NCBI GenBank assembly: GCA_900596015.1
Contig: UVIF01000012.1
Location: 372,001-436,000 of the forward strand
DNA: 64,000 bases
Source of the DNA: Pseudomonas viridiflava
GTDB lineage: Bacteria; Pseudomonadota; Gammaproteobacteria; Pseudomonadales; Pseudomonadaceae
Reading direction: 5' to 3'
Part shown: piece after piece, positions 1-64,000 of the stretch
How the letters are laid out: every line of letters starts with the position of its first letter
Numbering within the stretch: the stretch's first letter is position 1
Translations under genes and position numbers: made by a program
Notes under the pieces: generated by a model
The model's database searches: none
Told to the model about the DNA's origin: nothing
The model's input: only the letters and a program-made list of their open reading frames with translations

Positions 1-358
1 GCGCCTGCACCAGTTCAGCCCAGTCGACTACCTCCCTCCAGTCGTCACCCGCCTGAGGCTCCCAGGCCGGACGGCGCAAGGCCCAGCACTCGATACCGGC
101 CAGGCTCGCAGCCTTCGCAGCATTGGCGCTGATCTGCGCCGCATAGGGATGAGTCGCGTCCACCAGCAGCGTAATGCCCTCGTCACGAATGTAGGCTGCC
201 AGCCCTTCAGCCCCGCCATACCCACCGACACGCACCTGACAACGCAGGTCGGTCGGCACGCGGCCCACGCCCGCCAGGCTGTAGACATGCTCAGGCCCCA
301 AGGTCCGTGCGATCGCCAAGGCTTCGGTTACGCCGCCGAGCAGCAGAATGCGCTTCAT
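1..358 (-). CDS. cobK: Precorrin-6A reductase CobK (partial, C-terminus outside window)
   Basis: This gene runs off the left edge of the window, so only about the first 119 residues are present. CobK reduces precorrin-6A with NADPH in the aerobic corrin pathway. The translation opens [18 protein letters not shown], a Rossmann-type Gly-rich start, and later shows [14 protein letters not shown], the conserved D-x-THPY signature of the CobK/CbiJ family. Its ATG overlaps the stop codon of cbiD by four bases (ATGA), so it is the last visible gene of a leftward cobL-cbiD-cobK operon. The assignment rests on the signature and on context. The length cannot be judged because the gene is cut. Confidence 0.9.
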
Positions 359-1452
359 GGCTTCACCCCCGCCCAACCGACGATGCCACCTTGGCGGTCG
401 ATCGCGAACACCTCCACCTGAACCTGATCCGGCACCACGCTGCAGGCGAAGCGCCAGGCATGGCGGCAGACTTCATCGCCCAGCTTCACACCTTCGGCAT
501 GGGCCAGGGCCAAGGCTTGCTGGCTGGTGTTGGCCGCGCAGATCCGCGCTTGCAGGTCACTGCCCGCGCCGATGTCGCGCGCCCAACCCGCCAATTGCGT
601 CAGGTCGATGCTCGAATGCCGGCTGTGCAGGTCCATGTGCCCCGCCGCCAGCTTGCTGATCTTGCCGAAACCGCCACACAGGCTGAGTTTGTCCACGGGC
701 ACCTTGCGCAGGTGTTTGAGTACCGCACCGACGAAGTCGCCCATCTCGATCAGCGCGATCTCGGGCAACGCGTAGACCTGGCGCATGGTGTCCTCGCTGG
801 CATTGCCGGTACACGCGGCGATGTGCCGGTAGCCGTTGGTGGTCGCCACATCGATGCCTTGATGAATGGAGGCGATGTAAGCCGCGCACGAGAACGGCCG
901 CACGATGCCGCTGGTGCCCAGGATCGACAGTCCACCAAGGATGCCCAGGCGCGGGTTCATGGTCTTGAGCGCCAGGCCGGCGCCGTTCTCGACGTTGACG
1001 GTGACCTCGAAGCCGCCGCCGTAGCCATGTTCTTCGGCCAACCGCGCCAGATGCTCGCTGATCATCCGCCGCGGCACCGGATTGATCGCCGGTTCACCGA
1101 CGCCCAGCACCAGTCCGGGTCGGGTCACGGTGCCCACACCGTCGCCGGCCAGGAAGCGGATGCCGGGCACCTCCAGCAGGCGTACCCGGGTGTACAGCAG
1201 CGCGCCGTGGGTCACGTCCGGGTCGTCGCCGCCGTCCTTGAGGGTACCCGCTTCAGCGCCGTCGGCATTCAGCCGGCAGAACTCCAGACGCATCGACACC
1301 TGCTTGCCCTTGGGCAGCACGATATGCACCGCATCGCTGGCGCCTGCGCCGAGCAGCAGCCGCGCGGCGGCCAGACTGGTGGCCGTGGCGCAGCTGCCAG
1401 TGGTCAGGCCGCTGCGCAGTGGCGCTGGCTGCTCCGCTGTTTCTTCACGCAT
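355..1452 (-). CDS. cbiD: Cobalt-precorrin-5B C1-methyltransferase CbiD
   Basis: A 365-residue CbiD-family protein, close to the usual family length. It methylates C-1 of the corrin ring with release of the two-carbon fragment, using S-adenosylmethionine. The N-terminus carries the family hallmark [13 protein letters not shown] at residues 12-24. The reading frame is open 28 codons further upstream, but the ATG at 1450-1452 sits just before this hallmark and overlaps the 3' end of cobL by eight bases, which fits a tight operon. CbiD is usually linked to the anaerobic pathway, while the neighbours CobG, CobJ and CobL belong to the aerobic one. In pseudomonads CbiD is thought to stand in for CobF. 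Confidence 0.92.
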
Positions 1453-2653
1453 CGAAAGGCTTGACCGCGTCGAGCAGGGTGATCGGCAGCGCCTGGCGCC
1501 AGGTGTCGAACTCGCCCAACGGACAGGCCTGGGCAATGTGCAGGCGAGTCAGTTCGCCACCGTAGCGCTCGCGCCACTGCACCAGAGTCACTTCGCTTTG
1601 CAGCGTGACCGCGTTGGCCACCAGACGTCCGCCGGGTTTGAGCGCCGCCCAGCAGTCGCTCAGCACGTTCTCGCGGGTGACGCCGCCGCCGATGAAGATC
1701 GCGTCAGGCATGGCCAGCCCGGCCAGGGCATCCGGCGCCCGACCGCGCACCAGTTGCAGACCCGGCACGCCGAGAGCGTCACGGTTGTGTTCGATCAAGG
1801 CTTGCCGGCCTTCGTCGGATTCGACCGCGATGGCACGGCAACTGCGGTGGGCGCGCATCCATTCGATGCCGATCGAGCCACAGCCGGCACCGACGTCCCA
1901 CAGCAACTCGCCCGGCTGGGGTGCCAGACGGGCCAGGGTCACTGCGCGAATATCGCGCTTGGTCAGTTGGCCATCGTGGCGAAAGGCAGTGTCGGGCAGG
2001 CCGGCCAGGGGTGACAGACGCGGGGCGTCCGGGCTGGCCTGGCATTCGATGGCGATCAGGTTGAGCGCGGCTATCTCACTGAAATCATCGTTGGCGGTGC
2101 CGTCGACACGACGCTCGCCGGGCCCTCCCAGGTGCTCGAGCACGGTCATGCGGCTGGGGCCGAAGCCGCGCTCGCGCAGTAACTGCGCAACGGCCTGCGG
2201 GCTTGTCCCATCGTTGCTCAACACCAGCAAGCGCTGGCCGCTGTACAGGTGCGCGGCCAGCGCCGCGACCGGACGGGCGACCACCGACAGGGTCACCACG
2301 TCCTGCAGTGGCCAGCCCAGACGGGCAGCGGCCAGCGAGTAGGAAGACGGCGAGGGCAGCACGTGCATCTGCGCTGCCGGGACTTGCCGCGCCAGGCTGG
2401 CGCCGACGCCATAGAGCATCGGGTCACCGCTGGCCAGCACGCAGACCGCCTCGCCGGGCTCGGACAGTACCGCATCGAGGCTGAATGGGCTGGGCCAGGC
2501 GACGCGGGTACCGACGATGCAGCGCGGCAGCAGTTCGAGCTGGCGGGGCGAGCCGACGATGCGCCGCGCACTCAACAATGCACGTCGCGCCTGTTTGCCC
2601 AGGCCCGCAAATCCGTCTTCACCGATACCTACCAGGGTCAGCCAGGCCGACAT
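1445..2653 (-). CDS. cobL: Precorrin-6Y C5,15-methyltransferase (decarboxylating) CobL, CbiE-CbiT fusion
   Basis: A 402-residue two-domain enzyme that methylates C-5 and C-15 of precorrin-6Y and removes the acetate side chain at C-12. Residues 1-200 are the CbiE-type tetrapyrrole methylase, with VGIGEDG at 8-14 and ASGDPMLYG at 74-82. Residues 215-390 are the CbiT-type methylase, with the SAM-binding loop [16 protein letters not shown] at 250-265. The ATG is preceded by a good ribosome site (GAGGGATATTC). It is the first gene of the leftward cob operon and is divergent from cobG. Length and domain order match CobL rather than separate CbiE and CbiT. Confidence 0.95.
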
Positions 2654-2770
2654 GAATATCCCTCATACAAAGCTATTCCGACGGGCAGACTTTTCATGCC
2701 TTCGGCCAAAGCAGGCATAATACCGCGCCTTACCCTTTCCAGTGGTTTTTCGCGTGCGCCCGGTGCCCCT
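2654..2770. promoter_or_regulatory. Divergent cobL/cobG promoter region
   Basis: This 117-bp gap separates the divergent cobL and cobG operons and must hold both promoters. The sequence ATAATA at 2718-2723 reads as TATTAT leftward, a possible -10 box for cobL, and CATAAT rightward at 2716-2721 for cobG. Neither has a clear -35 box. The gap is too short for a cobalamin riboswitch and none was recognised. Promoter placement is a guess. Confidence 0.35.
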
Positions 2771-4213
2771 TTGAACAAGACCTCGAACGTTGTCCGCCCC
2801 TCGGCGTGTCCGGGGTTGCTGCGTATCGTGCAAGCGTTGGACGGGGGCATCTGCCGCATCAAACTGGCCGGCGGCGAACTGGGTGCGGACCAGGCCGAGG
2901 CCGTCGCCGAAGCCGCCGAGCGGTATGCCGGGGGAACGATCGAGGCAACCAACCGCAGCAATCTGCAGATACGGGGTATCGGTGAACGTCATCAGGCCTT
3001 GATCGAGCATTTGCTGCAGGCTGGCCTGGGTCCACGGGACGCGGCCGGCGACGACGTGCGTAATGTCATGCTCAGCCCCACTGCCGGCATCGACCGCGAA
3101 CGGATCGTCGACACGCGCCCGCTGGCGGCCCGGGTCATCCACAGCCTGGAAACCGAGCCGCGCTTCCATGCGTTGTCGGCCAAGTTCGCCGTGCAACTGC
3201 ATGGCGGCGAGCGCCTGGCAATGCTCGAGCATCACCACGATCTGTGGCTGTCGGCCTTCGAGCGTGATGGACAGTGCTGGTGGGCGTTCGGCCTGGCCGG
3301 ATGCCCTGGCGTGGACCAGCCCTGGGGCGCGGTCCCCTTCGAGCAGGGCCATGCCCTGGTGGTGGCGGTACTGGAGCGCTTCCTGGAACTGGCGCGCCCT
3401 GAACACACGCGAATGCGCGATCTGCTTGCCGACGCCGTCTTCGCAGGCAGAGGGCTCAGCCGCCCGTCTCGCTCCCACAGGATCCTCGTCGCTGATACCA
3501 CCATGCCAGCCCCCACAGCCAATGCAGGAAAGATTGCTGCTCCTGTGGGAGCGGGCTCTGCCCGCGAAGCGGCCGCCACTGACACCACCCAGGCATTCCT
3601 CAGCACCCTGGGTCTGCCTGTTTGCTCTGCACCACTGGACAAGCCGCTGGCCGCTTTCAAACTGGGCATCCAGCCACAGCGCCAACCGGGCCTGAGCTTC
3701 ATCTGCACCCTGGCCCCCCTGGGCCGGCTGACCCCGGCCATGCTGCGCGGCGCCGCCCAGCTCGCTCGCGACCACGGCAACGGCACTCTGCGCATGACCC
3801 CATGGCAAGGCCTGTTGCTGCCTGATCTACGCGATCCGCAACCCGTGCTCCAGGCCCTGACCCACCTGGGCTTCATCACCAGCGCGGAGCAGCCACTGGC
3901 TGCCATGATCGCCTGCACAGGTGCCAGCGGCTGTGCCAAGGGCCTGGCCGACACCAAGGCGGATGCCGTTCGCCTCGCCGCTTTGCTGCCCGTGCGGGCG
4001 CCGCTGAGCGTACATCTGAGCGGCTGCCCACGTTCATGCGCCGCGGCCCATGTCGCCCCGGCGACCCTGCTGGCCAGCAGTGCCGGCCACTATGACCTGT
4101 ATCTGCGCGACGCCGAACAACCCGGATTCGGGGCTCTGCTCGCGCGCCATCTTTCACTGGATGCGGCCGCTGCCCTGCTGCGCGACCGCTCACGGAGCGA
4201 CACCCATGATTGA
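2771..4213 (+). CDS. cobG: Precorrin-3B synthase CobG, with an in-frame REPIN-derived segment
   Basis: A 480-residue monooxygenase that converts precorrin-3A to precorrin-3B, the ring-contraction step that marks the aerobic B12 pathway. It is a sulfite-reductase-like protein: RPSACPGLLRIVQALDGG lies at the N-terminus, and the C-terminal half carries C-x5-C (CTGASGC) and C-x3-C (CPRSC), ligands for a 4Fe-4S centre. I chose the TTG at 2771 because conserved sequence starts within ten residues. An in-frame ATG at 2696 is the alternative, and neither has a strong ribosome site. Residues about 223-270, between the two repeated halves, are encoded by an inverted pair of REP sequences. The gene overlaps cobH by eight bases. 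Confidence 0.9.
   Translation: MNKTSNVVRPSACPGLLRIVQALDGGICRIKLAGGELGADQAEAVAEAAERYAGGTIEATNRSNLQIRGIGERHQALIEHLLQAGLGPRDAAGDDVRNVMLSPTAGIDRERIVDTRPLAARVIHSLETEPRFHALSAKFAVQLHGGERLAMLEHHHDLWLSAFERDGQCWWAFGLAGCPGVDQPWGAVPFEQGHALVVAVLERFLELARPEHTRMRDLLADAVFAGRGLSRPSRSHRILVADTTMPAPTANAGKIAAPVGAGSAREAAATDTTQAFLSTLGLPVCSAPLDKPLAAFKLGIQPQRQPGLSFICTLAPLGRLTPAMLRGAAQLARDHGNGTLRMTPWQGLLLPDLRDPQPVLQALTHLGFITSAEQPLAAMIACTGASGCAKGLADTKADAVRLAALLPVRAPLSVHLSGCPRSCAAAHVAPATLLASSAGHYDLYLRDAEQPGFGALLARHLSLDAAAALLRDRSRSDTHD
3439..3576. repeat. REPIN (inverted REP pair) inside cobG
   Basis: The right arm at 3542-3576 is a canonical P. putida-type REP beginning CCTGTGGGAGCGGGC and ending GCCCGCGAAGCGGC. The left arm at 3439-3482 is an inverted, degenerate copy that ends in GCTCCCACAGG and carries extra bases in its middle. 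About 60 bp of non-repeat DNA lies between them. The whole unit keeps the cobG reading frame open without a stop, so it is translated. Confidence 0.75.
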
Positions 4214-4832
4214 CTACATCCGCGATGGTCAGGAGATCTATCGCAACTCCTTCGCCATCATTCGTGCCGAAGCGAAGCTGGACCAGATCCCCGCGGACCT
4301 GGAAAAGCTCGCGGTGCGGGTCATTCACGCCTGCGGCATGGTCGATGTCGTCCAGGACCTGCGCTTCTCGCCCGGCGCCGGCAAAGCCGGCCGCGACGCC
4401 CTCGCCGCCGGCGCGCCGATCCTGTGCGACGCGCGCATGGTCGCCGAAGGCATTACCCGCGCCCGGCTGCCCGCCAACAATCAGGTGATCTGTACCCTCA
4501 AGGACGATAGCGTGCCAGCCCTTGCCCAAGCTTTGGGCAACACCCGCTCGGCAGCTGCGCTGGAGCTGTGGCGGCCCCATCTGGAGGGCTCGGTGGTGGT
4601 CATCGGCAACGCGCCGACGGCGTTGTTCCACCTGCTCGACATGATTGATGCCGGCGCGCCCAAGCCCGCCTTGATCCTCGGCTTTCCAGTCGGTTTCGTC
4701 GGCGCGGCCGAGTCCAAGGCGATGCTAGCGGCGGACAGCCGTGGCGTGCCGTTCGTCATCGTCGAAGGCCGCAAGGGTGGCAGTGCCATGGCTGCCGCAG
4801 CGGTCAATGCACTGGCCACGGAGGTCGAGTGA
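4206..4832 (+). CDS. cobH: Precorrin-8X methylmutase CobH
   Basis: A 208-residue isomerase that moves the methyl group from C-11 to C-12 of precorrin-8X to give hydrogenobyrinate. The start [20 protein letters not shown] and the internal [17 protein letters not shown] are typical of CobH/CbiC, including the conserved histidine thought to be catalytic. The length is normal for the family. The ATG lies within the last codons of cobG (eight-base overlap), and the stop overlaps the cobI start, so the four rightward cob genes are translationally coupled. Confidence 0.95.
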
Positions 4833-5563
4833 TGCAACCGCGTGGCCGTCTGCTGGGACTGGGCGTAGGCCCGGGCGATCCCGAACTGATCACCGTAAAA
4901 GCGCTGCGTCTGTTGCGCGAGGCGCCGGTGGTGGCCTATTTCGTCGCCAGGGGCAAGAAGGGCAACGCCTTCGGCATCATCGAGGGCCACCTGCAGGCTC
5001 TGCAAACGCTGCTGCCGCTGGTCTACCCGGTCACTACCGAAGCACTGCCCGCACCGCTGTCCTATGAACAGGTCATCAGCGATTTCTACGACACCGCCAG
5101 CCTGGACGTCGCCGCGCACCTGGATGCCGGCCGTGACGTGGCAGTGATCTGCGAGGGCGATCCGTTCTTCTACGGCTCCTACATGTACCTGCACGACCGG
5201 CTCGCCGAGCGCTATGAAGCCCAGGTGATCCCTGGCGTCTGTTCGATGCTCGGCGGTGCTTCGGTGCTGGGCGCACCGTTGGTGTATCGCAACCAGAGCC
5301 TGTCGGTGCTGTCGGGCGTGCTGCCGGCGGACGACCTCAAGCGGCGCCTGGCCGATGCCGACGCCGCCGTGATCATGAAGCTGGGCCGCAACTTTCCCAA
5401 GGTCCGCCAGGTGTTGACCGAGCTTGGCCTGGCCAAGCGAGCCCTGTATGTCGAGCGCGCCACCATGGCCAATCAGAAGATCGTCCCCCTGGCCGAAGTC
5501 GATCCGACCTCGTCGCCCTATTTTTCCTTGATCATCGTTCCGGGTGAGAGGTGGCAAGGCTGA
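4832..5563 (+). CDS. cobI: Precorrin-2 C20-methyltransferase CobI
   Basis: A 243-residue SAM-dependent tetrapyrrole methylase that methylates precorrin-2 at C-20. It shows the family elements [22 protein letters not shown] near the N-terminus and [14 protein letters not shown] in the middle. A GTG at 4829 is also in frame, but the ATG at 4832 overlaps the cobH stop as TGATG and lies seven bases after GGAGG at 4820-4824, so I prefer it. The end overlaps the cobJ start in the same way. Confidence 0.95.
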
Positions 5564-7254
5564 TGTACGCTCCCGCAATCGTCATTCTCGGCAGCGGCGC
5601 CCTGGCCACCGCGCGGCGCCTGCAGCAACTCTATCCACAGGCGCTGATTCACGGCCTGGCCGAGCGCGTGACCGGTGTCGACCGCAGCTACCAGGACTTC
5701 GGCGCCACCTTGCGTCAGTTGTATCGGCAGGACACGCCGATCATTGCCCTGTGCGCGGCGGGCATCGTCATCCGTAGCCTGGCGTCGGTCCTGCTGGAGA
5801 AGGGTGCCGAACCGCCGGTGCTGGCCGTGGCTGAAGACGGCAGCGCCGTGGTGCCGCTGTTGGGTGGCCTGGCCGGGGTCAACGTGCTGGCTCGCGAGAT
5901 TGGCGCAGCCCTGGGGGCCGCCGCCGCGATCACCACCAGCGGCGAGTTGCGTTTCGGTACCTGCCTGCTCAATCCGCCCAGCGGCTATGCCCTGGCCGAC
6001 CTGGAACTGGGCAAGCGCTTCGTTTCCGATCTGCTCGCCGGTGAACGGGTGCGCGTCGAAGGCGCCGCGCCCTGGCTGGACGACGCACGGCTGCCCGAGG
6101 ACGCACAGGCGCGCCTGGCCATTCATGTCGGCAGCGAGGCGCGGGCGCCGGTTGCCCACGAACTGCTCATCCATCCGCGCAACGTGCTGGTGGCAGTCAA
6201 TGCAGCGCTGCCTCACCTGGCGCAAGCCGTGCGTGACGCGCTGCAGGGCCGTCATATTGCCCTGCCATCGTTGGCGTGCCTGCTGGCGGACGAGTGCGCC
6301 ATGGCCGATCCGGCACTGCACGAGGCTGCCGCCGATTTGGGCGTGCCGCTGCGGTTTGCCTCGGCGCAAGGCTCGCCGGTGCAGATGGCCGGTCACGCGG
6401 TGCCGCAGTCGTCGCCCGTGGCGATCGGCGAACACTTGGCGATCGCCATGGCCGAGCAGCCACTGGACCTGTCGGGCATTGGCCGGCCGCGCGGGCGTCT
6501 GGCCGTCATCGGCCTGGGCCCCGGCGCCGCCGACCTCATGGTCCCGGCGGTCAAAACGGAGCTGGCACGTGCCAACGACGTTCTCGGCTACGAAACCTAC
6601 GTGCGCATGGCCGGCCCGTTTCGCGCCGATCAGGTGCTGCACTGCACCGACAATCGCGAAGAGATGCAGCGCGCCCGGCACGCGTTCGAATTGGCCGCTC
6701 AGGGGCGCTCGGTGGTGGTGGTGTCGTCCGGTGACCCCGGCGTGTTCGCCATGGCGGCCGCCGTGCTGGAGGCGCTGCATGAATCCGCCGACCCGAGCTG
6801 GCACTCGGTAGAGCTGCAGATGCTACCCGGCGTGTCGGCCTCCCTGGCCACGGCGGCACAGGCCGGCGCGCCGCTGGGCCACGATTTTTGCGTGCTGTCG
6901 CTGTCCGACAACCTCAAACCCTGGGCAATCATCGAGAAGCGCCTGGACCTGGCCTGTCAGGCTGATCTGGCCCTGGCGTTCTACAACCCGATTTCCCGTT
7001 CGCGGCCATGGCAACTGGGCAAGGCGCTGGACATCGTTCGGCTGCATCGCACACCTGCTACCCCCGTGGTGCTGGGCCGCGACATCGGCCGTCCCGGCCA
7101 GACCTTGCGGGTCATCACGCTGGGCGAGCTGACGCCTGAACAGGTGGACATGCGCACCATGGTGCTGGTGGGCTCCTCCACCACCTGCACCTTCGCCAAG
7201 GCCGCAGGCGGCACCTGGGTATACACGCCACGCTGGTACGGCACCAAGCCCTGA
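5563..7254 (+). CDS. cobJ: CbiG / precorrin-3B C17-methyltransferase CobJ fusion
   Basis: A 563-residue fusion. Residues 1 to about 305 resemble CbiG (cobalamin biosynthesis protein, central and C-terminal parts), with CAAGIVIRSLASVLLEKG and the AAITTSGE stretch. Residues about 312-563 are the CobJ methylase, starting RGRLAVIGLGPGAADLM and containing VSSGDPGVFAMA. CobJ methylates C-17 of precorrin-3B and contracts the ring. The ATG at 5563 overlaps the cobI stop as TGATG. A GTG at 5551 is possible. This fusion is, to my knowledge, usual in pseudomonads. The role of the CbiG part in an aerobic pathway that has CobG is unclear. Confidence 0.92.
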   Translation: MYAPAIVILGSGALATARRLQQLYPQALIHGLAERVTGVDRSYQDFGATLRQLYRQDTPIIALCAAGIVIRSLASVLLEKGAEPPVLAVAEDGSAVVPLLGGLAGVNVLAREIGAALGAAAAITTSGELRFGTCLLNPPSGYALADLELGKRFVSDLLAGERVRVEGAAPWLDDARLPEDAQARLAIHVGSEARAPVAHELLIHPRNVLVAVNAALPHLAQAVRDALQGRHIALPSLACLLADECAMADPALHEAAADLGVPLRFASAQGSPVQMAGHAVPQSSPVAIGEHLAIAMAEQPLDLSGIGRPRGRLAVIGLGPGAADLMVPAVKTELARANDVLGYETYVRMAGPFRADQVLHCTDNREEMQRARHAFELAAQGRSVVVVSSGDPGVFAMAAAVLEALHESADPSWHSVELQMLPGVSASLATAAQAGAPLGHDFCVLSLSDNLKPWAIIEKRLDLACQADLALAFYNPISRSRPWQLGKALDIVRLHRTPATPVVLGRDIGRPGQTLRVITLGELTPEQVDMRTMVLVGSSTTCTFAKAAGGTWVYTPRWYGTKP

Positions 7255-7287
7255 TCTACAAACGAACACCAACCGCCGCCGAACGTC

Positions 7288-7384
7288 CCCTGTAGCAGCG
7301 GCGCAAGCCGCGTCCGGCCGCACCGCACACTTCCTGACACACCGTGTGTGACGCCGACGCGGCTCGCGCCGCTGCTACGGGGGC
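7288..7384. repeat. REPIN between cobJ and retS
   Basis: Two inverted arms, TGTAGCAGCGGCGCAAGCCG at 7291-7310 and its mirror ending CGGCTCGCGCCGCTGCTACG at 7360-7379, flank about 45 bp containing the small palindrome CACACCGTGTGTG. The pair lies between the convergent ends of cobJ and retS and can fold into a large hairpin that may stop transcription from both sides. The arm sequence is a different REP class from that in cobG but matches the one at 11600. Confidence 0.8.
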
Positions 7385-7394
7385 ACGTGCAAGG

Positions 7395-10160
7395 TCAGAG
7401 GGTTTTCAAAGGTGGCACGATGGCCTCGCGCTGGGAGGCCCAGTGCTCCACCAGTTCGCGCAACTGTGACATTTCGATCGGCTTGGCCATATGCCCGTCC
7501 ATGCCGGCCTGGCGCGCCTGCTCCTTGTGCTCACTGAGAATATGCGCGGTCAGCGCCACCACCGGTGTGCGCACGCGCTGGTTGCCCATTTCCCAGGCCC
7601 GCAACTGACGGGTCGCCGAGAAGCCGTCGAGAATCGGCATTTCACAGTCCATCAGCACCAGATCGTAACGCTGGGCCTTCATCGCCTTCAGGGCTTCCTC
7701 GCCATTACTGGCGGTGTCGGGATGCAGGTTCAGCTTGCCGAGCATGCCGCGGATCACCTTGGTGGAAATATTGTTGTCCTCGGCCACCAGAATACGAAAA
7801 TCACTGGGCAGGTCGATCGGCGCCAGGTGGGCGGCAGCGAGCGGCGGTGCCTCGCTTTCTCCGCGGTGGCTGAGCTCGTCGGCCAAGGTGGTCTTGAGGG
7901 TGTAGCCGGCCACCGGTTTGGCCAGGATGCGCTTGATGCCGGCATTGCGCGCCACGACCTTGCTCGGCGCGTTGCTGATGCCGGTCAGCATGATCAACAG
8001 AATGTCGTGGTTCAGGCTTGGATCTTCCTTGATCTTCGCGGCCAGTTGCATGCCGGTCATGCCGGGCATGTTCTGGTCCAGCAAGACCACGTCGAAATAG
8101 TCACGCAAGTGCGCTTTGGTCCGCAGCAAGGCCAAGGCTTCCTTGCCCGACGGCACGGAGCTGACATTCAGGCCCCAGGCACTGCACTGCTGCACCAGCA
8201 CCTTGCGGCATGTTTCGTTGTCGTCGACCACCAGCACCCGCGCGTTCTTGAGCGGCAGGTCAAGGTCCGAAGAAGGCTGCTCGAGCCGTTGCGGATCCAG
8301 CGGCAGGGTCAGCCACAGGGTGCTGCCATGCTCGCTGCCGCTCTTGATGCCGAAATCACCCTTCATCAACAGCACCAGTTGGCGTGCGATCACCAGCCCC
8401 AGGTGCCCGCTCAGGCGGTTGCCGTCGAGCAGGTTGGTGCTGCGCAACTCGGTGTGCAGCAGCGCTTCGCGTTCGGCGCCGGGCATTGGTTCGCCGCTGT
8501 CCTGCACGGCGATGCGCAAGCGCGGGGTGGCGCTGCGCTGGTCGAGCGCCACCACCAGCAGAATCTCGCCCTGGTCGGTCTTCTTCAGCGCGTTGTCCAG
8601 CAGGCTCAGCAGCGCCTGGCGCAGGCGTGTCGGATCGCCGCTGATGACTCGCGGAACCTGGGGCTGGGTAAAACTGATCAACTCGATGTTCTGCTGCTCG
8701 GCCTTGGCGCGAAAGATGTTGAGGCAATCTTCGATCAGGGCGTGCAGGTCGAACTGCACGTCGTCGAGCTCGATCTGCCCGGATTCGATCTTGGAGATGT
8801 CGAGGATCTCGTTGATCAGACCGAGCAGCTCGTTGCCGGCACTGTGGATGGTCTGTACGTAGTCGCGTTGCTTGACCGACAGCGGTGTGCCCAGCAACAG
8901 CTCGGTCATGCCCAGGACGCCGTTCATGGGGGTGCGGATCTCGTGGCTGAGCTTGGCCAGGAACTCTGCCTTGGCGTTGATCTCGGCAGTGCTGGCCGCC
9001 AATTGCCGGCTGGCGCTGAAGCGATCCTCGCTGATGCTGCGCAGGCGCTGGGTCAGCGCGGTATTGAGGATCACTCCGCCAACCATGGCGAACCCGAGCA
9101 AGGTAAAAATCAGCCACTGCGAGGGTGTGCGGGTCAGGCCCAGCAGCGCCGGCAATACCACCAGGCACCCCAGGTTGCACACCAGCAGGCCCAGGCAGAA
9201 GGTACGTGCCGGGCGATAGCCCTGCAGCCAGTGCCATATGCCGATCATCAACATGGTCATGCTGGTCAGGGCCAGCAGGCCGTAGGCGAAGAAGTTGAAC
9301 GGCAGGCCGTCGATGAACAGCAGCAACAGCCCGCATAGGGCGATCAGGGCAACCTCGGCCTTGATGATGCGGTTGGAGCGCTGATGGCCGCGCACGGCGA
9401 AGAAACGCAGGCAGAACATCAGCCCGGTCATCGATGCCAGCAGCAGCGCGCTGTAGGCTGCCGGTGTACGCGCCGCCGGCCACAGCGAAACCCAGGGGCC
9501 GGTGAAGTTGAACAGGATCAGGGCCGAGGCCAACAGGCAGGCCTGGGAGCAGGCCAGCCACAGGCTGCTGCTGGAACGGCGATGGGCGAAGCACATCAGG
9601 TTGTGCAGGATGAGCATCGCAACGCAGCCCAGCAGCAGCCCGAAGAGCAACGGCTCGCGTTGATCGGCGGCCGCTGCGGAGGAAGATTGCAGAACGATGC
9701 TGGGACGGATCTGGTGTTCCGAGGCGATACGCAGGTAGACGTCGAGCGGCTTCTGGCTTACCGGCAGGGTCAGCAGATGGTCGCTGCTGGCCAGTGGTGC
9801 TTCGGTGTTGACATCGGTGTCCGACGACACGCGTCTGATCAGCGTGTCGGCATCGAGCACATAGAAATCCAGGGCCTTCAGGTCAGGGCAGAAAATACGC
9901 AGCAACAATTCCTGGTCGGTCGCTGGCAGACGATAGTGCAGCCACAACGCGCCGTTGGGCCCGGCGGCGTTGACCTGGCGCAGTTGTACCGGGGCGAACT
10001 GGTTCTGGAAGCGTTCGGAGCGCACGTCGCCCAACTGCAGCCGGCCGTCCTCGTCCATCAACATCGACCAGCCGCCCGCCGACTCTGCCTGGGCGCCGAG
10101 CACACAGAGCAGGGCCAGCAGGCCAGCGGTGAATCCTATGGCAGTCCTGAGCCAGCGCAA
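7395..10160 (-). CDS. retS: RetS-like hybrid sensor kinase (7TMR-DISM, HisKA, HATPase, two receivers)
   Basis: A 921-residue inner-membrane hybrid kinase. It has a signal peptide (1-25), a periplasmic DISMED2-type sensor, seven membrane helices (about 180-390), HisKA with LSHEIRTPMNG and His406, an ATPase domain, and two receivers with acceptor aspartates near 695 and 838. In P. aeruginosa RetS binds GacS and blocks the Gac/Rsm switch to biofilm and type VI secretion. The name rests on identical architecture and on position next to purD-purH-fis-dusB, as I recall for PAO1. The ATPase G1 motif reads DSGEPMPG rather than D-x-G-x-G, so ATP binding may be weak. No Hpt domain is present. Confidence 0.8.
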   Translation of the reverse strand: MRWLRTAIGFTAGLLALLCVLGAQAESAGGWSMLMDEDGRLQLGDVRSERFQNQFAPVQLRQVNAAGPNGALWLHYRLPATDQELLLRIFCPDLKALDFYVLDADTLIRRVSSDTDVNTEAPLASSDHLLTLPVSQKPLDVYLRIASEHQIRPSIVLQSSSAAAADQREPLLFGLLLGCVAMLILHNLMCFAHRRSSSSLWLACSQACLLASALILFNFTGPWVSLWPAARTPAAYSALLLASMTGLMFCLRFFAVRGHQRSNRIIKAEVALIALCGLLLLFIDGLPFNFFAYGLLALTSMTMLMIGIWHWLQGYRPARTFCLGLLVCNLGCLVVLPALLGLTRTPSQWLIFTLLGFAMVGGVILNTALTQRLRSISEDRFSASRQLAASTAEINAKAEFLAKLSHEIRTPMNGVLGMTELLLGTPLSVKQRDYVQTIHSAGNELLGLINEILDISKIESGQIELDDVQFDLHALIEDCLNIFRAKAEQQNIELISFTQPQVPRVISGDPTRLRQALLSLLDNALKKTDQGEILLVVALDQRSATPRLRIAVQDSGEPMPGAEREALLHTELRSTNLLDGNRLSGHLGLVIARQLVLLMKGDFGIKSGSEHGSTLWLTLPLDPQRLEQPSSDLDLPLKNARVLVVDDNETCRKVLVQQCSAWGLNVSSVPSGKEALALLRTKAHLRDYFDVVLLDQNMPGMTGMQLAAKIKEDPSLNHDILLIMLTGISNAPSKVVARNAGIKRILAKPVAGYTLKTTLADELSHRGESEAPPLAAAHLAPIDLPSDFRILVAEDNNISTKVIRGMLGKLNLHPDTASNGEEALKAMKAQRYDLVLMDCEMPILDGFSATRQLRAWEMGNQRVRTPVVALTAHILSEHKEQARQAGMDGHMAKPIEMSQLRELVEHWASQREAIVPPLKTL

Positions 10161-10218
10161 GGCGAAATCCCTTCGTAGATGAATGCCTGATTATAGCCGC
10201 GTGCGCCATGAAACGTGT

Positions 10219-10242
10219 GTCGGGGGCTTGAAGCCCCCGACA
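10219..10242 (-). terminator. Terminator after purD
   Basis: A GTCGGGGGC / GCCCCCGAC stem with a TTGAA loop lies just past the purD stop, in the gap before retS. There is no long T-run on the leftward strand, so it may be only partly efficient. Confidence 0.65.
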
Positions 10243-10252
10243 GTCACCACGC

Positions 10253-11539
10253 TTATTTGCCGCTTTCGCGGGCAATGGCCCGGTAGCCGATGTCATGGCG
10301 ATAGAAACAACCCTGCCAATCGATCTTCGCAGCCAGTGCATAGGCCTGGCGCTGCGCGGCGCCGACGCTGTCGCCCAGTGCCGTGGCACACAGCACACGA
10401 CCACCGGCGGTGACCACCTGGCCATCCTTGAGCGCGGTGCCGGCATGGAATACCTTGCCGGTCTCGGCAGCCGCGGCATCCAGGCCGCCGATCGCATCAC
10501 CCTTGGCATAGTCGCCTGGATAGCCACCCGCCGCCAGCACGATGCCGACGCTCGGTCGTGGGTCCCACTGAGCCTCGACCTTGTCCAGCGCCTGGGCGAA
10601 AGCCGCTTCGATCAGCAGAATCAGGCTCGACTGCAGGCGCAGCATGACCGGTTGGGTTTCGGGGTCGCCGAAACGGCAGTTGAACTCGATGACCTTGGGG
10701 TTGCCGGCCTTGTCGATCATCAGCCCGGCATAGAGAAAACCGGTGTAGACATTGCCTTCGTCCGCCATGCCGCGCACGGTCGGCCAGATAACCTGATCCA
10801 TGACCCGCTGGTGAACCTCGGCGGTCACCACCGGGGCAGGGGAGTACGCACCCATGCCGCCGGTATTCGGACCGCTGTCGCCGTCGCCCACGCGCTTGTG
10901 GTCCTGGCTGGTGGCCATGGGCAGCACGTTCTTGCCATCGACCATGACGATGAAGCTGGCTTCCTCGCCGTCGAGGAATTCTTCGATGACCACCCGCGAG
11001 CCCGCCTCACCGAAGGCGTTGCCGGCAAGCATGTCGCGTACGGCGTCTTCGGCTTCCTGCAGGGTCATGGCAACGATGACGCCCTTGCCCGCAGCCAGGC
11101 CGTCGGCCTTGATCACGATCGGCGCACCTTTTTCACGCAGATAGGCCAGTGCGGGCTCGATCTCGGTGAAATTCTGGTAATCGGCGGTAGGAATCTTGTG
11201 CCGCGCGAGGAAATCCTTGGTGAAGGCTTTCGAACCTTCGAGCTGGGCCGCGCCTGCGGTCGGGCCGAAACAGTCCAGGTTGCGCGAGCGGAACAGGTCG
11301 ACCACGCCAGCCACCAGCGGCACTTCGGGGCCGACGATGGTCAGCGAAACGTTCTGTTCGGCGAAGTCCGCCAACTGCTCCAGTGCCAGCACGTCGATAG
11401 CGACGTTCTCGCACTTGGCCTCGGTGGCGGTACCGGCATTGCCCGGTGCCACGAAAACTTTCTGGACCCGTGGGTCCTGGGCGACTTTCCAGGCCAGCGC
11501 ATGCTCGCGCCCGCCGCTGCCAATGATCAATACGTTCAT
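10253..11539 (-). CDS. purD: Phosphoribosylamine-glycine ligase PurD
   Basis: A 428-residue ATP-grasp enzyme that joins glycine to 5-phosphoribosylamine, the second step of purine synthesis. The start MNVLIIGSGGREHALAWK is the classic GAR synthetase N-terminus, KADGLAAGKGVIVA is the ATP-grasp lid, and FNCRFGDPETQ is the metal-binding signature. Length is normal. It lies 148 bp downstream of purH in the same direction, with REP sequence between, so the two may share transcripts. Confidence 0.97.
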   Translation of the reverse strand: MNVLIIGSGGREHALAWKVAQDPRVQKVFVAPGNAGTATEAKCENVAIDVLALEQLADFAEQNVSLTIVGPEVPLVAGVVDLFRSRNLDCFGPTAGAAQLEGSKAFTKDFLARHKIPTADYQNFTEIEPALAYLREKGAPIVIKADGLAAGKGVIVAMTLQEAEDAVRDMLAGNAFGEAGSRVVIEEFLDGEEASFIVMVDGKNVLPMATSQDHKRVGDGDSGPNTGGMGAYSPAPVVTAEVHQRVMDQVIWPTVRGMADEGNVYTGFLYAGLMIDKAGNPKVIEFNCRFGDPETQPVMLRLQSSLILLIEAAFAQALDKVEAQWDPRPSVGIVLAAGGYPGDYAKGDAIGGLDAAAAETGKVFHAGTALKDGQVVTAGGRVLCATALGDSVGAAQRQAYALAAKIDWQGCFYRHDIGYRAIARESGK

Positions 11540-11599
11540 GGTTCAAAACCTCGGTAAAGCGGAATTCTGAGGGTGTTCGCGGTATACCGCGTAACCACC

Positions 11600-11682
11600 T
11601 GACGCGGCTCGCGCCGCTGCTACAGGGGCGGCGTACCCGTGAAACGTCACTGTAGGAGGCCGCAGCTTCAATGCGGCCGTCG
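11600..11682. repeat. REP-like elements between purH and purD
   Basis: GACGCGGCTCGCGCCGCTGC at 11601-11620 followed by TACAGGGG is the same REP class as the arms at 7288-7384. A second, different hairpin at 11650-11682 starts CTGTAGGAGGCCGCAGC and ends ATGCGGCC. Both could form RNA stems that attenuate or stabilise the purH-purD transcript. That effect is inferred. Confidence 0.6.
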
Positions 11683-11687
11683 CCAAA

Positions 11688-13295
11688 TCAGTGGCGGAAA
11701 TGGCGCATGCCGGTAAACACCATGGCGATCCCGGCTTCGTCAGCGGCCGCAATCACCTCGGCATCGCGCATCGAGCCGCCCGGTTGGATCACTGCGGTGA
11801 TGCCCACCTTGGCGGCATTGTCCAGGCCGTCGCGGAACGGGAAGAATGCATCCGACGCCATGACCGAGCCCTGCACCTGCAAGCCGGCATGTTCAGCCTT
11901 GATCGCTGCGATGCGCGCCGAATTCACCCGGCTCATCTGCCCGGCACCGACGCCGATGGTCTGGCGATTCCTGGCGTACACGATGGCATTGGACTTGACG
12001 TACTTGGCGACTTTCCAGGCGAAGATCAGATCATGAATCTCTTGCTCGCTGGGCGCCCGGCGCGTCACTACCTTGAGGTCATCGGCACCGATCATGCCGA
12101 TGTCGCGGCTCTGCACCAGCAGCCCACCGTTGACGCGCTTGTAGTCCCACGCCTCGGCACGCTCGGCCGACCACTGCCCGCAGGCCAGCAGGCGCACATT
12201 GGCCTTGGCCGCCACGATGGCGCGGGCTTCCTCGCTGACGCTCGGGGCAATGATCACTTCGACGAACTGACGCTCGACGATGGCCTTGGCAGTGGCCGCA
12301 TCCAGCTCGCGGTTGAAGGCAATGATGCCGCCGAACGCCGATTCGGTATCGGTGGCGTAGGCCAGCTCGTACGCCTGACGGATGCCGCCCTCGGCGTCCG
12401 GGCACACGGCCACGCCGCAGGGGTTGGCATGCTTGACGATGACGCAGGCCGGCTTGACGAAGCTCTTCACGCATTCCAGGGCAGCGTCGGTATCGGCCAC
12501 ATTGTTGTAGGACAGCTCCTTGCCCTGCAACTGGGTCGCCGTGGCAATGCCCACTTCGGCCGGCTGCGCCTCGACATAGAATGCCGCCTTCTGGTGCGGG
12601 TTCTCGCCGTAGCGCATTTCCTGGGCCTTGACGAACTGACTGTTGAAGGTCCGTGGAAACTCGCCGCGGCCTTCGGTGCCCAGACGCTCGCCGGTCTGGT
12701 CGATGGTACCCATGTAGTTGGCGATCATGCCGTCGTACGCGGCGGTATGCTCGAAGGCCTTGAGCATCAGGTCGAAGCGCTGTGCATAGGTCAGGCCGCC
12801 GGCCTTGAGCCCTGCCAGCACCTGGGCGTAGTCACTGGCATTGACCACGATGGCCACGTCCTTGTGGTTCTTCGCCGCCGAACGGACCATGGTCGGCCCG
12901 CCGATGTCGATGTTCTCGATGGCCGTGGGCAGGTCGCAGCCGGGCTTGGAAATCGTCGCCTGGAAGGGGTAGAGGTTGACCGCCACCAGATCGATCGGCT
13001 GGATGCCGTGCTCGGCCATGATCGCGTCGTCGGTACCGCGACGGCCGAGGATGCCGCCATGGATCTTCGGATGCAGGGTTTTCACGCGGCCATCCATCAT
13101 CTCGGCGAAGCCGGTGTAGTCGGCCACTTCCACAGCGGCCACAGCGTTGTCGCGCAGCAGCTTGAAGGTACCGCCGGTGGACAGGATCTCGACGCCAAGG
13201 GCTTCCAGTTCGCGGGCGAATTCAACGATTCCGGTCTTGTCGGAAACGCTGATCAAGGCGCGGCGGATCGGCAGGCGGGTGGTCTGGTCGGTCAT
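11688..13295 (-). CDS. purH: Bifunctional AICAR transformylase / IMP cyclohydrolase PurH
   Basis: A 535-residue enzyme for the last two steps of IMP synthesis. The N-terminal cyclohydrolase domain begins [17 protein letters not shown] and contains STGGTFKLL and [12 protein letters not shown]. The C-terminal transformylase domain includes [18 protein letters not shown] with the conserved KHxNPCG motif. I chose the ATG that gives [16 protein letters not shown]. An ATG six codons upstream is also in frame. It lies downstream of fis, separated by a strong terminator, so it probably has its own promoter. Confidence 0.97.
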
Positions 13296-13330
13296 CACGA
13301 TTTCCATCTTCAAAGCGTAGAAGTCAACAA

Positions 13331-13357
13331 AAAAGGCGAACCGCTGGGTCGCCTTTT
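13331..13357 (-). terminator. Rho-independent terminator after dusB-fis
   Basis: AAAAGGCGA and TCGCCTTTT form a nine-base-pair stem around a nine-base loop, followed on the leftward strand by a T-rich tail (TTTTTTGTTG). It lies 19 bases past the fis stop and insulates purH from the dusB-fis operon. Confidence 0.85.
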
Positions 13358-13375
13358 CTGGTTTGAATGCTTCGG

Positions 13376-13696
13376 TTACAGCAGGTCGTACTGTTTGAGT
13401 TTCTTGCGCAGGGTGCCTCGATTCAGGCCCAGCATCTCGCTGGCCTTGGTCTGGTTGCCCTTGACGTGGTTCATGACGCTTTCAAGCAGGGGAGCTTCGA
13501 CTTCGGACAGCACCAGGTTGTACACGTCCGTGACGGAGGCGCCCTCGAGGTGGGCGAAGTAGTTGTGCAACGCCTTCTCGACACTGCCGCGCAGGGTCTG
13601 GCCCTCTTCGCTCGGCGTGTTCAGATGCTGCTTGAGGTTTACATTGTCGCTCACAGGCGTTGTTCCACTCACTAAAGTCTCGCTCATCATCGTCAT
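13376..13696 (-). CDS. fis: DNA-binding protein Fis
   Basis: A 106-residue nucleoid protein that bends DNA and activates stable RNA promoters. The C-terminus [20 protein letters not shown] is the nearly invariant Fis helix-turn-helix, and [18 protein letters not shown] forms the dimer core. Its start overlaps the dusB stop by four bases (ATGA), reproducing the dusB-fis operon known from enteric bacteria and pseudomonads. The terminator 19 bp downstream ends the operon. Confidence 0.97.
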
Positions 13697-14706
13697 GCGG
13701 CCACCTCTTTCGCGTCCCTTTCACCAAGGCTTCTATAGCGCTCGCCGAAAAACTCGCGAACGTTGGCGCATTGCTCTTGCGTCTCTTGCAGCCCATTGAA
13801 ATGGCTGCGAAATTCACGTCCGCCAGGCTGTGTACATAGGTACCAGCCAACATGCTTGCGGGCGATGCGCACGCCCATCACATCACCGTAGAAGGCGTGC
13901 AGGGCCTGCAGATGTTCCAGCAGAATGCTTTCCACTTCATTCAACTGCGGTGCCGGCAGCAGCTCGCCGGTGCGCAGGTAATGCTCGATCTCCCGGAAGA
14001 TCCAGGGCCGACCCTGCGCCGCACGTCCTATCAACAGGCCGTCGGCACCGGTCGCCTGCAGTACCTGCCGGGCTTTGTGCGGTGAATCGATGTCGCCGTT
14101 GGCGAAGACCGGGATGGACACCGCCTGCTTGATCGCAGCGATGGTGTCGTATTCGGCTTCGCCGGTGTAAAGGTCGGCGCGTGTGCGACCGTGCACCGCC
14201 AACGCGGCAATGCCCGACTGCTCGGCAATCTTTGCAACAGCGATGCCATTGCGGTTGGAGCGGTCCCAGCCCGTGCGAATCTTCAAGGTCACCGGCACAT
14301 CCACGGCGGCCACCACGGCTTCCAGAATCTGCGCCACCAGCGCTTCATCCTTGAGCAAGGCAGACCCCGCCGCCTTGTTGCACACCTTCTTCGCCGGACA
14401 GCCCATGTTGATATCAATGATCTGCGCCCCGGCCTCCACGTTCGCACGTGCCGCCTGCGCCAGCATCTGCGCGTCCCCTCCGGCGATCTGCACCGAGCGC
14501 GGCTCGGGATCGCCCTCGTGGACCATGCGCAGACGGGATTTGCGGCTGTTCCACAGGCTCATGTCGCTGGTGACCATTTCCGACACCACCAGGCCTGCGC
14601 CCAGGCGCTTGCACAACTGACGAAAGGGCTGATCGGTGACCCCGGCCATGGGGGCCAGGATCAGCGAGTTGTTCAAGGTGTATGGGCCGATGCGTACCGC
14701 CGACAT
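13693..14706 (-). CDS. dusB: tRNA-dihydrouridine synthase B
   Basis: A 337-residue FMN-dependent enzyme that reduces uridine in the tRNA D-loop. The N-terminus shows [15 protein letters not shown], and [15 protein letters not shown] (residues 96-110) holds the likely catalytic Cys103. [14 protein letters not shown] and [12 protein letters not shown] are FMN-site elements. The ATG is 51 bases behind a plausible promoter. The gene is translationally coupled to fis. Confidence 0.96.
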
Positions 14707-14757
14707 AGGACTTCCCTGTTGTGGGGCCGGATCATGAGAGTTCGAAAAAGGGTTGGC

Positions 14758-14785
14758 ATAATACCCGCTCTCGATGACGGGTTAA
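14758..14785 (-). promoter_or_regulatory. Probable dusB-fis promoter
   Basis: On the leftward strand TTAACC (14780-14785) and TATTAT (14758-14763) are separated by 16 bp and lie about 51 bases before the dusB ATG. This fits a sigma-70 promoter. fis promoters are growth-rate controlled in other bacteria. Nothing here proves that for this one. Confidence 0.5.
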
Positions 14786-14873
14786 AGATAGATTTGGATA
14801 AAATCTGAACAGTTATCTGCCCGCACGGACAGCTTTGAACGGGCGCAGGGCATCCGTACCCTGGCGCATCCGG

Positions 14874-15992
14874 CTATTCGGGCGAGCGGAAACTGAGGCT
14901 GTAATTGACCGCCGCAGGGCCTGGGTCGAGGATGTCCAGGGCAATGTGGATGGGCGTTTGCGGCGGCATCTCGGCCTTGCCGGCCAACTCGCCGTCGAGG
15001 TATTCGCTGGGCTTGAAGCGACGGCTGGCGATCAACTGCCCATTGAGATCGGCAAAGCGCAGCTCCAGCAGCGGGAAAGGCTGCGCGAACGCAGCGCGGT
15101 TGTAGATGATCGCATCCACCACCAGCGCCCCGGCGAACTCGGGATGGCTGCGCACCACCAGATTGCTGCTTTTTACCAGGGCAATATCGACCTTGGCCGG
15201 CACACTGCAGCCTATAACGGGGCACAGCTGCTGGAACAGCGGGCGGTACTGGTCCTGACGGGCCAGTTCGGCGAAATGGTAGACCACGTACTGCACGCCC
15301 AGGCCCAGCGCGGCAACGATCGCCAGGGCCAGCCACAACAGGCGCTTGCCCCAATGCGAGCGGGGCTTCTCCCATGCCAGCTGCATCGGCTCGTCGAGCA
15401 GGTCGGCCAGATCGTCTTCGTCGCGCAAGGCGGGTTCGTTGCGACTTGCCTGCACCTTGCGAGTGGTGTTGGATGCGGCAGCGGGCGGCTCGTCGCGGTC
15501 ATGCTCGTCGAGCGCCGACAAGCGACCGTGGCCATCCACCGAAGGCTCGTCATCGACATGGGTTTCGTCGAGGGGCTCGGGGCGGGAAAACGAAGGCTCG
15601 GTCCGCCTGGCAGGTGCTGGGGTCTGGTCTTCATCCAGTGTCGGCAGCCGTTCGATGATCGGTGGCAAGGCCGCCGTATCGGCATCGGCATCGGCATCGG
15701 CATCGGCATCGTCCCGGCGCGCGCTCAGGCTGTCCATTCTGGGAGCGTCACCCAGTTCGAGTCGATCCAGGTCGATGTCACCATTGGTCCACGGCCGCGG
15801 GGCCAGCTCCGGCGGTCTGGGCAAATTGGCCGGGGTCAGGGTCGCGCTCTGTTCGAGCAGCTGTCGGGCCGCATTGAAGACCTGCAGGCAGGAGCCGCAG
15901 CGAACCACGCCGCGCGCCACGCTCAACTGGTTGTGGCTGACGCGGAAGCTGCTTTGGCAATGCGGGCACTGGGTGACGAAACTCTCGCTCAT
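14874..15992 (-). CDS. Zinc-ribbon, DUF3426-type membrane protein
   Basis: A 372-residue protein of unknown function found next to prmA and dusB in pseudomonads. The N-terminus is an MJ0042-type zinc ribbon with cysteines 9, 12, 32 and 35 (CPHC and CGSC). A long acidic, low-complexity linker follows, then one membrane helix at about 215-238 and a periplasmic DUF3426 domain to the end. The linker includes a run of alternating Asp-Ala encoded by a hexanucleotide repeat at 15678-15711. A single-pass protein with a cytoplasmic metal ribbon suggests a regulatory or assembly role, but this is not known. Confidence 0.85.
   Translation of the reverse strand: MSESFVTQCPHCQSSFRVSHNQLSVARGVVRCGSCLQVFNAARQLLEQSATLTPANLPRPPELAPRPWTNGDIDLDRLELGDAPRMDSLSARRDDADADADADADTAALPPIIERLPTLDEDQTPAPARRTEPSFSRPEPLDETHVDDEPSVDGHGRLSALDEHDRDEPPAAASNTTRKVQASRNEPALRDEDDLADLLDEPMQLAWEKPRSHWGKRLLWLALAIVAALGLGVQYVVYHFAELARQDQYRPLFQQLCPVIGCSVPAKVDIALVKSSNLVVRSHPEFAGALVVDAIIYNRAAFAQPFPLLELRFADLNGQLIASRRFKPSEYLDGELAGKAEMPPQTPIHIALDILDPGPAAVNYSLSFRSPE
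15678..15711. repeat. Hexanucleotide repeat (ATCGGC)n in the DUF3426 gene
   Basis: Five full copies of ATCGGC plus four further bases, encoding alternating Asp-Ala in the acidic linker. A change in copy number would keep the reading frame and only lengthen or shorten the linker. Confidence 0.9.
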
Positions 15993-16033
15993 GCGCAGGT
16001 CCTGGTAGGGCCGGGGGACATTCTGGATGGGGC

Positions 16034-16912
16034 TCAGCGGCGCCGGCCGCTGATGCGTACCCAGCCGTCACGGTTGGCAATCGGATCCAGCTCGAAGTCC
16101 CGCGCGTAGGCTGCCGCGACTTCTTCGCCCTGTTCGGCCAGGATGCCGGACAGCGCCAGCAGGCCGCCAGGTCGGACCAATCCGCTGAGCTGGGGTGCGA
16201 GGCTGACCAGCGGACCTGCAAGAATGTTGGCGACCAGCACATCGGCCTGCTGAGCGGGGAGGTCGGCAGGCAGGTACACCGGGAAGCGATCGTCAGCAAT
16301 GCCATTGCGCTGGGCGTTGTCGCGTGAAGCCTCCAGCGCCTGCACATCGATGTCGGTGCCGACCGCCTGACGTGCGCCCAACAGCAACGCAGCGATGGCC
16401 AGAATGCCCGAACCGCAGCCGAAATCCAGCACCTGCGTGTCCTGCAGTTGCTGCCCGTCCAGCCATTCCAGGCACAGTGCCGTAGTGGGATGCGTGCCGG
16501 TGCCGAACGCCAGGCCTGGGTCCAGCAGCAGATTGACCGCCTCAGGCTCGGGAGCTTCGTGCCAGCTGGGCACGATCCACAAGCGGCGGCCGAAGCGCAT
16601 GGGCTGGAAATTGTCCATCCAGCTGCGCTCCCAGTCCTGGTCCTCGATCACTTCGGCGTGATGCTCGGGCAGGGTGGCGCTGGTCAGCAACTGCAAGTGG
16701 GCAAACACTGCGCCGGCGTCGGTGTCGGCTTCGAACAGCGCCAGCAGGTGGGTATGCGACCAGAGCGGCGTGGTATTGAGTTCGGGCTCGAAGATCGGCT
16801 GGTCTTCGGCATCCATGAACGTCACGGACACGGCGCCGACTTCCAGCAGGGCATCTTCATAGGTTTCGGCTTGTTCTGGGCTGATGGCCAGACGGACTTG
16901 CAGCCAAGGCAT
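16034..16912 (-). CDS. prmA: Ribosomal protein L11 methyltransferase PrmA
   Basis: A 292-residue methylase that trimethylates several amino groups of ribosomal protein L11. The start [20 protein letters not shown] is typical, and the SAM site [20 protein letters not shown] lies near residues 158-177. The frame is open 12 codons upstream, but the ATG at 16910-16912 matches the family start. It follows accC in the same direction across a terminator. Confidence 0.96.
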
Positions 16913-16997
16913 GGCAGGCACCTTCGATCTAAACGGGGGGCGCAGCACGGTCGCTGCGACAAGCGCGCCAGTTTACGCGAGGAGACGCGCGAGGACC

Positions 16998-17031
16998 AAA
17001 AAAAACCCGGCTCGAAGGCCGGGTCTTTTTT
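16998..17031 (-). terminator. Rho-independent terminator after accBC
   Basis: ACCCGGC and GCCGGGT form the stem with a five-base TCGAA loop region, and the leftward strand continues into a run of seven T. It lies about 30 bases beyond the accC stop and separates it from prmA. Confidence 0.9.
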
Positions 17032-17060
17032 ACATCCATACCTTTATGTCTACAACAGAA

Positions 17061-18407
17061 TCACTTCTGGCTGGCCAGTTTGTGTTCCAGGTAGTGGATG
17101 TTGACGCCGCCTTTGCAGAAACCCTCATCACGGACCAGATCGCGGTGCAAAGCGATGTTGGTCTTGATGCCGTCCACGATGATCTCGTCCAGGGCATTGC
17201 GCATACGGGCCATGGCCTCGTCGCGGTCCTTGCCCCAGGTGATCAGCTTGCCGATCAGGGAATCGTAGTTCGGCGGTACCGCATAGCCACTGTACAGGTG
17301 CGAATCGACGCGAACGCCGTTGCCGCCCGGTGCGTGGAAATGCTTTACGGTGCCGGGGCTCGGAATGAAACTCTTCGGGTCTTCGGCGTTGATCCGGCAC
17401 TCGAGCGAGTGACCGCGAATGACCACGTCGTCCTGAGTGAACGAGAGCTTGTTGCCGGCGGCGATGCTGAGCATCTCCTTGACGATGTCGATACCCGTGA
17501 CCATCTCCGATACCGGATGTTCTACCTGCACGCGAGTGTTCATCTCGATGAAGTAGAACCGGCCATTCTCGTAGAGGAACTCGAACGTACCGGCACCGCG
17601 GTAGCCGATCTCGATACAGGCTTTCACGCAACGCGCCAGGACTTCCTCGCGCGCGGCCTCGTCGATGCCCGGTGCCGGTGCTTCTTCCAGCACCTTCTGG
17701 TGCCGGCGCTGCAGCGAGCAGTCACGGTCGCCCAGGTGAATCGCCTGGCCCTGACCGTCGGACAACACCTGAACTTCCACGTGACGTGGGTTGGTCAGGA
17801 ATTTTTCCAGATACACCATCGGGTTGCCGAACGCGGCACCGGCCTCGGTGCGGGTCAGCTTGGCCGAGGCGATCAGGTCTTCTTCCTTGTGCACCACGCG
17901 CATGCCGCGACCACCGCCGCCCCCAGCGGCCTTGATGATCACCGGATAGCCGACTTCACGGCCGATGCGCAGGGCCTCTTCCTCGTCTTCCGGCAGCGGG
18001 CCATCGGAGCCGGGCACCGTCGGTACGCCCGTTGCGATCATCGCGTGCTTGGCCGACACCTTGTCGCCCATCAGGCGAATGGTTTCTGCAGTCGGGCCAA
18101 TGAAGGCAAAACCGGATTTCTCGACCTGCTCGGCGAAGTCCGCGTTCTCGGCGAGAAAGCCATAGCCTGGGTGAATGGCCGTGGCGCCAGTCACTTCGGC
18201 CGCGGCAATGATTGCCGGGATATGCAGATAGGACAGGTTGGCAGGCCCCGGACCGATGCAGACCGACTCGTCAGCCAGGCCAAGGTGCATGAGCTCCTTG
18301 TCGGCCTTGGAGTAGACGGCAACGGTCTTGATGCCCAGCTCTTTGCAGGCACGCAGGATCCGCAAGGCGATTTCGCCGCGGTTGGCGATCAGAACTTTTT
18401 CCAACAT
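17061..18407 (-). CDS. accC: Biotin carboxylase subunit of acetyl-CoA carboxylase, AccC
   Basis: A 448-residue ATP-grasp enzyme that carboxylates biotin on AccB, the first half-reaction of fatty acid synthesis. The start is [20 protein letters not shown]. The glycine-rich ATP loop reads [14 protein letters not shown], and [23 protein letters not shown] is the catalytic and metal-binding block. The ATG at 18405-18407 was preferred over a start seven codons upstream because [12 protein letters not shown] is the family N-terminus. accB lies 17 bp upstream in the same operon. Confidence 0.97.
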
Positions 18408-18424
18408 CGCAGGCTCTCCGCTGG

Positions 18425-18877
18425 TCAAACGATGGTGAACAGCGGCTGGTCGTACTCAACCGGCTGACCGTCTTCTACCAGGATCGATTCGATCACACCG
18501 CTGGTTTCAGCTTCGATGTGGTTCATCATTTTCATTGCTTCGACGATGCACAGGGTATCGCCTTTCTTGACGGTCTGACCGACTTCGGCAAAGGCCGGCG
18601 ACGATGGCGACGCCTTGCGGTAGAAGGTACCGACCATGGGCGAACGGGCCACGGTGCCGTTGAGCTTGGCAGCCACAGGCTCGGCCGGGGCGGCAGGTGC
18701 AGCGGCGACGGGCGCTGCGGCAGGCGCGGCCATCGGCGCCGGTGCGTAGTACTGCTGCGCCGGAGTCTTGCTGTGACGGCTGATCCGTACGGACTCTTCG
18801 CCTTCCTTGATTTCCAGCTCGTCGATGCCGGACTCTTCCAGCAGCTCGATCAGTTTCTTGACTTTACGAATATCCAT
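18425..18877 (-). CDS. accB: Biotin carboxyl carrier protein of acetyl-CoA carboxylase, AccB
   Basis: A 150-residue carrier that shuttles carboxybiotin between AccC and the transcarboxylase. The N-terminal [17 protein letters not shown] helix is typical. An Ala-Pro-rich linker (residues 45-70) follows, then the biotinyl domain with EAMKMMN, where Lys116 takes biotin. The ATG at 18875-18877 follows a GGGAG ribosome site. A TTG one codon upstream is possible. It is the first gene of accBC, with a 385-bp gene-free leader upstream where aroQ is found in related genomes. Confidence 0.97.
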
Positions 18878-19262
18878 CAATCATCAACTCCCAAGGGTCG
18901 GTCAGGGGCGTTCAGTAGGTGTTCTTGCCATGCGCCTTTCGAAGAAGGCTGCAAACACTCATGTGCCGTTGAAAAGGGCCGAGTGACGGCGAAAATTCTC
19001 GAACGTGCCGGTGAAAAACATGCACGTCGAACAGTGGGATGCTCATCGACAGCAGCGCGTCACGTCAGGGGTGACATCGGTCATGAAAAGCTGTCGAGTC
19101 ATGTCCATTTCAAGTGGTGTCTCGCCATCGGCTTCACGGGCAAAGCGGGCGAACTATGCCGGAAACATCAGGCGTATGTCCAGTTAAGCGCAATAGCCCG
19201 CACGTTGTCCGATGTTTGCGCAAAATTTGTGACTGGCTTGTCGGTTTCAGTCACCGCCGATG
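18878..19262. other. Gene-free region between accB and dsbD (no aroQ)
   Basis: These 385 bp hold no credible gene on either strand. In P. aeruginosa, and as I recall in P. putida, the type II 3-dehydroquinase gene aroQ sits here. No AroQ-like translation (for example a HGPNLNLLG motif) could be found. The region presumably carries the accBC promoter and an untranslated leader. No riboswitch or other fold was recognised. Confidence 0.6.
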
Positions 19263-21044
19263 TCACCGATTGCCTGAAGAAGGTATTTTCCCGAGGAACG
19301 TTGCCGCGTCCACTTCGCCTACCACACGTGAGGCTGCCTGTTCGTTGCCGTTGCCGTCGAAGAACAGCAATGCAGGAGGCCCGAACAGCTTGAAGCGATC
19401 GAGCAGGGCACGTTGTTCCGCGTTGCTCTGGGTAATGTCCAGGCGAACCTTGCGGTAGCCCTGCAACCCTGCGATCACCTGCGGATCGGTCAGCACTTCA
19501 TGCTCGATCACCTTGCAGCTGATGCACCAGTCGGCATACCAGTCCAGCAACAGCGGTTGCCCGGCCGCAGTTGCCTGGCGCAGTGCCTGCTCGAAGCCGT
19601 CGGTGGTGGTGACCGTCTGCCAGGCGTCCTGCGCGGCCGTCGCGGCCGTCGCTGGCGCACCGGTCGTGGCCTGGCGTGCCAGCGGCTGGAACGGATCGGA
19701 TTGGCCGCTCAAAGCGCCGTGCCAGCACGCCAGGGCATAGAACACCAAGGCCAGCCCAAGCACCTGTTGCAGACGCTGGCGCGCAGGTTTGGCGACCCAC
19801 TCCAGAGCCCCCATGAACACCCCGACGCCGGCTGCCAGCAGGCCGATCAGCAGCAGGGTCACGCTGCCTGGCAGCACGCGAGCGAGCAGGGCGATGGCCA
19901 GGCCCAGCAGCAAGACGCCAATGGCATTTTTCACGGTGACCAGCCACGGGCCGCTTTTGGGCAGCCAGGCCGCACCACCGGTGGCCACCAGCAGCAACGG
20001 CGCGCCCATGCCCAGACCCAGTGCAAACAGTTTCAGCCCACCCCCCACGGCATCGCCGCTGGCGCTGATATAAAGCAGCGCGCCGGCCAGCGGCGCCGAC
20101 ACGCACGGCGACACCAGCAGGCTCGACACCACGCCGAGCACGGCGGCTCCCCACAGCGAGCCGCCCTTGGCACTGCCTGCCACACGGTCGAGGCGCTGGC
20201 TCACGGCAGCCGGCAGCTTGAGCTCGAACAGACCGAACATGGCCAGCGCGAATACCACGAAGAACAGGGCGAACGGCACCAGCACCCACACCGATTGCAG
20301 TCGTGCCTGCAGGTTGAGTTCGGCGCCGAACTTGCCCATCAGCGCACCCAGCAGGGCAAAACAAACGGCCATAGGCAGCACATAGGCCAGCGACAGGCTG
20401 AAGCCGCGCAGCCCGCCCACCTGCCCGCGCAGCACCACGCCGGACAGGATCGGCAGCATCGGCAGCACGCAAGGCGTGAAGGTCAGGCCGATACCGGCCA
20501 GAAAGAACAACGCCAATTCATGCCATTGCCATCCCCCCGAGGCCCCAGCATCGCTCGGCACAGGGGCAGCCTGGCCGATGCCAGGCACGGAAAGGCGTTG
20601 GGTTTCCGGCGGGTAGCACAGGCCTTTGTCGGCGCAGCCCTGGAAGCTTACCGCCAGGGTGAAGGCACGCGAATCCCCGGCGGGGCGAGGGATCTTCACG
20701 TCGAGAATTCCGTGATAGACCTCGACATCGCCGAAATACTCGTCGTGTTTCTGCTCGCCGGCTGGCAGTTGCGCGGCCCCCAGCGCGATGTTGGCAGGCT
20801 CGGCCTTGAATTCGAAGCGATGGCGGTAAAGATAGTAGCCTTCGGCAATCACGAAGCGCAGGGTGATGTCCTGTGCAGAAGCCTGTGCCTGTTCGAGTTG
20901 GAACGCCTGGCTGACAGGCAGGAAGTCGGCGCTGTTATTAAGCGAAGCACCGCCCAGGGTGGCGCTGGGTCTCGCGTCGAGCAGGCCCGAAGCCGCGACG
21001 GGCAGTGCGAAAACCAACAACAGGAGGCAAAGCAGGCGGCGCAT
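19263..21044 (-). CDS. dsbD: Thiol:disulfide interchange protein DsbD
   Basis: A 593-residue inner-membrane protein that carries electrons from cytoplasmic thioredoxin to periplasmic DsbC, DsbG and cytochrome-maturation proteins. After a signal peptide (1-19) comes the alpha domain with Cys137 and Cys143 (FQGCADKGLCYPP). The eight-helix beta domain follows with FTPCVLPMLP (Cys194) and a second cysteine in SPCVSAPL. The C-terminal thioredoxin-like gamma domain has WYADWCISCK (Cys507 and Cys510). All three redox pairs are present, so the protein should be active. Confidence 0.95.
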   Translation of the reverse strand: MRRLLCLLLLVFALPVAASGLLDARPSATLGGASLNNSADFLPVSQAFQLEQAQASAQDITLRFVIAEGYYLYRHRFEFKAEPANIALGAAQLPAGEQKHDEYFGDVEVYHGILDVKIPRPAGDSRAFTLAVSFQGCADKGLCYPPETQRLSVPGIGQAAPVPSDAGASGGWQWHELALFFLAGIGLTFTPCVLPMLPILSGVVLRGQVGGLRGFSLSLAYVLPMAVCFALLGALMGKFGAELNLQARLQSVWVLVPFALFFVVFALAMFGLFELKLPAAVSQRLDRVAGSAKGGSLWGAAVLGVVSSLLVSPCVSAPLAGALLYISASGDAVGGGLKLFALGLGMGAPLLLVATGGAAWLPKSGPWLVTVKNAIGVLLLGLAIALLARVLPGSVTLLLIGLLAAGVGVFMGALEWVAKPARQRLQQVLGLALVFYALACWHGALSGQSDPFQPLARQATTGAPATAATAAQDAWQTVTTTDGFEQALRQATAAGQPLLLDWYADWCISCKVIEHEVLTDPQVIAGLQGYRKVRLDITQSNAEQRALLDRFKLFGPPALLFFDGNGNEQAASRVVGEVDAATFLGKIPSSGNR

Positions 21045-21132
21045 GACAGTTCTCGAACAGCAATTGAGCGCGCATCATACTGGAGCGATGCGGTACTGCC
21101 GAATCGCCAGTGGCCAATTTCATGTAACAGGA

Positions 21133-21203
21133 TGGGTCGCCCGGATAGGGTCGCCCAGATTGGGTCATCTGGATAGGGTCGCCCAGATAGGGTCACCCGG
21201 TCC
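21133..21203. repeat. 14-bp tandem repeat, five units
   Basis: Five consecutive 14-base units close to GGGTCGCCCAGATA occupy the gap between the chemoreceptor stop codon (21214) and dsbD. The units differ at a few positions (one reads GGGTCATCTGGATA). No protein use is evident. Confidence 0.85.
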
Positions 21204-21213
21204 GCCACCCGCC

Positions 21214-23160
21214 CTACACCCTGAACGCCTCCACCGCCGTGCGCAACTCGCCACCCAGGCGCAGCAGATGCTCGCCCTGCGCGCGCCCCTGCCCGATGCG
21301 CAGCAGGTTGTCTTCACCCAAGCCATGAATGCGCTCGCCGTGCTCGCGAATCTCGCCCACGGCACCGCTCTGCTGCGCGGTTGAATCAGCGATGCGCACG
21401 GCGGTGGCAGAGATGGTCTGGATGGCCGCGACGATCTGCGCCAGCGCCCCGTCCGCTGCCTGGGCCTGGCTGGCCGTCGCCTGGGCATGAACGACTTGGG
21501 CGCGCATGCCGTGCACGGACTCGCGCGCCGCCGTCTGCAGGTTGCCGATCAAGCTCTGGATCTGATGGGTCGCCCCGGTCGTGCGCGACGCCAGCGAACG
21601 GACCTCTTCGGCAACCACCGCGAAGCCGCGGCCCATTTCTCCGGCACGCGCCGCCTCGATTGCGGCATTGAGTGCCAGCAGGTTGGTCTGGTCGGCGATC
21701 GAGCGGATGACGGTCAGCACGCCACCGATGGTGGCCGACTCCTCGGCAAGCTGCTCGATCATCTGCGCGTTGCCCTGCACTTCACCCACCAGCGCATGCA
21801 GCCCTTTGAGGCTTTGCCCGATGACATGCTGGCCGTGCTCTACCGCTTCGCCCGCTGATCGGCTGGCCGCAGCTGCCTGGCTGGCATCGTCCGCTACCTG
21901 GCCGATGGTTGCCTCCAGCTCGCCCAGCGCATCGCGAATCTGTGCGGTATCGCCGGCCTGACGCAGCGCCCCCTGGTGCAGGCCACCGCTGAGTTCGGCC
22001 AGTTGGTGACTGCTGCCTGCCACTTGCTCGGCGTTCTGGCGAATGGTGCCGACCAACGCGACCAGGTACAGGCGCAAGCGATTCAGAGACGCTTCGATGG
22101 CCTGCAATTCATGGTTGGTACGGCCCAGGGCGATCGGCTTGGCGAAATCCCCCTCGGCCCAGGTCGACAAGGCCGGGTCCAGGCGTGTCAGCGCACCGGC
22201 CAGGCGGCGCTGCATGCGGTCGATGAGCAACGCGATCAACAGGATCAGGCCGATCATGGCCCCTTGCAGCAGACGCACTTCGCCCTGGATTCTGGCGTGC
22301 TCCCCACGCACGGCCGGTTCCAGTTCGCTCAGGCCATGCTGGACTGCGCCGATGCGTTGCTGTGCGGCATCGGCCAGTTCGGTACGCCGCTGGATCAGCT
22401 CACGGGTACGGCCCAGTTCGGCCGGATAGCGCGTCAGCAAGCTGGCCAGCTCGCGCTTGAAGTCCACGCCATCATCCTGAGTCTGGCCGGTATTTTCGTT
22501 CTGCAAACCCATCAGCGCCGCAAAGTCATCGGCCCCCGACGCGGTGGAGCTGGCCACCCCCAGCAGCGGCAGGCTTTGCAGCGTGTCTGCCTGAACCCTG
22601 ATGCCGGCGAGTTCGCGCTCGACGTCTGCGGCCAGTTCGCTGCGTCCGCTGCTGATCATTTTCTCGCGTGCCAGGGACAGCTTGGCCAAGTGCTGGCTGG
22701 CGGGCAGCAGTGCGGCCTGATAGGGCCCGTTGCTCGCGGCATACCGAGCCAGTTGTTCCAACGTACCACCCAGTTCACGTTCGGCCTGCACCAGCAGCGC
22801 CTGTGGATCGCCCGCCAGCTTGCCGGCAGCCAGCAACTGCTCGGCAGTGAATGTGCTCAGCGCATCGACGTCGCTGCGCAATGGGCCGTTGAGTTCACTG
22901 GGCAGGGTGGCGATCCCTTCACGCAGCCGCATCAGGCCCTGCGTCGCTTCGGCATGGCGCAGCGCATCGCCGCTGTTCAGGTAATCCTGGACGTTGCGCA
23001 CGACGTCGTCCTGAAACTGCCGGGACAATTGCAGGTAGCGCTCCATCAACAGATAGGGCTTTTCCAGCGCCCGTTGCGACCACCACAGCGTTGCCGCCAG
23101 GGCGGTGCACACGGCGACCAGCAACAGGGTGTTCAGATTGGTGAGCAGTTTCAGGCGCAT
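21214..23160 (-). CDS. Methyl-accepting chemotaxis protein, CtpL-like
   Basis: A 648-residue chemoreceptor. Membrane helix 1 lies at about 8-28, a large helical periplasmic ligand domain reaches to about residue 300, and helix 2 ([15 protein letters not shown]) is followed by HAMP and the signalling rod. The hairpin tip [20 protein letters not shown] is fully conserved, so it should talk to CheA and CheW. There is no C-terminal pentapeptide for methylase docking. Position next to dsbD matches ctpL (phosphate taxis) in P. aeruginosa, but the ligand cannot be read from sequence. I chose the ATG at 23158-23160 over an upstream TTG. Confidence 0.88.
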
Positions 23161-23445
23161 GGGGGGCACTACCAACAGCGAAATGGTCAGTGCGTGAAGG
23201 TAGGGGCGGTCTGTTACAGGCGCGTGACTTCAACGTGAAAAAGATGGCACATGGCCTGTATTTTCGGTTGGCCATTGAATTCGACGCTCAGACACATCCG
23301 GATGTCTTTACCGCGACTGCGACATGCCGATGCATCCTTTATAGTGGCGATACTGCCTTGCCTGGAAAACTTTGCCCGTGGGAGGCACGTTAGCCGGGTG
23401 GCGAGGTCAGAACCCATGAATTCCGCGATAGAAAGGACATAAGCC

Positions 23446-24516
23446 ATGCTGGACTGGAAGAATCGTGCGGGCAACGGCGCAGCGCGCGAGCGTGCCGACA
23501 CCAGTGGCGGCCCACGCAGCCATGTCAAGAGCCTGCTGCTGAGCAAGGCCGTGCTGGGTGCGTTGGCTGTCTATCTGGTAGTGACCTTGTTGCTGGGCTG
23601 GTACTGGAGCGAAGAGCCCGAGCTGTTCCCGGTGCAGCAGAATGCGCAGTCGGCTGCCCAGCGTGACGGGCGTCAGATGGTCGTGGGCTACACCACGGTG
23701 GAGACCCTCAAGACAGTAGCCTCGACACTGCTGAACAAGCCTGGTGGCTACATTTCCAACGACCGCTTTCCGCCTGGCCTGTGGATGGACAACATGCCCA
23801 GCTGGGAATACGGCGTGCTGGTACAGGTTCGCGACCTGAGCCGTGCGCTGCGCAAGGACTTCGCTCGTTCGCAGTCGCAGTCCGCCGAAGACAGTGACCT
23901 GGCCCGCGCCGAGCCGCGCTTCAACTTCGACAACAAGAGCTGGGTGCTGCCTTCCAGCGAGTCGGAGTTCCAGGAAGGCATCAACCTGCTCACTCGTTAC
24001 CAGAATCGCCTGTCCGACCCAAGCCAGACCAACGCGCTGTTCTACACCCGTGCCGACAACCTGAACAACTGGCTGGGCGACGTTGGTACGCGTCTGGGCT
24101 CGTTGTCGCAGCGTTTGTCCGCCAGTGTCGGTCGCGTCAAGCTGAATACCACGCTCAAGACCGAAAGCGTCATTGCTGGCCAGGCGCCGCAGGTCGACGA
24201 GGAAATCGTCGAGACACCGTGGATGCAGATCGATAACGTGTTCTACGAGGCACGTGGTCAGGCCTGGGCGCTGTCGCATCTGCTGCGCGCTATCGAAGTC
24301 GACTTTGCCGATGTATTGGCCAAGAAGAATGCAACCGTCAGCGTGCGTCAGATCATCCGTGAGCTGGAAGCGTCGCAGGCACCGGTGTGGAGCCCGATGA
24401 TTCTTAACGGCAGCGGGTTCGGCATGTGGGCGAACCACTCGTTGGTGATGGCCAACTACATCTCTCGGGCCAACGCCGCAGTGATCGACCTGCGCCAACT
24501 GCTGTCGCAGGGCTGA
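23446..24516 (+). CDS. DUF2333 family membrane-anchored protein
   Basis: A 356-residue protein of a family common in gammaproteobacteria and without known function. One membrane helix lies at about 32-50 (LLLSKAVLGALAVYLVVTLL). The rest is predicted periplasmic and mostly helical, with the conserved block GGYISNDRFPPGLWMDNMPS. A ribosome site GAAAGGA precedes the ATG. A Nudix gene follows after four bases, which suggests one operon. A 285-bp gap upstream holds a possible promoter but no gene. Confidence 0.88.
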   Translation: MLDWKNRAGNGAARERADTSGGPRSHVKSLLLSKAVLGALAVYLVVTLLLGWYWSEEPELFPVQQNAQSAAQRDGRQMVVGYTTVETLKTVASTLLNKPGGYISNDRFPPGLWMDNMPSWEYGVLVQVRDLSRALRKDFARSQSQSAEDSDLARAEPRFNFDNKSWVLPSSESEFQEGINLLTRYQNRLSDPSQTNALFYTRADNLNNWLGDVGTRLGSLSQRLSASVGRVKLNTTLKTESVIAGQAPQVDEEIVETPWMQIDNVFYEARGQAWALSHLLRAIEVDFADVLAKKNATVSVRQIIRELEASQAPVWSPMILNGSGFGMWANHSLVMANYISRANAAVIDLRQLLSQG

Positions 24517-24520
24517 AGAC

Positions 24521-25063
24521 ATGCCTATCTCGACCCAGGAGGTCGAACATCGTGCAGCGTCCGATGCCGAGTCGATCGCCTGGGTCGACGAGTCCGATCA
24601 AGTGCTGGGGACCTTGCCCAGGCTAGAACTGCGCGAGCGTGGACTGATCGGTCGCGGCACCTACATTCTCCTGTTCAACAGCCAGGGCGAGCTGTGCGTG
24701 CACCGGCGTACCTTGAGCAAGGCGATCTACCCTGGCTACTGGGACGTGGCGGCGGGCGGCATGGTCCAAGGCAACGAGACCTATGCGGAATCGGCCGCGC
24801 GCGAGCTTGAGGAAGAGTTGGGCGTGAGCGGCGTGGAATTGACCGCTCACGAGCATTTTCTATTCGACCAGCCCGGCAACCGGGTCTGGTGTGCAGTGTT
24901 CTCGGCCGTCTGGGATGGCGAGCTGCAACTGCAACCGGAGGAAGTGCTCGAGGCCCGGTTCGTCCCGGTTCAGCAGGCTCTGGATGAAAGCACCACCGAG
25001 CCTTACTGCCCCGATTCCCTGGCTGCATTACTGCGATTCCTGACCTGCCGGGACAACGCCTGA
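24521..25063 (+). CDS. Nudix hydrolase (YfcD-like)
   Basis: A 180-residue hydrolase of nucleoside-diphosphate-linked compounds. The full Nudix box GX5EX7REXXEEXG is visible at residues 80-102 (GMVQGNETYAESAARELEEELGV), so metal binding and catalysis should be intact. The N-terminal WVDESDQVLGTLPR and the HRRTLSKAIYPGYWDVAAGG stretch resemble YfcD and isopentenyl-diphosphate isomerase-type Nudix proteins. The substrate is unknown. It starts four bases after the DUF2333 gene. Confidence 0.92.
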   Translation: MPISTQEVEHRAASDAESIAWVDESDQVLGTLPRLELRERGLIGRGTYILLFNSQGELCVHRRTLSKAIYPGYWDVAAGGMVQGNETYAESAARELEEELGVSGVELTAHEHFLFDQPGNRVWCAVFSAVWDGELQLQPEEVLEARFVPVQQALDESTTEPYCPDSLAALLRFLTCRDNA

Positions 25064-25075
25064 CTCCGCGGCCGC

Positions 25076-25210
25076 TGTGCAGGAGCGGCCATCGGCCGCG
25101 AAGCAGACACTGCGGACTTGCTGCCCCACCGCGCCGCCTGTTTCGCGGCCACTGACCGCTCCCACGCATCACTCAACCCCCTGTAGGAGCGGTCATCGGC
25201 CGCGAAACGG
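25076..25210. repeat. Three REP elements between the Nudix gene and SUI1
   Basis: REP copies lie at 25076-25103 (GCAGGAGCGGCCATCGGCCG), 25141-25166 (inverted, ending GACCGCTCCCACGC) and 25181-25210 (CTGTAGGAGCGGTCATCGGC). The first two form a REPIN and the third is a single direct copy. They fill most of the 279-bp gap. The putative promoter for the next gene lies after them. Confidence 0.8.
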
Positions 25211-25342
25211 GCACCGCGGTATTCCCTGTAAAGCATCGCACTTGATGAAATCATCCGATCCTCGGCAATTGCGCGCGTCAGGCACTTAGCACACACCCGC
25301 TTTCCCGTTAAACTGCTCGGCCTGATCCACTTCACATGAGGC

Positions 25343-25720
25343 ATGCCGGTGGCCAAGAAAGCCGCATCCTTCGCCGCCCTCGGCGGCTTGGTGTTCTCCA
25401 CCGACAGCGGTCGGCATTGTCCGGACTGCCGTCAGCCGATCGACGCCTGCACCTGCAAGCAAACGGCCGTGCCCGAAGGCGACGGCATCGCCCGGGTGCG
25501 GCGGGAAAGCAAGGGTCGCGGCGGCAAGACCGTGACCACCATCACCGGTGTCTCACTCCCAACCGATGCGCTCAAGGAGCTGGCAACCACCCTCAAGCGC
25601 CGTTGCGGCACAGGCGGTGCGTTGAAAGACGGCGTCATCGAAATCCAGGGCGACCATGTCGAGCTGCTGCTCGCCGAGCTGGTCAAGCAGGGCTTCAAGG
25701 CCCGCAGGTCCGGTGGTTGA
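25343..25720 (+). CDS. SUI1/eIF1-like translation factor (YciH family)
   Basis: A 125-residue protein with a C-terminal SUI1 domain (GGKTVTTITGVSLPTDALKEL through GDHVELLLAELVKQGFKA), the fold of eukaryotic eIF1. It is preceded by a short Cys-rich stretch, CPDCRQPIDACTC, which may bind metal. In E. coli YciH affects start-site fidelity under stress. The ATG at 25343 is used, and a GTG two codons later is an alternative. It is followed by speA after 132 bp. Confidence 0.93.
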   Translation: MPVAKKAASFAALGGLVFSTDSGRHCPDCRQPIDACTCKQTAVPEGDGIARVRRESKGRGGKTVTTITGVSLPTDALKELATTLKRRCGTGGALKDGVIEIQGDHVELLLAELVKQGFKARRSGG

Positions 25721-25852
25721 GCCGCACACCTTGTAAACTTGAAGTACTCGCCGGGGTCTACCCCTGCAGGCGCAGCAACCGTCATCTTTACCTTCTACAC
25801 TGCGCAGGGCCCGACGGCCCGCGACAACCGACTTTTTTCATAGGGGACCTCG

Positions 25853-27766
25853 ATGTCCGTACGACGCACACGTAAAGACGATGGCAGCCAATGGACCGTG
25901 GCCGACAGCCGCAGCGTTTATGGCATTCGCCACTGGGGCGCGGGCTATTTCGCCATCAATGAGGCCGGCCGTGTCGAGGTTCGTCCGAACGGCCCTGACA
26001 GCTCGCCGATCGATCTTTACGAGCAGGTCGACCAACTGCGCAAGAGCGGCCTGTCGCTGCCGCTGCTGGTGCGCTTCCCCGACATCCTGCAAGACCGTGT
26101 ACGCCAGCTGACCGGTGCCTTCGATGCCAACATCGCTCGCCTGGACTACCAGAGTCGCTACACCGCGCTGTACCCGATCAAGGTGAACCAGCAGGAAGCG
26201 GTGGTGGAAAACATCATCGCCACCGAAGGTGTGTCGATCGGCCTGGAAGCCGGCTCCAAGCCTGAGCTGCTGGCCGTGCTGGCACTGGCGCCCAAGGGCG
26301 GGACCATCGTCTGCAACGGCTACAAGGACCGCGAATTCATCCGCCTGGCCCTGATCGGCCAGAAGTTGGGTCACAACGTCTTCATCGTCATCGAGAAAGA
26401 GTCCGAAGTGGCGTTGGTGATCGAAGAGGCGGCCGAGCTCAAGGTCAAGCCGCAGATCGGTCTGCGTGTGCGCCTGTCGTCCCTGGCATCGAGCAAGTGG
26501 GCCGACACCGGCGGTGAAAAATCCAAGTTCGGCCTGTCTGCCGCCCAGTTGCTGTCGGTCGTCGAGCGCTTCCGTGAAGCGGGCGTGGACCAGGGCATTC
26601 GCCTGCTGCACTTCCATATGGGCTCGCAGATCGCCAACCTGGCGGACTACCAGCACGGTTTCAAGGAAGCCATTCGCTATTACGGCGAGCTGCGTTCGCT
26701 GGGCCTGCCGGTCGATCACATCGATGTGGGCGGCGGCCTGGGTGTCGACTACGACGGTACTCACTCGCGCAATGCCAGCTCGATCAACTACGACATGGAC
26801 GACTACGCCGGTGTGGTAGTGGGCATGCTCAAGGAATTCTGCGATGCCCAGGGCATGCCGCATCCGCACATCTTCTCGGAGAGTGGCCGCTCGCTGACCG
26901 CGCACCACGCCATGCTGGTGGTGCAGGTCACCGACGTCGAGCGTCACAACGACGAAGTGCCGGAGATCGTCGACAAGCAGAGCCTGCCCGAAACCCTGCA
27001 GTGGCTGGTCGATCTGCTCGGGCCGACCGACATCGAGATGGTCACCGAAAACTACTGGCGTGCCACCCACTACATCAGTGACATCGCGGCGCAGTACGCC
27101 GACGGCAAGGTCACCCTGGCGCAGAAGGCCCTGGCCGAACAGTGCTACTTCGCCGTGTGCCGCCGCCTGCACAACTCGCTCAAGGCCCGTCAGCGCTCGC
27201 ATCGTCAGGTGCTGGACGAGCTCAACGACAAGCTTGCCGACAAGTACATCTGCAACTTCTCGGTGTTCCAGAGCCTGCCCGATACCTGGGCCATCGGCCA
27301 GGTCCTGCCGATCCTGCCGCTGCACCGTCTCGACGAAGAGCCGCTGCGCCGCGCCGTACTGCAAGACCTGACCTGCGACTCCGACGGCAAGATCAAGCAA
27401 TACGTCGATGAACAAAGCATCGAAACCAGCCTGCCGGTGCACGCCGTCAACCAGGGCGAGGATTACCTGCTGGGCATCTTCCTGGTCGGCGCGTACCAGG
27501 AAATTCTGGGCGACATGCACAACCTGTTCGGTGACACCGACTCGGTGAACATCTATCAGCGCCAGGACGGCAGCGTCTACAGCGCCGGTATCGAAACCCA
27601 CGACACCATCGAAGACATGCTGCGCTACGTGCATCTGTCTCCGGAGGAGTTGATGACGCATTACCGCGACAAGGTTGCCAGCGCCAAGATCACCGCGCGC
27701 GAACGCACCCAGTACCTGGACGCCCTGCGCCTGGGCCTGACGCGTTCTTCGTACCTGTCGTCGTAA
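25853..27766 (+). CDS. speA: Biosynthetic arginine decarboxylase SpeA
   Basis: A 637-residue PLP enzyme that makes agmatine from arginine for putrescine and spermidine synthesis. The PLP lysine is Lys110 in YPIKVNQQ, and [13 protein letters not shown] and [13 protein letters not shown] are the conserved cofactor and substrate loops. CDSDGKI near the C-terminus is the active-site cysteine motif of this family. A GGGG ribosome site lies before the ATG. A 785-codon reading frame on the opposite strand is an artefact of codon bias. Confidence 0.97.
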
Positions 27767-27769
27767 CGA

Positions 27770-28654
27770 GTGGGTCTGGTTGCCCGGCTCCTCGCGCTCG
27801 CCGCCCTGCTGGGGCTGCTCAGCGCTTGCTCCGGGCTGCACACTCTGGATGCCGTGACGGCGTCCGGCGGCTACCAGCTCACGCGGGGCGTAGCCTACGG
27901 CGCCGACCCGCGGCAGAAGCTGGACGTGTACCGCCCCACTCGACCACTGTCGGATACTCCGGTGGTGGTTTTTTTCTATGGGGGAACCTGGAACAGCGGC
28001 GAGCGAGGCGACTATCGTTTCGTCGCCCAGGCGTTGGCCGCCCGTGGGTTGCTGGTGGTGGTCGCCGACTACCGTCTCTACCCACAGGTGCGCTATCCCA
28101 GCTTTCTCGAAGACGGCGCCGATGCCGTTGCCTGGACCTATCGAAACATTGTTCGGTACGGTGGCGACGTTCGCCGTCTGTTCGTGATGGGCCACAGCTC
28201 AGGCGGCTATAACGCGGCCATGCTTGCCCTCGATCCGCAGTGGCTGCGTAAAGCCGGGATCCCCGCCAATGCGCTGCGCGGCTGGATCGGTCTGGCCGGC
28301 CCCTATGATTTCCTGCCCATCGAAAATCCTGAAGCCAGACCGGTATTCTTCTTCCCCGATTCACCGCCCCAATCGCAACCCATCAACCAGCCTCTGGCAG
28401 GCTCGCCGCCGGCGCTGCTCATCGCCGCGACCCATGACTCGACCGTGGACCCGGTACGCAACAGCGAAAACCTCGCACACCGACTGCGCCTCGCCGGCGT
28501 CCCGGTGCAGGAACGCTATTACCGCCGACCGAACCATCGCACCCTGGTCGCCTCATTCGCCTGGCCCCTGCGCTGGCTGGCACCCGTGCTGGATGACGTC
28601 GAGCGGTTCGTCAAGGCCAAGCCTGAAACAGCGGAAGTCCGTTTGCGCGAATAG
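27770..28654 (+). CDS. Alpha/beta-hydrolase lipoprotein (esterase-like)
   Basis: A 294-residue probable lipoprotein with an N-terminal hydrophobic stretch and the lipobox LLSAC, which would place Cys20 at the mature terminus. The alpha/beta-hydrolase core shows FFYGGTWNSG, an oxyanion-hole motif related to HGGxW, and GHSSGG with nucleophile Ser143. HDSTVDP and PNHRT supply the likely Asp and His. It starts with GTG three bases after speA, so it is probably co-transcribed. The substrate is unknown, and it resembles carboxylesterases such as those of the BD-FAE group. Confidence 0.88.
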   Translation: MGLVARLLALAALLGLLSACSGLHTLDAVTASGGYQLTRGVAYGADPRQKLDVYRPTRPLSDTPVVVFFYGGTWNSGERGDYRFVAQALAARGLLVVVADYRLYPQVRYPSFLEDGADAVAWTYRNIVRYGGDVRRLFVMGHSSGGYNAAMLALDPQWLRKAGIPANALRGWIGLAGPYDFLPIENPEARPVFFFPDSPPQSQPINQPLAGSPPALLIAATHDSTVDPVRNSENLAHRLRLAGVPVQERYYRRPNHRTLVASFAWPLRWLAPVLDDVERFVKAKPETAEVRLRE

Positions 28655-28840
28655 ATGAATCTTGCCGGTTCGTCGCAGACGTTATTGTCAGATTTTATTA
28701 TGGTAGATGCTGAAAGTGCGGCGTGCAGAGGTCATTGAGCCAGAGCCTGGCGCGTTTCAGGGTGAGGACGGAATTTTACAGTTGCAAGAGCCTTGGAAGC
28801 AGCATCCAAGCATTCTGCTATTATCAAAAGTCCATATGGG

Positions 28841-28868
28841 AAAAAGCCTGCTCTATGGCAGGCTTTTT
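28841..28868. terminator. Bidirectional terminator
   Basis: AAAAAGCCTGC and GCAGGCTTTTT form a perfect eleven-pair stem with a six-base loop. The flanking A- and T-runs make it effective in both directions. It separates the rightward esterase gene from the leftward lipoprotein gene. Confidence 0.93.
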
Positions 28869-28884
28869 CTATGAGGTCAAAGGC

Positions 28885-29307
28885 TCACTGGTATCTATCT
28901 TCGATCTTGCGCTTTTCTAGTGTGTAGGCTTTCAGATCGATCTCATTGGTGGTGAGTTTGGAGTCAAGCTCGTTCATGTCACTTTTTCTCAAACTGGCGA
29001 CATGCTCTTTGCTGGCATGATAGTTCAAAGTTTCGGCAGCGTCGTAGCCGCTGACCGGGTCCCATAGAATGGACGCTGGCCACAGAAGCAGGTTGACCAC
29101 GCCCCAACCATAGGCGCGGCCATAGAACGACCCACCGCCAGGCAATAGGCCAAGCCCGGCACCGAGGACGGGCTTTTTGACTTCCACGGCGAGGTTTTTG
29201 GCGCGGAGCATGTCAAGTTCGGATTGCTGGGCGGAGTTGAGTCCGCTCGCGCAGCCAGTGGTCAATACGATGAGCGTGGCGGCAAACAAACTGCGAAGTG
29301 TAGGCAT
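28885..29307 (-). CDS. Small lipoprotein of unknown function
   Basis: A 140-residue protein I cannot assign to a named family. It has a signal peptide with lipobox LTTGC (Cys19) and a short coiled stretch. A glycine-rich hydrophobic middle (GAGLGLLPGGGSFYGRAYGWGVVNLLLWPASILWDP) could touch a membrane. The C-terminus is charged and helical (about 100-140). Composition is clearly more A+T-rich than the neighbours, and A+T-rich DNA flanks it on both sides, which suggests recent gain. It stands alone, with the strong terminator 16 bases after its stop codon. Confidence 0.75.
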   Translation of the reverse strand: MPTLRSLFAATLIVLTTGCASGLNSAQQSELDMLRAKNLAVEVKKPVLGAGLGLLPGGGSFYGRAYGWGVVNLLLWPASILWDPVSGYDAAETLNYHASKEHVASLRKSDMNELDSKLTTNEIDLKAYTLEKRKIEDRYQ

Positions 29308-29677
29308 CCCTATTCCTTATTTACGGATTTCCAATCGATAGTGAAGTGGAAGGCGGCATAGTCTATAGGCAGGATATGAATATGTATCGCTCGTTAGCGT
29401 GATTTTAACTAATGGTTACATTTGGCTGGAGGCGGAGTCTTGACAGTGTAGAGAAGGCCTTGTTACTTCTAGTAATGATCCCGCGAAGTTTTGCTGTATT
29501 CTATACAGATCGGATGTTGACTCTTTCTGTCATAAGAAAGTGCCGGCATTAACCAACAACGTTTAGCTGATTGATTGTCAGTTTATCGCATTGAAGTTCT
29601 AGCCATAGGGATGTATGGGTGGTGTTCGAGGTATAGAAGCTGTGAACGGAGTGTGGAACGTCGTTTATACCCATCCG
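29308..29677. other. A+T-richer gene-free region
   Basis: This 370-bp stretch between the unknown lipoprotein and the MATE gene has lower G+C than the rest of the window. Several TATA-like stretches are present, for example around 29500 (TATTCTATACAGATC). No gene, tRNA or repeat was recognised. It likely holds the promoter of the leftward lipoprotein gene. Confidence 0.5.
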
Positions 29678-31015
29678 CTACGATACCCACTCATCCCTAC
29701 GCTGCAACCGCCACGCCACCCACCCCAGCGTCGCCGCCCGCAGCGCCATGAACAGCAGAAAGCTTATCCACAGGCCGTGATTTCCCCATCCAGTGCTCAA
29801 CCAGCCGATCGGCAACATCACCGCTACGCTGACCAGCATGGCATTGCGCATCTCCCGGGCGCGGGTAGCGCCGATGAACAGGCCGTCCAGCAGATAGCTG
29901 CCTACCGCAATCAACGGCAGCACCGCCAGGTATGGCAGGAACGGGTAGGCCGCCTCGCGGACACTGGCAATATCGGTTTGCAGGTTGATGAATACATGCC
30001 CGCCCAGCAGAAACAGCACGGCAAACCCGCTGCTGGCAATCAGCGACCACCCCAGGGATACCACCATCGAGCGGCGCAGCGTCTGCCGATCGCGCGCACC
30101 GATGGCGTGGCCGCACAGGGCTTCGACCGCATGGGCCAGGCCGTCCAGCGCATAGGCGGTTATCAACAGGCCATTGAGCAACAGCGCATTGGCGGCCACG
30201 GTGGCGTCGCCGAGACGGGCGCCCTGGATGGTGATCAGCAGAAAGACCCCGGAGAGCGCCAGACTGCGCAGGAAAATATCGCGGTTCACGCCCAACAGCG
30301 GGCGCCAGTTGCGCCATGACCTCAGCGCCGCCCAGGCCATGGCGCCCGGATACGCTCGCAGGGAGGGCCGGGTGAGTGCCAGGCCGAGCAGGGCGCCTAC
30401 CCATTCGGCTATCACCGAGGCGCGCGCCGAGCCGATCACGCCCCAGTCCAGGCCGAGCACGAACCAAAGGTTCAGGGCGATGTTGACCAGGTTGGTGGTC
30501 AGCAGCAGTTGCAACGGCGCGCGGGCATTCTGGGTGCCGAGGAACCAGCCGATCAAGGCGTAGCTGGCCAGAGCGGCAGGCAGCCCCAGCAGGCGCGTCT
30601 GGAAAAAGTCATGGGTGGCTTGCTCCAGTGCCGCGGACGGCGACATGAAGCTCAGGGCGAGGTGGCTGAAAGGCAGGGCCAGCATCGACAGCAGTAGGGA
30701 AAATAGCATCCCCAGGCTCAGGCCCTGCACAAGGATCTGGCGCAGCGCGTCACCGTCGCGGCGCCCGGCCGCCTGCGCGGCGAAACCCGTGGTGCCCATG
30801 CGCAGAAAGCTCATCAGCGACACCATGAAGGTGAACAGGCTGCCCCCCACGGCCACTGCGCCGAGTTGATGGGCATGGGGCAGATGGCCGATCACGGCGC
30901 TGTCGACCAGCGTCACCAATGGCACCGACAGGTTGGACAGGATCATCGGCGCAGCCAGAGCCCAGACCCTGGTGTGAGTAGGGCGGTGGCGCCAATCGGT
31001 CAGTAGGATGGACAT
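29678..31015 (-). CDS. MATE family efflux transporter (DinF-like)
   Basis: A 445-residue inner-membrane exporter with about twelve hydrophobic segments arranged in two similar halves. The start MSILLTDWRHRPTHTRVWALAAPMILSNLSVPLVTLVDSAVIGHL is typical of the DinF branch, which exports cationic drugs or oxidised metabolites in exchange for H+ or Na+. The frame is open 63 codons upstream, but that part translates REP DNA and lacks conservation, so the ATG at 31013-31015 is preferred. Substrates are unknown. Confidence 0.93.
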   Translation of the reverse strand: MSILLTDWRHRPTHTRVWALAAPMILSNLSVPLVTLVDSAVIGHLPHAHQLGAVAVGGSLFTFMVSLMSFLRMGTTGFAAQAAGRRDGDALRQILVQGLSLGMLFSLLLSMLALPFSHLALSFMSPSAALEQATHDFFQTRLLGLPAALASYALIGWFLGTQNARAPLQLLLTTNLVNIALNLWFVLGLDWGVIGSARASVIAEWVGALLGLALTRPSLRAYPGAMAWAALRSWRNWRPLLGVNRDIFLRSLALSGVFLLITIQGARLGDATVAANALLLNGLLITAYALDGLAHAVEALCGHAIGARDRQTLRRSMVVSLGWSLIASSGFAVLFLLGGHVFINLQTDIASVREAAYPFLPYLAVLPLIAVGSYLLDGLFIGATRAREMRNAMLVSVAVMLPIGWLSTGWGNHGLWISFLLFMALRAATLGWVAWRLQRRDEWVS

Positions 31016-31054
31016 GTAGGCTCCGAAGTCGGGGCCGGGATTGTAGCTCAGCCC

Positions 31055-31188
31055 ACTGTAGGAGCGGTCCGTGGCCGCTAAGAATACGCTGCGATACCCC
31101 TGACACACCGCAGCGCTCATTTCGCGGCCGATGACGGCTCCCACAGGATGATCGCAATCCTTGTAGGAGCGGTCCGTGGCCGCGAACG
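31055..31188. repeat. Three REP elements upstream of the alpha-2-macroglobulin gene
   Basis: REP copies lie at 31055-31082 (CTGTAGGAGCGGTCCGTGGC), 31119-31147 (inverted, ending GGCTCCCACAGG) and 31161-31188 (TTGTAGGAGCGGTCCGTGGC). The arrangement, a REPIN followed by a direct single copy, is the same as at 25076-25210. They lie between the divergent MATE and macroglobulin genes. Confidence 0.8.
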
Positions 31189-31310
31189 AATCGGCGCGGT
31201 CCACCTGACATACCCCAGTACACTTGCTTCAACCGGTAACCCCGGCCACGAAAACATCAATATTGATATATATTCTCAGCCTTGCTTTTCACTGCCTTGG
31301 GTACCTCGAA

Positions 31311-34300
31311 TTGAACAAAGGACTGTTTCTGGCCTGCGCCCTGGCCCTGCTTGGCGGGTGTGATTCATCGACATCGCAGAAACCTGTCGAGCCCTCGCCA
31401 CCGGCCACCGTGGATGCTCTGCACAAGCCTGCGGCGAGCGTCGATCTGCCGGCCCTGGCGCAACGTTACAAGGGCCGTGAACTCGCCGTTGCCGATGCCT
31501 CCGAAGTCCAGCTCGACGGCGCCAGCACCCTCGCCGTGACCTTCACCGCACCGCTTGATCCCAAGCAGAATTTCGCCGACAAGGTGCATCTGGTCGACAG
31601 CACCCGTGGCAAGCTGGACGGCGCCTGGGAATTGTCCGACAACCTCATGGAACTGCGCTTTCGCCATCTGGAGCCCAAGCGCAAACTGGTGCTCACGGTC
31701 GATGCCGGTCTGCTTTCCGTGAACCAGAACACCCTGGCGGCCCCACACACCGTTCGCCTCGAAACTCGAGACCTGCAGCCTACCGTAGGCTTCGCCAGCC
31801 GCGGCTCGCTGCTGCCCACCCGGCTGGCCGAAGGCTTGCCGGTCATTGCCCTGAATGTCGACAAGGTCGATGTCGAGTTCTTCCGCGTACGACCCGAGCA
31901 ACTGCCGGCCTTTCTAAGCCGCTGGGGCCGCAACAGCAGCCTGCAAAGCTACGAATCCCGCGAGCTGTTGCCCATGGCCGAGCTGGTCTACGGCGGTCGC
32001 TTCGATCTCGATCCCGCGCGCAATACCCGCGAGACCCTGCTGCTGCCTCTCGGCGGCATCAAGCCATTGCAGCAACCAGGCGTCTATCTGGCGGTGATGC
32101 GTGCCTCGGGCAGCTACGACTATGCGCAGCCAGCGACGCTGTTCACCCTCAGCGATATCGGCTTGTCCGTGCACCGCTATGCCGAGCGCATGGATGTATT
32201 CACCCAGGCCCTGGAGGGCGGCAAGGCCTTGGCCGACGTCAGCCTGCAGTTGCTCGACGCCCAGGGCCGGGTCATCGGCGAAGGCAAGACCGACGCCGCC
32301 GGCCATGCCGAACTCGCCTCGCCGGTGAAAGCCGAAGTATTGCTGGCGCGCCAGGGCGACCAGACCAGCCTGCTGCGCTTGAACACCGCGGCACTGGATC
32401 TGGCCGAGTTCGACATCGCCGGACCCAAGGCGCACCCGTTGCAGTTTTTCGTGTTCGGTCCGCGAGACCTCTACCGTCCCGGCGAAACCGTGTTGCTCAA
32501 TGCCTTGTTGCGCGACAACGACGGGCACCCGGTCAAGCCGCAACCGGTCAGCGTCGAGGTCCGCCGCCCGGACGATCAGCTCAGTCGTAAATTCGTCTGG
32601 CAGCCGGATGCCTCCGGCCTGTATCAGTACCAGTTGCCACTGGCTGGCGAAGCCCCGACCGGGCGCTGGCAGCTGCTGCTCGATCTGGGCGACGGCAAGC
32701 CTCAGGTTCACGAATTCCAGGTGGAAGATTTCCTCCCCGAGCGCATGGCGCTGGACCTCAAGGGCGCGGACACGCCCATCGCGCCCGCCGATGCGCTGGC
32801 TGTCGAGGTGACCGGCCGCTATCTGTACGGCGCGCCGGCTGCGGGCAATCGTTTGAGCGGCCAGGTTTACGTGCGCCCGCTGCGCGAGGCTGTGTCGACG
32901 CTGCCCGGGTTCCAGTTTGGCTCGCTGACCGAAGGCGAACTCAATCAGGATCTGGAGCTGGACGAGACCACTCTCGACGCGCAGGGCAGGGCGACCCTCG
33001 CCATCGACAGCCGCTGGAGCGAAGCCAAGTCCCCATTGCAGGTGGTGCTGCAAGCCAGCCTGCAGGAATCCGGCGGCCGGCCCATCACTCGTCGTCTGAT
33101 GCAACCGGTGTGGCCTGCGGATCGGCTGCCCGGTGTGCGAGGAACGTTCGAAGGCGAGAACGTCGACGGTGATGGACCGGCCGAGTTCGAGCTGCTCGTG
33201 GCCGACGCCCAGGGTCACAAGCTCGCTGCCGATGCCCTCAAGGTACGCCTGGTGCGCGAACGCCGCGATTACTACTGGAACTACTCCGAGAGCGACGGCT
33301 GGAGCTACAACTACAATGAGAAATACCTGAACCTGAGCGAGGAAACCGTTGCAGTTGCCGAGGGTGGCACCGCCAAGGTCAGCTTCCCCGTTGAGTGGGG
33401 GCCGTACCGCGTCGAAGTCGAAGATCCGCAAACTGGCCTGGTCAGCAGCCTGCGCTTCTGGGCCGGCTACAGCTGGCAGGACAACACCGAGGGCGGCGCG
33501 GTGCGCCCCGATCAGGTCAAGCTGGCCCTGGACAAGCCCCACTACGCAGATGGCGATACGGCCAGGGTGACAGTGACACCGCCCGCGGCCGGTAATGGCT
33601 ATCTGCTGGTGGAGTCCGCTGAGGGCCCCTTGTGGTGGCAGGAGATCGACGTACCTGCCGAGGGCAAAACCTTCGACATCAAGGTCGATCCGAAATGGGC
33701 CCGGCATGACCTCTACATCAGCGCGCTGGTGGTCCGTCCCGGCGAGCGCAAGGCCAACGTCACGCCCAAGCGTGCGGTCGGCCTGCTGCACCTGCCGCTC
33801 GAGCGTGCCACGCGCAAGCTGGCGCTGACCCTCGATGCGCCTGCGAGCATGCGCCCGCAGCAGCCGCTCACGGTCAAGGTCACGGCCCGCAATAGCGATG
33901 GCAGCATCCCACGTCAGGCCCACGTACTGCTGGCAGCGGTGGACGTCGGTATTCTCAATATCACCCAGTACGCCACGCCCGATCCTTTCGCCGCGCTGTT
34001 CGGCCGCAAGGGCTATGGCGCCGACCAACTGGACATCTATGGGCAGTTGATCGAAGCGGGGCAGGGCCGGCTGGCCAGCCTGGCGTTCGGTGGCGATGCG
34101 GCCGATCTGGCCAAGGGCGGCAAGCGCCCGCAGACCAGCGTCACCATCGTTGCGTTGCAAAGCGCTCCGGTGACGTTGAACGAGCAGGGCGAAGGGCAAA
34201 TGACCCTCGATATTCCTGACTTCAACGGCGAGTTGCGCGTGATGGCCCAGGCCTGGACCGATGATCGCTTCGGCATGGCCGAGGCGCGCACGGTGGTCGC

Positions 34301-36212
34301 CGCGCCGCTGGTTGCAGAACTGTCCGCGCCGCGCTTCCTGGCCGGTGGCGACCAGGCCCGCATTGCGCTCGACATCACCAACCTCACCGAACGAGCGCAA
34401 ACCCTGACCGTGCAGGTCAACGCAGACGGGCCGTTGACCCTGCTGGACGCTCCCCGGCAACCGCTGCAACTGGCCAAGGGGCAACGCCAGACCCTGCATC
34501 TGCAAGTACAAGCGACGGGCGGGCTGGGCCAGGGCCACATCAAGGTACGGATCGACGGGCTGAACCTGCCCGGCGAAACCTTGCCTGCCATTACCCGGGA
34601 CTGGACCCTGGGCGTGCGCCCCGCCTATCCGGCGTTGCTCAGGCATCTGCGCAACGTGCTCAAGGATCAGCCCTGGACGCTTCCCGCCGGTACCCTGTCG
34701 CCCTTCGAGCCGGCTGGGCGCGAGGCATTACTCAGCCTGTCGAACCGGCCGCCGCTGAACATCGGCGAGCAGATCAAGGCACTCAAAGCGTATCCCTACG
34801 GCTGCCTCGAGCAGACCGTCAGTGGCCTCTACCCATCGCTGTATTCCGATGCCGCCAGCCTGAAAAAACTGGGCGTGGAGAGCGACACCGATGCCGAGCG
34901 CACGCGCAAGATGGACATCGGTATCGAGCGGCTGCTGGGCATGCAGCGCTACAATGGCAGCTTCGGCCTGTGGGGGGCGGATGGCGAGGAAGAGTACTGG
35001 CTGACTGCCTACGTGACCGATTTTCTCCTGCGTGCCCGTGATCAGGGCTACGCCGTACCGCCCGAGCCGGTGAAGAAAGCCAGCGAGCGACTGTTGCGCT
35101 ATCTGCAGGAGCGCGACCTGATCGAGGCCGACTACAGCGACAATCTCGACCACACCCGCTTTGCGGTTCAGGCTTATGCCGGCCTGGTGCTGGCGCGCAG
35201 CCAACAGGCACCGCTGGGCGCACTGCGCAGCCTGTTCGAACGGCGCAGCGATGCGCGCTCGGGCCTGCCACTGGTGCAATTGGCGATCGCGCTGCAGAAA
35301 ATGGGTGATCAGCCCCGTGCCGACCAGGCACTGCAAGCCGGTCTGGCGGCAGGACGCAACGACAGCGACTGGCTCGGCGACTATGGCACCCCGCTGCGTG
35401 ACCAGGCACTGATCCTGGCCTTGCTGCAGGAGAACGATCTGAGCAAATCGACACTCGAAGAGCGCCTGTTCAGCCTCTCGGATCTGCTGGCTGGCAGCAG
35501 TTGGCTATCGACCCAGGAGCGCAATGCCCTGTATCTGGCCGGTCGCAATGCGCTGGCCTTGCCCGAGCAGCCGTGGACTGCCCAGGTACAAAGTGCCGGC
35601 GTCAGTCACCTGTTGAGTGACGCCCAGCCAGCGCTGAAACTTGCGGACGCCGCGTTGGCCGAGTCGCTCTCTGTTACCAGCCAGGCACAACAGCCGCTGT
35701 ATCAGCAGGTCACGCTGTCGGGCTATCCGGCACGACCGCCGGCGCCGCACGAAGACAACCTGTCGATCCGTCGCCAATACCTGGGTCTGGACGGCGAGCC
35801 GCTCAAGCTCGATGACCTCAAGAGTGGCGAGCTGGTGCTGGTGCATCTGGTGGTGGGTGCCAAGCAGCGTGTACCGGACGCGCTGGTGGTCGATCTGCTG
35901 CCCGCTGGGCTGGAAATCGAAAACCAGAACCTGGCGCAAAGTGCCGCCAGCCTGGACAACGCCAGCAGCAGTGTCCGGCAGTGGCGCGAATCGATGCAAA
36001 ACGCCAACCTGCAGCATCAGGAGTTTCGCGATGACCGCTACGTGGCAGCGCTCAAGCTGGATGGCTACGGCAGCACGCACCTGCTGTATCTGGCGCGTGC
36101 AGTAACGCCGGGTATCTACAAAGTGCCACCACCGCAGGTGGAGTCGATGTACCGGCCCAACTGGCAGGCTGTCGGTATTACCCCAGCGGACCTGACGGTA
36201 CGCCCGAGGTGA
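31311..36212 (+). CDS. Bacterial alpha-2-macroglobulin (YfhM-like), lipoprotein
   Basis: A 1633-residue periplasmic protease trap. It begins with a lipoprotein signal whose GGC gives Cys17, so it is probably anchored in the membrane. Macroglobulin domains follow. The thioester motif YGCLEQ is intact, with Cys1165 and Gln1168, so a trapped protease could be covalently bound. The C-terminus carries the usual receptor-domain-like segment. The start is taken as the TTG at 31311, because the lipoprotein signal begins there. Upstream in-frame residues look like leader DNA. Together with pbpC at 36608 it forms the known pairing of a protease inhibitor with a peptidoglycan-repair synthase. Confidence 0.93.
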   Translation: MNKGLFLACALALLGGCDSSTSQKPVEPSPPATVDALHKPAASVDLPALAQRYKGRELAVADASEVQLDGASTLAVTFTAPLDPKQNFADKVHLVDSTRGKLDGAWELSDNLMELRFRHLEPKRKLVLTVDAGLLSVNQNTLAAPHTVRLETRDLQPTVGFASRGSLLPTRLAEGLPVIALNVDKVDVEFFRVRPEQLPAFLSRWGRNSSLQSYESRELLPMAELVYGGRFDLDPARNTRETLLLPLGGIKPLQQPGVYLAVMRASGSYDYAQPATLFTLSDIGLSVHRYAERMDVFTQALEGGKALADVSLQLLDAQGRVIGEGKTDAAGHAELASPVKAEVLLARQGDQTSLLRLNTAALDLAEFDIAGPKAHPLQFFVFGPRDLYRPGETVLLNALLRDNDGHPVKPQPVSVEVRRPDDQLSRKFVWQPDASGLYQYQLPLAGEAPTGRWQLLLDLGDGKPQVHEFQVEDFLPERMALDLKGADTPIAPADALAVEVTGRYLYGAPAAGNRLSGQVYVRPLREAVSTLPGFQFGSLTEGELNQDLELDETTLDAQGRATLAIDSRWSEAKSPLQVVLQASLQESGGRPITRRLMQPVWPADRLPGVRGTFEGENVDGDGPAEFELLVADAQGHKLAADALKVRLVRERRDYYWNYSESDGWSYNYNEKYLNLSEETVAVAEGGTAKVSFPVEWGPYRVEVEDPQTGLVSSLRFWAGYSWQDNTEGGAVRPDQVKLALDKPHYADGDTARVTVTPPAAGNGYLLVESAEGPLWWQEIDVPAEGKTFDIKVDPKWARHDLYISALVVRPGERKANVTPKRAVGLLHLPLERATRKLALTLDAPASMRPQQPLTVKVTARNSDGSIPRQAHVLLAAVDVGILNITQYATPDPFAALFGRKGYGADQLDIYGQLIEAGQGRLASLAFGGDAADLAKGGKRPQTSVTIVALQSAPVTLNEQGEGQMTLDIPDFNGELRVMAQAWTDDRFGMAEARTVVAAPLVAELSAPRFLAGGDQARIALDITNLTERAQTLTVQVNADGPLTLLDAPRQPLQLAKGQRQTLHLQVQATGGLGQGHIKVRIDGLNLPGETLPAITRDWTLGVRPAYPALLRHLRNVLKDQPWTLPAGTLSPFEPAGREALLSLSNRPPLNIGEQIKALKAYPYGCLEQTVSGLYPSLYSDAASLKKLGVESDTDAERTRKMDIGIERLLGMQRYNGSFGLWGADGEEEYWLTAYVTDFLLRARDQGYAVPPEPVKKASERLLRYLQERDLIEADYSDNLDHTRFAVQAYAGLVLARSQQAPLGALRSLFERRSDARSGLPLVQLAIALQKMGDQPRADQALQAGLAAGRNDSDWLGDYGTPLRDQALILALLQENDLSKSTLEERLFSLSDLLAGSSWLSTQERNALYLAGRNALALPEQPWTAQVQSAGVSHLLSDAQPALKLADAALAESLSVTSQAQQPLYQQVTLSGYPARPPAPHEDNLSIRRQYLGLDGEPLKLDDLKSGELVLVHLVVGAKQRVPDALVVDLLPAGLEIENQNLAQSAASLDNASSSVRQWRESMQNANLQHQEFRDDRYVAALKLDGYGSTHLLYLARAVTPGIYKVPPPQVESMYRPNWQAVGITPADLTVRPR

Positions 36213-36217
36213 GGCTG

Positions 36218-36246
36218 GGCAAGGGCAGCGAACGGCTGCCCTTGCC
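36218..36246. terminator. Hairpin between convergent genes
   Basis: GGCAAGGGCAGC and GCTGCCCTTGCC form a perfect twelve-pair stem with a five-base loop, placed between the convergent stops of the macroglobulin gene and the small membrane-protein gene. There is no T-run, so it may act with Rho or as an RNA-end stabiliser. Confidence 0.65.
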
Positions 36247-36260
36247 ATTGGACCCATGGC

Positions 36261-36554
36261 TCACTGAATGATCCAGCTCAGCAACCACAGGCCCAGTACG
36301 GCCCAGATGACACCCATGATGATCGATGCACGCATGAACGCCCGGACAGCGGAGTACAGGAACAGCAAGCCGACGATCAATGCGGCGATGGTGACGACAT
36401 TGGTGTCCATGCCCAAGGTCCGCGACAGGCCGTCGACGAAGTTGCCTCCTGCGTTGCCGAGCAGGCTGAACAACCAGCTCAGGCTGTCTACCACCCAGCG
36501 GATGATTGCGCCCAGAGCCTGTCCCAGCCACTCGAAAAAGCCTTCTACATGCAT
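36261..36554 (-). CDS. Small inner-membrane protein of unknown function
   Basis: A 97-residue protein with an amphipathic N-terminal half (MHVEGFFEWLGQALGAIIRW) and two hydrophobic helices at about 55-72 and 78-96. It belongs to no family I can name. It lies between the macroglobulin gene and pbpC but on the other strand, with its start divergent from pbpC, so the two share a short promoter gap. That position suggests a link to envelope repair, but this is inference only. Confidence 0.75.
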   Translation of the reverse strand: MHVEGFFEWLGQALGAIIRWVVDSLSWLFSLLGNAGGNFVDGLSRTLGMDTNVVTIAALIVGLLFLYSAVRAFMRASIIMGVIWAVLGLWLLSWIIQ

Positions 36555-36607
36555 AGTTGCGTCCTGATTCGGTTAGTGGCATTCATGCCATTGTGCCCCC
36601 TTTGGCC

Positions 36608-39016
36608 ATGCGCCAGCGAGCCAAGTTCCCGACAGCGCCTGCAAGGTCGCCGCACTTGATCCGCAGCTTTCTGGTTTTTTCGAAACCGCGTCGAGGCAGA
36701 TTCATCCGCCGTGCGCTGTGGGCGATTTGTATGCCGGTCTTTCTTCTGTGGCTGGCCGATCGACTCTGGCCACTGCCTTTGCCCCGGGATGATCTGGCGC
36801 GCGTGGTACTCGCCGAGGACGGCACACCGCTGTGGCGTTTCGCCGATGCCGAAGGGGTATGGCGATATCCGGTCAGCGTGGACCAGGTTTCTCCCTATTA
36901 TCTCGAAGCTTTGCTGACCTACGAGGACCGCTGGTTCTACCAGCATCCAGGGGTCAACCCGCTGGCCCTGGCTCGCGCGGCCTGGCTCAACCTTAGCGGC
37001 GGTCGGGTGTTGTCGGGCGGCAGTACGCTATCGATGCAGGTGGCCCGCTTGCTCGATCCGCATTCACGGACCTTCTCCGGCAAACTGCATCAGCTATGGC
37101 GAACCGCTCAGCTGGAGTGGCACCTGAGCAAGGCGCAGATCCTCACGCTGTACCTGAACCGCGCGCCGTTCGGTGGCACCCTGCAGGGCGTGGCGGCGGC
37201 CAGTTGGGCGTATCTGGGCAAGTCGCCTGCGCAGCTCACCCGCAGCGAAGCCGCTTTGCTGGCGGTGTTGCCCCAAGCGCCCAGCCGCCTGCGTCCAGAC
37301 CGCCATCCGCAGCAGGCGCAAGCCGCTCGCAACAAAGTGCTGCAGCGCATGGCCGAGCACGGTGTGTGGCCCACTGCACAGGTACGCGAAGCACAACAGG
37401 AGCCTTTGTTGCTGGCCCCGCGGCAGGAGCCGGCGTTGGCGCCATTGCTGGCCAGGCGCCTGAACCGCAGTGACAGTCCGCCGCTGATCCACACCTTGAT
37501 CGACGCCAGCCTGCAACGGCGCCTGGAAGACCTGTTGCTGGGCTGGCGAGCGCGCCTGCCCGAGCGAACCTCGGCGGCCATCCTGGTGGTGGACGCGCAG
37601 ACCATGGCCGTGCGCGCCTACCTGGGCTCGGTGGACCTGGCCGATGACCGGCGCTTCGGTCACGTCGACATGGTCAGTGCTGTCAGGTCGCCAGGCTCCA
37701 CGCTCAAGCCGTTTCTTTATGGCATGGCCATGGACGCCGGCCTGATTCACTCCGAGTCTCTGTTGCAGGATGTCCCGCGACGCTACGGTGATTACCGCCC
37801 CGGCAATTTTTCCGCAGGATTCAGCGGTCCGGTTGCGGCCAGTTCGGCGCTGGCCCTGTCGCTCAATCTGCCCGCCGTGCAGGTGCTCGAGGCGCTGGGC
37901 CCCAAGCGCTTTGCCGCGCAGTTGCGCAACGGCGGCCTGCACCTGAGCTGGCCCGTGGCCGCCGAGCCCAACCTGGCGATGATCCTGGGCGGGATGGGCA
38001 GTCGCCTCGACGATCTGGTCGCCGCCTACAGTGCTTTCGCCCGCAGCGGCAACAGTGCTGCGCTGCGCTGGCAGCCGCAGGACGTACTGCGCGAACGGCC
38101 GATGATGTCGGCAGGCGCGGCGTGGATCGTGCGGCGCATCCTCAGCGGTCAGGCTCGGCCGGATCAGGACCTGCACGCCGAGCTCGTCCGGCGTCCGGCG
38201 CTGGCCTGGAAGACCGGCACCAGCTACGGTTTTCGTGACGCCTGGTCGATCGGCATCGGCCCGCGTTATCTGATCGGGGTATGGATCGGTCGCCCGGATG
38301 GCACCCCGGTCCCCGGCCAGTTCGGCCTGGCTTCGGCCGCACCGTTGATGCTGCAGGTGCACGACGTCCTGAGCAATCGCGATACGCAGCGGGCCATTGC
38401 GGCGCCTGTCCAGCGCGTACCGTCCAGCGTCGGCGTCGCCGCGATATGCTGGCCTCTGGGTCAAGCGCTGGATCGGCGCGACCCCAACTGCCGACGCCAG
38501 CGCTTTGCCTGGACACTGGACGAGACCATCCCGCCCACCTTGCAGGCGCTGGACCAACCGCTGGGTACCGGGCTGCAGGAACAGGTCTGGCTCTCGCCCG
38601 CAGGGTTGCGCACCAGCGCCTCCTGCCCCGGCGCCCAGGCAACCTCCATCGCCCTGTGGCCGGCCGCACTCGAACCGTGGCTGGCCAAGGCCGAACATCG
38701 CCAGATGCGTGTGCCGGACTCGGATCCGCAATGCCCCGCGCCTCCGTTGCCGGCCATGGCACCCTTGTCGATCGTCGGCGTGCGCAGTGGTGATCGGCTG
38801 CGCCATGCAGCCGCCGACGCCGGCCCATTGCGGATACACCTCGAAACACTCGGCGGACAGGGACAGCGTTGGTGGTTCATCAATGGTGTACCCCAGCAAA
38901 GCGGTGCGCAGGGCGCTGGCTTGAACGGGGTGTTCGAGCGCACGGGGCGGTATCAAGTCACAGTGCTGGACGAGGCGGGGCAGACGGCCAAGGCCGAGCT
39001 GACCGTGGTGGACTGA
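36608..39016 (+). CDS. pbpC: Penicillin-binding protein 1C
   Basis: An 802-residue bifunctional peptidoglycan synthase. After a membrane anchor at about 40-60 comes the glycosyltransferase domain with EDRWFYQHPGVNP (catalytic Glu106) and the GGSTLSMQ block. The transpeptidase domain has SPGSTLKP (Ser364, Lys367) and KTGTS near 535. The C-terminal domain is the PBP1C-specific one (about 700-800). I use the ATG at 36608. A TTG at 36557 and later codons are possible because no ribosome site stands out. PbpC is usually partnered with alpha-2-macroglobulin, as here. Confidence 0.92.
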   Translation: MRQRAKFPTAPARSPHLIRSFLVFSKPRRGRFIRRALWAICMPVFLLWLADRLWPLPLPRDDLARVVLAEDGTPLWRFADAEGVWRYPVSVDQVSPYYLEALLTYEDRWFYQHPGVNPLALARAAWLNLSGGRVLSGGSTLSMQVARLLDPHSRTFSGKLHQLWRTAQLEWHLSKAQILTLYLNRAPFGGTLQGVAAASWAYLGKSPAQLTRSEAALLAVLPQAPSRLRPDRHPQQAQAARNKVLQRMAEHGVWPTAQVREAQQEPLLLAPRQEPALAPLLARRLNRSDSPPLIHTLIDASLQRRLEDLLLGWRARLPERTSAAILVVDAQTMAVRAYLGSVDLADDRRFGHVDMVSAVRSPGSTLKPFLYGMAMDAGLIHSESLLQDVPRRYGDYRPGNFSAGFSGPVAASSALALSLNLPAVQVLEALGPKRFAAQLRNGGLHLSWPVAAEPNLAMILGGMGSRLDDLVAAYSAFARSGNSAALRWQPQDVLRERPMMSAGAAWIVRRILSGQARPDQDLHAELVRRPALAWKTGTSYGFRDAWSIGIGPRYLIGVWIGRPDGTPVPGQFGLASAAPLMLQVHDVLSNRDTQRAIAAPVQRVPSSVGVAAICWPLGQALDRRDPNCRRQRFAWTLDETIPPTLQALDQPLGTGLQEQVWLSPAGLRTSASCPGAQATSIALWPAALEPWLAKAEHRQMRVPDSDPQCPAPPLPAMAPLSIVGVRSGDRLRHAAADAGPLRIHLETLGGQGQRWWFINGVPQQSGAQGAGLNGVFERTGRYQVTVLDEAGQTAKAELTVVD

Positions 39017-39041
39017 GCATGGCGGGTGCCAACCGGGCTGA

Positions 39042-39512
39042 TCAGCTCAGCCAGAACAGTGTCAGCACGAACCCTGCCAGCAGGAACGGCGTGAGCGGCA
39101 GCACGGTTGCCGACTCGGGGTTCAGGTACTCCACCTTGCGCCGATAGCGAATGCTCAACCGATACCAGATCACTGGTGACACGAAGACCCACAGCACCAG
39201 GGCCACGATACCTCCGATCAACGTGCCAACCAGGTGACTGCTGTCCGAGGCCAACGCCAATGCCCAGAGCAGCTTGACCTCGCCACAGCTCAGGCGACCA
39301 TTGAGGTAGCCAGGCAAGGTCAGGGCCATGCTCAACACCAGCGCCGCGGCCGCCTCGACCATGCTCGAGCCGATCCAGGTGTGCCCGGTGGCAAACAGGC
39401 ACACCAGCGCCAGCACCCCTGCGCCGACGGTCAGTTTGTCGGCGATGCGCCGCTGCCGGATGTCCTGCTCGGCGCACAAGGTAAACCACAGGAGAAGAAC
39501 GAGACTTGGCAT
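39042..39512 (-). CDS. A24 prepilin-peptidase-like membrane protein
   Basis: A 156-residue protein with five or six hydrophobic segments. It resembles the short CpaA/TadV-type type IV prepilin peptidases. The first catalytic aspartate lies in EQDIRQRRIADKL (Asp17). The second site, usually G-x-G-D-x-K, reads SCGEVKLLWAL, with Glu78 replacing aspartate. Neither pilin nor Tad genes lie nearby. It may be a peptidase with altered activity, or an inactive relative. The ATG at 39510-39512 was preferred over one eleven codons upstream. Confidence 0.75.
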   Translation of the reverse strand: MPSLVLLLWFTLCAEQDIRQRRIADKLTVGAGVLALVCLFATGHTWIGSSMVEAAAALVLSMALTLPGYLNGRLSCGEVKLLWALALASDSSHLVGTLIGGIVALVLWVFVSPVIWYRLSIRYRRKVEYLNPESATVLPLTPFLLAGFVLTLFWLS

Positions 39513-39547
39513 GGCAGCACCCGCTTGACGACGACAGTGACTCACTT

Positions 39548-39570
39548 CTGAAACAGGCCTTCTGTTTCAG
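39548..39570. other. Perfect hairpin CTGAAACAG/CTGTTTCAG
   Basis: A nine-pair perfect inverted repeat with a five-base loop (GCCTT) lies 36 bases upstream of the prepilin-peptidase-like gene and downstream of a DUF4136 gene. With no T-run it is either a weak terminator or an operator. Confidence 0.6.
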
Positions 39571-39634
39571 ATTAGACGTCTGACGCGCGACGATGGAGCT
39601 GCTGCGACACTTTTTTTCATCGCAGGCGGCAGGT

Positions 39635-40198
39635 TCAGCGAGGCGGGTAGGTGGACAGGATGTCGCTCACCGCTTTCTGGATGACAGTACTGCGCTCGCT
39701 CGGCGAAACGGCATTGTCGTTGACCAGTTGTTCGGTGCTGCCACGCCACACCAGTTTGCCGTCCCGCGCATCGAGCATGTCCAGCTGCAGGGTCGCCACC
39801 TTGTAATCGACGCTGCGTGTTTCGTTCATGGCGGGCGATGCCCAATACGGACCCCAATAGCCCCCACCCCAGCCACCGCCGTAATTGGTGGTGACCTGCT
39901 GCTGACGATTGTCGACGATCAAGTAGGCTTGCAGCGTGACGTCGGCACGGCCACCGGCAGCCGCTGGGCGTAGTCCGCGCTGGTCGAGCTGACTGCTCAC
40001 GGCCTGGCGAATGCGCTGCTCGGTGAGGTCGCTGCGAACCCGCGGATCGTCTGGCCGATATTGCACCGCCGGCTCTTTCCAGGCCCAGCTGCGATAGGCC
40101 GCGAAGTCGCGGCTGGCATCGAAATCATGATTGACTCGAGGGGTTTGGCAGGCGCTCAGCAGCAGGGCCAGCGGTAGAACGGCAAGACGACGCAACAT
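39635..40198 (-). CDS. DUF4136 lipoprotein (first of two)
   Basis: A 187-residue lipoprotein with lipobox LLSAC (Cys17) and a DUF4136 domain: VNHDFDASRDFAAYRSWAW near the start, [11 protein letters not shown], and the closing AVSDILSTYPPR. A glycine- and tryptophan-rich loop (GGGWGGGYWGPYW) sits at about 108-120. Function is unknown. Such proteins sit in the outer membrane or periplasm. The gene starts 19 bp after a paralogue, so the pair is probably one operon from a tandem duplication. Confidence 0.88.
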   Translation of the reverse strand: MLRRLAVLPLALLLSACQTPRVNHDFDASRDFAAYRSWAWKEPAVQYRPDDPRVRSDLTEQRIRQAVSSQLDQRGLRPAAAGGRADVTLQAYLIVDNRQQQVTTNYGGGWGGGYWGPYWASPAMNETRSVDYKVATLQLDMLDARDGKLVWRGSTEQLVNDNAVSPSERSTVIQKAVSDILSTYPPR

Positions 40199-40216
40199 GG
40201 TGAAATCTCCTGTGGG

Positions 40217-40834
40217 TCAGGACGGAGGATAAGCCGTGAGCGCCTTTTGCACAGCGTTGCGTAACGCCTCGTTACGATCGCTCAGGCTGCCTTGGCTGCT
40301 GGTTTCAGCACTCGCGCTCCAGACGGGCTGGCCGCTCTTGCCGTCGAAAAGGTCGATGCGCACCACCATCACCTGGATCTGGTAAGTGCGTACCACCGGA
40401 TAGCTGCCATAGGCGCCATAACGGTCGTAGCGATCATAGCCGCCATAACCACGTCCGTAGCCGGCCCCGTAGCCGACATCGTCGCGGGTCTGTTGCAGGC
40501 GCGTTTCCATGCGCAGGCTGGTGCCGACTCGCAAGTCGGCGTTGTCGCCACTGCGCTGGGGTCGCAAGCCGCGCTGGTCGAGGGCATTGCTGACCGCCTC
40601 GGCGATCTGCGCAGAGTCCGCCCAACTGGTCCCCGCAGGCAACTGCCCATTGGCCCAGGCCCAGTTACGATACCGGGCATAGTCGCGCGGGGGAGCGGGG
40701 TAGGCACTGGCATCGAACGTCTGCGCTGCCTGCGCGGGGGCCGGCGGCAGGGGCCTGGAGCTGGCGACATAGGGATTGGGGCTTTGGCAGGCCGCCAGGG
40801 TCAGGCAGAAGGCGCAAAGGGACAGGCGACGCAT
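40217..40834 (-). CDS. DUF4136 lipoprotein (second of two)
   Basis: A 205-residue paralogue of the downstream gene, with signal peptide and lipobox LTLAAC (Cys16). It shares the blocks [17 protein letters not shown] and [12 protein letters not shown]. In place of the partner's Gly-Trp loop it has a Gly-Tyr-Arg-Asp stretch ([20 protein letters not shown]) at about 117-136. The ATG at 40832-40834 is backed by a GGAG ribosome site. Function is unknown. Confidence 0.85.
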
Positions 40835-40854
40835 GGCAGTCTCCAAGATACCGA

Positions 40855-41604
40855 TCAGGCGGGGCGGCAGATCCAGTGCAGGTAGCGACCCAGGCCGGCA
40901 AATGCCGGATGGCGCCGATTGGCGAGCTCCATTTCCACCAGTTGCGCAAGGTCGGCGCGCTTCTGGAAATCGACAGGCATGTAGTCGTGGAACACGCGCA
41001 CCCCACTCCTGGATTCGACACGCCAGGCGCCGTCAAGTTGCGCAGCAAGTTCGCGCGGGTCCAATGGCTGCTGGGGCGTAAGGCTCTGTTTTTCGCCTGC
41101 CAGCTCATTGCTGTTCAGTTTGCGGAAATGACCCTTGAGCAGATTGCGGTAAACAAGCGCATCGCGATTGTAGAACGCCAATGACAGCCAGCCATTGGCG
41201 GCAGTCAGCGAATGCAGGACGGGCAGAATGGCAGGGGGCTCGGCCAGCCATTCCAGCACGGCGTGGCACATCACCAAGTCGAATGCGGGCAACTCGAGCG
41301 CGGGCAGCTGCTGCCAGGACGCCTGGATGAACGTGGCGCTCTGGCCCGCTGCCGCGAAGCGCTCGCGCGCACCCTCGAGCATCGGTTCGGCCGGTTCGCT
41401 GAAGGTGACCTCGTGCCCTTGCTCGGCCAGCCACAAGGCCATGTGGCCCAGGCCGCCGCCGATGTCCAGCACGCGCAGGGGACGCTGAGGCAGAGCTTCG
41501 CGCAGGTCGGCCTGGAGCACGGCAAGCCGGATCGCGCCCTTGGCGCCGCCATAGATCTTCTCGGCAAAGCGGGTCGCCAATTGATCGAAATGGCGATCGT
41601 TCAT
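40855..41604 (-). CDS. cmoM: tRNA 5-carboxymethoxyuridine methyltransferase CmoM
   Basis: A 249-residue SAM-dependent methylase similar along its whole length to E. coli SmtA/Cmo[24 protein letters not shown] at the start, the SAM loop [35 protein letters not shown], and [12 protein letters not shown] near the end. CmoM methylates the carboxymethoxy group of cmo5U34 to give mcmo5U34, tuning wobble decoding. The start overlaps the upstream pyrophosphohydrolase gene by four bases, so they are coupled. Confidence 0.92.
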
Positions 41605-41906
41605 CGAGCGAACCGCCGCTCGCTATCAGCGAGTTTGGAACGTACCACCTGGTCCATGTCCAGGCCCAGCTCGCTGCACAGCAGCAACAGGTACAGCACC
41701 ACGTCACCGACTTCCTGGCCGGCATGTTCGAGCTGCTCGGCCGACAGTTGTCGCGACTGGTCTTCGGTCAGCCACTGGAAGATTTCCAGCAGCTCGGACA
41801 TCTCCACGCTCGCGGCCATGGCCAGGTTCTTCGGGCTGTGAAAGCGCCGCCAATCGTTGTTTTCGCGGATCTGATGAAGGCGTTGGGTAAGTGCGTCTAG
41901 GTTCAT
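41601..41906 (-). CDS. MazG-like nucleotide pyrophosphohydrolase
   Basis: A 101-residue all-helical protein of the RS21-C6/dCTPase branch. The metal-binding signatures are EMSELLEIFQW (E-x-x-E type) and QEVGDVVLYLLLL (E-x-x-D). It likely hydrolyses noncanonical or excess dNTPs to the monophosphate, a pool-cleaning role. The ATG giving MNLDALTQRLHQIRENNDW was chosen over one 17 codons upstream, because this is where family similarity starts. It is followed directly by cmoM. Confidence 0.9.
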   Translation of the reverse strand: MNLDALTQRLHQIRENNDWRRFHSPKNLAMAASVEMSELLEIFQWLTEDQSRQLSAEQLEHAGQEVGDVVLYLLLLCSELGLDMDQVVRSKLADSERRFAR

Positions 41907-41960
41907 TGCAAAGCTCCTGAAGGCGCATAGCTTCAAGCCGAACTTTGCCGAACGCAATAG

Positions 41961-42827
41961 CTACAGAACCACAGGCCCCCAGGTGCCGCTCATGTGCAAC
42001 AGCTCGTCGCGCCCATGTAATGCCAACTGCCCGCCGAGCCCTGCAGCAGTGGCGCTCAAGATCAACTCGCTGGGCAGGCGTACTGGTTTGTGGAATTCCA
42101 CCGCCAGCTGGTAATTGCTCAACGGCAGGCGTTCGCGCAGGGCCGCCACACTTTGCGCCAGGCTCCACATGCCATGGGCAATGGCAGTGGGAAAACCGAA
42201 CAGACGCGCGCTCAGGGCGCTCAGATGAATCGGGTTGTAATCGCCCGAAACTCGCGCGTAGCGTCGTCCGGTGTCCGCCGCCGCATACCAGCGATGTACC
42301 GCTACCAAGGCCTGCTGCGGATGCGGGACGGGCGCGAGCACGGACTCTGGCAGGCCCTCGATCTTGGCATGGCGACACAAAAAGGTGCTGTGTTCCTGCC
42401 ACAGCGGCCCCAAGGGATCGTCGACTTGGGACACCAGGTCGAACGTCACCCCTTTCTCATGGCGCTGCAGGTTCTGCGCATGCACGCTGACCCGTACACC
42501 GGCGACCCCACCCAGCGGCCGCAACACCTGGATGCGGTTGCGTAGATGGACCAGGCCCAGCAGGGGAAACGGAAAACTTTTGTCGGTCATCAAGCGCATC
42601 TGCAAGGCAAACGCCAGCACATGCGGGTAAGTGGCCGGCAGCATGCCGCCTTCGCCGAACCCGCACAGTTCGCGGTAGGCCGCCAGGTGTCGCGGGTCGG
42701 CCGACAGACTGCAACGCAGGCCCAGCTCAGGCAAACGCTCGCCGGTGATCTTGCGGTTGAGTGCTGCTTTCAGATAGGCGCTGGGCAGGTCGGGATTGCG
42801 AGCCAAAGTCTGCCAGTGGATTGCCAT
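41961..42827 (-). CDS. MaoC-like enoyl-CoA hydratase
   Basis: A 288-residue hot-dog-fold protein. The C-terminal half has the MaoC signature YARVSGDYNPIHLSALSARLFGFPTAIAHGMWSL, with the D-x4-H catalytic pair. The N-terminal half is a second, degenerate hot-dog. Such proteins hydrate trans-2-enoyl-CoA to (R)-3-hydroxyacyl-CoA. The stop of the FabG-like gene lies one base upstream, and a thiolase gene is divergent, so the three probably act on the same acyl chain. The ATG at 42825-42827 was chosen over an open stretch of 38 codons upstream that overlaps fabG. Confidence 0.88.
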   Translation of the reverse strand: MAIHWQTLARNPDLPSAYLKAALNRKITGERLPELGLRCSLSADPRHLAAYRELCGFGEGGMLPATYPHVLAFALQMRLMTDKSFPFPLLGLVHLRNRIQVLRPLGGVAGVRVSVHAQNLQRHEKGVTFDLVSQVDDPLGPLWQEHSTFLCRHAKIEGLPESVLAPVPHPQQALVAVHRWYAAADTGRRYARVSGDYNPIHLSALSARLFGFPTAIAHGMWSLAQSVAALRERLPLSNYQLAVEFHKPVRLPSELILSATAAGLGGQLALHGRDELLHMSGTWGPVVL

Positions 42828-42828
42828 G

Positions 42829-44169
42829 TCAGGCCCCCAGAATGCTTTGGCCGCACACGCGCAGCACTTGGCCATTGACGCCACCACTGCCGGGCTGCGC
42901 CAGCCAGGCAACGGCCTCGGCAACGTCCTGCGGTTGGCCACCCTGGCCCAGTGAGCTCATGCGCCTCCCGGCTTCGCGCAGGGCAAAAGGCATCTGTGCG
43001 GTCATGCCGGTTTCGATGAAGCCAGGTGCAACGGCGTTGATGGTCGCACCGCGCGTGGCCAGCCTGGCGGCGAACGCTTCCGCCAGACCGATCAGTCCGG
43101 CCTTGCTCGCGGCGTAGTTACTCTGCCCACGGTTGCCGGCAATCCCTGAAGTCGACGAGAGCAATACCACCCGGCCGTCATCGCGCAGCGTGCCACTGTC
43201 GAACAGTGCCTGGGTCAGCCGTTGCGGGGCGAGCAGGTTGACCGCAAGCACCGAATCCCAATAGTCGGGCGTCATGTTGACCAGGGTCTTGTCGCGGGTG
43301 ATGCCAGCGTTGTGCACCACGATGTCGATCCCCTCCGGCAGCGCCGCGATCAGCTGGCTGGCAGCGTCATCGGCGCAGATGTCGAGGTCAATCGTGCGCC
43401 CGCCCAGCCGCGCCGCCAGGGCTTGCAGGTCATGGCGTGCCTGGGGCACGTCGAGCAGGATCACTTCGGCGCCGTCGCGCGCCAGGGTTTCCGCGATCGA
43501 CGCACCGATGCCCCGCGCGGCGCCGGTGACCAGTGCCTTGCGACCTGCCAGTGGCCGGGTCCAATCGCCGACCTGGCGGGCGCTGGCCTGCAACGACAGC
43601 ACCTGGCCCGACACGAACGCACTCTTGGGCGAAAGAAAGAAGCGCAACGCACCTTCCAACTGTTCGTCGGCGTCAGGCGCGACATACAACAGCTGCAAGG
43701 TGCCACCGTTGCGCAACTCCTTGGCCAGCGACCGACTGAAACCCTCCACGGCACGCTGCGCGATGTGTGCCTGCGGGTCTTCCAGGTCGCCGGGGTTGCG
43801 TCCCAGAATGACGATGTGCGCGTTGTGATCCAGGCTCTTGATCACCGGCTGGAAGAATTCGCGCAAGCGCGCCAGCTGGGTACTGTCGACGAGCTCGCTG
43901 GCGTCGAACACCACAGCCTTGAGCTTGGGTCCCAGGCCGGCGGTCCAGCTCGGCAGGTCGGCGGCGCCGTACGCGGTATCGGTCAAGCGCGAAGCGAAGC
44001 TGCCCACCTTGTCGGCGAGCCCGCCGCCGCCCAGCAGCAGGGTGCCTTCCACCGGTCGCAACCGTCCGCTCAGCCAACGCTCCAGGCGCGCCGGCGCAGG
44101 CAGGCCAACGGCCCCTACCAGGCGACGGCCAAGGTCGGAGTTGGCGAAGTCGATATATCGATCGGACAT
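42829..44169 (-). CDS. FabG4-like 3-oxoacyl-ACP/CoA reductase
   Basis: A 446-residue high-molecular-weight FabG. The last 240 residues are a classical short-chain reductase with GAARGIGASIAETLARDGA (NAD(P) site), HNAGITRDKTL, and the catalytic Ser plus YAASK. The first 200 residues form the FabG4-specific N-terminal domain, starting MSDRYIDFANSDLGRRLVGAVGLP. Such enzymes reduce 3-oxoacyl-CoA and are NADH-dependent in known cases. It is the first gene of the leftward FabG-MaoC pair and is divergent from the thiolase. In P. aeruginosa the same trio surrounds PA4785-PA4786. Confidence 0.9.
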   Translation of the reverse strand: MSDRYIDFANSDLGRRLVGAVGLPAPARLERWLSGRLRPVEGTLLLGGGGLADKVGSFASRLTDTAYGAADLPSWTAGLGPKLKAVVFDASELVDSTQLARLREFFQPVIKSLDHNAHIVILGRNPGDLEDPQAHIAQRAVEGFSRSLAKELRNGGTLQLLYVAPDADEQLEGALRFFLSPKSAFVSGQVLSLQASARQVGDWTRPLAGRKALVTGAARGIGASIAETLARDGAEVILLDVPQARHDLQALAARLGGRTIDLDICADDAASQLIAALPEGIDIVVHNAGITRDKTLVNMTPDYWDSVLAVNLLAPQRLTQALFDSGTLRDDGRVVLLSSTSGIAGNRGQSNYAASKAGLIGLAEAFAARLATRGATINAVAPGFIETGMTAQMPFALREAGRRMSSLGQGGQPQDVAEAVAWLAQPGSGGVNGQVLRVCGQSILGA

Positions 44170-44300
44170 GGAACGTGCTCCGGGTCAAAGGGTTCAAAGT
44201 GTGGACCACGGCAAGGCGCGCGTCGTTCGCCTGAGCCCCGTGCCATGCATCATGCTCGACCCGGAATCTCGCTTTTGCCTTTCAATCCAGGATGCTCGAC

Positions 44301-45590
44301 ATGAACCTAGACACGCATACGGTGCGCCGGGTTGCCATCGTTGGCAGCAATCGTATCCCGTTCGCTCGCGCCAACGGGCCCTACGCTCGAGTCGGCAATC
44401 AGGCCATGCTCACGGCCGCGCTCGAAGGGCTGATCGAACGTTATGGTCTGCACGGCCTGCGCCTGGGTGAAGTCGCCGCAGGTGCGGTGCTCAAGCATTC
44501 CCGCGATTTCAACTTGACCCGAGAGAGCGTCCTGGGCTCGCGGCTGTCCGCACAGACCCCGGCCTACGATGTTCAGCAAGCGTGTGGCACGGGTCTGGAA
44601 AGCGCGCTGCTAGTGGCCAACAAGATTGCGCTGGGCCAGATCGAATGCGGCATTGCCGGTGGTGTCGACAGTGCGTCCGATGCGCCCATCGCGGTCGATG
44701 AAGGCTTGCGCCAGATCCTGTTGCAGACGCACCGGGCCAAATCGCTGGGCGAGCGGGCCAAGGCATTGCTGCAACTGCGGCCACAGCATTTGCGCCCCGA
44801 ACTGCCGCGCAACGGCGAGCCGCGCACCGGTCTGTCGATGGGTCAGCATTGCGAGCTGATGGCGCAGCACTGGAACATCCCCCGCCACGAGCAGGATGAA
44901 CTGGCGCTGCGCAGTCACCAGAACCTGGCCGCCGCCTACGCCCAAGGTTGGCAGGACGATCTCACCACGCCGTTCGGCGGGCTGGTCCGCGACCATAATC
45001 TGCGTCCCGACCTGACCCTGGAAAAACTTTCGGCGCTCAAGCCAGTGTTCGAGAAAAACCAGCAGGGTACGCTCACCGCAGGCAACTCCACCCCTTTGAC
45101 CGATGGCGCGTCGGTGGTGCTGTTAGCCAGCGAAGCCTGGGCCAGGGAGCGCGGGCTGCCGGTGCTGGCGTACTGGCGCGATGGCGAAACCGCCGCAGTG
45201 GACTTCGTGGGGGGGCAGGAAGGGCTGCTGATGGCACCGGTCTACGCGGTTCCGCGACTGTTGGCGCGCAATGGCTTGAGCCTGCAGGATTTCGATTTCT
45301 ACGAAATACATGAAGCCTTCGCCGCACAAGTACTCTGTACCCTCAAGGCCTGGGAGGATGCAGACTATTGCCGCACGCGCCTGGGGCTGGATGCGCCGCT
45401 GGGCTCGATCGATCGCAGCCGCCTCAACGTCAAGGGCAGCTCGTTGGCGGCGGGTCACCCGTTCGCGGCCACCGGCGGACGCATCCTCGGCAACCTGAGC
45501 AAGCTTCTGGACAACGCAGGCAGCGGTCGAGGCTTGATTTCGATTTGCGCAGCCGGTGGCCAAGGCGTCACGGCAATCATCGAGCGCTGA
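44301..45590 (+). CDS. Acetyl-CoA C-acyltransferase (FadI-like thiolase)
   Basis: A 429-residue thiolase that cleaves or condenses 3-ketoacyl-CoA. The acyl-carrying Cys95 lies in VQQACGTGLESAL, the catalytic His is in YEIHEAFAAQ, and the second Cys in ISICAAGGQGVTAI. An ATG nine bases upstream (44292) is in frame, but the only Shine-Dalgarno-like AGGA overlaps it and is well placed for 44301. The gene is divergent from the FabG-MaoC pair across 131 bp. Its 3' end overlaps the convergent transporter gene by 14 bases. Confidence 0.92.
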   Translation: MNLDTHTVRRVAIVGSNRIPFARANGPYARVGNQAMLTAALEGLIERYGLHGLRLGEVAAGAVLKHSRDFNLTRESVLGSRLSAQTPAYDVQQACGTGLESALLVANKIALGQIECGIAGGVDSASDAPIAVDEGLRQILLQTHRAKSLGERAKALLQLRPQHLRPELPRNGEPRTGLSMGQHCELMAQHWNIPRHEQDELALRSHQNLAAAYAQGWQDDLTTPFGGLVRDHNLRPDLTLEKLSALKPVFEKNQQGTLTAGNSTPLTDGASVVLLASEAWARERGLPVLAYWRDGETAAVDFVGGQEGLLMAPVYAVPRLLARNGLSLQDFDFYEIHEAFAAQVLCTLKAWEDADYCRTRLGLDAPLGSIDRSRLNVKGSSLAAGHPFAATGGRILGNLSKLLDNAGSGRGLISICAAGGQGVTAIIER

Positions 45591-46608
45591 CGGTTGCGCC
45601 CACGGGCACGCTTGCCGCTTCCACGCGCAGGTGGTTGGCATAGTTTTCCGCCATGATCGAACACACGATCAGCTGCAGCGGGTGATAGATCATGATCGGC
45701 AGCAGAATCAAGCCCAGTCCGGGATTGCTGCCGAAGATCAACGCCGCCATCGGGGCGCCTGCCGCCAGTGACTTCTTGCTGGCGCAGAATACGGCGGCCA
45801 CCTTGTCGGCGTGACTGAAACCCAGCAGTTTGGCGGTGCGCGTGGTCAGCAACAGGATCAGCGCCAGCAGCAAGGCGCTGCCACCCACGGCCATGGCCAA
45901 CACCGATGCGCCCTGCTGCTGCCACAAGCCCGATACCATCGAGTTGCAGAAGGCGGCATACACCAGCAGCAGGATCACGGCCTTGTCGATCAGGTTGGTG
46001 TAACGCTTGTGCCGTCCGAAGAATTTGCCGAACAACGGCCGCAGCAGTTGCCCCAGCACCAGCGGCAACAGCAGCATGGCGCACAGGTCGAGCAGGGTTT
46101 CCCCCAGGTCGATGCCCCCCGAACCGCCACCGACCACCAGCGCGCAGAGAAACGGCGTAATGAAGATACCCAGCACGCTCGACAGGCTGGCGTTGAGAAT
46201 CGCTGCTGGTACGTTGCCGCCCGCACTGCCCGTCAGTGCCACCGACGACGATATGGTCGAGGGCAAGGCTGCGAGGTACAGAAAGCCCACCATCAAGGTG
46301 CCGGGAATGAATGCGCCGAGGGTCTTGTCGCACGCCAGCCACAGCAGCGGGAACACCACGAAGGTGAAGGCTTGAACCATCACATGCAGGCGCCAGTTTT
46401 TCAATCCGTGGCGGATCTGCTCGCTGGACAGGTTCATGCCATGCAGGAAGAACACCACGAACACGCCGATATTGGTCACTAAGCCTGCGTGCATGGCGCC
46501 GCCGGTGGCGCCGAACCTTGGAAAAATCCACGCCAGCAGGACTGCCAGCACCATGCCGCAGAGAAACCAATCGGTCACCACGCGCTTGAGGTGTTTGAGA
46601 ATGTGCAT
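45577..46608 (-). CDS. BASS-type (SBF-like) transporter, YfeH family
   Basis: A 343-residue inner-membrane protein with about ten hydrophobic helices of the bile acid:sodium symporter superfamily. Visible conserved parts are VFFLHGMNLSSEQIRHGLKNW, LAALPSTISSSVALTGSAGGN and FCASKKSLAAGAPMA. Members carry organic acids or similar compounds with sodium. The substrate here is unknown. An AraC-family regulator is divergent immediately upstream (87 bp) and may control it. Its end overlaps the thiolase gene. Confidence 0.9.
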   Translation of the reverse strand: MHILKHLKRVVTDWFLCGMVLAVLLAWIFPRFGATGGAMHAGLVTNIGVFVVFFLHGMNLSSEQIRHGLKNWRLHVMVQAFTFVVFPLLWLACDKTLGAFIPGTLMVGFLYLAALPSTISSSVALTGSAGGNVPAAILNASLSSVLGIFITPFLCALVVGGGSGGIDLGETLLDLCAMLLLPLVLGQLLRPLFGKFFGRHKRYTNLIDKAVILLLVYAAFCNSMVSGLWQQQGASVLAMAVGGSALLLALILLLTTRTAKLLGFSHADKVAAVFCASKKSLAAGAPMAALIFGSNPGLGLILLPIMIYHPLQLIVCSIMAENYANHLRVEAASVPVGATVSAR

Positions 46609-46695
46609 GAATGAATCGCCTGTGCGTCGATGGACATTGAGAGATGCAGGCTAACTCAGGCACTCTATTGCCGTCTTGCGACAGAGGGCCAATCA

Positions 46696-47478
46696 ATGCC
46701 GCCTAACGGACATGCATCGCCACCCCGCCCCATCCCTGCCTTGGCAAGCCTGCCGCGGCCGTTGTATGCGCGCGCCGAAAGCCTGGGCGCGGGATCGTGG
46801 ACGCCTGCTCACCGGCATGACTGGGCGCAGTTTTCCTACGCCATCAGCGGCGTCCTCGGCGTGCACACCGATGAAGGCAGTTTCTTCGCGCCGCCGCAGT
46901 GGGGTATCTGGATTCCAGCGGGTATCGAACACAAGGTCGTCACTTCGATGCGCGCCGAGATGCGCAGTCTGTACGTGCGCAAAGAGGAATCGCCCTGGCT
47001 CTCGGAGCACTGCAAGGTGCTTGAGGTCACCCCGCTGGCACGCGAGCTGATCAAGGGTTTCTGCGAGTTGCCCCATGACTACCCGGCCGGTGACACCGCT
47101 CAGGCACGTCTGGTGCAGGTATTGCTGGATCAGTTGGCAGGGCTGCCCGAGGTGGCGTTTTCGTTGCCCCTGCCCAGTGAGCATCGGCTGTTGGCGTTGT
47201 GCAACCGGCTGATTGCTGCCCCCGATCAGGCCACCACGCTGACCCAGTGGGCGCATCGCCTGGGGACTTCGGAAAAGACCCTGATGCGCCTGTTCCAGCG
47301 CGAAACCGGCATGAGCTATCGGGCCTGGCGGCAGCGCATGCGGCTACTGTCGTCGCTGCAGGCGCTGGAAAACGGTGACAGTGTGACCACGGCCGCGTTG
47401 AACAACGGTTACGAATCCACATCGGCCTTCATCGCTGCCTTTAAGGCGCTGTTCGGTTTCACCCCAGGCGAGCTTTAA
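46696..47478 (+). CDS. AraC-family transcriptional regulator
   Basis: A 260-residue regulator with an N-terminal cupin-like domain (HRHDWAQFSYAISGVLGVHT and PPQWGIWIPAGIEH) and a C-terminal pair of helix-turn-helix motifs. The AraC signature runs from MRLLSSLQALENGDSVTTAA to STSAFIAAFKALFGFTP. The ATG at 46696 follows a GAGG ribosome site. It is divergent from the BASS transporter, the most likely target. The effector is unknown. Confidence 0.92.
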   Translation: MPPNGHASPPRPIPALASLPRPLYARAESLGAGSWTPAHRHDWAQFSYAISGVLGVHTDEGSFFAPPQWGIWIPAGIEHKVVTSMRAEMRSLYVRKEESPWLSEHCKVLEVTPLARELIKGFCELPHDYPAGDTAQARLVQVLLDQLAGLPEVAFSLPLPSEHRLLALCNRLIAAPDQATTLTQWAHRLGTSEKTLMRLFQRETGMSYRAWRQRMRLLSSLQALENGDSVTTAALNNGYESTSAFIAAFKALFGFTPGEL

Positions 47479-47643
47479 TGCATGAGCGCCGCTGTCCATC
47501 AGCTGCGAAAGCGCTATGATCGTCCACCGCTTGGCGAGTTGTTTGCATCGTTTTACAGGCTCGGGTCGGCAAGCCGCGCTCGCTGTGAGACGATGCCGCC
47601 AGAATTCGCGTGTTTGGCTACGAAGGACCCAGAATAAAAGCTG

Positions 47644-48537
47644 ATGAAGACTCCAAAACGCATTGAACCGCTGATCGAGGACGGTCTGGTGGACGAGGTG
47701 CTGCGACCGCTGATGAGCGGTAAAGAAGCAGCTGTCTATGTGGTGCGCTGTGGCAAGGAATTGCGCTGCGCCAAGGTCTACAAGGAGGCGAACAAACGAA
47801 GCTTTCGTCAGGCGGCCGAATATCAGGAAGGCCGCAAGGTGCGCAACAGCCGGCAGGCCCGGGCAATGGCCAAGGGCTCCAAGTTCGGCCGCAAGGAAAC
47901 CGAAGACGCCTGGCAGAACGCCGAGGTCGCGGCGCTGTTCCGGCTGGCCAGCGCCGGTGTGCGTGTGCCCAAGCCGTACGATTTTCTCGAGGGCGTGCTG
48001 CTCATGGAGATGATCTGCGACGAGGACGGCGACGCAGCCCCACGTCTCAACGACGTCGAGCTGGAACCGGATCAGGCGCGCGAGTACCACGCGTTCCTCA
48101 TCCACCAGATCGTGCTGATGCTGTGCACGGGTCTGGTGCACGGTGACCTCTCCGAGTTCAACGTGCTGCTGACGCCCGATGGCCCGGTGATCATCGATCT
48201 CCCGCAGGCCGTGGATGCGGCGGGCAACAACCATGCTTTCAGCATGCTTGAACGCGACGTCGGTAACATGGCCAGCTATTTCGGCCGGTTCGCTCCCGAG
48301 CTTCGCCAGACGCGCTACGCGAAGGAAATGTGGGCGTTGTACGAAGAAGGCAAACTGCACCCGGCCAGTGTGTTGACCGGTGAGTTCGCAGAGGAAGAAG
48401 TGGAAGCCGATGTGGGCGGGGTCATGCGTGAAATCGAGGCCGCGCGCCTGGACGACATTCGCCGACGTGCCGCGCGCGAGGCCGATGACCAGCCAACCAA
48501 GACAACGGAAGAACCGCCTCCGCCCTGGTTGCAGTAA
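47644..48537 (+). CDS. RIO-type serine/threonine kinase
   Basis: A 297-residue RIO1-like kinase. The nucleotide loop is SGKEAAVYVV (25-34), the invariant lysine lies in RCAKVYK, the catalytic loop reads LVHGDLSEFNVLLT and the metal loop VIIDLPQAV. All catalytic residues are present. Bacterial RIO kinases are little studied, and one next to cueR in P. aeruginosa (PA4780) has, as I recall, been described as a stress-linked kinase. The C-terminus ends in an acidic, Pro-rich tail (about 270-297). It is convergent with cueR. Confidence 0.92.
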   Translation: MKTPKRIEPLIEDGLVDEVLRPLMSGKEAAVYVVRCGKELRCAKVYKEANKRSFRQAAEYQEGRKVRNSRQARAMAKGSKFGRKETEDAWQNAEVAALFRLASAGVRVPKPYDFLEGVLLMEMICDEDGDAAPRLNDVELEPDQAREYHAFLIHQIVLMLCTGLVHGDLSEFNVLLTPDGPVIIDLPQAVDAAGNNHAFSMLERDVGNMASYFGRFAPELRQTRYAKEMWALYEEGKLHPASVLTGEFAEEEVEADVGGVMREIEAARLDDIRRRAAREADDQPTKTTEEPPPPWLQ

Positions 48538-48572
48538 GCGGCCCGCTTGAAGCAGACGGCGTTTTCCCCGCG

Positions 48573-48974
48573 TCAGCTGCAACAGCCCCCGGATGCCAGC
48601 TCCTGAAGGATCGGGCAGTCCGGGCGGTCATCGCCGTGACAGTGCTCCACCAGGTGTTCCAAGGTGTTGCGCAGGCTGCTCAGCTCGCCGATGCGACGAT
48701 CGAGCTCGTCGATATGCCGGCGCGCCAGCTGTTTCACATCGGCGCTGGCACGCTTGCGGTCCTGCCACAGCGTGAGCAGCCTGGCCACTTCTTCCAGTGA
48801 AAACCCAAGGTCGCGCGAGCGTTTGATGAAACCGAGCGTGTGCAGGTCCGCCGCCTGATACAGGCGGTAGCCACTGTCGCTGCGCACGGCCGGCGCGAGC
48901 AGTCCGATGGACTCGTAGTAACGGATCATCTTTGCGCTGAGGCCGCTTTCGCGGGCGGCTTGGCCAATGTTCAT
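48573..48974 (-). CDS. cueR: Cu(I)-responsive MerR-family regulator CueR
   Basis: A 133-residue regulator. The N-terminal MerR helix-turn-helix is MNIGQAARESGLSAKMIRYYESIGLL, followed by a dimer helix and a C-terminal metal loop with Cys112 and Cys120 (CHGDDRPDC), the same numbering as the Cu(I) ligands in E. coli CueR. A further CCS ends the protein. It should activate copper-export promoters by untwisting a 19-bp spacer. Two such promoters are in this window, one pointing into cueR itself and one into copZ. Confidence 0.95.
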   Translation of the reverse strand: MNIGQAARESGLSAKMIRYYESIGLLAPAVRSDSGYRLYQAADLHTLGFIKRSRDLGFSLEEVARLLTLWQDRKRASADVKQLARRHIDELDRRIGELSSLRNTLEHLVEHCHGDDRPDCPILQELASGGCCS

Positions 48975-49004
48975 GCTCGAAATGTCCTCGCAGGCGTTTG
49001 CGCC

Positions 49005-49035
49005 AGTATCAACCTTGCCCCTCTGGCAAGGTCAA
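49005..49035 (-). promoter_or_regulatory. CueR-type promoter reading into cueR
   Basis: On the leftward strand TTGACC (-35, 49030-49035) and GATACT (-10, 49005-49010) are separated by 19 bp. The spacer carries the perfect dyad ACCTTGCC-N5-GGCAAGGT. The long spacer and dyad are the hallmark of MerR-family copper promoters. The -35 box overlaps the stop codon of the gene at 49032-49418. It implies that cueR is self-regulated. Confidence 0.85.
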
Positions 49036-49418
49036 TACTCCAGTGGCTCGGGCTTCAAGTACAAGCCGGCGCTGCCTGCAGCGATACGGAATTTCTGAAT
49101 CTGCCCGGCCTGCAGGGTCACGATCACCGGTTTGTATTCGGTCATGCCCGGCGCACAACCAGGCGTTTGCCCCGGAAGCTGACGCAAACCGACCGACACG
49201 GGGCCTGGCGGCAGGTTGAACGACGTGGCCTGCTCCTGAAACAAACGCCCGACCAGTTGGTCCTGCAGGTACACCCCGATCTCGCAGGACGTGGCGACTT
49301 CCAGGCGCTCGCGGGAAACGATCAGAATGCCGTATGGCTGGCCGGTACTGGCACCGGCCCAACAGCTCTGCGCTGCCAGGGCACACATTCCGAAAAGCCA
49401 TGCAGTGGTGGGGCGCAT
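49032..49418 (-). CDS. Periplasmic protein of unknown function
   Basis: A 128-residue protein with a signal peptide (cleavage likely after SCWAGA, near residue 23). The mature part is small, beta-rich in appearance, with a few cysteines (Cys in VATSCEIGVYLQ and PGCAPGMTEY) and the ending KFRIAAGSAGLYLKPEPLEY. I do not recognise the family. It resembles the short periplasmic proteins with a PEGA-like or carbohydrate-binding style repeat seen in pseudomonads, but that is weak. The ATG has an AGGAGAAATT ribosome site. It lies between cueR and copZ and may be part of the copper response. Confidence 0.75.
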   Translation of the reverse strand: MRPTTAWLFGMCALAAQSCWAGASTGQPYGILIVSRERLEVATSCEIGVYLQDQLVGRLFQEQATSFNLPPGPVSVGLRQLPGQTPGCAPGMTEYKPVIVTLQAGQIQKFRIAAGSAGLYLKPEPLEY

Positions 49419-49511
49419 CGAATTTCTCCTGGCGGATGGGCAGCGTGCAGCTTGGACGAGCCGCTGGAGGAATTCCAGCCCGGCCGATCCGAGCAGAACT
49501 TGATCTTTACC

Positions 49512-49542
49512 TTGACCTTGCCTCGATGGGAAGGTTGAAGAT
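49512..49542 (+). promoter_or_regulatory. CueR-type promoter of copZ
   Basis: TTGACC (49512-49517) and GAAGAT (49537-49542) are spaced by 19 bp, with the near-perfect dyad ACCTTGCC-N5-GGGAAGGT in the spacer. It lies 32 bases before the copZ ATG. Confidence 0.88.
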
Positions 49543-49573
49543 GATTGCAATCCCATCCAGCGAGGTATCACCC

Positions 49574-49771
49574 ATGCAACTGTTCAACGTGCAAGGCATG
49601 ACCTGTGGCCATTGCGTACGCGCCGTGACCCAGGCGATTACCGCTCAAGATCCGGCTGCCCAGGTCCAGATCGACCTGGCTGTGGGCAAGGTCGAAACCG
49701 ACAGCAATCTGCCCCCCGAGCGAATCATCCAGCTGATCAGCGAAGAAGGCTACAGCGCGACAGCCGCATAA
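49574..49771 (+). CDS. copZ: Copper chaperone CopZ (heavy-metal-associated domain)
   Basis: A 65-residue single HMA domain that carries Cu(I) in the cytoplasm to the exporting ATPase. The metal site is GMTCGHC with Cys11 and Cys14. The start MQLFNVQGMT follows a GCGAGG-like ribosome site. A CueR-type promoter lies directly upstream. No copA-type ATPase is in the window, so its partner is elsewhere. Confidence 0.95.
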   Translation: MQLFNVQGMTCGHCVRAVTQAITAQDPAAQVQIDLAVGKVETDSNLPPERIIQLISEEGYSATAA

Positions 49772-49819
49772 CCCGGTTAAACTACGCCGCCTGTATTGTC
49801 AGGACGTAGTGGATACCCG

Positions 49820-51013
49820 ATGAACTTCAAGACCATTCTGATCCTGGGGGCGCTCAGCGCGTTCGGCCCCCTGGCGATCGACTTCTACCTGCCGGGCTTC
49901 CCTGCCATGGCGCTCGCCTTCGGCACCGACGAGAAGCATATCCAGACCACCCTGGCTGCCTACTTCCTCGGTCTGTCGATCGGCCAACTGATCTATGGCC
50001 CAGTGGCCGATCGCTTCGGCCGCAGGGTCCCACTGCTCGTGGGTGTTTCGCTGTTTACCGTGGCTTCGCTGGCCTGTGCGTTCGCACCCACGCTGGAGTG
50101 GCTCATCGTTGCCCGCTTCGTCCAGGCCCTGGGCGGTTGCGCCGGCATGGTGCTGGCTCGCGCCATCGTCAGCGACAAATGCGATGCGGTCGGTTCGGCC
50201 AAGGTGTTCTCGCAGCTGATGCTGGTCATGGGCCTGGCGCCGATCCTGGCACCGATGCTCGGCGGCGTACTGGTCAACAGTTGGGGCTGGCAGTGGATCT
50301 TCATCCTGCTCACCCTGTTCAGTGCCGCCTGCACCTTGGCCGTCGCCCTGGGCCTGCCGGAAAGCATGCCCGCTGACAGGCCCAGACGCCCCCTTGCAGG
50401 CGCACCCAGGCTGTACGGCGGTTTGTTGCTGGACCCTGTGTTCATGGGGCACGCGCTGACCGGCGGAATCGCCATGGCCGGCATGTTCGCCTACATCGCC
50501 GGGTCACCGTTCGTGTTCATCAAGCTCTACGGCGTACCCGCCGAACACTATGGCTGGCTGTTTGGCAGCAATGCCGCAGGGTTCATTCTGATGGCACAGA
50601 TCAACGCGCGCCTTCTATCGCGTCGCGGTCCGGCGTTGCTGCTGTCACGCACCGTATGGGTGTACATGGCAGCGGGCACGGTGCTGCTCGCGCTCAGTGC
50701 GCTGCAACCAGCGGTATTGTGGCCATTGCTGGTCCCGCTGTTCGTCTGTCTGGCGAGCCTGGGCGGGATCATCCCCAACGCTTCCGCGTGTGCCATGAGC
50801 GGGCAGGGCTCGCGTGCCGGCAGCGCCTCAGCGCTGCTGGGGTGTCTGCAATTCAGCCTCGCCGCCGCTGCCGCGTCGTTGGTCGGGTTACTCCACGACG
50901 GCACGGCAATGCCGATGGCCTGGGTGATCGCCGGCTGCGGCATCCTCGCCGTTTGCGCGGCGGTACTGACACGCCGCTGCCAGCGGCGTCGCGACCTGCC
51001 GATAGGCACTTAG
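49820..51013 (+). CDS. Bcr/CflA-type drug efflux transporter (MFS)
   Basis: A 397-residue exporter with twelve predicted helices. The family motif LIYGPVADRFGRRVPLL (motif A) and the early AFGPLAIDFYLPGFPAMA (Bcr/CflA-specific, Asp in helix 1) are clear. Members export bicyclomycin, chloramphenicol or sulfonamide-like drugs with protons. The ATG at 49820 is preferred over a start eight codons upstream. It follows copZ by 48 bp in the same direction, so read-through from the copper promoter is possible. Confidence 0.93.
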   Translation: MNFKTILILGALSAFGPLAIDFYLPGFPAMALAFGTDEKHIQTTLAAYFLGLSIGQLIYGPVADRFGRRVPLLVGVSLFTVASLACAFAPTLEWLIVARFVQALGGCAGMVLARAIVSDKCDAVGSAKVFSQLMLVMGLAPILAPMLGGVLVNSWGWQWIFILLTLFSAACTLAVALGLPESMPADRPRRPLAGAPRLYGGLLLDPVFMGHALTGGIAMAGMFAYIAGSPFVFIKLYGVPAEHYGWLFGSNAAGFILMAQINARLLSRRGPALLLSRTVWVYMAAGTVLLALSALQPAVLWPLLVPLFVCLASLGGIIPNASACAMSGQGSRAGSASALLGCLQFSLAAAAASLVGLLHDGTAMPMAWVIAGCGILAVCAAVLTRRCQRRRDLPIGT

Positions 51014-51189
51014 CCAGCGTTGCTCCCCCGCGCCTGCGGCAAGCCGTGGGGCGCCTGCAAGCGGGCCTCCAGCGTGGCGATGAAGGCTCGCGCCTCGGCT
51101 TCGCTGCGGAATGACACCGCATGCTGGTCCATGCGCACTTGCCAGCAGCTGCCACGTGGTTGCTTCAACTCAGAAAGAAGAACTTTCAT
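51010..51189 (-). CDS. Small conserved hypothetical protein (59 aa)
   Basis: A 59-residue protein, MKVLLSELKQPRGSCWQVRM followed by DQHAVSFRSEAEARAFIATL, that looks like a small DUF-type domain with a beta-hairpin and a helix. I cannot name a family. It overlaps the convergent MFS stop by three bases. A GAGG ribosome site before the ATG and the sensible composition suggest it is real. The leader contains a hairpin TGAGGAC/GTCCTCA at about 51212-51234. Confidence 0.6.
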   Translation of the reverse strand: MKVLLSELKQPRGSCWQVRMDQHAVSFRSEAEARAFIATLEARLQAPHGLPQARGSNAG

Positions 51190-51603
51190 TGCGATGTCCT
51201 CGGGCTCGAGATGAGGACCCAGTGTAGTCCTCATTTCGGCCGTGCGAGCGTCATCGGGTGCCCGTCGGACTGACGGCGCGGCACCGCGAACCAAACAATC
51301 ATGTAGGTCTGCAAGGACGGACATTGCGGGAAAAGTCCGTCCCGGCTGTGAGGTCAAACCTGTAATGAATCATGTATCCAACCGACTTTCCGGCAAGAGA
51401 GCGACGCGTTGCGGGCGCTTCAGCAAGCGTCCCGGAAAATGCCATCGGTAAGGGCGGCTCATACAAGTACAGGGTATTGCACACCCCTCGCATTCGATGC
51501 TCATCCCCGACGATTTCGTCCAATTCCGTACAACGGCAGGGTGCATATAATCACCCCGGCAACCATTGCCAGATTGACGAACGTTTCCACAGGGAGTGAA
51601 CAC
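51190..51603. other. Gene-free region upstream of the ArsR-type regulator
   Basis: These 414 bp hold the leader of the leftward 59-residue gene (hairpin TGAGGAC/GTCCTCA near 51212-51234) and the promoter region of the rightward regulator. TATAAT at 51545-51550 is a good -10 box, but the -35 (TTCCGT, 51523-51528) is poor. The middle part shows nothing I recognise. Confidence 0.45.
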
Positions 51604-52299
51604 ATGCAACCAACACCTTGCATCAGCCGGATCGCCACATTGCTGGCCGACCCCAAGCGCAGCGCCATGCTCTGGGCGCTCATCGACGGCACCACGCGAG
51701 GCGCCGACGAGCTGGCATCGCTGGCAGGTGTCTCGCCCTCGTCGGCAGGCGCGCATCTGGCGCGGTTGTCGGCAGGTGGTCTGCTGACGCTCGAAGCGCG
51801 TGGGCGCAAGCGTTTTTTCCGCTTGGCCAAACCAGAAGTGGGGGCAGCGGTGGAGGCATTGGCCAGCGTCTCGTTGGTGCAAGCCAGTGCGGGAATGGCG
51901 GCGCGCATCAGCGTGCCCAAACCACGCTCGCCCAAGGCCCTGCATCAGGTGCGGCTGTGCGGTGATCATCTGGGCGGCGTGCTGGCGGCCGATCTGTTCC
52001 AGCGCATGGTCCAGAACGGCTGGCTCGAACACTATGAACAGCGGCTCGAAGTGACGGCGCTGGGCAGCAGTCGCCTGGCCAGCCAAGGCATCTATACGCA
52101 AGCACTGGTCAATCGCGAGCGCCAGCCGCTGCACAGCTGTTGCGACTGGAGCACCCAGCGCCCGCACGTAGGCGGGGCACTGGGTGCAGGGCTGCTGACC
52201 CTGTTCCTGCAGTCGGGCTGGCTCAAGCTCAACGAAGACAGCCGCACGCTGCAGGTCACCCGACTGGGCATGAGCGAGATCGGTCGGCTGGGTACGTGA
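51604..52299 (+). CDS. ArsR/SmtB-type regulator with duplicated C-terminal module
   Basis: A 231-residue regulator. The N-terminal third is a winged helix of the ArsR group, with PKRSAMLWALIDGTTRGADELASLAGVSPSSAGAHLARL and GRKRFFRL. The rest consists of two similar modules, HLGGVLAADLFQRMVQNGWLEHYEQRLEVTALG and HVGGALGAGLLTLFLQSGWLKLNEDSRTLQVTRLG. Between them lies a HSCCDWSTQRPH stretch whose adjacent cysteines and histidines could bind a metal or sense redox state. A GGGAGTG ribosome site supports the ATG. It stands alone. Effector and targets are unknown. Confidence 0.85.
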   Translation: MQPTPCISRIATLLADPKRSAMLWALIDGTTRGADELASLAGVSPSSAGAHLARLSAGGLLTLEARGRKRFFRLAKPEVGAAVEALASVSLVQASAGMAARISVPKPRSPKALHQVRLCGDHLGGVLAADLFQRMVQNGWLEHYEQRLEVTALGSSRLASQGIYTQALVNRERQPLHSCCDWSTQRPHVGGALGAGLLTLFLQSGWLKLNEDSRTLQVTRLGMSEIGRLGT

Positions 52300-52333
52300 T
52301 GGGGCGGGCGAGGCGGCGATTCGCCCCCGCCGG
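52300..52333. terminator. Possible terminator between convergent genes
   Basis: A G+C-rich imperfect hairpin (GGGGCGGGCG paired with CGCCCCCGCC) lies between the convergent stops of the ArsR-type gene and the deaminase gene. There is no T-run. Confidence 0.4.
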
Positions 52334-52335
52334 CC

Positions 52336-53304
<969 letters not shown>

Positions 53305-53423
53305 TCATCAAGTGCAATCGTGCCCGATTCTACAGGTATTGCCCTTGCCTCGCAGCCGCAGGGGCTCGACCGGCAGGTTCGCGCCGACGTCCGGGTGCCA
53401 GTCCCGGCCGGCTGCCACACCAG

Positions 53424-54215
53424 TCAGGTCGAAGCGCGCGTGCTCTTTTCCACCACGCACATCGGCGTACCTGCCACCGGCTCGCGGACGATCTGCACCT
53501 GTACCTCGAATACCCGCTGCATCAATTGCGCATCGACGACCTGTCCAGGCGGTCCATCGGCTACCAGCCGTCCTTGACGCATCACCGCCAGATGATCGGC
53601 GTAGCGGCATGCCTGGTTGATATCGTGCAACACAGTGACCACGGTCTTGCCTTCGGCGGCAAGCTGGCGCATCAAGTCGAGCAGTTCGACCTGATGGCTG
53701 ATATCCAGATAGGTCGTGGGTTCGTCGAGCAATACCACCGGCGTATTCTGCGCCAGCACCATGGCCAGCCAGGCCCTTTGACGCTGGCCGCCGGAGAGGT
53801 CCGCCAGCGCGGTGTCGGCGAGTGATTCCAAACCCATGCGCTGCAAGGCCTGGTCCACGGCAGTGCGGTCCGTACCGCTCAAGCGTCCCCAGAAGCTATT
53901 GTGCGGGCTACGCCCGTACGCCACCAGTTGGGCAACGCTGACCCCCTCCGGAATGGGCAGCACCTGTGGCAGGAACGCGACATGCTGCGCCAATGTGCGC
54001 GACGACAGTTGCGCATACGCCTGGCCGTCGAGGCTTACCGTGCCGCATTGCGGGGTAATGATGCGTGCCAGCGCCTTGAGCAGCGTCGACTTGCCACAGC
54101 CATTGGGCCCGATCAGCGCGGTGACTTGCCCGGCAGGCGGGGTGAACGAGAGATTGCGTACGATAGGCGTGGCGCCGTAGCCGATATCCACGCCGTCGGC
54201 TTTGATGATGCTCAT
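53424..54215 (-). CDS. fecE: Ferric-citrate-type ABC transporter ATPase FecE
   Basis: A 263-residue ABC ATPase of the siderophore/cobalamin class. Walker A is GPNGCGKST, the signature is LSGGQRQRAW, and Walker B is VVLLDEPTTYLD, with the H-loop in VLHDINQ. It energises uptake by the FecC-FecD permease and is the last gene of a leftward fecBCDE operon, four bases after fecD. Confidence 0.88.
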   Translation of the reverse strand: MSIIKADGVDIGYGATPIVRNLSFTPPAGQVTALIGPNGCGKSTLLKALARIITPQCGTVSLDGQAYAQLSSRTLAQHVAFLPQVLPIPEGVSVAQLVAYGRSPHNSFWGRLSGTDRTAVDQALQRMGLESLADTALADLSGGQRQRAWLAMVLAQNTPVVLLDEPTTYLDISHQVELLDLMRQLAAEGKTVVTVLHDINQACRYADHLAVMRQGRLVADGPPGQVVDAQLMQRVFEVQVQIVREPVAGTPMCVVEKSTRAST

Positions 54216-54219
54216 GATG

Positions 54220-55188
54220 TCAGCCCTTGAAGCGTGCCAGCAGCCAGAGAAAGTAGGGTGCGCCGATGACCGCAGTCAGAACGCCTGCCGGAATCTCGCT
54301 GGGCGCGATCAGTGTGCGGCCCAGCGTGTCGGCCAGCACCAGCAAGAGGGCGCCGATCAACATCGAGGCCGGCAGCAGGTGCTGATGATGCCCGCCCACC
54401 AGCCGGCGCGCCATGTGCGGCGCGACCAACCCGAGAAAGCCCACCGGGCCGATGATGCCCACGCCCAGGCTGCTCAACAGCACCGCCGCGCCCATCGCCA
54501 GCCAGCGTATGCGCTTGAGGGCGGTACCCAGGCTGTGCGCCGCTTCGTCGCCCAGGCCGATCAGGTTCAGCGGTTTCGCCAGGCCCAGCGCCAATGGCAT
54601 CAGTACCAGGAACGGCAGGGCCAACGCCAGATGATGCCAACTGCGACTCCACAGGCTGCCCGTCAAGGCCAGCAGCGCGGTGTTGATGTCCAGCGGGTGC
54701 GACAGGATCAGAAACTCGGTGACGCTCGACAGGGTCACGGCGATCGCCACCCCGGACAATGCAAAGCGCACGCCGGAAAAGCTCACACCACTGTTGTACA
54801 GCGCCAGCAGCAGCGCGCCGCCAGCGCCGCCCACACCGGCCACCAGCGGCAGCCAGGTAAAAGGCAATTGCGGCACCGCGATGATGGCGATGGTCAGCGC
54901 CAGCCCTGCGCCCTGGGTCACCCCCAGAATCTCCGGGGACGCCAGCGGGTTGCGGATCACCCCCTGCACCAGGGCACCGGCCAGGCCCAAGGCGCTGCCG
55001 GTCAGGATCGCGATCAATCCGCGCGGCAGGCGGTGGTTCCACACTTCGAAGTCCAGTGGGTCATGCGCCAGCAACCGCTCGAACACTGCACTGGGCGCCA
55101 ACCAGGAGGTGCCTGCGCTCAGGCTCAGCCACAAGGCAGCGAGCAACAGCGCCAGCAGGATCAGCAGGCGAGGGTAGGGCCGGGTCAT
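54220..55188 (-). CDS. fecD: Ferric-citrate-type ABC transporter permease FecD
   Basis: A 322-residue permease with about ten hydrophobic helices of the BtuC/FecCD group. It begins MTRPYPRLLILLALLLAALW and contains GSALGLAGALVQGVIRNPLASPEILGV and IGPVGFLGLVAPHMARRLVG, the coupling-helix region that touches the ATPase. The ATG overlaps the fecC stop by four bases. A longer open frame upstream overlaps fecC and is not used. Confidence 0.88.
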   Translation of the reverse strand: MTRPYPRLLILLALLLAALWLSLSAGTSWLAPSAVFERLLAHDPLDFEVWNHRLPRGLIAILTGSALGLAGALVQGVIRNPLASPEILGVTQGAGLALTIAIIAVPQLPFTWLPLVAGVGGAGGALLLALYNSGVSFSGVRFALSGVAIAVTLSSVTEFLILSHPLDINTALLALTGSLWSRSWHHLALALPFLVLMPLALGLAKPLNLIGLGDEAAHSLGTALKRIRWLAMGAAVLLSSLGVGIIGPVGFLGLVAPHMARRLVGGHHQHLLPASMLIGALLLVLADTLGRTLIAPSEIPAGVLTAVIGAPYFLWLLARFKG

Positions 55189-56174
55189 TGCGTACGCCTG
55201 GCTAGGTAGAGGAAGAACGGTGCACCGATCAGCGCGGTCACCACCCCAGCCGGCGTCTCCACCGGGAAGGCCACGGCGCGGCTCACAAGATCGGCCGCCA
55301 GCACGATCGCCGCACCCAGCAAGGCGCTTGCCGGAATCAGCCAGCGGTAGTCGTTGCCCAGGTATTGCCGGGCAATGTTCGGTGCGATCAGGCCCACGAA
55401 GCCGATGGGGCCGACTGCGCAGACACTGGCACCCACCAGCAGCAGGCTGGCGAAAAACACCTGCAGGCGCAGGCCTGCGATACCGACCCCCAGTGAGCGA
55501 GCCGCATCCTCGCCCAGATTCACCAGATTCAGGCGTGGTGCGCAGAAGAGTGCCCACACAGCCCCGATCAGGGTGCAGGGCCACAGCAGTTGCAGTTGCG
55601 CGGCACCGACGTTGGCCAGCGATCCGGCCAGCCAGTTGAGCACGCTCTGCGCCTGTGCCTCGACCAGTATCACGGTCAGCCGCGTCAACGCCGCACACAG
55701 TGCCGCCACGGTGACCCCGGCCAGCACCAGTCGGCCTTGCGCCGCCGCCGGGGACCAGGCACCCCCCAGGCTGAAAACGATCACCCAGGCCAAGGCGCCA
55801 CCCAGACACGTCATCAGCAATGCGCCACCGGCGAACGGCAGGGCCACCAGGCCGGTGGAGAACAACGCCAGGCCCAACGCGGCACCTGCCGTGACCCCGA
55901 ACAGGGACGGCGATGCCAGACGGTTGCGGGTAATGCCCTGCATCAACGCACCGGCCAGTCCCAGACAGGCACCGACCAACGCCGCGCAGAGCGCCCGCGG
56001 CACCCGCAGTTGGGCGACGATATAGGCCATGTTGCCGCCCTCACGGCCCTGGTTGAACAGCCCGTTGAACGCATCCGCCTGGCTGATCCTGAACGGCGAC
56101 CAGGCGTACAGCGACATCCAGAACAGCCCGGCGACGGCCACCGTGCCGAGCCCCATCGCCCACCAACGCCTCAT
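55185..56174 (-). CDS. fecC: Ferric-citrate-type ABC transporter permease FecC
   Basis: A 329-residue permease paralogous to FecD. Conserved parts are GACLGLAGALMQGITRNRLASPSLFGV and VGPIGFVGLIAPNIARQYLGND. It lies one base from fecB and overlaps fecD by four, so the operon is tightly coupled. Pairing of two unlike permeases is the FecCD arrangement, and FecB-like substrate binding next door supports ferric dicitrate or a related hydroxycarboxylate complex. Confidence 0.88.
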   Translation of the reverse strand: MRRWWAMGLGTVAVAGLFWMSLYAWSPFRISQADAFNGLFNQGREGGNMAYIVAQLRVPRALCAALVGACLGLAGALMQGITRNRLASPSLFGVTAGAALGLALFSTGLVALPFAGGALLMTCLGGALAWVIVFSLGGAWSPAAAQGRLVLAGVTVAALCAALTRLTVILVEAQAQSVLNWLAGSLANVGAAQLQLLWPCTLIGAVWALFCAPRLNLVNLGEDAARSLGVGIAGLRLQVFFASLLLVGASVCAVGPIGFVGLIAPNIARQYLGNDYRWLIPASALLGAAIVLAADLVSRAVAFPVETPAGVVTALIGAPFFLYLARRTQ

Positions 56175-57101
56175 TCAGGGCGTCATGGCGGCTTTGCCGC
56201 CCTTGAGAATGGTCAGCGCGTCTTCGGCAATCTGCTCGGACGCCATCACCCCACGGTTGCGTGCCCAGGTGTCACCGTCGACCTCAGCGACCTGATGATT
56301 GCGCACTGCGCCCAGCACTTGCCACAGGGGCTGCTGGCTCCAGCTGTCGACCAGGCTCGGATGCCGGTAGTGCCCCACCATCAGCCAGGCAGGGTCGAGT
56401 GCCAGCAGTTGCTCCAGGCTGACGAACTCGGTCGGTGCCGCGTTACTGCGTACCGGCGGGACCTGCAAACCGATAGCCGCCAGTACGCTGCCCGCATAGG
56501 AGCGGGGTCCGTGTACGGAGAAGCTGTCTTCCCGAGCCACACCGAACAGCACTTTGGTACCGGCGGGCACCTGCCTGGCGATGTCGGCGAGGCTGCGACG
56601 GTTCTGCGCGATCCGCGCCTGCATCGCTTCGCTCTTGCCCAACGCCCGGCCAATCAACTCGGCGGACTTCAAGCTGCCTTCATAGTCTTCCCCGCGCGAA
56701 GGCAGCAGCAAGGTCGGCGCCAGGCTCGCCAGGTCGCTGTACAGCGCCTGGTGGCGATTGAGATCGGCAATGATCAGGTCAGGCTTGAGGCGTGCGATCT
56801 GTTCGATGCTGGGCTGGGCACGCAGGCCCACCGAGCTCCACTGGCCAATGGCCTGACGTACCCTGGGCAATACGCGATTGGCATCGCCATCGTCGGCGGC
56901 GCCTACCGGGGTAACGCCCACCGCCGCCAGGCTATCGAGAAAGGAGAACTCCAGCACCACCACACGTTGTGGCGCTTGAGGCAGATGGACGGTGTGTTGG
57001 CCATCGTTGATATCGATGGGCGCTGCGACCACCAGTCGTGTGCACAGGGCCAGGACACTGGCGACGATCATTGAGGTGAGGCGGGAACTGCGCATGGACA
57101 A
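56175..57101 (-). CDS. fecB: Ferric-citrate-binding periplasmic protein FecB
   Basis: A 308-residue periplasmic binding protein with a signal peptide (1-26). It matches remembered E. coli FecB along its length: PQRVVVLEFSFLDSLAAVGVTP, GADDGDANRVLP-like ADD...D segments, AQPSIEQIARLKPDLIIAD, LLALDPAWLMVGHYR and TWARNRGVMASEQIAEDAL. It should deliver iron-citrate to FecCDE. No fecA receptor or fecIR regulators are present here. The upstream gap contains a perfect dyad at 57164-57179. Confidence 0.88.
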   Translation of the reverse strand: MSMRSSRLTSMIVASVLALCTRLVVAAPIDINDGQHTVHLPQAPQRVVVLEFSFLDSLAAVGVTPVGAADDGDANRVLPRVRQAIGQWSSVGLRAQPSIEQIARLKPDLIIADLNRHQALYSDLASLAPTLLLPSRGEDYEGSLKSAELIGRALGKSEAMQARIAQNRRSLADIARQVPAGTKVLFGVAREDSFSVHGPRSYAGSVLAAIGLQVPPVRSNAAPTEFVSLEQLLALDPAWLMVGHYRHPSLVDSWSQQPLWQVLGAVRNHQVAEVDGDTWARNRGVMASEQIAEDALTILKGGKAAMTP

Positions 57102-57163
57102 ATACCTTCGCTGTGGAACCTGCGCGCTGGGCGGGCGCGCAAAAACGGCGGGTACTATTCCAT

Positions 57164-57179
57164 ATCAGGCTGTCCTGAT
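57164..57179. promoter_or_regulatory. Palindrome upstream of fecB
   Basis: ATCAGG-CTGT-CCTGAT is a perfect six-base dyad with a four-base centre, 63 bases before the fecB ATG. It is a candidate operator of unknown factor. It does not match the Fur box well. Confidence 0.45.
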
Positions 57180-57245
57180 CAAAAAACATTCTCTTTTACG
57201 AGTGTTTCGCGCTGTCGAACTTACCTTCGAAACGAGGGGTACAGC

Positions 57246-58619
57246 TCAACATTCCACCAGGTTGACCGCCAATCCGCCGCGCGAGGTTTCCTTGTATTTG
57301 TCGTGCATGTCGGCACCGGTGTCACGCATGGTCCGAATGGCGTGATCCAGCGAGATGAAGTGCTCGCCATCTCCACGCAGTGCCATTTGCGCGGCATTGA
57401 TCGCCTTGACCGCGGCAATCGCGTTGCGCTCGATGCACGGCACCTGCACCAGGCCACCGACCGGATCGCAGGTCAGCCCCAGGTTGTGCTCCAGGCCGAT
57501 TTCCGCTGCGTTCTCGACCTGCTCGGGCGTGGCACCCAGCACCTCGGCCAAGCCGGCAGCCGCCATGGCGCAAGCCGAACCGACCTCACCCTGGCAACCC
57601 ACCTCGGCGCCGGAAATCGATGCGTTCTTCTTGCACAGGATGCCTACCGCCGCAGCTGCCAGGAAGAACCGGACCACGTCGTCGGCCGAGGCTTCCGGGC
57701 AAAACTTCATGTAGTAGTGCAACACCGCCGGAATGATACCGGCCGCGCCGTTGGTGGGAGCGGTCACCATGCGCCCGCCAGCGGCATTTTCCTCGTTGAC
57801 CGCCAGGGCAAAGACGTTCACCCACTCCATGGCGCTGAGGGTGGAACCGATGACGTTGGGCTTGCCGATCTCCTGCAGGTTCTGGTGCAGACGATAGGCG
57901 CGGCGGCGCACGTTCAGCCCGCCCGGCAGAATGCCTTGCCCGGTCAGACCCTTGTCCACGCAGGCCTGCATCGCCTGCCAGATCACCGCCAATTGCTCAC
58001 GAATCTGCGCTTCGGAGCGCCAGGCCTTTTCGTTTTCCATCATCAGTGCCGCAATGCTCAGGCCGGTGCGCTTGCACAGGCTCAGCAACTGCGCCGCCGA
58101 GGAAAAGTCGTAGGGCAGGGCCGTGGTGTCGTTGTCCAGCACACCGCTGGCAGCCTGCTCGGCATCGACCACGAAACCGCCACCGACCGAATAGTAGGTC
58201 TGCTCATGCACCTCGCCGTTCTGCAGGTGCGCCACCAAGGTCATGCCATTGGGGTGGTAGGGCAGGCTCTCATCGAGCAGGAGCATGTCGCGCTGCCAGT
58301 CGAAATGAATCGCGTGATCGCCCAGCTGCAGGCATTGCCGCTGGATCACCTCGTCGACGCGAGGCCCGACGGTGTCCGGGTCGACCCGGTCCGGCCATTC
58401 GCCCATCAAGCCCATCAGTGTCGCGCGGTCACTGCCATGGCCTATGCCGGTTGCGGACAGCGAGCCATACAAGCGGGCTTCGATCCGCTCCACCAGCGGT
58501 GCCATGCCCTGTTCGGTGAGATTTTTGGCAAACAAGGCAGCGGCGCGCATCGGGCCCACCGTATGCGAACTGGAGGGGCCGATGCCGATCTTGAACATGT
58601 CGAATACGCTGATAGCCAT
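57246..58619 (-). CDS. sdaA: L-serine ammonia-lyase SdaA
   Basis: A 457-residue iron-sulfur enzyme that deaminates L-serine to pyruvate. The start [27 protein letters not shown] is the beta-domain signature. The alpha domain carries the cysteines for the 4Fe-4S centre, including the [19 protein letters not shown] block. A LysR regulator is divergent across 102 bp and is the likely controller. Confidence 0.95.
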
Positions 58620-58721
58620 GTCTGCCTCATTCTCTCTCTATACACTCGTGCCTTATCTTTGGCCTGACAGACATTTCAGACAAACGATACTTACTAAGTC
58701 ATTGTTTAGCGGGGCTCACCG

Positions 58722-59639
58722 ATGAGCAAGATCCTCAATGCCCAAATGCACGCCTGGCTGCAGGTGTTTGCCTGCGCCGCACGGCATCTGTCCTTCACCC
58801 GCTGCGCCGATGAATTGCATGTCACCCCCGGCGCCATCAGCCAGCAGATGAAGCAATTGGAAGATCGCCTGGGCTTTGCGCTGTTTCATCGGGTGGGCCG
58901 CGGCCTGCAATTGACTGCGCAGGGCCAGCGTCTTGCAGTGGTCGCCAACGAAGTGCACAGCCGCATCGACGAAGAACTGCGGCTGTTGCATTCCGGCACC
59001 ATCGGCGGCGTATTCAAACTGCGCAGCATCCCTTCCTTCTTGAGCAAGTGGCTGATGCCACGATTGCCCAGCCTCGAGCAGGCTTTCCCCGAACTCCAGC
59101 TGCGGGTGATCGCCGAGGACAGCAGCGGCTCACTGCGTGACGACGATTTCGACCTGGCCATCGACCTCAACGATGGCAGCTACCCGGGCCTGGTTACTAC
59201 ACCATTGCTGGAAGAGGAACTGTTCCCGGTGTGCTCGCCAATGCTGCTGGAAGGTCGTCCGCCATTGGACAGCCCTGGCCAGCTGGTGCACTTCCCATTG
59301 CTGCACGACATCACCGCCTGGCGCGGCAGCTATGAATATGCGGAGTGGGAGTTCTACCTCTCGGCCATCGGCGCCGAAGGCATCGATGTGCGCCGCGGCC
59401 ACACCTTCAATCGCAACCACCTGACCATTGATGCGGCGCGCATGGGCATGGGTGTCGCCATCGCCCGTCGCGCGCTGATCACCGACGAGCTGGAGCAAGG
59501 CTCGCTGATCGTGCCGTTCGGATGGCCCATCCAGGCCCGCAAGAAATACGTGCTGGCCTACCGCGAGGGCGCACTCAACACCCCCACCCGACGCGCTGTC
59601 CATGACTGGCTGGTGGGCCAGGCACAGGTCTGCCCCTGA
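58722..59639 (+). CDS. LysR-family regulator divergent from sdaA
   Basis: A 305-residue LysR regulator of the GcvA-like branch. The helix-turn-helix spans LSFTRCADELHVTPGAISQQMKQLEDRLGFALFHR, and the rest is the usual two-lobe effector domain (SFLSKWLMPRLPSLEQAFPEL). Its divergent position suggests control of serine deamination. The effector is unknown. It has an in-frame ATG without a strong ribosome site. Confidence 0.92.
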   Translation: MSKILNAQMHAWLQVFACAARHLSFTRCADELHVTPGAISQQMKQLEDRLGFALFHRVGRGLQLTAQGQRLAVVANEVHSRIDEELRLLHSGTIGGVFKLRSIPSFLSKWLMPRLPSLEQAFPELQLRVIAEDSSGSLRDDDFDLAIDLNDGSYPGLVTTPLLEEELFPVCSPMLLEGRPPLDSPGQLVHFPLLHDITAWRGSYEYAEWEFYLSAIGAEGIDVRRGHTFNRNHLTIDAARMGMGVAIARRALITDELEQGSLIVPFGWPIQARKKYVLAYREGALNTPTRRAVHDWLVGQAQVCP

Positions 59640-59733
59640 ACCTTTGCCCCTGTCACGTACTCTGATCCGCTGATTCTTGTTACATCCAGTTACTTTCAGC
59701 GGCACAGGTCGCAGCAATCAGTAAAGGCAGGCC

Positions 59734-60825
59734 ATGATCGCGTTACTCAAGCAGGAAAAATTTCTACTTCTGGCGGTGATCGCCGCCTGCATCGCCTTTC
59801 CAGCCGAGCACTATCTGCTCAGCCACGGTCAAGGTGTGGCATTGGGCGCAGGTATCGCCCTGGTCGTGGCGATCATCTTCGCCTCGGTGCGCGTTGCCGG
59901 GCATGCCGAGTTGCTCGCCGAAAAATTCGGCGACCCCTACGGCACCATGATCCTCACCCTGTCGGCGGTGCTGGTCGAAGTGGTGGTACTGGGCATCATG
60001 ATGAGCAACGAGCCGTCTCCGACCCTGGTGCGCGACACCATCTATTCGGCGGTGATGCTCGACATCAACGGCATTCTCGGGCTCGCGGCACTGATGGGCG
60101 GCCTCAAGCACGGCGAGCAGTCCTACAACGACGACTCGGCGCGCAGCTACAGCGTCATGATCCTCACCGCCATGGGTGTGTCCATGGTGGTGCCGGAGTT
60201 CATCCCCGAGGGCAACTGGAAGGTCTATTCAGGCTTCACCATCGGCGCCATGCTGGTGCTCTACGCCTTGTTCCTGCGCATGCAGGTCGGGCCGCACAGC
60301 TATTTCTTCAGCTACAACTATCCGGAAAAGAAGAAGCGCAAGGGCGTGACCACCGAACCCGAGAAGCCGGTTCACCTGGGTTGGTCGGTGGGTACCCTGG
60401 TGTTTGGTATCGTCGTCATCGGCGCTCTTGCCGAAGTCATGTCCAAAACCATCGACCTGGGACTCGAGGGCACCGGCGCGCCGCCCGTGATGACGGCCAT
60501 TCTGGTGGCAGCCATTTCCGCTGCGCCGGAAATCCTGACCGCACTGCGGGCAGCATTGGCCAACCGCATGCAATCGGTGGTCAACATTGCCTTGGGTGCC
60601 TCGCTGTCAACGGTGATTCTTACCGTGCCGGTCATGGAAGGCCTGGCCCTGTACAGCGGCCAGCCGTTCCAGATGGCGATGACGCCAGTGCAGACAGTGA
60701 TGATCTTCATCACCCTGCTGGTCTGCGCGATCAACCTCAACGACGGCGAGACCAATGCGATCGAAGGCATGACTCATTTCGTGTTGTTCGCGACCTTCAT
60801 CATGCTGTCGATCCTGGGCCTGTAA
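59734..60825 (+). CDS. chaA: Calcium:proton antiporter ChaA
   Basis: A 363-residue cation:H+ antiporter with eleven predicted helices. The acidic transport motifs are VLVEVVVLGIMMSNEPSPTLVRDTIYSAVMLDINGILG and the mirrored ALAEVMSKTIDLGLEGTGAPPVMTAILVAAISAAPEI, the alpha repeats of the CaCA superfamily. It exports Ca2+ (or Na+ and K+) at alkaline pH. It stands alone, followed by a REP element. Confidence 0.92.
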   Translation: MIALLKQEKFLLLAVIAACIAFPAEHYLLSHGQGVALGAGIALVVAIIFASVRVAGHAELLAEKFGDPYGTMILTLSAVLVEVVVLGIMMSNEPSPTLVRDTIYSAVMLDINGILGLAALMGGLKHGEQSYNDDSARSYSVMILTAMGVSMVVPEFIPEGNWKVYSGFTIGAMLVLYALFLRMQVGPHSYFFSYNYPEKKKRKGVTTEPEKPVHLGWSVGTLVFGIVVIGALAEVMSKTIDLGLEGTGAPPVMTAILVAAISAAPEILTALRAALANRMQSVVNIALGASLSTVILTVPVMEGLALYSGQPFQMAMTPVQTVMIFITLLVCAINLNDGETNAIEGMTHFVLFATFIMLSILGL

Positions 60826-60852
60826 ACCACGGTCTAACTGGCAACGCCCGCA

Positions 60853-60885
60853 TCCTGTAGGAGCGGGCAGTGCCCGCGAAGAGGC
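60853..60885. repeat. Single REP element after chaA
   Basis: CCTGTAGGAGCGGGCAGTGC followed by CCGCGAAGAGGCC is a canonical P. putida REP, between the chaA stop and the convergent SDR gene. Confidence 0.85.
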
Positions 60886-60915
60886 CCCCGCTGACACCAC
60901 CGCTTCCCCCGGACC

Positions 60916-61599
60916 TCACCAGTCGATCTTCTCGCCCTTGTAATCGAGAAACTGCAATCCGCCCTTGCCCAGTTGCGCGGTGATCACATCCACCAATCCC
61001 CGGGTACTGGTGGCAACGTCCAGACTGGCACCGTCACCGCCCATGTCGGTCTTCACCCAGCCCGGATGCATCGACAGAACCGTCAACTGCGGCCGCGCCA
61101 ACTCCGTCACGAAGGTATTGGTCATCGAGTTCAAGGCCGCCTTGCTCGCCTTGTACAACGCCATGGGCGACCCTTCAGGCATCGCCACGCTGCCCAGTAC
61201 CGAACTCATGAACGCGATCGCACCGCCGTCGGCGACATTGCCCGCCAGTCGCTGGGCCAGACGGATCGGCGCCACGGCATTGATAACGAACAGTTCACCG
61301 ATGTCTGCATCGCTGGCCTGGTCAGTGTTGTAGCCCGCCGGCCCGGACACCCCGGCATTGATGAACAGCAGATCGAACGTCTGCTGCTGCAGCCGCAGGC
61401 TCAAAGCATCCATGGATTCCAGACGAGTCATCTCCAGCGCCTCCACCTTCGCGCCGGTGGCCGTCAGCGCCGGCGGCACCTTGCTCGGATCGCGGACCGT
61501 GGCCGTCACCTCCCAGCCATCCTCGCTCAAACGTTCCACCAGCCCGAGGCCCAAGCCACGGGATGCACCAATCACCAGCGCTTTCTTTGCAGTTGTCAT
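60916..61599 (-). CDS. Short-chain dehydrogenase/reductase (SDR)
   Basis: A 227-residue classical SDR. The nucleotide loop is VIGASRGLGLGL, NAGVSGP is the NAG motif, and YKASKAALNS holds the catalytic Tyr and Lys with Ser in FMSSVLGS. The substrate is unknown. The ATG at 61597-61599 follows a GGAGAG ribosome site, and an upstream in-frame start lacks one. Confidence 0.9.
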   Translation of the reverse strand: MTTAKKALVIGASRGLGLGLVERLSEDGWEVTATVRDPSKVPPALTATGAKVEALEMTRLESMDALSLRLQQQTFDLLFINAGVSGPAGYNTDQASDADIGELFVINAVAPIRLAQRLAGNVADGGAIAFMSSVLGSVAMPEGSPMALYKASKAALNSMTNTFVTELARPQLTVLSMHPGWVKTDMGGDGASLDVATSTRGLVDVITAQLGKGGLQFLDYKGEKIDW

Positions 61600-61656
61600 T
61601 GCCACTCTCCTGGACAAAGGAAACAGACTAGCACTCGCAGTGAGCAAGCAACGCGC

Positions 61657-62247
61657 TCATGACGCGCCGACTTCCAGCGTGATCCGCCCCCGGGAAAGAT
61701 CGGCAAGCTGCTGCGCCAGGAGTGGGATGGCCTCACTGGCCACCGCCAGCCGCAGGTCGACGCCGTTGCTGGTGAAATCTTCTGCAGTGACCAACCCCTG
61801 AGCCTCGGCCACCCGAAGCTTGACCAGAGCCAGCTCACTGAATGTGCAGGAACAGCTCACCGCTACCCGCGCGATCAACAGGCGCTTGGGCGCCTGCTGC
61901 AGGCATTTGTTCGCACCCCCGCCATAGGCACGGGCCAACCCTCCTGTACCCAACTGAATGCCGCCGTACCAGCGAATCACCAGCACCACCACTTGATCGC
62001 AATCCTGTGCTTCGATCGCCGCCAGGATCGGTCGGCCAGCGGTACCGCCCGGCTCGCCGTCGTCGTTGCTGCGGTACTGATCGCCCAGCTTCCACGCCCA
62101 GCAGTTGTGGGTCGCCGCCAGGTCACTGGTCTGTTCGATGAACGCTTGGGCGTCCTGCACGTTGGCAATGGGCGCGGCAAGGGTGATGAAACGACTCTTG
62201 CGAATCTCCTCGCGGTACTCGCAGGGTCCCAGTAGGGTGGAAGGCAT
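61657..62247 (-). CDS. IMPACT/YigZ family protein
   Basis: A 196-residue protein of the IMPACT-like family. The hallmark NDDGEPGGTAGRPILAAIE is at about 61-79, and VVLVIRWYGGIQLGTGGLARAYG follows. The C-terminal half is the ferredoxin-like UPF0029 domain. E. coli YigZ is a tentative ribosome or nucleotide-binding protein, and no role is established. Confidence 0.93.
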   Translation of the reverse strand: MPSTLLGPCEYREEIRKSRFITLAAPIANVQDAQAFIEQTSDLAATHNCWAWKLGDQYRSNDDGEPGGTAGRPILAAIEAQDCDQVVVLVIRWYGGIQLGTGGLARAYGGGANKCLQQAPKRLLIARVAVSCSCTFSELALVKLRVAEAQGLVTAEDFTSNGVDLRLAVASEAIPLLAQQLADLSRGRITLEVGAS

Positions 62248-62272
62248 CGCTGTCTCTTGGCTGTGGCAGTGA

Positions 62273-62935
62273 TTACACCGCGGGGGTCAATCCGCATCCT
62301 TTCAGAATGATGCGGATCAGGTTGTCACTGGCGTGTTCGAAGTCTTGCCGCGTCAGACGCGCCTGTCCGGTGACCCGGCAGATCTGCGTGGCGAAGTCGG
62401 CGTAATGCTGGGTACTGCCCCACAGCAGGAAGATCAGGTGCACGGGGTCGACGGGGTCCATCTTGCCGGCGTCGATCCAGGCCTGGAACACCGCGGCACG
62501 CCCCGCGAACCAGCTGCGGTAGTCCTGGCTGAAGTACTCGCTCAGGCACTCGCCGCCGCTGATGATCTCCATGGCGAAGATCCGTGACGCCAGTGGCTGG
62601 CGGCGAGAGAACTCCATCTTGGCGCGGATGTAGCGGGTCAACGCCTGCGCCGGATCATCCTCGGCGCGCAGCGTATTGAAGGTGCTGTCCCACAACTCGA
62701 TGATGTTGCTCAATACCGCAATGTACAGGCCGAGTTTGTTGGTGAAGTAATAATGCAGGTTGGCCTTGGGCAGGCCCGCATTCAGCGCAATGGTGTTCAT
62801 GCTGGTGCCCTTGAAACCATGCCGGGCGAACTCGTCTTCGGCCGCCTTGAGAATCGCTTCTTCGTTCTTCTGACGGATGCGGCTGGCAGGTTTGCCACTG
62901 GCCGAGGCGCTGTGCGCGGGGACTTCAAGACTCAT
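62273..62935 (-). CDS. TetR-family regulator, RutR-like
   Basis: A 220-residue repressor. The DNA-binding helix-turn-helix is ILKAAEDEFARHGFKGTSMNTIALNAGLPKANLHYYFTNK, and the C-terminal part matches remembered RutR of E. coli (RIFAMEIISGG, PVDPVHLIFLLWGSTQHYADFA). RutR senses uracil and controls pyrimidine use. The ligand is probably similar but no pyrimidine genes are in view. The ATG at 62933-62935 is preferred over one 23 codons upstream. Confidence 0.88.
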   Translation of the reverse strand: MSLEVPAHSASASGKPASRIRQKNEEAILKAAEDEFARHGFKGTSMNTIALNAGLPKANLHYYFTNKLGLYIAVLSNIIELWDSTFNTLRAEDDPAQALTRYIRAKMEFSRRQPLASRIFAMEIISGGECLSEYFSQDYRSWFAGRAAVFQAWIDAGKMDPVDPVHLIFLLWGSTQHYADFATQICRVTGQARLTRQDFEHASDNLIRIILKGCGLTPAV

Positions 62936-63032
62936 GGGCGACTTCCGAACCGATCGTTTGAATACTGCAGATGCGTTGATAGCGTACCCGCCCTGATCCG
63001 ACAAGCCTTGATGGATAAACCACGACGATCCT

Positions 63033-63950
63033 TCAGCGCGTCTGCGCCAGGCTTTCCAGAAAACTTTCCAGAACCAGATGGGGCCTTCTGCCCTTGCGCG
63101 TGACCCAGGACAGCGTCAGGTCATAGAACCGCTCGCTGGGTTTCAGCGCACGCAGACGCCCCTGCTGTACCCAGAAAGTAGCGTAGTGGTCAGGCAGGTA
63201 GCCGATGTAGCGTCCCGTCAGAATCAGAAACGCCATGCCTTCGCGATCCGAGGCGCTGGCGGTGCACTTGAGCACCTGGTAACGGGCTTGGATATCGGCC
63301 GGCAGACGAAATGTCGGCGCGATGGCTTCCTGTGCGTCGAGCCGGTCGCCATCGAGCGCCTCGTCACTGGCGTAGAACAGCGGGTGGCCGACCGCGCAGT
63401 ACAACAACGAACGCTCACTGTACAGCGGCTGGTACTCGAGCCCCGACAACGGGCTCGACTGCGGCACTACGCCAACATGCAGGCTGCCATCGAGTACGCC
63501 CTGCTCGACCTGGCTGGGAGCGATCATGCGAATCTGGATGCGCACATCGGGCCCGCGGTCCTTGAGTTGTGCCAATGCATGGGTAATGCGCATGTGCGGC
63601 AGCGTCACCAAGTTATCGGTCAAACCGATGTTCAGCTCGCCACGCAGGTGCTGATGCAGCCCGTTGACGCCGGTGCGGAAGCTTTCCAGCGCCGCCAGCA
63701 ACTGCAGCGTCGATTGATAGACCTCGCGACCTTCCTCGGTCAGGGAAAACCCTGCGCGGCCACGCTGACACAGGCGCAGGCCCAAACGCTGCTCCAGGTC
63801 GCTCATCTGCTGGCTGATCGCCGAGCGACCGATGCCCAGAACATTCTCGGCCGCAGAAAAGCCGCCGCACTCCACCACGCTGCGAAAGATGCGCAGCAGG
63901 CGAATATCGAAATCACTGACCTGCGCGAGCGGATCGGGGCGACGGCTCAT
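63033..63950 (-). CDS. LysR-family transcriptional regulator
   Basis: A 305-residue LysR regulator. The helix-turn-helix spans GGFSAAENVLGIGRSAISQQMSDLEQRLGLRLCQR. The effector domain follows with LRGELNIGLTDNLVTLP. It is the last gene in the window. A divergent gene beyond 64000 may be its target, and none is visible here. It precedes the RutR-like gene in the same direction with 97 bp between. Confidence 0.92.
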   Translation of the reverse strand: MSRRPDPLAQVSDFDIRLLRIFRSVVECGGFSAAENVLGIGRSAISQQMSDLEQRLGLRLCQRGRAGFSLTEEGREVYQSTLQLLAALESFRTGVNGLHQHLRGELNIGLTDNLVTLPHMRITHALAQLKDRGPDVRIQIRMIAPSQVEQGVLDGSLHVGVVPQSSPLSGLEYQPLYSERSLLYCAVGHPLFYASDEALDGDRLDAQEAIAPTFRLPADIQARYQVLKCTASASDREGMAFLILTGRYIGYLPDHYATFWVQQGRLRALKPSERFYDLTLSWVTRKGRRPHLVLESFLESLAQTR

Positions 63951-64000
63951 AGTTTAGTGGCTGCCTGACTGAAGATCGCAAAAGTTGGGTTTTCCAGACT

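Follow-up and report, generated by a model that had tools for sequence, protein, structure and literature searches.

A CueR-type promoter in front of cueR in a Pseudomonas genome, very probably left there by loss of the copper ATPase gene cueA

Introduction

The closest relative of the arrangement studied here is the cueAR operon of Pseudomonas putida, reportedly described by Adaikkalam and Swarup in 2002, in which the gene of a copper-exporting ATPase, cueA, precedes that of the regulator CueR, and CueR is said to activate cueA.

In MerR-type control, as laid out in the available parts of PMC1526738 and PMC11195947, copper-free CueR holds an over-long promoter, and copper-loaded CueR reshapes the DNA and activates it. 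The sensor gene often shares a unit with its pump: hmrR is described as most often lying second in actP-hmrR operons (PMC1526738, available part). In Stenotrophomonas maltophilia, copper and gold raise the transcripts of both the ATPase gene and cueR of an ATPase-cueR pair, as measured by RT-PCR, and the authors infer self-regulation by CueR (PMC7911910, available part). An earlier note on the DNA studied here had set its cueR promoter against Escherichia coli, where cueR is not known to be self-activated. The available parts of PMC4507017 and PMC13339815 make no statement either way on self-activation of E. coli cueR, and E. coli was the wrong baseline, since copper does raise Stenotrophomonas cueR in the ATPase-cueR pair (PMC7911910, available part). 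A search of the open-licence literature retrieved no paper on a cueA-less, self-promoted cueR. In the present work, we analysed such a locus in the window, which is the whole stretch of 64,000 nucleotides of Pseudomonas DNA under study, and compared it with related loci inside and outside the genus.

Results

The window gene cueR (48573..48974, minus strand) encodes a Cu(I)-responsive MerR-family regulator with a TIGR02044 score of 184 bits against a curated cut-off of 147, and counting along its translation located Cys112 and Cys120, the Cu(I)-binding cysteines; both the score and the cysteines identify it as CueR. Ser77 is present as well. The promoter reading into this gene occupies 49005..49035 on the minus strand, with a -35 box TTGACC (49035-49030), a 19-bp spacer and a -10 box GATACT (49010-49005), and its letters on that strand are gagtaTTGACC-TTGCCAGAGGGGCAAGGTT-GATACT. 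Between the two boxes lies the dyad ACCTTGCC-AGAGG-GGCAAGGT (49012..49032, minus strand), an 8-5-8 arrangement without mismatch. The 19-bp spacing and a dyad of the form ACCTTSCC-N5-GGSAAGGT between -35 and -10 are those of a CueR/MerR-type promoter. Hence the placement in the earlier note was exact in strand, spacing and perfect dyad, and the promoter points into a genuine cueR. The overlap of the -35 box with the stop codon of the upstream gene, claimed in the same note, was likewise borne out, as the TGA at 49034-49032 falls inside TTGACC.

The -35 box begins 61 bp ahead of cueR. The short leader with the ribosome site (48975..49004, minus strand), where relatives have cueA, carries GAGGA (48989-48985) 10 nt ahead of the cueR ATG (48974-48972), and a transcription start near 48998 is a reasonable prediction from this layout. 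A scan of 48500-49700 for a plain sigma-70 promoter with a 16-18-bp spacer gave none.

On the other side of the locus stands a copZ-like gene (49574..49771, plus strand) for a 65-aa HMA-domain protein. The protein scores above the Pfam HMA cut-off and below the NCBIfam CopZ cut-offs, so that its name is given by resemblance and place. A second CueR-type promoter (49512..49542, plus strand; TTGACC, 19 bp, GAAGAT) precedes it. Among the matches listed, the copZ site reads without mismatch in both directions in six loci (L023, L025, L027, L028, L032 and L086), and in these species CueR might drive the small upstream gene as well. The PA4780-family RIO1-like kinase gene (47644..48537, plus strand) forms the downstream flank of cueR, as it does in most related loci.

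A dyad search of the window at up to three mismatches returned two matches, with 0 and 1 mismatch. Shuffled windows gave a mean of 0.48 matches and reached two in 7 of 100 cases; because of these shuffles, the evidential weight lies on the perfect match and its neighbours, not on the count. Across the 4.5-Mb genome, only three places had a site with one mismatch or none, namely cueR, copZ and copA2. Allowing 2-3 mismatches added four further rows, three of which are opposite-strand readings of the same three places, and a reversed control pattern gave 2 matches at up to three mismatches. A chance match was thus rejected for the cueR promoter by the window shuffles and the genome-wide site search. 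The third site (C2:93478-93501, one mismatch) lies just 5' of the copper ATPase gene copA2. The earlier note had counted two CueR outputs, for cueR and copZ; both sites stood, and the count did not, as copA2 on another contig has a third. The likely core regulon comprises the sensor, chaperone and pump genes, all three with a site of their own.

To place the promoter among its relatives, 80 related cueR loci were taken from the species collection, and cueA was counted when more than 300 residues aligned. The window Pseudomonas is near P. baltica, and the CueR of one locus (L009) is 99% identical to that of the window. As many as 77 of the 80 loci have cueA upstream of cueR, the exceptions being L009, L012 and L028. 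The cueA match ends 0-61 bp before cueR in 75 of these 77 loci and 117 and 392 bp before it in the other two, the latter (L026) being a partial match. A CueR-type site precedes cueA in 76 of the 77 loci, with 0, 1 and 2 mismatches in 41, 21 and 14 of them respectively; the remaining locus (L076) ends at a contig edge before any site. The small upstream gene is present in 72 of the 76 cueA loci with a site and always stops at or before it, and in six (L018, L033, L035, L044, L048 and L051) the overlap between the stop codon and TTGA is identical to that of the window. The window has the same conserved upstream gene, the promoter, cueR behind it and the RIO kinase gene after cueR, and lacks cueA between promoter and cueR. 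Because the upstream gene, the promoter type, cueR and, mostly, the RIO kinase gene all match, the window promoter can be regarded as the cueAR promoter minus cueA.

This comparison bears on the view that the promoter is particular to the window locus and gives cueR a new self-activating loop. The perfect anatomy aimed at cueR fits such a view, as does the -10 box GATACT, which occurs in none of the 76 cueA promoters, 56 of which have GATCCT; this is one base in one lineage and proves nothing. Against it, the same kind of promoter and the same upstream gene occur with cueA in place, the stop overlap included in six loci, and cueR is next downstream there. We thus consider a new loop highly improbable. 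A promoter private to the window locus was rejected on the same grounds, and the earlier note's treatment of it as a peculiarity of this locus was mistaken, since an orthologous cueAR promoter precedes cueA in 76 of the 80 related loci. Since that promoter stands before cueA and cueR in the relatives, CueR-driven expression of cueR is probably inherited.

The upstream gene itself (49032..49418, minus strand) encodes a secreted-looking protein of 128 aa and is conserved next to the cueA promoter. It was matched in 78 of 110 loci, with a median of 135.5 bits among L009-L088. Across 23 aligned copies C45 and C88 never vary and a stretch resembling SRERLEV is conserved, and the structure model is all-beta (pLDDT 80). 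The window copy belongs to no Pfam or NCBIfam family; a weak resemblance to DUF2846 appeared in 6 of the 23 proteins (best E 0.0083), the window copy not being one of them. A comparison with PDB sequences gave no match, and Foldseek returned nothing at E 0.001 or better (top hit 1.1e-03, TM 0.44). The protein is possibly copper-linked.

The window genome (G000, in which the window is C11:372001-436000) has no cueA match at E 1e-230, and the locus holds neither cueA nor a detectable scrap of it. Its copA2 (L139, G000:C2:91179-93440; TIGR01511, 587 bits) is 43% identical to cueA and is the only strong copper ATPase gene with a CueR-type site in this genome. A copA2 match at E 1e-200 was found in 23 of 398 genus genomes. 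Identity was at least 61% in 22 of these; the 23rd (G180, 47%) is of another type. All 22 copA2 genes have a CueR-like site with 0 to 4 mismatches near their start, and none was found within 5 mismatches at two 47%-identical genes (L188, L189). The window copA2 seems to be without one N-terminal metal-binding domain that is additionally found in G399, G143 and G400, where an extra match to residues 5-71 lies upstream in open frames of at least 855 aa. A second cueR, 59-61% identical, is located directly downstream of copA2 in L210, L211, L212, L240 and L241, and in L235, L236 and L238 a cueR of the same identity and position is the only match of the genome, as if copA2 travelled with its own regulator.

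At E 1e-230, cueA is missing from 16 of the 398 genomes, and 11 of the 16 have copA2 (G000, G030, G043, G089, G132, G143, G186, G196, G225, G295 and G309). The other five (G076, G133, G223, G272 and G283) are assemblies in 140 to 1200 contigs, and next to cueR in one of them (G076, L200) lie pieces of cueA in two reading frames. The association between copA2 and absence of cueA gave a Fisher p of 3e-12 over the 398 genomes with kinship ignored. Of 6 independent pairs, drawn from the 36 of 96 rows with a known copA2 state, an average of 4.8 showed copA2 together with loss of cueA, and none showed the reverse (median p 0.06). The two ATPases occur together in eleven genomes, which counts against a replacement of cueA by copA2.

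A quick tree was built from cueR and RIO of 96 loci, with SH-aLRT as the only support measure and the outgroup set to Stutzerimonas (L087). The 32 of 128 loci that did not have both genes were left out, including the cueA-less L198 and L204 as well as L205, which has 343 bp of contig ahead of cueR and comes from a genome (G069) with a cueA match. Duplicates had been removed by identical copA2 coordinates (L193, from the genome of L028, and L090, from that of L009). The window and L009 group with the cueA-bearing L031 and L108 (96, starred) and then with L101 (97, starred), which nests the window lineage within cueA-bearing ones. The cueA-less label, carried by 10 tree rows, needs 7 changes, 6 of which are forced by starred branches. 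The change count alone cannot separate gain from loss, and remains of cueA in cueA-less loci can. Such 3' scraps were present in five cueA-less loci: 50 codons in L028, shorter ones in L118, L197 and L199 (tblastn), and one seen by eye in L012. For the window itself, loss of cueA rests on the tree and the shared flanks, because no scrap is detectable there.

Outside the genus, 16 of 38 family genomes with a copA2-like match were read at the cueR locus, a set picked for copA2 and not at random. In all four g10 genomes (G412, G450, G488 and G460; L229-L232), a site with 0, 1, 2 and 0 mismatches, respectively, precedes cueR at -91 to -70, and no cueA and no copy of the small upstream gene were found in the 1.5 kb upstream of cueR. 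They thus resemble the window in having their own CueR-type site before cueR and a copA2-type ATPase elsewhere, and differ from it in that the small upstream gene is absent from those 1.5 kb. The g17 genomes (4 of 4) and two g5 genomes (L237 and L239, cueR 57% identical) have neither cueA nor a cueR-directed site with at most two mismatches, and in g9 and g15 (L224, L225) cueA is still present. A self-directed cueR site is therefore neither unique to the window lineage nor retained everywhere. The g10 genomes are what one would expect if promoter and cueR had stood together ancestrally and cueA had been inserted later in other lineages. However, cueA precedes cueR in the Stutzerimonas outgroup and on the deep branches of the tree, and scraps of cueA persist in five cueA-less loci, which leaves late insertion the most improbable of the origins considered. 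An insertion of cueA elsewhere in place of a loss here was rejected by the tree and these scraps.

Twelve cueA-less loci were read for survival of the site (the window, L009, L012, L028, L118, L194, L195, L197, L199, L203, L198 and L204). A site with 0-2 mismatches stands before cueR in 10 of the 12, at -59 to -275, and none was found before cueR in L198 (G196) and L204 (G132). Besides the window, G043 alone among the 398 genus genomes matched the whole 211-bp stretch 48900-49110; identical copA2 coordinates show it to be the genome from which L009 comes. Across 445 bp, 14 positions differ between the window and L009, none of them among the 31 promoter positions, an outcome with a chance of about one third by our own arithmetic. 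The comparison thus gives no significant evidence of selection on the promoter, and a retained promoter cannot be distinguished here from a recent deletion of cueA.

These data are relevant to how the promoter works. With the same origin, the site might be a relic that perhaps still binds CueR, cueR being transcribed mainly by read-through from upstream and self-activation carrying no weight. Such a state is consistent with the cueR genes kept without a site in G196 and G132, and also in the g17 and g5 genomes, and with the unchanged 31 bp just described. It is opposed by the lack of a plain sigma-70-like promoter in 48500-49700 and by the sites kept with 0-2 mismatches in 10 of the 12 cueA-less genus loci, and we hold it to be rather unlikely. 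It competes with the favoured explanation on working only, not on origin.

Discussion

Promoter anatomy, conserved synteny, the absence of cueA and the presence of copA2 with its site are read directly from the DNA. On this evidence, the promoter in front of cueR is very probably the old cueAR promoter, with cueA lost between promoter and cueR and copper export taken over by copA2. Loss of cueA in the window lineage would have placed the CueR promoter directly before the gene of CueR itself, and copA2, located elsewhere behind a CueR-type site of its own, would have assumed export. Apo-CueR bound to the dyad is expected to keep the promoter, over-long with its 19-bp spacer, silent apart from some leakage, and Cu(I)-CueR would distort the DNA and turn on cueR, copZ and copA2 together. 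Copper would then raise CueR as in the ancestral operon, now uncoupled from the pump. Because no plain sigma-70-like promoter was found in 48500-49700, basal CueR may come from leak or read-through. Self-activation of cueR, as one step of this scheme, is probable.

Copper-induced cueR is probably ancestral in itself, because the ancestral promoter stood before cueA and cueR. A stronger proposal would be that repeated replacement of cueA by copA2 made a stand-alone sensor loop that selection has kept, with a -10 box improved to GATACT in the window lineage and a CueR level governed by copper and no longer tied to the pump; we regard it as speculative and doubtful. The loci provide a natural series of operon states along the loss of the pump gene in the presence of a second pump, from intact through scraps and clean removal to loci where the promoter is gone too. 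Such a series allows testing whether positive feedback on a metal sensor is maintained in its own right or comes as a by-product of an operon shared with the pump.

Compared with known systems, the cueAR operon is a familiar type, and its promoter orphaned before cueR by loss of the pump gene is the new element. Promoter type, upstream gene and gene order of the window are like those of P. putida cueAR, as in 76 of the 80 loci. The window differs in that cueA is absent, the -35 box begins 61 bp before cueR and copA2 is found elsewhere. In S. maltophilia, unlike in the window, the regulator still adjoins the ATPase gene (PMC7911910, available part). As far as the available parts of the sources go, actP-hmrR (PMC1526738) and Salmonella golTS (PMC7911910) share with the window a copper- or gold-sensing MerR-family regulator and a 19-bp promoter, whereas both keep the ATPase in the same unit.
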